Shown in pieces: positions 1-21,309 of a stretch of DNA of 21,309 nucleotides. The notes under the pieces were generated by a model. The model was given only the letters and a program-made list of their open reading frames with translations, was not told the origin of the DNA and did not search any database. The stretch is taken from positions 1-21,309 of IMG/VR virus record IMGVR_UViG_3300030110_000490, one strand, 5' to 3'. Position 1 is the first letter of the stretch, and each line of letters starts with the position of its first letter. A program made the translations under genes and the position numbers. The stretch comes from a virus.

Positions 1-1497
1 GACCCTTCTGAACTTACTAAAATCTTTTTTGGTAATACATTAGCACCTAGAGGGCATTTTATTCTTGATCCTTTTAATAAAGACAGGTCTAGTGTTTCTG
101 GGGTAGCAGGTATATCTGTAGAAACAACAACAACTCGTCCTGAATCTGTTGCTTTTTTTGCTGGTAGAGCTTTCTTTGGTGGTCCTCCACAAGAAACAAT
201 GTCTGGTCATATTTTCTTTAGTCAAATTATAGAAGATGAATCTAAAATAGGACGATGTTACCAAGAAGCTGATCCTACTTCAGAAAAAATTAGTGACCTT
301 ATTGCTACTGATGGGGGAGTTATTATTATTCCTGAAGCTGGTAACATTAAAGCACTAAAAGTAACTGGAGAATCCCTTCTTGTTTTTGCAGATAATGGTG
401 TATGGGAAGTATCTGGTAGTGCTGGAGGAGGATTTTCTCCTACTGATTATGCTGTTTCCAATGTATCTTCTGTTGGTTTAATAGGTAAAGGAACTATTGT
501 TGATGTTGAAGGTACTCCTGTTTGGTGGAGTGATAGGGGTATTTATAGCATAGGCCGTAATGAAGTTACAGACCGTATCGAAGCACAATCATTATCAGAA
601 AAAACTTTACAGACTTACTATGATACTACAGTTCCTAATGTTTCTAAGCTTTATGCTCAAGGATCGTATGATGCAGTAACTAGACGTATTACTTGGATGT
701 TTAATTCTGCTGGTAATGATACTAACTATCGTTATAAATTTAATAGAGCTTTAGTTTTTGATACAACAGCAGGAGCTTTTTATCCTTGGGCAGTAGGAGA
801 GTTAGTAAGTAATGCTCCTTATATCTTTGGTATATTTACATTACCTTCTATTTCTACAGTATCCCAAACTGATACAGTTATTCAAGCATCTGATGGTGAG
901 ACTGTAATACGGCAGAGTGATTCAGAAGTAGTTGTTGCTGATGTAGAAGTACTAAGAGGTGGTACAACAACAACTGCTTTTATATGTGCAATACCCGGAA
1001 CTAATTTATCTGAGTGGACATTTGCCCAAGTTAACAACGATGACTTTGTAGATTGGAAAACAAAAGATGGTACAGGTATTAGTTTTGATAGTTATTTTGA
1101 AACTGGTTATTTACTTGAAGGTAATGTAACAAACTTTAGAAGAGCACCACATGTTTTAGTTTATACTAAAAGAACAGAGACAGGGTATGTAAGTGATGGA
1201 TCAGGTGGGTATGATTTACAAAACCCAAGTAGTTGTTACTTACAAGCTAAGTGGGATTTTTCAGATCATAGTAATTCTTCTAAGTTTTCTAGATCACAAG
1301 ATGTCTATAGAATATTAAAAACATATGATAAAACTCCAACGTCTTTAGATTTTAATAGTGGTTTTCCTGTTACAATAACACGTAATAAAGTAAGAGGTAA
1401 AGGCAGAGCATTGTCTTTAAGGTTTGAATCTAAATCAGGGTTTGACTTTGATATCTATGGTTGGGCTATAGAGTTTTCAGATAACGCAAGGGTATAG
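1..1497 (+). CDS. Tail nozzle / tail tubular protein B-like (5' partial)
   Basis: The frame is open from the first base, so the gene begins upstream of the window; 498 residues are visible. An internal ATG at 199 is not the start, because the preceding 66 codons continue the same protein. The sequence is rich in beta-strand-forming residues, Gly, Thr and aromatics. It contains the run GRCYQEADPTSEKISDL, then DGGVIIIPEAGNI and LLVFADNGVWEVSG, which I recognise from phage nozzle/stabilisation proteins (T7 gp12 and P22 gp10 types). These proteins close the distal end of a short tail and hold the DNA in. The gene leads directly into internal virion genes, the order seen in T7 (gp12, then gp14-16). 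No frameshift is visible. The general role is fairly sure; the exact family rests on memory of the motif, not on a search. Confidence 0.72.
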   Translation, partial: DPSELTKIFFGNTLAPRGHFILDPFNKDRSSVSGVAGISVETTTTRPESVAFFAGRAFFGGPPQETMSGHIFFSQIIEDESKIGRCYQEADPTSEKISDLIATDGGVIIIPEAGNIKALKVTGESLLVFADNGVWEVSGSAGGGFSPTDYAVSNVSSVGLIGKGTIVDVEGTPVWWSDRGIYSIGRNEVTDRIEAQSLSEKTLQTYYDTTVPNVSKLYAQGSYDAVTRRITWMFNSAGNDTNYRYKFNRALVFDTTAGAFYPWAVGELVSNAPYIFGIFTLPSISTVSQTDTVIQASDGETVIRQSDSEVVVADVEVLRGGTTTTAFICAIPGTNLSEWTFAQVNNDDFVDWKTKDGTGISFDSYFETGYLLEGNVTNFRRAPHVLVYTKRTETGYVSDGSGGYDLQNPSSCYLQAKWDFSDHSNSSKFSRSQDVYRILKTYDKTPTSLDFNSGFPVTITRNKVRGKGRALSLRFESKSGFDFDIYGWAIEFSDNARV

Positions 1498-1499
1498 TT

Positions 1500-1991
1500 A
1501 TGTTTAGTAGTATACTAGGTATTATAGGAATTGGTCTTGGGGCTATTGGATTATTTGGAAGCTATAAAGCTGGTAAAGATCGTACTGAAGCATTAGATAG
1601 GCAAGCAGCAGAACAAAATAAAGTTAGAGAACTTGAATTACAAAAAGCACAAATACGAGAAAGACGGGAAAGATTTAATTTAGTACGTGAAGCAAGGATT
1701 AAAAGAGCTACAGCGATTGCTAATGCTACTGTTCAAAATGCTCAAGGTTCTGTTAGAGGTGGGTTTGGTTCTATTATATCACAACAAAGTTCTGGACTGC
1801 AATATTTAAATCAAGCAGCATCTTTAACTGGACAACAAAATATATTTTATGGAAGAGCAGCTATGTTTGCTTCTAGAGCTAGGGATGCAGGAACTAGGTT
1901 AAATACATGGAATGCTGTAGGTAAAGTAGGGGGTAGTATATTTACCAATAGAAGTCAATTTAGTGATATGTACCAGACTATATTTAGTTAA
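1500..1991 (+). CDS. Internal virion protein, T7 gp14-like (163 aa)
   Basis: This is a small Ala- and Gln-rich protein. It has a hydrophobic glycine-rich segment near the N terminus (about residues 5-22, ILGIIGIGLGAIGLFGSY). A charged helical region follows (about 28-70, many Arg, Glu, Gln), then an Ala/Gly/Ser-rich C-terminal half. T7 gp14 (196 aa) is a small ejected protein that forms the outer-membrane part of the DNA ejection channel. The size, the N-terminal membrane-active segment and the position between the nozzle gene and two large internal protein genes match that role. An AAGGGT Shine-Dalgarno-like stretch sits at the end of the upstream gene, and the stop-to-start gap is 2 nt. The assignment rests on context and composition, with no diagnostic catalytic motif. 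Confidence 0.62.
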   Translation: MFSSILGIIGIGLGAIGLFGSYKAGKDRTEALDRQAAEQNKVRELELQKAQIRERRERFNLVREARIKRATAIANATVQNAQGSVRGGFGSIISQQSSGLQYLNQAASLTGQQNIFYGRAAMFASRARDAGTRLNTWNAVGKVGGSIFTNRSQFSDMYQTIFS

Positions 1992-2018
1992 TAATTTTAA
2001 TTATAGAAGATATAATAA

Positions 2019-5000
2019 ATGGAATATGTAGAAACATTTGAAGAGTTACAGCCTAAAGAAGAAGGTTTAGATCTTGGAGGAACAAGCATAGATGCTTTTG
2101 AATCTGAGTTTGTTCCTTTAGAAATAGGACAGCAACAACAACCTATTCCTGTTGCAGAAATGGAAGCTACTATTTCTTCTTTAGCTGCTCAAAGACTAGG
2201 TAATTTAACTCCTGATGAAGCTAAAGAAAAGTTTGGGGCATACTATGAGCTTGCTTTATTTGGTAAAGAGATGGAAATAAAAACTGATCTTTTAAATTTA
2301 AAGTTTGAAAGGGATTCGATAATTTCAGGAAATATTTTATCTGAAGCTGCTAATAAAGGAGATATTGATTTAACTAAAATGGTTACAGAATATACGTATG
2401 ATTCTGAAACTGACGCATTTAGTTTACCTTACCAAGAAGTAGGTGAGCTATTAGTAGAAAATGCTGCCCAACATTCTGATGGAAAAGAAAGGTTAATTAA
2501 AGATTCTACAATAGTAGATACATCAGTTAACGAAATACCAGCACCAACTTTATCAGAAGTATTTAGTGATATGGCTGCAACTAAATTAGCTTTATCCCAT
2601 GCTATTCGTAAAAGAGCATCAAAATTAGGACTACATTCTCTTGGGGATATAACTAAAATGTTTATTCCTTTTTATGTAGCTAATGGATTTTCTCAAAGAA
2701 TTAAAACTAAAGATGACCAGTTTTCTGATTGGTGGGTAGGCGAAGATATCCAACAACAAATATATAAATTTCAAGGAATGTCTGTTAAAGAACAATTAAA
2801 AACTTTAAAAGATTTAGAAAACTTTTTTGATAATAAAGCACAGTTTAAAACTGAAGGTTTAGAAGGGCTAGAAGGTTGGGCTGAAGGGCAAGGCAATGAT
2901 GTAATGGCTTTAATATATCTTAGCTACCTTTCAGACTATACAACTTTTGATTATGCTATAGAAAATGTAGGGCAAGCTGCTGATACATTGTTTGTAGGAG
3001 CAGCTATTAGACCTCTTCTTAAAGCATTTCAAATACCAAAAATAGCTAGAAAAATAAGTAATTTATTTTTAGATGATAAACTATCAACTGCATCAATCCC
3101 TTTAGGTAATCGAGCAGATGCAGCAGATCAAGTAGTAAATGTAACTCAAGCTGTAAAAAAAGGAGAGGTTGTTGTTGATGCTAAGGCAACAGAAGAAGCA
3201 GCAGATTTAATTCTTAATGGTACTGTTCGTCCAACTGCTCCACAAGGGTTAGGAAACACAGCAGGAGTTTCAGGAACAGTTATTAAAAAAGCTAAAGAAA
3301 TAGAAGCAATGGCTCAAAATCTTGTAGACATTGACCAAGTTGATGCAATAGCTGATGCAGAAAAAATAGCAAATACTTATGAAGCAAAAGTAGTTTCTGA
3401 ATTAAATGATGCTAATAAAACTCCTATTGATATTACCCTTGAAGGAGCAGTATATAAAAATGTAATACCAGGAAAATCTATAGCTAAAGCTAAATCGACA
3501 GAATTAAAAGATGAAGTGACAGATACTTTAAAAGGAATTACATATACAACACACTATGGAAATAAAAAGGGTGAAGGTTTTATTAACGAAGGTATAGCTA
3601 AAGCGTATGCTAAAAATTTAAAAATAGAAGGGGCTACAATAACTTCAATAGAAGATCAAGGAGCACACTTTATAAAAATAGTTAAACCTATCGATGATGC
3701 TTCAGACTTTATTACTCCATATAAAGATATGAAAAAAATTAGTGGGTTTAGAAGTGTAATTGGAACTCCTAGTGGCTACGTAGATAATGCTTCTAGAATA
3801 TCAGGTTTAAAAACTCTTAGGATAAAAGAACAAGGACTTGCTGAAGGTAAAAAACTTGTTAAGTTTGTAGATAAACTATGGCCTTGGGAAAGAAAACCAT
3901 TAGCAGAAGTCTTAGAACAAGGTAGAAATTTACAAAAGTGGTATAGCCCTTCTGAATTAAAACATAGTTATAATTTAAACGATAATCAAATTTTAGCGTA
4001 TGAAGCTGTACGTAGAATGGATGATATTCTTTGGGTAATATCAAATGGAGCTTTGTATTCTCGTTTACAAAGAGCAGGATTTAAATCTATAACAGTTTTA
4101 AACAAGGGTGCAACAGATATAGGTCTTCCACGTACATTTAATGGAATAGTTGAGACTAATAAAATTTCAAACCCTAGAGGTAAAACTATTTATGATGTCA
4201 CAACTAATAAATACTTAGATGAAATGTCTCCTACCCAATTAGATGAACTAAAAGAACAAGGTTATGTTTTTGTTTCTTTAGGTGGGGTTGAGTATACTGA
4301 TACTATTAAACCTATACAATATATTATAGGTAGTGCGTCAGATCTTAAAGTAAACCCTCTTAATATAAAACAACTTCCTTATGTTCCAGGTGGGCGAATT
4401 GAATACACTGGATCTCATTTTGTTAAGCAAGGACGTATAGGTAGAACAGAAGCAGGTATTCCTATTGTATTAAAGTCTAGAACATTTACTAATGGTACAT
4501 TTGAAGAGGCTATAGAACTTGCAGATTCTATGAATGCTGGTAGATTAGTAGCTTTAGAGTCTCAAGGAAATAAAGCAACTAAAGGAACAGGTACTTTAGA
4601 TACAAAAATGAGTGAAGCTACAAAAGGAAGGTATAATACTGTTGATGAATTTATAGAAGAAGTAGGTGATAAAAATTTAAATATGCCTTTTGAAGCAGTT
4701 AAAGATGGACAAGAATTATCTTCTATAAGAAAAGCAATATCTGAAGATAGTATAATTATTTATGATGCAGAAAGTATTAAAGAAGCTAATACAGTACAGA
4801 ATTTAATTAATAAAACAATATGGGAATCAAAAAGAAGACGAGGAAAAAGACTTGCTGGAATTGATACAGAGTTTGCTCCTGTTTTAAACCCTATAGAATC
4901 TGCAACTAAATCTCTTGATAAAGCTTTAGAGATAATGTCTAAAGATAAATGGAAAGCTAGGCATATAGAACAATTTGTTCTTACTTATAGAAGTATTCTT

Positions 5001-6830
5001 AAAGGAACAGAAGCATCAAGTAACAAAACAAACTTTGCACATTTTGTAGAGCCTGAGTTTATTGACTTTGCTAAAGCTACCCAAGCTGAAAGAGAATTAA
5101 TAAATCAAGCTAAAGGACATAGGCAATATATAACATCTGTTTTAAATATGAAAACGTCTGATGAAAAATGGTTAAGTGAAACATTTATTTATCCGTTAGC
5201 AAATACTTTTAATAAAGTATCTAAAAAAATTGGTTTACCAATTAAACATGAAACATTTGAAAATGTAGCTAATGCTGATCCTATTAGATTTATGAGAGCA
5301 GCAGCATATCAGGTAAACATGGGCTTATACAATCTAAGACAACCTTTAGTACAGATACAGGCAAGTTTTTTAGCTACAGCAGCCGACCCTGTTAATGGAA
5401 TAAGAGCCGCAGCTTTAGCTTTACCTATGCGATTTATGTTAATGAGTGAAAATTCACAAACATTAGCATGGCTTGCAAAAGGAGCAGGTAAATTTGTAGG
5501 ACTTAAATCAGAAGAAGTAACAGAGTTATTCCAGATTCTTCAAAAGTCTGGTACATGGCGTATGCAATCAGGAACATTAGTTGAACAAGCTACAGAAAGA
5601 GGGGTAGCGTCTTCTAAAGTAGCACAAAGATTTTTAGATTATGGGGAGATTCCCTTTTTAGAAACAGAACGTATAAATAAAATTACTGCTACGATGTCTG
5701 CTGCTTTACGTTGGAGAAAAGCTAACCCTAAAGCTAAAGTTACAGAAGAAGCAATAGATAGTATTGTCGATAGATCTGAAACTCTTTTACTTAATATGAA
5801 TAGGGTAGATAGATCAGGCTATCAAAAAGGTCTTATGTCTGTTCCTACACAGTTTTGGAGTTATCAAGCTAGGGCAGTAGAAGCTATTGTGTTTAATACA
5901 GATTTTACACCAATGGAAAGATTTAGAATGGCTGTTGCTCAACTAGGAATGTATGGGGTAGGTGGAACACTTAGCTCAAGACATGGTATGCGATGGGCAG
6001 ATGTAGCTAATGAAATGTATCAGGAAAAATTTGGAGAACCTTTACCAGAATTTGTTTATGATACTATCCGAGGTGGTGCTATTGAAGCTTTATTAGCATC
6101 ATTAGATATTGATGTAGCTTTACATCATAGGGCTGGATTAGGTTTATTAGATACTGGGTTTGGAGAAGTAGCTAAACAACTTGCTACAGGAGATTTTAAA
6201 GAAATTTTAAAAATAGATGCAGCAGGTATTACTGTAATATCTAAAGTTGCTTCAGGTATAGCAGACCTTATTAGAGTAACAAACCCTGCTGATGTTGAGT
6301 TTCTTTCTAAAGCACAGTGGGAGCTTTATATGTCAGTTTCTAAAGATACTTTACGTAGCGTTGTCTCAACATGGGGCACTGCTGAAAAAGCTTTTTTTGC
6401 TTTACAAACAGGAAAGTACTTAGATAAACAAGGTTATACTCTTAATGGAGAAGTTAGTACTATAGAAGCATGGGCACAGTTATTTGGATTTGAAAAACCA
6501 GAAAAAGTAAATCAAGAAACTATGCGAGAAGTAGTAAGAATACATGGTAGACAACAATTTAGAAAAAAAGTAGTTGAACAATTAGCTAGAGAATTAAATA
6601 TATGGAATGAGTTATCTACAGACAATATTGAAAAAGCTAAAAATCAATGGGAAAGATTTTCAAATTTACGTAAAGGTTTCTTAGGGGTTTTTCCTGAACA
6701 TGAACGTATGAGTTTACATAATCAAGTATTAAACAAAGTAACAAAGGGAAATCAAAAATCTTTTGGAAGACTTATTATAAAATATAATCAACTATATAAC
6801 ACTGAAACAAGAACTAAAGTAGAAGAGTAG
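2019..6830 (+). CDS. Large internal virion / DNA ejection protein (1603 aa)
   Basis: This is the largest gene in the window and is uninterrupted. It is mostly predicted helical: an acidic N terminus, a long Ala/Lys/Asp-rich middle, and a more conserved-looking region near residues 1080-1330. That region has segments such as NMGLYNLRQPLVQIQASFLA and an aromatic stretch PTQFWSYQARAVEAIVFNTD. I associate such segments with giant internal core proteins of T7-like phages (gp16, 1318 aa, and relatives). Those proteins leave the capsid and form the periplasmic and inner-membrane tunnel for DNA entry. I see no lytic transglycosylase signature (no N-terminal catalytic Glu in an ESGG-type motif), unlike T7 gp16; a muralytic domain is supplied by the gene at 8709. 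Its place in the ejection gene cluster supports the role. Individual domains cannot be assigned. Confidence 0.65.
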   Translation: MEYVETFEELQPKEEGLDLGGTSIDAFESEFVPLEIGQQQQPIPVAEMEATISSLAAQRLGNLTPDEAKEKFGAYYELALFGKEMEIKTDLLNLKFERDSIISGNILSEAANKGDIDLTKMVTEYTYDSETDAFSLPYQEVGELLVENAAQHSDGKERLIKDSTIVDTSVNEIPAPTLSEVFSDMAATKLALSHAIRKRASKLGLHSLGDITKMFIPFYVANGFSQRIKTKDDQFSDWWVGEDIQQQIYKFQGMSVKEQLKTLKDLENFFDNKAQFKTEGLEGLEGWAEGQGNDVMALIYLSYLSDYTTFDYAIENVGQAADTLFVGAAIRPLLKAFQIPKIARKISNLFLDDKLSTASIPLGNRADAADQVVNVTQAVKKGEVVVDAKATEEAADLILNGTVRPTAPQGLGNTAGVSGTVIKKAKEIEAMAQNLVDIDQVDAIADAEKIANTYEAKVVSELNDANKTPIDITLEGAVYKNVIPGKSIAKAKSTELKDEVTDTLKGITYTTHYGNKKGEGFINEGIAKAYAKNLKIEGATITSIEDQGAHFIKIVKPIDDASDFITPYKDMKKISGFRSVIGTPSGYVDNASRISGLKTLRIKEQGLAEGKKLVKFVDKLWPWERKPLAEVLEQGRNLQKWYSPSELKHSYNLNDNQILAYEAVRRMDDILWVISNGALYSRLQRAGFKSITVLNKGATDIGLPRTFNGIVETNKISNPRGKTIYDVTTNKYLDEMSPTQLDELKEQGYVFVSLGGVEYTDTIKPIQYIIGSASDLKVNPLNIKQLPYVPGGRIEYTGSHFVKQGRIGRTEAGIPIVLKSRTFTNGTFEEAIELADSMNAGRLVALESQGNKATKGTGTLDTKMSEATKGRYNTVDEFIEEVGDKNLNMPFEAVKDGQELSSIRKAISEDSIIIYDAESIKEANTVQNLINKTIWESKRRRGKRLAGIDTEFAPVLNPIESATKSLDKALEIMSKDKWKARHIEQFVLTYRSILKGTEASSNKTNFAHFVEPEFIDFAKATQAERELINQAKGHRQYITSVLNMKTSDEKWLSETFIYPLANTFNKVSKKIGLPIKHETFENVANADPIRFMRAAAYQVNMGLYNLRQPLVQIQASFLATAADPVNGIRAAALALPMRFMLMSENSQTLAWLAKGAGKFVGLKSEEVTELFQILQKSGTWRMQSGTLVEQATERGVASSKVAQRFLDYGEIPFLETERINKITATMSAALRWRKANPKAKVTEEAIDSIVDRSETLLLNMNRVDRSGYQKGLMSVPTQFWSYQARAVEAIVFNTDFTPMERFRMAVAQLGMYGVGGTLSSRHGMRWADVANEMYQEKFGEPLPEFVYDTIRGGAIEALLASLDIDVALHHRAGLGLLDTGFGEVAKQLATGDFKEILKIDAAGITVISKVASGIADLIRVTNPADVEFLSKAQWELYMSVSKDTLRSVVSTWGTAEKAFFALQTGKYLDKQGYTLNGEVSTIEAWAQLFGFEKPEKVNQETMREVVRIHGRQQFRKKVVEQLARELNIWNELSTDNIEKAKNQWERFSNLRKGFLGVFPEHERMSLHNQVLNKVTKGNQKSFGRLIIKYNQLYNTETRTKVEE

Positions 6831-6839
6831 GATAATAAT

Positions 6840-8696
6840 ATGGCTATTAAAGAAGCAGGATTTTTCGGTACAAGTGCAGTAGTAAGTGAGCCTACTTCAA
6901 GAGTTAAGGCTTTACCTTTTAGTACAAACACTGAAGCTGAAACAACAACAGCTAACTTAATAACTGGTGGTTTTGGAATAGCTACCCAAATAGGTACTAT
7001 GGCACAAGACTATTTAGTAAATAAAACTACTGAAGAGTTTAGTAAAAATATTTCTGATATTGCTATAGAAAAATCTGATGCAGAAATTAAAGCAATGGCT
7101 GCAGAAAGATTTCCTAATCGTGATTTAACAAATAAGTTACCTAGTACACTTAGATTTTTATTAGCTGGTAAAGCAAAAGCTACAGCATTAGCACAACATG
7201 CTGGTAATAAAACAATGAAAGCAGCAATAGTAAAAGAAAGTAATGATATTCTAGGAGTTAATCCTGTCCAAGCTTTTATGTCTGCTGAAGCACAAGCACA
7301 ACGAACTACACAAGCTGCTGCTGTAAAATCTTTACAAGATAAATACAAAGAAGCTCTTAAATTTATAACTCCAGTGTTAACAAATGGAACTCCAGATGTA
7401 GCAGCAACAGTAAAAGAGTATGAAACAATGCAAGGAATGTTTGGGGGATTAAAAGCAATAGGTAAAAGTATACCTAACACTTCTGGAGCAAGTGGGCCAA
7501 TAAGATCAGAAGTTATAGGTCAATTAAAATCTGCACGAAATGTTGTTACTAAAATTTATTCAAAAAATTTACTTAGATTAATAACTTCACTTGGGGAAAC
7601 TGAACCAAATAGCCCACAAAGAGTTGTTATAGCTAGACAAATACGTGATATGAACAGAGGTATTACAGCAGGAATTTATAGAAATTTAAATTCTGAAGCA
7701 CAAGGTGGTGGTTTAAAGTATAATATTAATCCAAGTGAGTTAGCTTTTATTAGGGCTGATATAGATAATATGATGACTTCATTCTCAGGAACTACATCTT
7801 GGGAAGATGTTAAAGTAGGAAAAGAATTAAAACAAATTGTAGCCTTTGAAGAAAACTTACTTAAAGCTGAAATATTTAACACTCCTCTTTTAAGATCAAT
7901 ACATAAATTAAAACAATCTGGTGTAGATGGAGCAGCTATGGGGTTTTTATTAAACGGATTACCCGAATTTAAATCATTTTTATTAAATGCTCAAAACCAA
8001 GAAGGAGAAAGTGGTAAGAAAGCTGGTGCTAAAGTATTTGAATTGTTTGCAACTGATAAAAAAATTTCATTTGATAACCCAGTAGAAATAGCTTTGTTTG
8101 AACAAACAGGTACAGCATTATTAAAAAATTTTAGTAATGCTACTGCTCCTCAAAAAGTAAATATAGTAAAAGCAGTATCTAGTGTTTTAAATAATAATTC
8201 TAGATCAGAAGAGGATAAAGAAAAACTAATAACTCATTTAAACAATTTAGATATTCCTAGTAAATTAGGAACTTTATATAATAAAGCTGAAAATAAAGAA
8301 GAACTTAGAACTGCTATAGTAGCTATTAATACTGTAGCTCAAAATAAATTAACCAAATCACTTAAAAACGCAAGTGAATTTTTTGAACAAGACAAAAATT
8401 CGTTAAGCTCTGGTTTTAAATTAAACTCAGAGACAAATGAAATTGAAGTAATTGGTGAAAATAGAGATGCTAATTATGGAATTAGAGTTCAACAAGCTAA
8501 AGCATTTAATAAAACAATAGGATCTATAAGTCAACTTAATTCTATTATTACAGATAATACTAGTGTAGATCAAGCTAAAAAAGTAATAATAGAAAAAATA
8601 ATTAAACCATATTTTAAAACAGAAGAAAATAAAAGTAAAGATAAATCAAATCAAAATCAAAAAAATATAAAACGTACAATAGACTTAACAAAGTAA
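6840..8696 (+). CDS. Internal virion protein, possible gp15-type ejection protein (618 aa)
   Basis: The gene starts 9 nt after the 1603-aa gene. The protein is almost entirely helix-forming: Ala-, Lys-, Asn- and Leu-rich, with few aromatics, Cys or Gly. The N terminus (residues 1-60) has a low-charge, Thr/Ala/Gly-rich segment (ANLITGGFGIATQIGTMAQD) that could be membrane-active. The C terminus is highly charged (about 597-618, Lys/Asn/Gln/Asp-rich). No enzymatic motif is visible. T7 gp15 (747 aa) is an all-helical ejection protein located between gp14 and gp16. This gene is in the same cluster but after the largest protein, so equivalence is by context only. It could also be a scaffold-like or unassigned core protein. 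Confidence 0.5.
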   Translation: MAIKEAGFFGTSAVVSEPTSRVKALPFSTNTEAETTTANLITGGFGIATQIGTMAQDYLVNKTTEEFSKNISDIAIEKSDAEIKAMAAERFPNRDLTNKLPSTLRFLLAGKAKATALAQHAGNKTMKAAIVKESNDILGVNPVQAFMSAEAQAQRTTQAAAVKSLQDKYKEALKFITPVLTNGTPDVAATVKEYETMQGMFGGLKAIGKSIPNTSGASGPIRSEVIGQLKSARNVVTKIYSKNLLRLITSLGETEPNSPQRVVIARQIRDMNRGITAGIYRNLNSEAQGGGLKYNINPSELAFIRADIDNMMTSFSGTTSWEDVKVGKELKQIVAFEENLLKAEIFNTPLLRSIHKLKQSGVDGAAMGFLLNGLPEFKSFLLNAQNQEGESGKKAGAKVFELFATDKKISFDNPVEIALFEQTGTALLKNFSNATAPQKVNIVKAVSSVLNNNSRSEEDKEKLITHLNNLDIPSKLGTLYNKAENKEELRTAIVAINTVAQNKLTKSLKNASEFFEQDKNSLSSGFKLNSETNEIEVIGENRDANYGIRVQQAKAFNKTIGSISQLNSIITDNTSVDQAKKVIIEKIIKPYFKTEENKSKDKSNQNQKNIKRTIDLTK

Positions 8697-8708
8697 GTGG
8701 TACTTAAT

Positions 8709-10412
8709 ATGCAAGAAGATTTTACAGAAGTAGTAGAAATTACTAATGATACTCATGGGACTTTTGATGTTATTGTCCCTCTTGGTATGGAAGACAATGA
8801 TATTAAAGAACGTCTGAAAAGTCTTGACCTTAATACTTTACTAGGTATCCCTGAAGATAAAAAGAAAGAGCTTGGGAAAACAGATTGGGGGAAAATACAA
8901 GAATGGGAAAACTCTAGTTACGCTGGACTACGTAATGATAGGTGGTTCTCCCATGATGTATCGGCTAGTGAAACTTCTATTGCTTATGGACATAAATTAA
9001 CTGCCGATGAACTTAGTAGTGGTATAATTAATATTAATGGTAAAGATGTTAACTGGAAAAAAGGTTTAACAAGACAACAGGGTAATGATCTTTTAATACA
9101 AGATGCAGAATGGGCACAACAGATAGCATTAGCATCATTAATTAAAGCTGATTTACATACTAACCCTAATGCAGTAGCTTCTTTAACTTCTGTAATATAT
9201 AATGTGGGTTCAGGTAATTGGGGAAAGAGTGAAGCCAAAAAAGCTCTTGAAGCAGGACATATCGAAGACTTTATGCACGAAGCATTTGATGCAGAAGAAG
9301 GGTTTGTAAAAGTAAATGGTAAAGTCTCAAGAGGTTTGGTACGTAGACGCAGAGAAGAAGCACAGTTATTTTCTGAAGGTTACGAAGATAAACCTGAGTC
9401 TTTTAAAAACAAAATAAGTGAGGTAGTAGCTGCACTTAACCCTGTTAGTACTGCCCAAGCATCGACATTAAAACCAGAAGATAAAATGTTTGTGCCACCC
9501 CAAAGTTCTGACATATATACTGTAGTATCAGGAGATACTTTATCTCAAATAGCTAAAGATAATAACACTACTGTTTCTGCTTTACAAGAACTTAACCCAC
9601 AAATTAAAGATGTAAATAAAATTGGGATAGGAGATAAAATTAATTTAAATACACAACAACCTGAAGAAAGTTCTTTACTGTCTAAATTTAATCCTATAGG
9701 ATCAGCACAAGCTAATATCCCATCATTTAAAAAAGCAACAACAGTTTCAATTAAAGATTTAAAATCAAATAATATTCCTAATCCTGTTATTCCGCATGAC
9801 CCAATACAAATATTAAATCTTAATAATAAAGCATATGAAACACAAGATGGTACTTCTATATATGGAGCAGATATTCAAGGAGCTTTCGGTGGTAAAGATG
9901 AAAATTTAAATTATGATTTACCTAAGATGATGATGTGGGGAGCATTAACAGCAATGGGATTTGATGTAGAAATTGATAATTCTGATTTAGACCCTAGAAC
10001 TCTTGCAGCAGGTAGTGAAGCATTAGGTTCTAAAAGATCTATTAAAAATTATAACCAGTTTAGCTCTGCTATTGCAAAAGAACAAGTAAAGGTATATAAT
10101 GCTGACCCTAATATGATTACACAATATGCTATCGCAGCTTTTAATCTTTTAAAAGCTCCGGGTAAACTGTATGATTACATGAAAGATAATAAAGCTACCG
10201 CAGCATTTGTTTTAGGACGAGTTAATATTGATGAAAAAGGTAATGCTGTTAATGAACGATGGAATTGGAACTATCAAAATAAAATGGCTGGAGCTGCAAC
10301 ACCTTTTACAGCAGGACGAGCTTTTTTAGGAACCTTTATGCCTAAAAGTGGTGAAGGACCAGTAATGAATATTAATCTTTTTGATTTTGACGAAGGTAAA
10401 GATTCCAAATAA
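8709..10412 (+). CDS. Virion-associated lysozyme: GH24 domain plus LysM (567 aa)
   Basis: After an N-terminal segment of about 60 residues there is a GH24 lysozyme domain (about 63-222). It has Glu65/Glu67 in IQEWENSSYAGLRND, the SIAYGHKLT segment, SVIYNVGSGNW, and the C-terminal GLVRRRREEAQLF signature. A LysM peptidoglycan-binding repeat follows (about 269-313, from YTVVSGDTLSQIAKDNN to IGIGDKINL). The last 250 residues are of unknown fold. The protein should cut and bind peptidoglycan. As the last member of the ejection cluster it is best read as the hydrolase that opens the cell wall at infection, a job done in T7 by the N terminus of gp16. Lysis from within is covered by the separate endolysin at 11411. 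An in-frame GTG at 8697 abuts the upstream stop; I prefer the ATG, but neither has a good Shine-Dalgarno. Its 3' end overlaps an antisense small gene. Confidence 0.8.
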   Translation: MQEDFTEVVEITNDTHGTFDVIVPLGMEDNDIKERLKSLDLNTLLGIPEDKKKELGKTDWGKIQEWENSSYAGLRNDRWFSHDVSASETSIAYGHKLTADELSSGIININGKDVNWKKGLTRQQGNDLLIQDAEWAQQIALASLIKADLHTNPNAVASLTSVIYNVGSGNWGKSEAKKALEAGHIEDFMHEAFDAEEGFVKVNGKVSRGLVRRRREEAQLFSEGYEDKPESFKNKISEVVAALNPVSTAQASTLKPEDKMFVPPQSSDIYTVVSGDTLSQIAKDNNTTVSALQELNPQIKDVNKIGIGDKINLNTQQPEESSLLSKFNPIGSAQANIPSFKKATTVSIKDLKSNNIPNPVIPHDPIQILNLNNKAYETQDGTSIYGADIQGAFGGKDENLNYDLPKMMMWGALTAMGFDVEIDNSDLDPRTLAAGSEALGSKRSIKNYNQFSSAIAKEQVKVYNADPNMITQYAIAAFNLLKAPGKLYDYMKDNKATAAFVLGRVNIDEKGNAVNERWNWNYQNKMAGAATPFTAGRAFLGTFMPKSGEGPVMNINLFDFDEGKDSK

Positions 10413-10542
10413 AAAGAAATAAAATTAAACTAGGGGTAATTATAATAAATAAAATTACATTAATCATTTCATAAGAAATATTTAATATTGCTGCTAACCA
10501 GTATAAAAATAAAACAGATTCTTTAAAAATATAATCAACCAT
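10372..10542 (-). CDS. Antisense 56-aa two-helix membrane protein
   Basis: This small gene lies on the - strand inside a block otherwise all on +. It starts with ATG at 10542, preceded by AAAAGGGGG (10555-10547), a very strong purine-rich ribosome binding site. It ends with TAA at 10372-10374, overlapping the last 41 nt of the virion lysozyme gene tail to tail. After a short start (MVDYIFKES) the protein is nearly all hydrophobic: VLFLYWLAAILNISY (about 10-24) and MINVILFIIITPSLILFLF (about 26-44). A polar tail containing RQNQKD closes it. This fits two membrane helices or one long hydrophobic hairpin. A near-perfect sigma70 promoter lies just upstream. I recognise no family. Roles such as antiholin, superinfection exclusion or host membrane takeover are guesses based on its topology and its place beside the holin. 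Confidence 0.72.
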   Translation of the reverse strand: MVDYIFKESVLFLYWLAAILNISYEMINVILFIIITPSLILFLFIWNLYLRQNQKD

Positions 10543-10569
10543 AGTACCCCCTTTTAAAGTATATACTAT

Positions 10570-10598
10570 ATAATATCATACCAAATTATAATTGTCAA
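10570..10598 (-). promoter_or_regulatory. Sigma70-type promoter for the antisense membrane protein
   Basis: On the - strand TTGACA (10598-10593) is followed by a 17-nt spacer and TATTAT (10575-10570). A TGA sits directly before the -10, giving the TGn extended -10 element. The start of transcription would fall near 10563, about 20 nt before the ATG at 10542. The -35 is a perfect consensus and the -10 has one mismatch. It has the same design as the promoter before SSB. It points away from the holin gene, toward the 3' end of the virion lysozyme gene. Confidence 0.75.
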
Positions 10599-10616
10599 CT
10601 TAAACAGGAGTAAAAA

Positions 10617-11054
10617 ATGTTATCGTTATTAGGAAGTGTCTTAGGTTTTGGCACATCTATTATCCCTAAAGTATTAGGATACTTTGAAGAGAAGCGAGAT
10701 CAGAAGCATGAGCTTGAGATGATGGATAAACAACTCCAGCATCAGTTACAGTTAGGCAACCAGAAGATGCAGCTTATGGAGATTGATGCTTCTATCAGGG
10801 AAGTAGAAAGCTTACACAAAGAACATGCTAAGATTACAATGAAGTCTAGTAGATGGGTAGTTAATCTTTCATCTTCAGTTAGGCCATTGATAACATACCT
10901 GTTATTCTTTGAGTTTATGATATTAACATTCCTGTTAGCTTTTGGTCACATTGATAACGGTATGTTTTCTCTTGTATGGTCATCTGAAATCTCAAGCGTC
11001 TGGTCTGCTGTTGTTTGTTTTTGGTTTGGGCAACGTACATTTGGTAAAAGATAA
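10617..11054 (+). CDS. Holin, 3TM (gene-transfer-agent holin) type (145 aa)
   Basis: The N terminus is hydrophobic and amphipathic (about 1-22, MLSLLGSVLGFGTSIIPKVL). A long charged coiled-coil-like stretch rich in Glu, Gln, Lys and Met follows (about 24-78). Two membrane helices come next, near 90-110 (PLITYLLFFEFMILTFLLAF) and 118-137, and the protein ends FWFGQRTFGKR. This arrangement, with RPLITY and an FWFG-R end, is what I know from the 3TM holin family (PF11351). Such proteins permeabilise the inner membrane at a set time to release endolysin. The AGGAG ribosome site upstream of the ATG is strong. An endolysin gene follows two small genes later. A perfect TATAAT lies on + at 10569-10574 but has no matching -35, so expression is more likely read-through from upstream. 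Confidence 0.72.
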   Translation: MLSLLGSVLGFGTSIIPKVLGYFEEKRDQKHELEMMDKQLQHQLQLGNQKMQLMEIDASIREVESLHKEHAKITMKSSRWVVNLSSSVRPLITYLLFFEFMILTFLLAFGHIDNGMFSLVWSSEISSVWSAVVCFWFGQRTFGKR

Positions 11055-11218
11055 TGGCAGCTAAAAAATCTAAAACAAAAAAAGATGCGTGTTATCGTAA
11101 AGTTAAATCAAGGTATACAAAGTGGCCTTCAGCTTACGCATCAGGTGCTTTAGTTAAATGTCGTAAAGTAGGCGCAGCTAATTGGGGAAATAAAAGTGGC
11201 TCAAAAAAGAAAAAGTGA
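11054..11218 (+). CDS. Small basic protein, 54 aa
   Basis: This gene overlaps the holin stop by one base (TAATG) and ends TGA at 11216-11218. The protein starts MAAKKSKTKKDACYRKVKSRY, continues WPSAYASGALVKCRKVGAANW, and ends in four lysines. It is about one third Lys plus Arg and has two cysteines (13 and 36). I recognise the DACYxKVKSRYxxWPSAYASGALVKCRK pattern as a recurring small protein of marine phages, without known function. The basic charge suggests nucleic acid binding, which is inference. The position inside the lysis cassette is probably for co-expression late in infection. Confidence 0.72.
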   Translation: MAAKKSKTKKDACYRKVKSRYTKWPSAYASGALVKCRKVGAANWGNKSGSKKKK

Positions 11219-11414
11219 GGGATTACGTAAATGGTTTTCTCGTAACAAAGGTAAAGGCTGGGTAGATTGTAAAACAGGTAAACCTTGTGGACGTAAGTCA
11301 GCTAAAAATTCTAAACGTCCTTACCCTGCATGTAGACCAACTAAGGCTCAATGTACTTCAGCATCTAAAAAGAAAAAGGGGCCAAGCAGAATTAGTTGGA
11401 AGAAAAAGAAATGA
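11196..11414 (+). CDS. Small basic Cys-containing protein, DUF5872-like (72 aa)
   Basis: The start is GTG at 11196, preceded by GGGG about 8 nt upstream. The first 23 nt overlap the end of the 54-aa gene in another frame. The protein has GLRKWFSRNKGKGWVDCKTG, then PCGRKS, then RPYPACRPTKAQC, and a very Lys-rich C terminus. Four cysteines (25, 31, 46, 53) could bind a metal ion. The GLRKWF, CGR and YPxCRP pattern resembles the DUF5872 domain of phage and viral proteins, as far as I can recall it. The function is unknown. Its charge suggests nucleic acid contact. It shares the late transcript with holin and endolysin. Confidence 0.7.
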   Translation: MAQKRKSEGLRKWFSRNKGKGWVDCKTGKPCGRKSAKNSKRPYPACRPTKAQCTSASKKKKGPSRISWKKKK

Positions 11415-11854
11415 AGATAGCAACACCTGGATTGGAGATCATAAAGTATTACGAAGGATGGTCATCATCAGTCTACCAATGCCCTGCTGGAAGATGGACA
11501 CAGGGGTGGGGTAGTACGTGGGATCATCAAGGCAATCCTATCACCTCTAATAACCCTGACATTGATGAGATCACAGGCGAGTCGTATCTCAGACGAGAAA
11601 TATTACACGTTGAGAAAGCAATTGGACAACTTGTTAAAGCGGAGTTAACACAGAATATGTTTGACTCAATCTGTTCTTTTTGCTACAACTGTGGTACCGG
11701 GGCATTTCAAAGATCAACTATGAGAATGAAGTTGAATAGAGGAGACTACCTTGGTGCTTCAGATGAGTTTAAAAGATGGTGTCGAAGCGGAGGAAGAATC
11801 CTAAAAGGATTAGTATTACGTAGAGAAAAAGAAAAGGAGTTATTTTTATTATGA
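11411..11854 (+). CDS. Endolysin, GH24 lysozyme (147 aa)
   Basis: The ATG at 11411 overlaps the upstream stop as ATGA and has GGAAG about 7 nt before it, so I prefer it to an in-frame TTG at 11396. The catalytic triad region is clear: Glu15 (KYYEGWSSS), Cys24 (YQCPAG) and Thr30 (RWTQGWG). The spacing of 9 and 6 is identical to T4 lysozyme Glu11, Asp20, Thr26. Other GH24 marks are FDSICSFCYNCGTGAFQRST and GLVLRREKEKELF. Cys in place of Asp is a known natural variant in phage lysozymes, and the T4 D20C mutant is reported active. There is no N-terminal signal or SAR helix, so export should depend on the holin. The product hydrolyses peptidoglycan glycan strands at lysis. Confidence 0.9.
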   Translation: MKIATPGLEIIKYYEGWSSSVYQCPAGRWTQGWGSTWDHQGNPITSNNPDIDEITGESYLRREILHVEKAIGQLVKAELTQNMFDSICSFCYNCGTGAFQRSTMRMKLNRGDYLGASDEFKRWCRSGGRILKGLVLRREKEKELFLL

Positions 11855-11958
11855 AAGATGATATTTGTCCTAAGTGTGGTAAAGAAGGTTGCATGTGTGA
11901 TCCCGATACTTGTGATTGTGAGCCAATAAACAGGGAAGACTTAGAAAGTGACCCTTAA
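11851..11958 (+). CDS. Cys-rich mini-protein, 35 aa
   Basis: The ATG overlaps the endolysin stop (ATGA) and has AAGGAG 11 nt upstream, so translation is probably coupled. The protein begins MKDDICPKCGKEGCMCDPDT, followed by CDCEPINRED. Six cysteines at 6, 9, 14, 16, 21 and 23 lie in the first 23 residues, starting with a CPxCG zinc-knuckle pattern. The C-terminal part is acidic. It may bind one zinc ion or a metal cluster. The function is unknown. It is the last gene before the terminator. The protein-like composition and the tight coupling argue that it is real. Confidence 0.62.
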   Translation: MKDDICPKCGKEGCMCDPDTCDCEPINREDLESDP

Positions 11959-12020
11959 ATAAGCTCTGTGAATTAAGGTAATGTACTTTTATAGGGCAGT
12001 AGTCCCGAAATTTAACAACC

Positions 12021-12067
12021 CCTCTCTATGGGCTTTAAAATGGCTCACAGAGAGGTTTTGTTTTTAG
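12021..12067 (+). terminator. Rho-independent terminator between convergent units
   Basis: CCTCTCTATGGGCT (12021-12034) pairs with GGCTCACAGAGAGG (12042-12055) around a 7-nt loop. The stem is 14 positions long, with one mismatch and two G-U pairs. It is followed by TTTTGTTTTT (12056-12065). This should end + strand late transcription. On the - strand the same hairpin lies just past the last gene (stop at 12070) but is followed only by GGTTGTTAAATTT, a weaker tract, so it may work partly in both directions. Confidence 0.88.
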
Positions 12068-12069
12068 CA

Positions 12070-12276
12070 CTACATTTTAGGTATAGAATAGTAATCAAGC
12101 AGTACTTTTAACTTATCTCTTGCATGTGCTATAGCATTTACTTGTTCATCTACTGTTTCCGTTAGTGTTGAATGATCGCCAACACCAACAGGACTATCTA
12201 AATAAATTTGTATCTTAGCTTTAGCTACTTCTATGTCAGCTTTATAGACTTCACGTAACGCATTAAGCAGTAACAT
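12070..12276 (-). CDS. Conserved-looking hypothetical protein, 68 aa
   Basis: This is the last gene of the - strand unit. Its ATG directly follows the stop of the DUF3310 gene (TAAATG). The GGAG of the Shine-Dalgarno lies within the end of that gene. The protein is helical, with the pattern LREVYKADIEVAKAKIQIYL, then SPVGVGDHSTLTETVDEQ, then a heptad-like stretch AHARDKLKVLLDYY. I have an impression of similar short proteins in marine phages, with the PVGVGDH-type turn, but no known function. A small helical hairpin is likely. Confidence 0.65.
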   Translation of the reverse strand: MLLLNALREVYKADIEVAKAKIQIYLDSPVGVGDHSTLTETVDEQVNAIAHARDKLKVLLDYYSIPKM

Positions 12277-12549
12277 TTATTTCACTCCTTTATTTACTGT
12301 GGTTAATAAAGTATTTAAATACCATTGTGCTTTTTCTAAATCTTGTATTGGATTTCCTTTGTAGTTATATCTCCAAAGATACTTTAATGTATTTCCTTTT
12401 AAGTATCCTTGGTATTCTTTATCTGTCATACTAGCTTGTATAGCTTTTATACATTCTACTCCATGTTTATTATAATGAACTGGGTTATTTACTAAGTCTT
12501 CTTTAGATTTAGCTTTAGCTTCAAACTCTTTTATATCTTGTAGTTTCAT
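12277..12549 (-). CDS. DUF3310 protein, T7 gp1.7-like candidate nucleotide kinase (90 aa)
   Basis: The protein carries the DUF3310 signature NNPVHYNKHGVECIKAIQAS (21-40), followed by YQGYLKGNTLKYLWRYNYKG (46-65) and LEKAQWYLNTLL (71-82). This family (PF11753) includes T7 gp1.7, reported as a nucleotide kinase that affects dideoxythymidine sensitivity. The family match is clear. The enzymatic role here is inferred, as only the short conserved core is present. Its place two genes after the ribonucleotide reductase supports a nucleotide-metabolism role. The ribosome site AGGAG overlaps the stop codon of the 24-aa peptide just upstream, so translation is probably coupled. Confidence 0.85.
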   Translation of the reverse strand: MKLQDIKEFEAKAKSKEDLVNNPVHYNKHGVECIKAIQASMTDKEYQGYLKGNTLKYLWRYNYKGNPIQDLEKAQWYLNTLLTTVNKGVK

Positions 12550-12558
12550 AAATATCTC

Positions 12559-12633
12559 CTATATAAATTTTAATAAATGTATTCCGATAACAAATAAATT
12601 AACTGCCCCATAAACAATTAAAATTGTAGTCAT
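12559..12633 (-). CDS. 24-aa single-helix membrane microprotein
   Basis: The ATG at 12633-12631 overlaps the reductase stop by one base (TAATG), with AAGGAG about 9 nt upstream inside the reductase gene. The stop TAG (12559-12561) overlaps the AGGAG ribosome site of the DUF3310 gene. The peptide starts MTTILIVYGAVNLFVIGIHL and ends with Lys-Phe-Ile. It is hydrophobic nearly throughout and long enough for one membrane helix. Perfect coupling at both ends and a coherent membrane-type sequence support a real gene despite its length. The function is unknown. Confidence 0.55.
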   Translation of the reverse strand: MTTILIVYGAVNLFVIGIHLLKFI

Positions 12634-14342
12634 TAACTGCACTCCTTTTGTCCTGTTTCTGGATCAATAAAACATGCTGACCCATCATGTTCTTCTTTAA
12701 TTGCTGGCTCACTTTTATTTAGAATACCATACCGTTTACCTGCAAGTCTAAAGGTAGTTACTCCTTTCAGTTTACCTTTCCATCCTCGTACATATACATC
12801 TTTAAATTCTTCAAAGGTTACGTTATCTCCTACGTTAATTGTTTTAGATACTGCACTGTCTATGTAAGGTTGGATAGCTATCTGCATTTTTATATGGTCA
12901 TCTATAGTTAAGTCTTCAGTTGTTTCAGATTTAATATTATAGTTAGCATATACATAATCCTGTAGTTTAATTATAACAGGACCATCTTCTGTTATTAATG
13001 TTCTGTCTACTTCATGTGTAAATACAGGTTCAATACCACTACTAATATTATCAGCCGTAAAACTTATTGTACCAGTTGGAGCAATACTTGTCAAGTGGCT
13101 ATTACGAATACCTTGTTTAGTTATTAACTCAATTAAATCAGTAGGAATTTTTTTAGCAAATCCACTACTAAGATACTTGTCTTGATTGTATAAAGGGAAT
13201 GAACCTTTTTTTACAGCTAAGTTAGAGCTTGCTTCTATAGCTGTATACGCTAATGTTTTTCCTATCTTACGTGTAAACTTTACTGCTTGGTCTGAACCAT
13301 ACCTTAGATTAATTAAAGTAAGACAGTTAGCTAATCCAGTTATTCCCAATCCCATTCTTCTTTTATTTTCAGCTTCAAGTTTTTGTTTAGTTAAAGGGTA
13401 GTTAGTTCTATCAATTACATTATCCATAGCTCGTACAACATGTGGTATGTCTTTTTTAAACTTATCGAAATTAAATCTACTATTAGATACATACTTAATT
13501 AAATTAAAACTACCTAACAAACAAGCACCGTAAGGTGGTAGTGGTTGTTCACCACATGGATTAGTAGCTTCAATAGTTTCACAATATTGTAAAGGATTAT
13601 CGTTATTAATCCTATCTATAAATAATACACCAGGTTCAGCCCACTCCCAGTTAGCTCTCATAATTTCATCCCAAAGAGCAACAGCATTTATTTCTTTATA
13701 TACTTTATTGTTAAAACGTAAACAAAATGGTGTACCTTTTATAACACTTTGCATAAATTCATCAGTAATTCCTACTGATATATTAAAGTTTGTAAGCTGG
13801 TCTTGGTTTTGTTTAGCTCGTATAAACTCTTCAATATCGGGGTGGTCTACACGTAAAACTCCCATCATTGCCCCTCTTCTATGCCCTGCTGATACAATTG
13901 TCCTACACACAGCATCAAAGATGTGCATAAAAGATACAGGACCACTAGCAGAGCTATCGAGACTAACAATCCTATCACCATTAGGCCGTATCCTAGAGAA
14001 ATCATAACCAATCCCACCACCTCTTCGCATTGTTTCAGCAGCTTGTGTAGCTTTCTCCATAATGGATACCATACTGTCTGTAATAGTTCCTGATACAAAA
14101 CAATTATAAGCTGTAACATCTCTTGGGCTTCCCATTGCTGATTGAACTCTACCTGCTGGCATAAACCTTTGGTTTAAAAAAATATTTTTTATCTTTGCAC
14201 GATGCTCTTCGTTATCAGCCATAGCAGCAGCATTTCTATGAGCAGATTCTTCAAAGCTTTCATTAGGTAGTCTATATTTATTAGCATGTAACTCATCACA
14301 AGCTGGTACTTGTGGGCCATACTTAATGTCTGGTATCGTCAT
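12633..14342 (-). CDS. nrdJ: Ribonucleotide reductase, class II (B12-dependent) (569 aa)
   Basis: This enzyme reduces ribonucleotides to deoxyribonucleotides. The signatures are FMPAGR (60-65) and the first redox cysteine Cys81 in TAYNCFVSG. NPCGEQ (261-266) carries the radical Cys263 and Glu265. Cys274 in YGACLLGSFNL is the second redox partner, and APTGTIS (421-427) binds phosphate. The C-terminal cysteines 557 and 568 (ACFIDPETGQKEC) match the mobile shuttle pair. No small radical subunit (NrdB) or activase gene is in the window. The length and the N terminus (entering directly at FMPAGR, without an ATP cone) fit the adenosylcobalamin-dependent class. The phage would then rely on host B12. 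It starts within the end of an 81-aa gene (20-nt overlap), with AAAGGA before the ATG. Confidence 0.92.
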   Translation of the reverse strand: MTIPDIKYGPQVPACDELHANKYRLPNESFEESAHRNAAAMADNEEHRAKIKNIFLNQRFMPAGRVQSAMGSPRDVTAYNCFVSGTITDSMVSIMEKATQAAETMRRGGGIGYDFSRIRPNGDRIVSLDSSASGPVSFMHIFDAVCRTIVSAGHRRGAMMGVLRVDHPDIEEFIRAKQNQDQLTNFNISVGITDEFMQSVIKGTPFCLRFNNKVYKEINAVALWDEIMRANWEWAEPGVLFIDRINNDNPLQYCETIEATNPCGEQPLPPYGACLLGSFNLIKYVSNSRFNFDKFKKDIPHVVRAMDNVIDRTNYPLTKQKLEAENKRRMGLGITGLANCLTLINLRYGSDQAVKFTRKIGKTLAYTAIEASSNLAVKKGSFPLYNQDKYLSSGFAKKIPTDLIELITKQGIRNSHLTSIAPTGTISFTADNISSGIEPVFTHEVDRTLITEDGPVIIKLQDYVYANYNIKSETTEDLTIDDHIKMQIAIQPYIDSAVSKTINVGDNVTFEEFKDVYVRGWKGKLKGVTTFRLAGKRYGILNKSEPAIKEEHDGSACFIDPETGQKECS

Positions 14343-14568
14343 CTGTGTTTCCTTTCTTTAATTTAAACCTATTAGACATTTCTTCTATTTGAATTGAATC
14401 AAGTAATTCAGAAAGAGCAGCATTTAAAATAAGAGTATGTTGTTTTTCAGGTGGTAGTTTATTTATTACTATCGCTAACTGCATCATACAATTTATTCTA
14501 TTGACTAACAGATCAGGATTGAAAAAAAACTTTGCTTCTAAGTCTATGCTTTCGTCTTGATCGTCCAT
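14323..14568 (-). CDS. Hypothetical protein, 81 aa
   Basis: The protein has an acidic N terminus (MDDQDESIDLEA) and a helical middle (NRINCMMQLAIVINKLPPEK). It continues with helical ALSELLDSIQIEEM and a Lys/Asp-rich end. No motif is recognised. It ends 20 nt into the reductase gene. Its first 56 nt overlap the 3' end of a 51-aa gene in another frame, which is a long overlap. A GGA-containing ribosome site lies about 10 nt before the ATG. Translation coupling to the reductase suggests joint expression. A regulatory or accessory role is only a guess. Confidence 0.62.
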   Translation of the reverse strand: MDDQDESIDLEAKFFFNPDLLVNRINCMMQLAIVINKLPPEKQHTLILNAALSELLDSIQIEEMSNRFKLKKGNTDDDTRH

Positions 14569-14668
14569 CTCTATCGTATCCTTTCTTCGATTGTACTATC
14601 CTTTGATGGTACTTATCTGAATGTAAATCTTTAGTAATTAAACTTCTATATTTTATCTTCTTCTTCAT
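14513..14668 (-). CDS. Small basic protein, 51 aa, overlapping both neighbours
   Basis: The ATG at 14668 lies inside the end of the 62-aa gene (23-nt overlap), and the TGA at 14513-14515 lies inside the 81-aa gene (56-nt overlap). The protein begins MKKKIKYRSLITKDLHSDKY and continues HQRIVQSKKGYDR, then Arg/Lys-rich residues. The core KDLHSxKYxQRIVxxKKxYxR looks like a small conserved phage protein I have met before, so I think the gene is real. It fills the apparent 77-nt gap at 14569-14645. The charge suggests nucleic acid or nucleotide contact. The ribosome site is weak (AAAGAG). The function is unknown. Confidence 0.58.
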   Translation of the reverse strand: MKKKIKYRSLITKDLHSDKYHQRIVQSKKGYDRDGRSRRKHRLRSKVFFQS

Positions 14669-14834
14669 TGTCTGGCTCTTTAATAATATCTTTAAATATT
14701 TCTATATTATCATAAACGTCTTCTATAATAAAGTCTAATACTTTTTCCATAGGAATATCAAGCAACTCTATTAATTCTGCTGGAGTATAAGTCTTTTCTA
14801 TTTCTAGTCTAAGATTTTCTTCGTTAATAGACAT
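14646..14834 (-). CDS. Hypothetical acidic protein, 62 aa
   Basis: The ATG overlaps the phosphatase stop by one base (TAATG), with AAGGAG 9-10 nt upstream. The protein is strongly acidic and helical, with YTPAELIELLDIPMEKVLDF (16-35) followed by IIEDVYDNIEIFKDII and a Glu/Asp-rich tail. The TPAELIELLDIPMEKVLDF segment could be a small helix-turn-helix-like fold, but that is weak. No family is recognised. It lies in a coupled run of genes between the phosphatase and the reductase. Confidence 0.65.
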   Translation of the reverse strand: MSINEENLRLEIEKTYTPAELIELLDIPMEKVLDFIIEDVYDNIEIFKDIIKEPDNEEEDKI

Positions 14835-15583
14835 TAGGTATACTCCTTAGAAATAGCATTTAAAGAAATAAACTCTGGATCATAACATCCATTTAATACA
14901 TGGCGTTTAACTATAACTCCAGACCACCATAAGTTTTCACTTTGTGTGTTGTTCCAATCAGATTTAAAATCTAAGTAACACCCTGCTACTAACCCCATCA
15001 TTCTTTCTCCTGCTGCATTAATAGAAGTGGATAAATCTAAAGTATGGGAGTGTCCTTGAGTTACTGACATATGTTGTTTATTTAGTAAAGCTTTTGCTGG
15101 ACTTTCCCCACCTATAGGTCTACCCATAACTCCACTTGTAAAGTAATGAGCGTATGCTATTCTATCTATGATAACTGGGTCAAGAAAGTTACTTACTTTC
15201 CACCCAAAATCTTTGTATCCTAAATCTTCTACTCCTATTGTTCCATCTAGTATAGGCTCAGAAGATATAGCTCTATTAATTCTATCTTCATGGTTGCCTA
15301 GACACATATAAAACTTAGGCTTTTTTCTTTTAGCTTTTTTAATTGGGGCAAACAATCTTTCTTGTGCATCAAGTACAGAGTCTACGTCTTTTCTATACCG
15401 TCTGCCTTCAAAACCTTTTGTCCCTTTATCATAGGTACATAAACTAGGCATGTCTGCCATATCTCCTAAGTTAATAACAACATCAGGTTTTACATCTAGG
15501 ATTAATCTACCTATCCATTCAAACCTATCGTTACTATAATCAGGGTGAGCATGTTGATCTGGTATTATTAAATGTGTTTTCAT
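14834..15583 (-). CDS. Calcineurin-like metallophosphoesterase (249 aa)
   Basis: The ATG at 15583 forms an ATGA overlap with the endonuclease I stop and has AAGGA 9 nt upstream. A second in-frame ATG at 15592 has no spacing from that site and is less likely. All metal-binding blocks of the two-metal phosphoesterase fold are present: DQH (Asp9, His11), NLGD (Asp41), LGNHE (Asn97, His98), AYAHY (His146) and QGHSH (His178, His180). Such enzymes hydrolyse phosphomonoesters, phosphodiesters or nucleotides. The actual substrate cannot be read from sequence. The position between endonuclease I and genes leading to the reductase suggests DNA or nucleotide processing. It lacks a partner resembling SbcC, so an SbcD role is unlikely. 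Confidence 0.86.
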   Translation of the reverse strand: MKTHLIIPDQHAHPDYSNDRFEWIGRLILDVKPDVVINLGDMADMPSLCTYDKGTKGFEGRRYRKDVDSVLDAQERLFAPIKKAKRKKPKFYMCLGNHEDRINRAISSEPILDGTIGVEDLGYKDFGWKVSNFLDPVIIDRIAYAHYFTSGVMGRPIGGESPAKALLNKQHMSVTQGHSHTLDLSTSINAAGERMMGLVAGCYLDFKSDWNNTQSENLWWSGVIVKRHVLNGCYDPEFISLNAISKEYT

Positions 15584-15972
15584 TTTAACCATTCCTTCGG
15601 TACTAATTTATCTGCATATACATAACCATATTTTTTACACCAATCTCCATATGTTCCTTTCGCACCTTTATAAAGTTTAGATTTAGAGTTAGAAAAAATA
15701 AAACGTATATCAAACATAGGGTATTGTTCTTTAATTAACAGATGTTTTTTTCTATCTGAAGCATCAAAGAACCCTTTTGTTTCTACAATAATACCATTAG
15801 GTAATATAAAATCAGGAAGGTAAGTATGGTTAGTTGCTGGTCTTATATAATGTATCTTACTTTCTTTTGTTTCATATTGAAATTTAACTTTTAATTTTTT
15901 TAAATGTTCAGCTACATTAAACTCTAAAGAACTTCTATACTTTCCTTTTCTTTTAATTTTTCTATACTTCAT
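15580..15972 (-). CDS. Endonuclease I, Holliday-junction resolvase, T7 gp3-like (130 aa)
   Basis: This is a PD-(D/E)XK enzyme of the T7 endonuclease I family. The catalytic residues are Glu17 (YRSSLEFNVA), Asp54 (TYLPDFILPNG), Glu64 and Lys66 (IIVETKGFFD). They correspond to T7 Glu20, Asp55, Glu65 and Lys67. The length is close to T7 gp3 (149 aa). The N terminus is very basic (MKYRKIKRKGKYRSS). The enzyme cuts branched DNA, resolves recombination intermediates before packaging and helps degrade host DNA. It overlaps the upstream nuclease gene by 11 nt and the downstream phosphatase gene by 4 nt, so the three should be made together. Confidence 0.92.
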   Translation of the reverse strand: MKYRKIKRKGKYRSSLEFNVAEHLKKLKVKFQYETKESKIHYIRPATNHTYLPDFILPNGIIVETKGFFDASDRKKHLLIKEQYPMFDIRFIFSNSKSKLYKGAKGTYGDWCKKYGYVYADKLVPKEWLK

Positions 15973-16798
15973 TATGTTTTACCTCTGGTATAGTATCTTT
16001 AGGTTCTCGTTCAACATGGGTTAAGTATCTTGGTTTATCTTTGTACAAGAATAACCTTAACTTAGGCCAGCACTCCCATTTAAAATCACAGTAAGAACAA
16101 TTAACTCCTAGCTTCATGTTACCACTCTTACCATCAGCAACAGGTTCGTAACACCTACCAGGTATTTCTTTTTGTTTAACAACTTTCTTTATTTCTTTTA
16201 CTCGTTTTTCTATGTTGACCATATCCATGTCTTCAACTGGCATATACGTGATTGCACCACTTTGTTTGTTAAGAGCAAGGAAACCACCCTCATTGGAGCC
16301 TTCAGTAGCATAAATATAACCAGAGATTTGAGCCATATAACCGAATGGATCATTCTCTGGTAGTGTACCATTCTTAAACTTTTGAAAAGCAAACGCAGAT
16401 GCACTCTTAACATCAACCACTTTGCCATCGATTTTGCAATCAATGTGGCCTTTAATACCTTTAATCTGTACTTCATGTTGCTCATGTGTTACCTCATGTC
16501 CTGCTTCTTTTACTAAGTAAAGCATTAAAGCTTCTACTAAATCACCGAACATAAATTTTATTCTGGTATCAGGTAATAATGGTTCTCCTTTAGTTCCATT
16601 ACACTCATACCAAAGTTGTCTGTTTGGTTTACCTATATTAGACATACGTAAGTTTGTATTTTGTTTACGATTTTCCATCTGACGTTTAATAGAATTTTTA
16701 ATACTTTCCCCTAACTCTTCTAAAAATTTAGGGGTAGTTTCTTCTACCCCTTCAGTTACAAGAGTATGTATATCTTCTATAAGTGAATCAATCTTCAT
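15962..16798 (-). CDS. RecB/Cas4-type PD-(D/E)XK exonuclease with possible Fe-S cluster (278 aa)
   Basis: The nuclease core has Glu89 (FGDLVEALM), Asp120 (KGHIDCKIDG), Asp129 and Lys131 (VVDVKSA), and the RecB-family QxxxY motif at Gln157-Tyr161 (AQISGY). Cysteines at 66, 216, 234, 237 and 243 (YEC; RCY; NCSYCDFKWEC) include an N-terminal one plus a C-terminal cluster. That arrangement in Cas4 and AddB nucleases holds a 4Fe-4S cluster. The place in the gene order, beside SSB and endonuclease I, is that of the T7 gp6 exonuclease, so it likely degrades host DNA and processes phage DNA ends. The ATG overlaps the previous stop (ATGA), with AAAAGGG upstream. The nuclease fold is clear, and the cluster is inference. 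Confidence 0.85.
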   Translation of the reverse strand: MKIDSLIEDIHTLVTEGVEETTPKFLEELGESIKNSIKRQMENRKQNTNLRMSNIGKPNRQLWYECNGTKGEPLLPDTRIKFMFGDLVEALMLYLVKEAGHEVTHEQHEVQIKGIKGHIDCKIDGKVVDVKSASAFAFQKFKNGTLPENDPFGYMAQISGYIYATEGSNEGGFLALNKQSGAITYMPVEDMDMVNIEKRVKEIKKVVKQKEIPGRCYEPVADGKSGNMKLGVNCSYCDFKWECWPKLRLFLYKDKPRYLTHVEREPKDTIPEVKHNEV

Positions 16799-16989
16799 TT
16801 ATTTTGCCCTTTTGATTTTATATCACAAGAAGTTTCATCAAATTTAAAAACACTTTCTTGGAATAACTCAATTATTTTATCTACATCTGACCCAGATACA
16901 CAACTATTTATAATTACTTTTGCACACTGACTTTGTTTAGGGCTTACAGTATGTACATATCTGAAAGTTAACTCTACATTTTCTAACAT
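16795..16989 (-). CDS. Hypothetical protein, 64 aa
   Basis: I place the start at ATG 16989, which has GAAAGG 6 nt upstream; an in-frame GTG at 17016 has a ribosome site only 2 nt away. The protein starts MLENVELTFRYVHTVSPKQS and continues QCAKVIINSCVSGSDVDKII, so it looks like a compact mixed alpha/beta domain with three cysteines. No family is recognised. It ends in an ATGA overlap with the exonuclease gene, so a role linked to that nuclease is possible. A GC-rich hairpin lies between it and SSB. Confidence 0.65.
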   Translation of the reverse strand: MLENVELTFRYVHTVSPKQSQCAKVIINSCVSGSDVDKIIELFQESVFKFDETSCDIKSKGQNK

Positions 16990-17020
16990 TTGTAACCTTT
17001 CACCTAGCTTTACCACCTCT

Positions 17021-17070
17021 TGCTAGTCTCCAAGGACATTACGCTGCCGACCCTCGCTACCTTGGCCCAG
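17021..17070 (-). other. GC-rich hairpin element between SSB and the next gene
   Basis: The gap after SSB holds a 50-nt stretch with 30 G or C (60%), against an AT-rich surrounding. CCAAGG and CCTTGG (17030-17035 and 17060-17065) are exact inverted complements around a 24-nt loop, which on the - strand contains a smaller CGA-GGG-TCG hairpin. No T-tract follows, so it is not an ordinary terminator. It has no tRNA T-loop. It could be an RNA processing or stability element in the SSB-nuclease transcript. Confidence 0.45.
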
Positions 17071-17081
17071 TTTAAATTTAA

Positions 17082-17519
17082 TTACTCCATATCATCATCG
17101 AATAGCTCATCATCACTGGAACTATCATCATCAAAGTCATCGCCATTGCTGTTGTATTCAACAAGTTCTTTAACTTTAATAGCAGCAATGCCAGCAAACA
17201 ATCCAGGATACTTACCATCGTATGCTTGTACTTTAACATCTGCTGTAGTTCCATTACCTACTATAGAACCATCAACTAGCCCTTTAGATTTATCCATAAC
17301 TTTAGGTGGGAAGTTAGACTTACAAGTCATAAACATACCACGATCATCATCTTTTGTTCTGACTCTTTCATCAAGACCTAAATTAGAGATAGCTTTAATA
17401 TGTTCTTTAGTTAAGGCAGAAATATCTACTGTATATTTACCAGCTAACTCATTTTTCTTAGTTAGAAAAGGCCAGTAAAGTTGTACATCTTTAAGAATTA
17501 TTGTTCCTTGTATTGACAT
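17082..17519 (-). CDS. Single-stranded DNA-binding protein, T7 gp2.5-like (145 aa)
   Basis: The protein begins MSIQGTIILKDVQLYWPFLT, followed by an OB-fold-like beta-rich body containing RGMFMTCKSNFPPKVMD and DGSIVGNGTTADVKVQAYDG. It ends in a long acidic tail (about 124-145, mostly Asp, Ser and Glu). The acidic tail is the hallmark of T7 gp2.5-type and bacterial SSBs, where it contacts polymerase and helicase. The last residue is Glu, without the terminal aromatic of gp2.5. The protein would protect single-stranded DNA and coordinate the replisome. A perfect sigma70 promoter and an AAGGAG ribosome site precede it, so it leads its own transcript. Confidence 0.82.
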   Translation of the reverse strand: MSIQGTIILKDVQLYWPFLTKKNELAGKYTVDISALTKEHIKAISNLGLDERVRTKDDDRGMFMTCKSNFPPKVMDKSKGLVDGSIVGNGTTADVKVQAYDGKYPGLFAGIAAIKVKELVEYNSNGDDFDDDSSSDDELFDDDME

Positions 17520-17549
17520 AATGTCACTCCTTTTTGTTTATCTATAAAT

Positions 17550-17578
17550 ATTATATCATTGTAAATTTATAATGTCAA
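17550..17578 (-). promoter_or_regulatory. Consensus sigma70 promoter upstream of SSB
   Basis: On the - strand TTGACA (17578-17573) is followed by a 17-nt spacer and TATAAT (17555-17550), both perfect consensus. TGA precedes the -10 as an extended -10 element. Transcription would start near 17543, about 24 nt before the SSB ATG, which has its own AAGGAG. The element sits in the only sizeable gap between polymerase and SSB. It would transcribe SSB and the downstream nuclease, phosphatase and reductase genes using host RNA polymerase. Confidence 0.85.
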
Positions 17579-17586
17579 ATGTTTAT

Positions 17587-19440
17587 TTAATGTGTGTCAT
17601 ACCAGTTCCTTCCTATTTTGTACTCTCCATCTAAAGGACAGTTAAGTTTAAAATATTTACCTGCATCAACTATAGATTGCACAATAATTTTACCTACTGT
17701 ATCTGCTTGAGATTTTAAAACTTCTACTTGGAACTCGTCATGCACAATAGCTACTTGCTTTGCATCTAACTTTAACTTTCTTATTCTTTGATGCCATAAA
17801 CACATAGCGTATTTCATTACAACTGCTTCACCTCCTTGTAAGTATGCACTTAATGCGAAGTGTTCTGATTTAATTTGAATTTTTCTTCCATCAAGTCCAA
17901 CCATTCTTCCAACTTTAGCAGATCTTCTTGCTCTAGCTTTGAGTCTAGCGAGTGCTGGTGTATTACTAAGGAAATCTTCTTTAACTTTTTTACCTCTTTT
18001 TGTATCTCCTCCAATGATTCTACCAACCTTTTCATCTCCTGCTCCAAGAAGCCATGCGTAGATAAACGTCTTTGCAATATTTCTATTTGACCATTGTTTT
18101 TCTTTTTCATTCCATTTTCCTTTGTCTATACCCATTGATTCTAAATTTTTATTATGTATATCACCATGAACTACTTCATGTGTATAAGCAGGATCATCCA
18201 TATAATGTGCTAAAATTCTTAATTGAATCCCAGCTGCATCAACACCCAATAAGACATGAGTATCAGGGTTGCTACTAATAAAACAAGCACGACACTCACT
18301 ACCATATGGGGAGTTAATACCCGGTATGTTTCCCAAGTTGGGACCATTATGAGACATACGATGAGTAATAGCCCCAATGCTAAACACGTTACCATGAACT
18401 CTATTGTCATTTCCCAAAGCATCTAACCATCCTTCTATTGTTTTAGATCTAGATACACACATTGCATACTCTGCAAGAGATCGTAAAGATTGTGGAGCAT
18501 TAGGTGCAAGCGTATCTAAATTCTCATCACACAACTGCCACCTATACTTTTGTTCTTCTTGAAACTCTTCTTCACTTATCGTTTTATTAAATTTCTTTTC
18601 TAATAAAGTACGATAACCTTTAGTTCTAATTGTAGGATTCCACCAAGGATTAAGTCTTTCTACTTTCTGTTTAGGTGAGTTTAAATTAAAATCTTCCCAT
18701 TCAATCCTAGAAAATGGGCCACTAACTTGAGTATAATCAGAGTCAAGAAACTTTAAACCTACCTTGGATAGCTCCCCATCTTTGGTATACCTTGGTGTAA
18801 TTTCTTTTATTAACTTAGGTTTAGATTTCATTTCTGATAGTATAGATTCTTGTAGAACATCTATTCGATTTGAAATTTTGGCAAAGAGTAAGTTAACCTT
18901 TACTATATCCAATGCAAATCCATACTGTCTTTGATTTTCTAAATAGTATTGGGTGTAATGTTCTATCTTACTAGCGTCTTCGCTTCCTAGCTCTTTGCCC
19001 TCTAACTTTAAAGATCGTGCTACCTTGTACGTTAACTCAACATCATTGATACAATAGTCTAACATTTCATTACTGTACTCTGTAAAGTCTTTATGTACTA
19101 ACTTAGGATGATTTAAATACTTACCCCAAGCTGCTAATGAATGACCTGCTGTACGATTATACTTTTGTAGTCTAGATATTAGTAAAGTATCTCGTACTCT
19201 TGAAGGTCTAATACTAATACCTAAAACTTTTTTAATAACTTGTAAGTCATAAGCTATAAAGTTATGTCCTATCCATAACCTTACATCTTCTGCAAACTTA
19301 ACGAAGTCATCAAGAGTATCAGGAGTCCAGCTATGTATCTCTCCACTGTCATAGTCTTTACAAACTATACACCAGATAGAGTTAACATTAGGTAACAGTC
19401 CGTCTGCTTCAATGTCGCAAACTACTGTACGTTGTGACAT
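17587..19440 (-). CDS. Family A DNA polymerase, T7 gp5-like (617 aa)
   Basis: The 3'-5' exonuclease domain comes first: Asp9 and Glu11 (CDIEADGL), Asp65 (GHNFIAYD), and Tyr129 to Asp133 (YCIND). The polymerase domain has motif A at Asp401 (LGVDAAGIQLRIL), motif B at Arg453, Lys457, Tyr461 (RNIAKTFIYAWLLGAGDEK), and motif C at His568-Asp569-Glu570 (AIVHDEFQVEV). The length is a little below T7 gp5 (704 aa). Tyr461 corresponds to E. coli Pol I position 762 and T7 Tyr526. Two conserved positions differ from T7: the motif A steric-gate Glu is Gln406, and the second motif B Tyr is Leu465. The enzyme replicates the phage genome. It starts 2 nt after the primase-helicase stop, with AAAAGGAA as ribosome site. 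Confidence 0.95.
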   Translation of the reverse strand: MSQRTVVCDIEADGLLPNVNSIWCIVCKDYDSGEIHSWTPDTLDDFVKFAEDVRLWIGHNFIAYDLQVIKKVLGISIRPSRVRDTLLISRLQKYNRTAGHSLAAWGKYLNHPKLVHKDFTEYSNEMLDYCINDVELTYKVARSLKLEGKELGSEDASKIEHYTQYYLENQRQYGFALDIVKVNLLFAKISNRIDVLQESILSEMKSKPKLIKEITPRYTKDGELSKVGLKFLDSDYTQVSGPFSRIEWEDFNLNSPKQKVERLNPWWNPTIRTKGYRTLLEKKFNKTISEEEFQEEQKYRWQLCDENLDTLAPNAPQSLRSLAEYAMCVSRSKTIEGWLDALGNDNRVHGNVFSIGAITHRMSHNGPNLGNIPGINSPYGSECRACFISSNPDTHVLLGVDAAGIQLRILAHYMDDPAYTHEVVHGDIHNKNLESMGIDKGKWNEKEKQWSNRNIAKTFIYAWLLGAGDEKVGRIIGGDTKRGKKVKEDFLSNTPALARLKARARRSAKVGRMVGLDGRKIQIKSEHFALSAYLQGGEAVVMKYAMCLWHQRIRKLKLDAKQVAIVHDEFQVEVLKSQADTVGKIIVQSIVDAGKYFKLNCPLDGEYKIGRNWYDTH

Positions 19441-19442
19441 AT

Positions 19443-21062
19443 CTATTCCTTTTCTTCTTTGTTAAGTTCAGTTAATCTTCCTGTTAGTTTGTTAAAATAA
19501 AGTGAAGAGGTTGGTCCTGTTAAACCAGAGAACCTATTCTTTAACACACGAATGAGTGTTGTGTTCCTCTCTTGCTCGTCTTGGGCTTGTCCATTTCTCT
19601 CCAACCCAAATACAAAATTGGCGAGTTGCCCAAGTCCCGCTGTTCCTCGTAAATCTGACAGACTCGTAATGCCCCCTTCTTCAAGAGGTTTCGTTGCCTG
19701 TCTTCTTGAGTGGGCCACAGCACACAAAACAATTCCGAGTTCAACTGCAATCGCTTTAAGTTTATGTCCGATTTCATCTAACATTTTCCTCTCATCACCA
19801 GGGTTATCCGATACCATAAAGCTAATGTGATCGAGTATTAAAAATTTACAATCACACCCTCGTACTAGGAATTTTATTTTATCTACGAGATAGTCTACTG
19901 AATTATCCCTAAACCTTTCCCCTAATGTGAAGACTCTGCCTGTACCCCACGTATTTTTGTATGCTTGTTCATACTCCTCATCAGTATACGAAGCATCTGG
20001 TAAGTGAAAAGGAATACTAGCATCACATGTCATAAGTCCATGTGCAGTATCCAATGTCCCTTCCTCAAGGTAGATTACACCAAGGTTAACATCTGTTGAT
20101 TTTAATACATGGTATGAGATTTCTCTAAGTACATTGGTCTTACCTATCCCTGTACCTGCTGTAATAATTATGAACTCACCTTCACGCATACCATAGGTAA
20201 TATTCTGAAGAGCTTCCCAAGGGTAAGAAAAGATAGCTTCTTTAGGTTTACTCTTAATCACTTCCCATATATCCTGTCCAGATAAAATGTCATCAGGTTT
20301 ATACTGTTCAGCCGCCCACCATAACCTGTTAAACTCTGCTGAATCTTTTTCCTCTAAGTATTTACCTGCATCTTTTTTATTTAACTTAATAACTTTACAT
20401 TTCTTAGGGAATAAAGATGCAACTTCCTTGGCTGCATTTTTACCTGCATCATCATTATCAAAACAAATAATAATGTTATCAAAACTATCGAGCCATTCGT
20501 AGTTTTTCTTAGCGTCCCTGTATGCAGAAGTAGCAGACCTGACTCCAACAGTAGGGTATTTACTTCCCATCATTTGGTATACTGCCATTGTATCTATCTC
20601 CCCTTCACATATTGTAAGATACTTACCGCTACTAGAAAACTTTGATGCCCCAAAGAAAGTAGCCTTGGTTATTGGTCCTTTAACAAAGAAATCTTTAGGT
20701 TCTGTTCGTACCTTATACGCTATAATATTCCCATCTTTTGTAGTATAAGGATAGTAATGTTTTATTACTACCTTATCACGTACATCCAGACGAACATCAT
20801 AAAATTTTAATGTCTCTTTCTTTATGTTACGATCATGTAATGAACCTACCTTTGTCTCCTTTAAATCAGGTAAAGGTTCAAAGCTTCTATTTATTTGTGC
20901 TTGCATAATAGGTTTTACCTTATCAGTTGGTGGTTGTGTTAATTTATTACAAGAGAAACAAAACATATGACCATCATCAAACAGAGTGTTAGCATCTGAA
21001 GACCCACAGACATCACATGAATATCTCCCTACCATTTTAGAAGTATTCGATTCACTCTTCAT
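19443..21062 (-). CDS. Primase-helicase, T7 gp4-like (539 aa)
   Basis: The N-terminal zinc ribbon has Cys16, Cys19, Cys35 and Cys38 (SCDVCG and FCFSC), as in full-length T7 gp4A, which needs it to recognise priming sites. The TOPRIM primase core has Glu154 (TICEGEIDTM) and Asp202/Asp204 (ICFDNDDAG). The RecA-like helicase has Walker A at 302-309 (AGTGIGKT), Walker B at 408-411 (LILD), and His451 near AVAHSRRQ. The order and the length (T7 gp4, 566 aa) agree. It makes RNA primers and unwinds DNA as a hexamer for the polymerase encoded next. Its ATG lies 11 nt inside the end of the small upstream gene. Confidence 0.95.
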   Translation of the reverse strand: MKSESNTSKMVGRYSCDVCGSSDANTLFDDGHMFCFSCNKLTQPPTDKVKPIMQAQINRSFEPLPDLKETKVGSLHDRNIKKETLKFYDVRLDVRDKVVIKHYYPYTTKDGNIIAYKVRTEPKDFFVKGPITKATFFGASKFSSSGKYLTICEGEIDTMAVYQMMGSKYPTVGVRSATSAYRDAKKNYEWLDSFDNIIICFDNDDAGKNAAKEVASLFPKKCKVIKLNKKDAGKYLEEKDSAEFNRLWWAAEQYKPDDILSGQDIWEVIKSKPKEAIFSYPWEALQNITYGMREGEFIIITAGTGIGKTNVLREISYHVLKSTDVNLGVIYLEEGTLDTAHGLMTCDASIPFHLPDASYTDEEYEQAYKNTWGTGRVFTLGERFRDNSVDYLVDKIKFLVRGCDCKFLILDHISFMVSDNPGDERKMLDEIGHKLKAIAVELGIVLCAVAHSRRQATKPLEEGGITSLSDLRGTAGLGQLANFVFGLERNGQAQDEQERNTTLIRVLKNRFSGLTGPTSSLYFNKLTGRLTELNKEEKE

Positions 21063-21195
21063 TAACTTCCTGCTCCTTCCAATTATAAAAGACAGCCTTA
21101 CGTCTACGTAATTCTGTTTCAGTTATACGTGTTTCTTTTGTTGACATTTTAGGGTAAACTTTAGCTTGACGTTTATCTAACTTTTTATAGTTCAT
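21052..21195 (-). CDS. Small basic protein, 47 aa
   Basis: The ATG at 21195 directly follows the stop of the gene at the right edge and has GAGGAG 6 nt upstream, a strong site. The TGA at 21052-21054 lies 11 nt inside the primase-helicase gene. The protein starts MNYKKLDKRQAKVYPKMSTK, continues ETRITETELRRRKAVFYNWK, and ends in acidic residues. It is helical and Arg/Lys-rich. No family is recognised. Coupling to primase-helicase suggests a replication accessory, as inference only. Confidence 0.62.
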   Translation of the reverse strand: MNYKKLDKRQAKVYPKMSTKETRITETELRRRKAVFYNWKEQEVNEE

Positions 21196-21309
21196 TTACT
21201 TCTCCTCAATATATACTCGTAATGATTTACTATTTTTAATTGACTGCCCATACCTATGTTCTCTCCAATTAAGACCCTCTTTAAGATGCTGTCCTCTTAT
21301 ACGCATCTT
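21196..21309 (-). CDS. Small basic hypothetical protein, possibly 5' partial
   Basis: The frame is open to the window edge. An ATG at 21306 gives a 36-residue product starting MRIRGQHLKEGLNWREHRYG and ending VYIEEK, but the real start may lie outside. The stop (21196-21198) abuts the ATG of the 47-aa gene. The sequence is protein-like, rich in Arg, Lys and His. No family is recognised. Confidence 0.45.
   Translation of the reverse strand, partial: KMRIRGQHLKEGLNWREHRYGQSIKNSKSLRVYIEEK

Follow-up and report, generated by a model that had tools for sequence, protein, structure and literature searches.

In the standard family A DNA polymerase, Glu710 (E. coli numbering) contacts the sugar of the incoming nucleotide and is hydrogen-bonded to Tyr766 in the closed state. 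In the closed ternary crystal of the Bst enzyme (1LV5) the bond is found between Tyr714 and Glu658, and the same paper cites work in which it is minor for stability (PMC4256020). According to a simulation study from 2016, E710 and Y766 are "universally conserved" and, as a bonded pair, shape the pocket; in these simulations Y766F was wild-type-like, E710A and Y766A were not (PMC4882331). Work on the polymerase of a Thermus phage likewise takes E710 to be highly conserved (PMC9324360), and a study of position 526 in T7 phage takes Glu480 as the gate and leaves open the incorporation of rNTPs by leucine-containing (526) enzymes (PMC13228545).

The window, i.e. the whole stretch of 21,309 nucleotides analysed here, belongs to a 24.6-kb virus contig and encodes on its minus strand (17587..19440) a family A DNA polymerase with a 3'-5' exonuclease domain, an ORF of 617 aa that starts with ATG. 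The ORF matches the Pfam family PF00476 DNA_pol_A (E 1.1e-40; 140.2 bits against a cut-off of 34.3), its second Pfam match is PF01612 DNA_pol_A_exo1, and its PHROGs match is phrog_17, DNA polymerase. It belongs to family A, since DNA_pol_A scores above the Pfam cut-off and the catalytic aspartates D401 and D568 are present. The AlphaFold2 model, with 91 window and locus sequences as input, has a mean pLDDT of 94.8, and its best VIA structural match is the T7 DNA polymerase 2ajq_F (Z 39.6, rmsd 2.3, 527 aligned residues); the fold matches listed are T7 polymerase, bacterial Pol I, the apicoplast polymerase and Pol theta. With the T7 polymerase fold and a near full-length alignment, the window enzyme is a T7-like family A polymerase.

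Motif A reads DAAGIQLR (residues 401-408, 18217..18240, minus strand as for all features of this gene); D401 and R408 do not vary among the 91 sequences of alignment A1. By alignment, its Gln406 (18223..18225) stands at the steric-gate position, that of T7 Glu480 and E. coli Glu710. Motif B, the O helix, reads RNIAKTFIYAWLLG (residues 453-466, 18043..18084; R453 and K457 invariant in A1) and contains Tyr461 (18058..18060), which from the motif is T7 Tyr526 or position 762, and Leu465 (18046..18048), which from alignment and motif is T7 Tyr530 or E. coli Tyr766. The first-pass annotation had assigned the three residues to positions 710, 762 and 766, and rightly so. Residues 527-543, HFALSAYLQGGEAVVMK (17812..17862), placed by pattern match and model, form the N-terminal part of a helix predicted at 526-555. 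In this helix Ser531 (17848..17850) aligns with T7 Asn611 and E. coli Asn845, Gln535 with E. coli Gln849 and, three residues past Gln535, Glu538 (17827..17829) with T7 Gly618 and E. coli Ala852; alignments, scans and tree make Glu538 the candidate for a relocated glutamate. Motif C, His-Asp-Glu 567-569 (17734..17742), is intact, and nearly invariant in A1. T7 positions 480, 530, 611 and 618 were assigned by alignment to the T7 record, E. coli positions 710, 845, 849 and 852 by profile alignment to PDB 8oo6, and positions 762/766 and T7 526 from the motif.

The window enzyme and the T7 gene 5 polymerase are thus alike in domain order, motif C, fold and Tyr at 762, but Glu480 is exchanged for Gln, Tyr530 for Leu, Asn611 for Ser and Gly618 for Glu. 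Furthermore, 36 residues of the T7 polymerase within 240-350, the region of the thumb insertion that binds thioredoxin as processivity factor, have no partner in the window enzyme, and its processivity factor may therefore differ from that of T7. Roseobacter phage SIO1 and its relatives (Zobellviridae, Cobavirinae, with Siovirus and Veravirus) have a Gln gate and Leu766 as the window enzyme does; the SIO1 polymerase is about 38% identical to the window protein, and according to the tree labels SIO1, ICBM2 and CRP-4 also have Glu at 538.

The annotation of SIO1 includes a Cas4-domain exonuclease, a T7-endonuclease-I-like endonuclease and a ribonucleotide reductase. In the window, a primase-helicase (19443-21062) adjoins the polymerase, and downstream of the polymerase Pfam and PHROGs identify genes for a gp2.5-like ssDNA-binding protein, a Cas4-like exonuclease, endonuclease I and a ribonucleotide reductase. 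In Pfam the ribonucleotide reductase (12633-14342, 569 aa) matches through its barrel domain only; its best PHROG is phrog_84, and small unassigned ORFs lie upstream of it. The long genes on the plus strand stop at about 11850, and from 12070 on the replication genes occupy the minus strand; the sign of the GC skew flips at about 11900-12070.

Veravirus-type polymerases (L351 and L353; also, for instance, L301, L347 and L324) are encoded by two ORFs, one for the exonuclease and one for the polymerase, which overlap but differ in reading frame, and in CRP-5 and ICBM2 of Veravirus the polymerase is split in two overlapping ORFs, unlike that of the window. This can be either a programmed frameshift or a true split. 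Two polymerase matches were obtained in 42 loci, some of them truncations or other splits; L149, L161, L190, L197, L369 and similar loci, which have a Glu gate, show pieces of about 175 aa and 445 aa in different frames.

To see how far the pocket of the window enzyme is shared, 2.9 million viral contigs were scanned with degenerate patterns for the Gln gate, for the Glu gate and for Leu/Phe at 766, all three yielding samples. Together with related loci and 22 individually chosen phage records, these samples amounted to 371 sources, counting the window and the record it comes from; 370 of them gave a polymerase match and 364 were typed. The 364 typed loci represent 353 distinct ORFs, and many are near-copies, so the counts are not independent. 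Written as gate/762/766, the sampled loci were Q/Y/L in 191 cases, E/Y/Y in 141 and Q/Y/F in 16, followed by Q/Y/M and E/Y/F (6 each) and by Q/F/L and a Q/Y type in which 766 is truncated (2 each). The Gln gate with Leu766 (Q+L) is not unique to the window virus. The first-pass annotation had suspected a clade-wide trait, which was borne out: SIO1, P12053L, ICBM1, ICBM2, CRP-4, CRP-5, CRP-9 and CRP-13 are Q+L, three Veravirus members are among the Q+L phages, and the trait reaches far beyond the window virus. Vibrio phage 1.208.B is Q+F, and T7, HTVC115P, HTVC103P and other phage records examined are E+Y. A 42.9-kb contig (L001) encodes a polymerase identical to the window protein, and the nine loci L002-L010, with 64-89% best-segment identity to it, are all Q+L, so this combination is not an assembly slip. 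All Gln-gate phage loci with a readable 766 lack Tyr766, and Phe is the sole 766 residue found with both gates in the sampled phage loci.

A comparison of the polymerase domains of 62 Q+L/Q+M representatives with those of 84 E+Y representatives revealed four positions that separate the groups fully: 406, 465, 531 and 538. At 538, a third change that the first-pass annotation had overlooked, there is Glu in 62/62 of the former and Gly, Ala or Ser in 84/84 of the latter. As for position 531 (T7 611, E. coli 845), Asn is absent in every Q+L and Q+M locus readable there, and is found in most Q+F loci. Over all sampled matches, the Gln-gate phage loci have Glu538 in 208/208 readable cases (186 QL, 6 QM, 16 QF; 9 unreadable), and the Glu-gate loci have Gly, Ala or Ser in 142/142 (136 EY, 6 EF; 5 unreadable); counting distinct ORFs only, the numbers are 198 and 141. 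The window polymerase, with Gln at 710 and Glu at 852, falls in the Gln-gate/helix-Glu group defined by these two residues.

The reverse search, a scan on the helix Glu alone and blind to the gate, gave a complete listing of 41 contigs, at least six of which had been sampled before (L003, L089, L332 and the contigs that carry L001, L002 and L004). The gate was Gln in 38/38 readable contigs, 37 by script and L566 by eye, and the other three end before the gate. Among window-matched polymerase-domain columns filled in 70% of the rows, column 538 alone predicts the gate perfectly for the 193 phage rows of the combined alignment. Enzymes with Glu both at the gate and at 538 were absent from the readable typed phage loci. 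Within the phage sample the paired exchange is strict.

Trees were built without columns 406, 465, 531 and 538. On a tree of 160 phage representatives the gate changes 7 times and residue 538 also 7 times; in the phage part of a larger tree with 232 polymerase-domain rows (193 phage and 39 bacterial) there are 8 changes of the gate, 8 of residue 538 and 8 joint ones, always together. These are quick trees, with many weak inner branches and some long-branched rows, and the change counts do not separate gain from loss. In 100 shuffles of the labels the number of joint changes never fell below 60, a weak control since kinship is ignored. For a sign test over well-supported branches there are four independent phage pairs, which all point one way (median p 0.125, not significant), and over all 232 rows there are eight, five in the same direction and three without difference (median p 0.0625, not significant). 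It seems from the trees that the paired switch arose more than once in phages.

The same exchange occurs in cellular enzymes. A scan for Pol I with DYSQIQLR, in one genome per species, found at least 113 stretches, by title mostly from MAGs of Alphaproteobacteria and other Pseudomonadota, with a few Patescibacteria and one cyanobacterium; these loci were typed by alignment. Among the 113 listed, Glu852 is present in 104 of the 105 that are readable (6 unreadable at 852, 2 untyped), or in 103/104 if the gate and 852 must share one ORF. The exception, L461 from a Gloeomargaritaceae MAG, has a Gln gate with Ser852, and the gate is Glu in the remaining seven genomes of its family. As a control, 20 alphaproteobacterial Pol I regions with a Glu gate, hand-picked among 150-odd listed places, have Ala (15) or Asn (3) at 852, with two unparsed. 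In MAGs of Alphaproteobacteria and Patescibacteria, Pol I with Gln710 and Glu852 thus shows the same exchange of gate and helix as the window polymerase, but unlike the latter it is cellular, has Phe at 762 and mostly keeps Tyr766 and Asn845; in the Gln-gate Alphaproteobacteria Tyr766 is kept, and Asn845 in almost all.

Tyr766 was at first taken for the residue strictly coupled to the gate, as among the 364 sampled phage loci no Gln gate is found with Tyr766 and no Glu gate with Leu or Met at 766. This candidate was rejected because the bacterial Gln710 enzymes keep Tyr766, and Glu852 took its place.

Genomes were also selected on Glu852. In the first phylum scanned this matched 2 of 398 genomes, both with a Gln gate, the centre genome being one of the two, and in the Patescibacteria 51 of 379. 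The 32 loci chosen on Glu852 divide into 5 with a Gln gate (three of them from G001, G002 and G004, where this gate was known) and 27 with a Glu gate; the latter are double-Glu Patescibacteria, 13 with Tyr766 and 14 with Phe766. The Gln-gate pattern matched two of the 379 Patescibacteria genomes, G002 and G004, both within the 51 with Glu852, and did not pick up G753, the genome of L490, which has a Gln gate as well. Bacterial Glu852 thus does not depend on Gln710, while Gln710 is nearly always accompanied by Glu852. The double-Glu Patescibacteria could be intermediates: on the 232-row tree the Gln-gate Patescibacteria L447 and L490 are placed amid double-Glu relatives, which fits, without proving it, that Glu852 came before the Gln gate in this phylum. 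The Patescibacteria loci L495-L506 combine Glu710, Glu852 and Phe766 in Pol I, a second departure from the usual Tyr766.

The double-Glu enzymes raise the question of whether Glu538 has any part in the gate. Its job could be an unrelated one, at the minor groove, a metal or another protein, with a tie to Gln406 that is historical or goes through a third residue. That such enzymes exist speaks for this, as do other positions that vary between the gate groups, and the independent-pair tests did not reach significance. On the other hand, the eight joint changes in phages come from a tree built without the trait columns, and the Gln and Glu pair appears again in bacterial Pol I, far from the phages; we consider an unrelated job quite unlikely.

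We prefer the reading that in the Gln-gate enzymes the family A pocket is wired in an alternative way and the sugar gate is not lost, and give it a probability of roughly 0.6. The paired exchange, its recurrence and the double-Glu forms in bacteria are observations. That residues 406 and 538 lie close together, that they interact or bond, and that discrimination against rNTPs is kept is what we infer from them. In the alternative wiring the function of the glutamate would be divided between the two residues: Gln406, nearly the size of Glu, would keep the bulk at the gate, and Glu538 would give the carboxylate or hydrogen-bond partner that Tyr766 and Glu710 offered one another, so that a Gln406-Glu538 pair would stand in place of the Glu-Tyr pair. 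Once this pair is set, Tyr766 and Asn845 would be dispensable, and in phages the released positions may have drifted, to Leu, Met or Phe and often to small residues. Bst Gln797, which we take to correspond to E. coli Gln849 and window Gln535, lies three residues before 852. In a simulation of the Bst enzyme Tyr714 is hydrogen-bonded to Gln797 (PMC12756729). The wild-type-like behaviour of Y766F in simulation (PMC4882331) fits the finding of Phe766 with either gate in phages. Several observations count against the alternative wiring: the double-Glu Patescibacteria, where Glu852 need not occupy the place of the Glu710 carboxylate; L461, a Gln gate without Glu852; the Gln-gate Alphaproteobacteria, which keep Tyr766, so that its loss is no general consequence; and the independent-pair tests, which fall short of significance. 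In a wider form of this reading, family A would have two interchangeable designs, the second with Gln710 and a carboxylate from 852, reached by about eight switches in phages and at least two in bacteria, by way of the double-Glu Patescibacteria, with Tyr766 then dispensable; the odds of this we put at about even.

The first-pass annotation had instead suggested that sugar selection and fidelity may differ from T7; in this reading Gln406 and Leu465 would make one or the other laxer, with an effect on rNTP incorporation or error rate. Precedents exist: alanine in place of E710 or Y766 turns E. coli Pol I into a mutator (PMC4882331), E615G at the gate is among selected Taq variants that accept rNTPs (PMC4215692), and in simulation Tyr714 blocks a G-T mismatch (PMC12756729). 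The mutations studied shorten the side chain, however, which Gln and Leu do not, and Gln is about the size of Glu. The companion Glu538 in every readable Gln-gate phage locus sampled points to compensation. Moreover, a scan of the 2.9 million viral contigs for NNY codons at the gate, within the same motif, had 0 matches and hence turned up none of the small residues that such codons can encode; among NNR codons the scans covered those of Glu and Gln. We found nothing in support of a sugar selection that differs from T7, and a relaxed gate appears unlikely; a change in fidelity through Leu465 is possible. The annotation had named another glutamate in the gate as the finding that would speak against it, and Glu538 comes close to this on the strength of covariation. 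The Q406E variant it suggested would, as a single change, put two carboxylates in a pocket without Tyr766, and the result could mislead.

It is also conceivable that the altered pocket fits an unusual substrate in these phages, a modified nucleotide or base, like DpoZ of phage phiVC8, a family A polymerase matched to a modified base (PMC8599892). This is highly improbable given that the trait spans SIO1-like phages, Veravirus, CRP-9/13, many other lineages and cellular Pol I, and that no base-modification enzyme was found in the minority of window ORFs scanned with Pfam and PHROGs.

In the open-licence literature searched, with its partial coverage, we found no report of the 710/852 exchange, nothing on E710Q or a glutamine steric gate, and only off-topic results for A852 and for Asn845/Gln849. 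By term search, A852 goes unmentioned in the paper on the engineered E615G Taq (PMC4215692), positions 710 and 766 are not mentioned in the virioplankton polA papers PMC9069017 and PMC6302109, nor are the gate, 710 or 766 in the Roseobacter-phage papers PMC6918029, PMC8528129 and PMC6775973. The window polymerase, with Gln406 and Leu465, departs at both places from the Glu710 and Tyr766 pair stated to be universal (PMC4882331). Because more than 300 Gln-gate loci were typed, this criterion reads as over-broad and gives no ground to exclude the enzyme from family A.

Glu710 and Tyr766 are the anchors of models for the closing of Pol I, the rejection of ribonucleotides and fidelity, and here are more than 300 phage and bacterial loci without Glu710, a loss that a third residue nearly always accompanies. 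This calls for caution when a phenotype is read from one motif position, as with 762 in marine surveys. The role of the pair can be tested by a double-mutant cycle, an experiment that seems to have been done several times over in nature.
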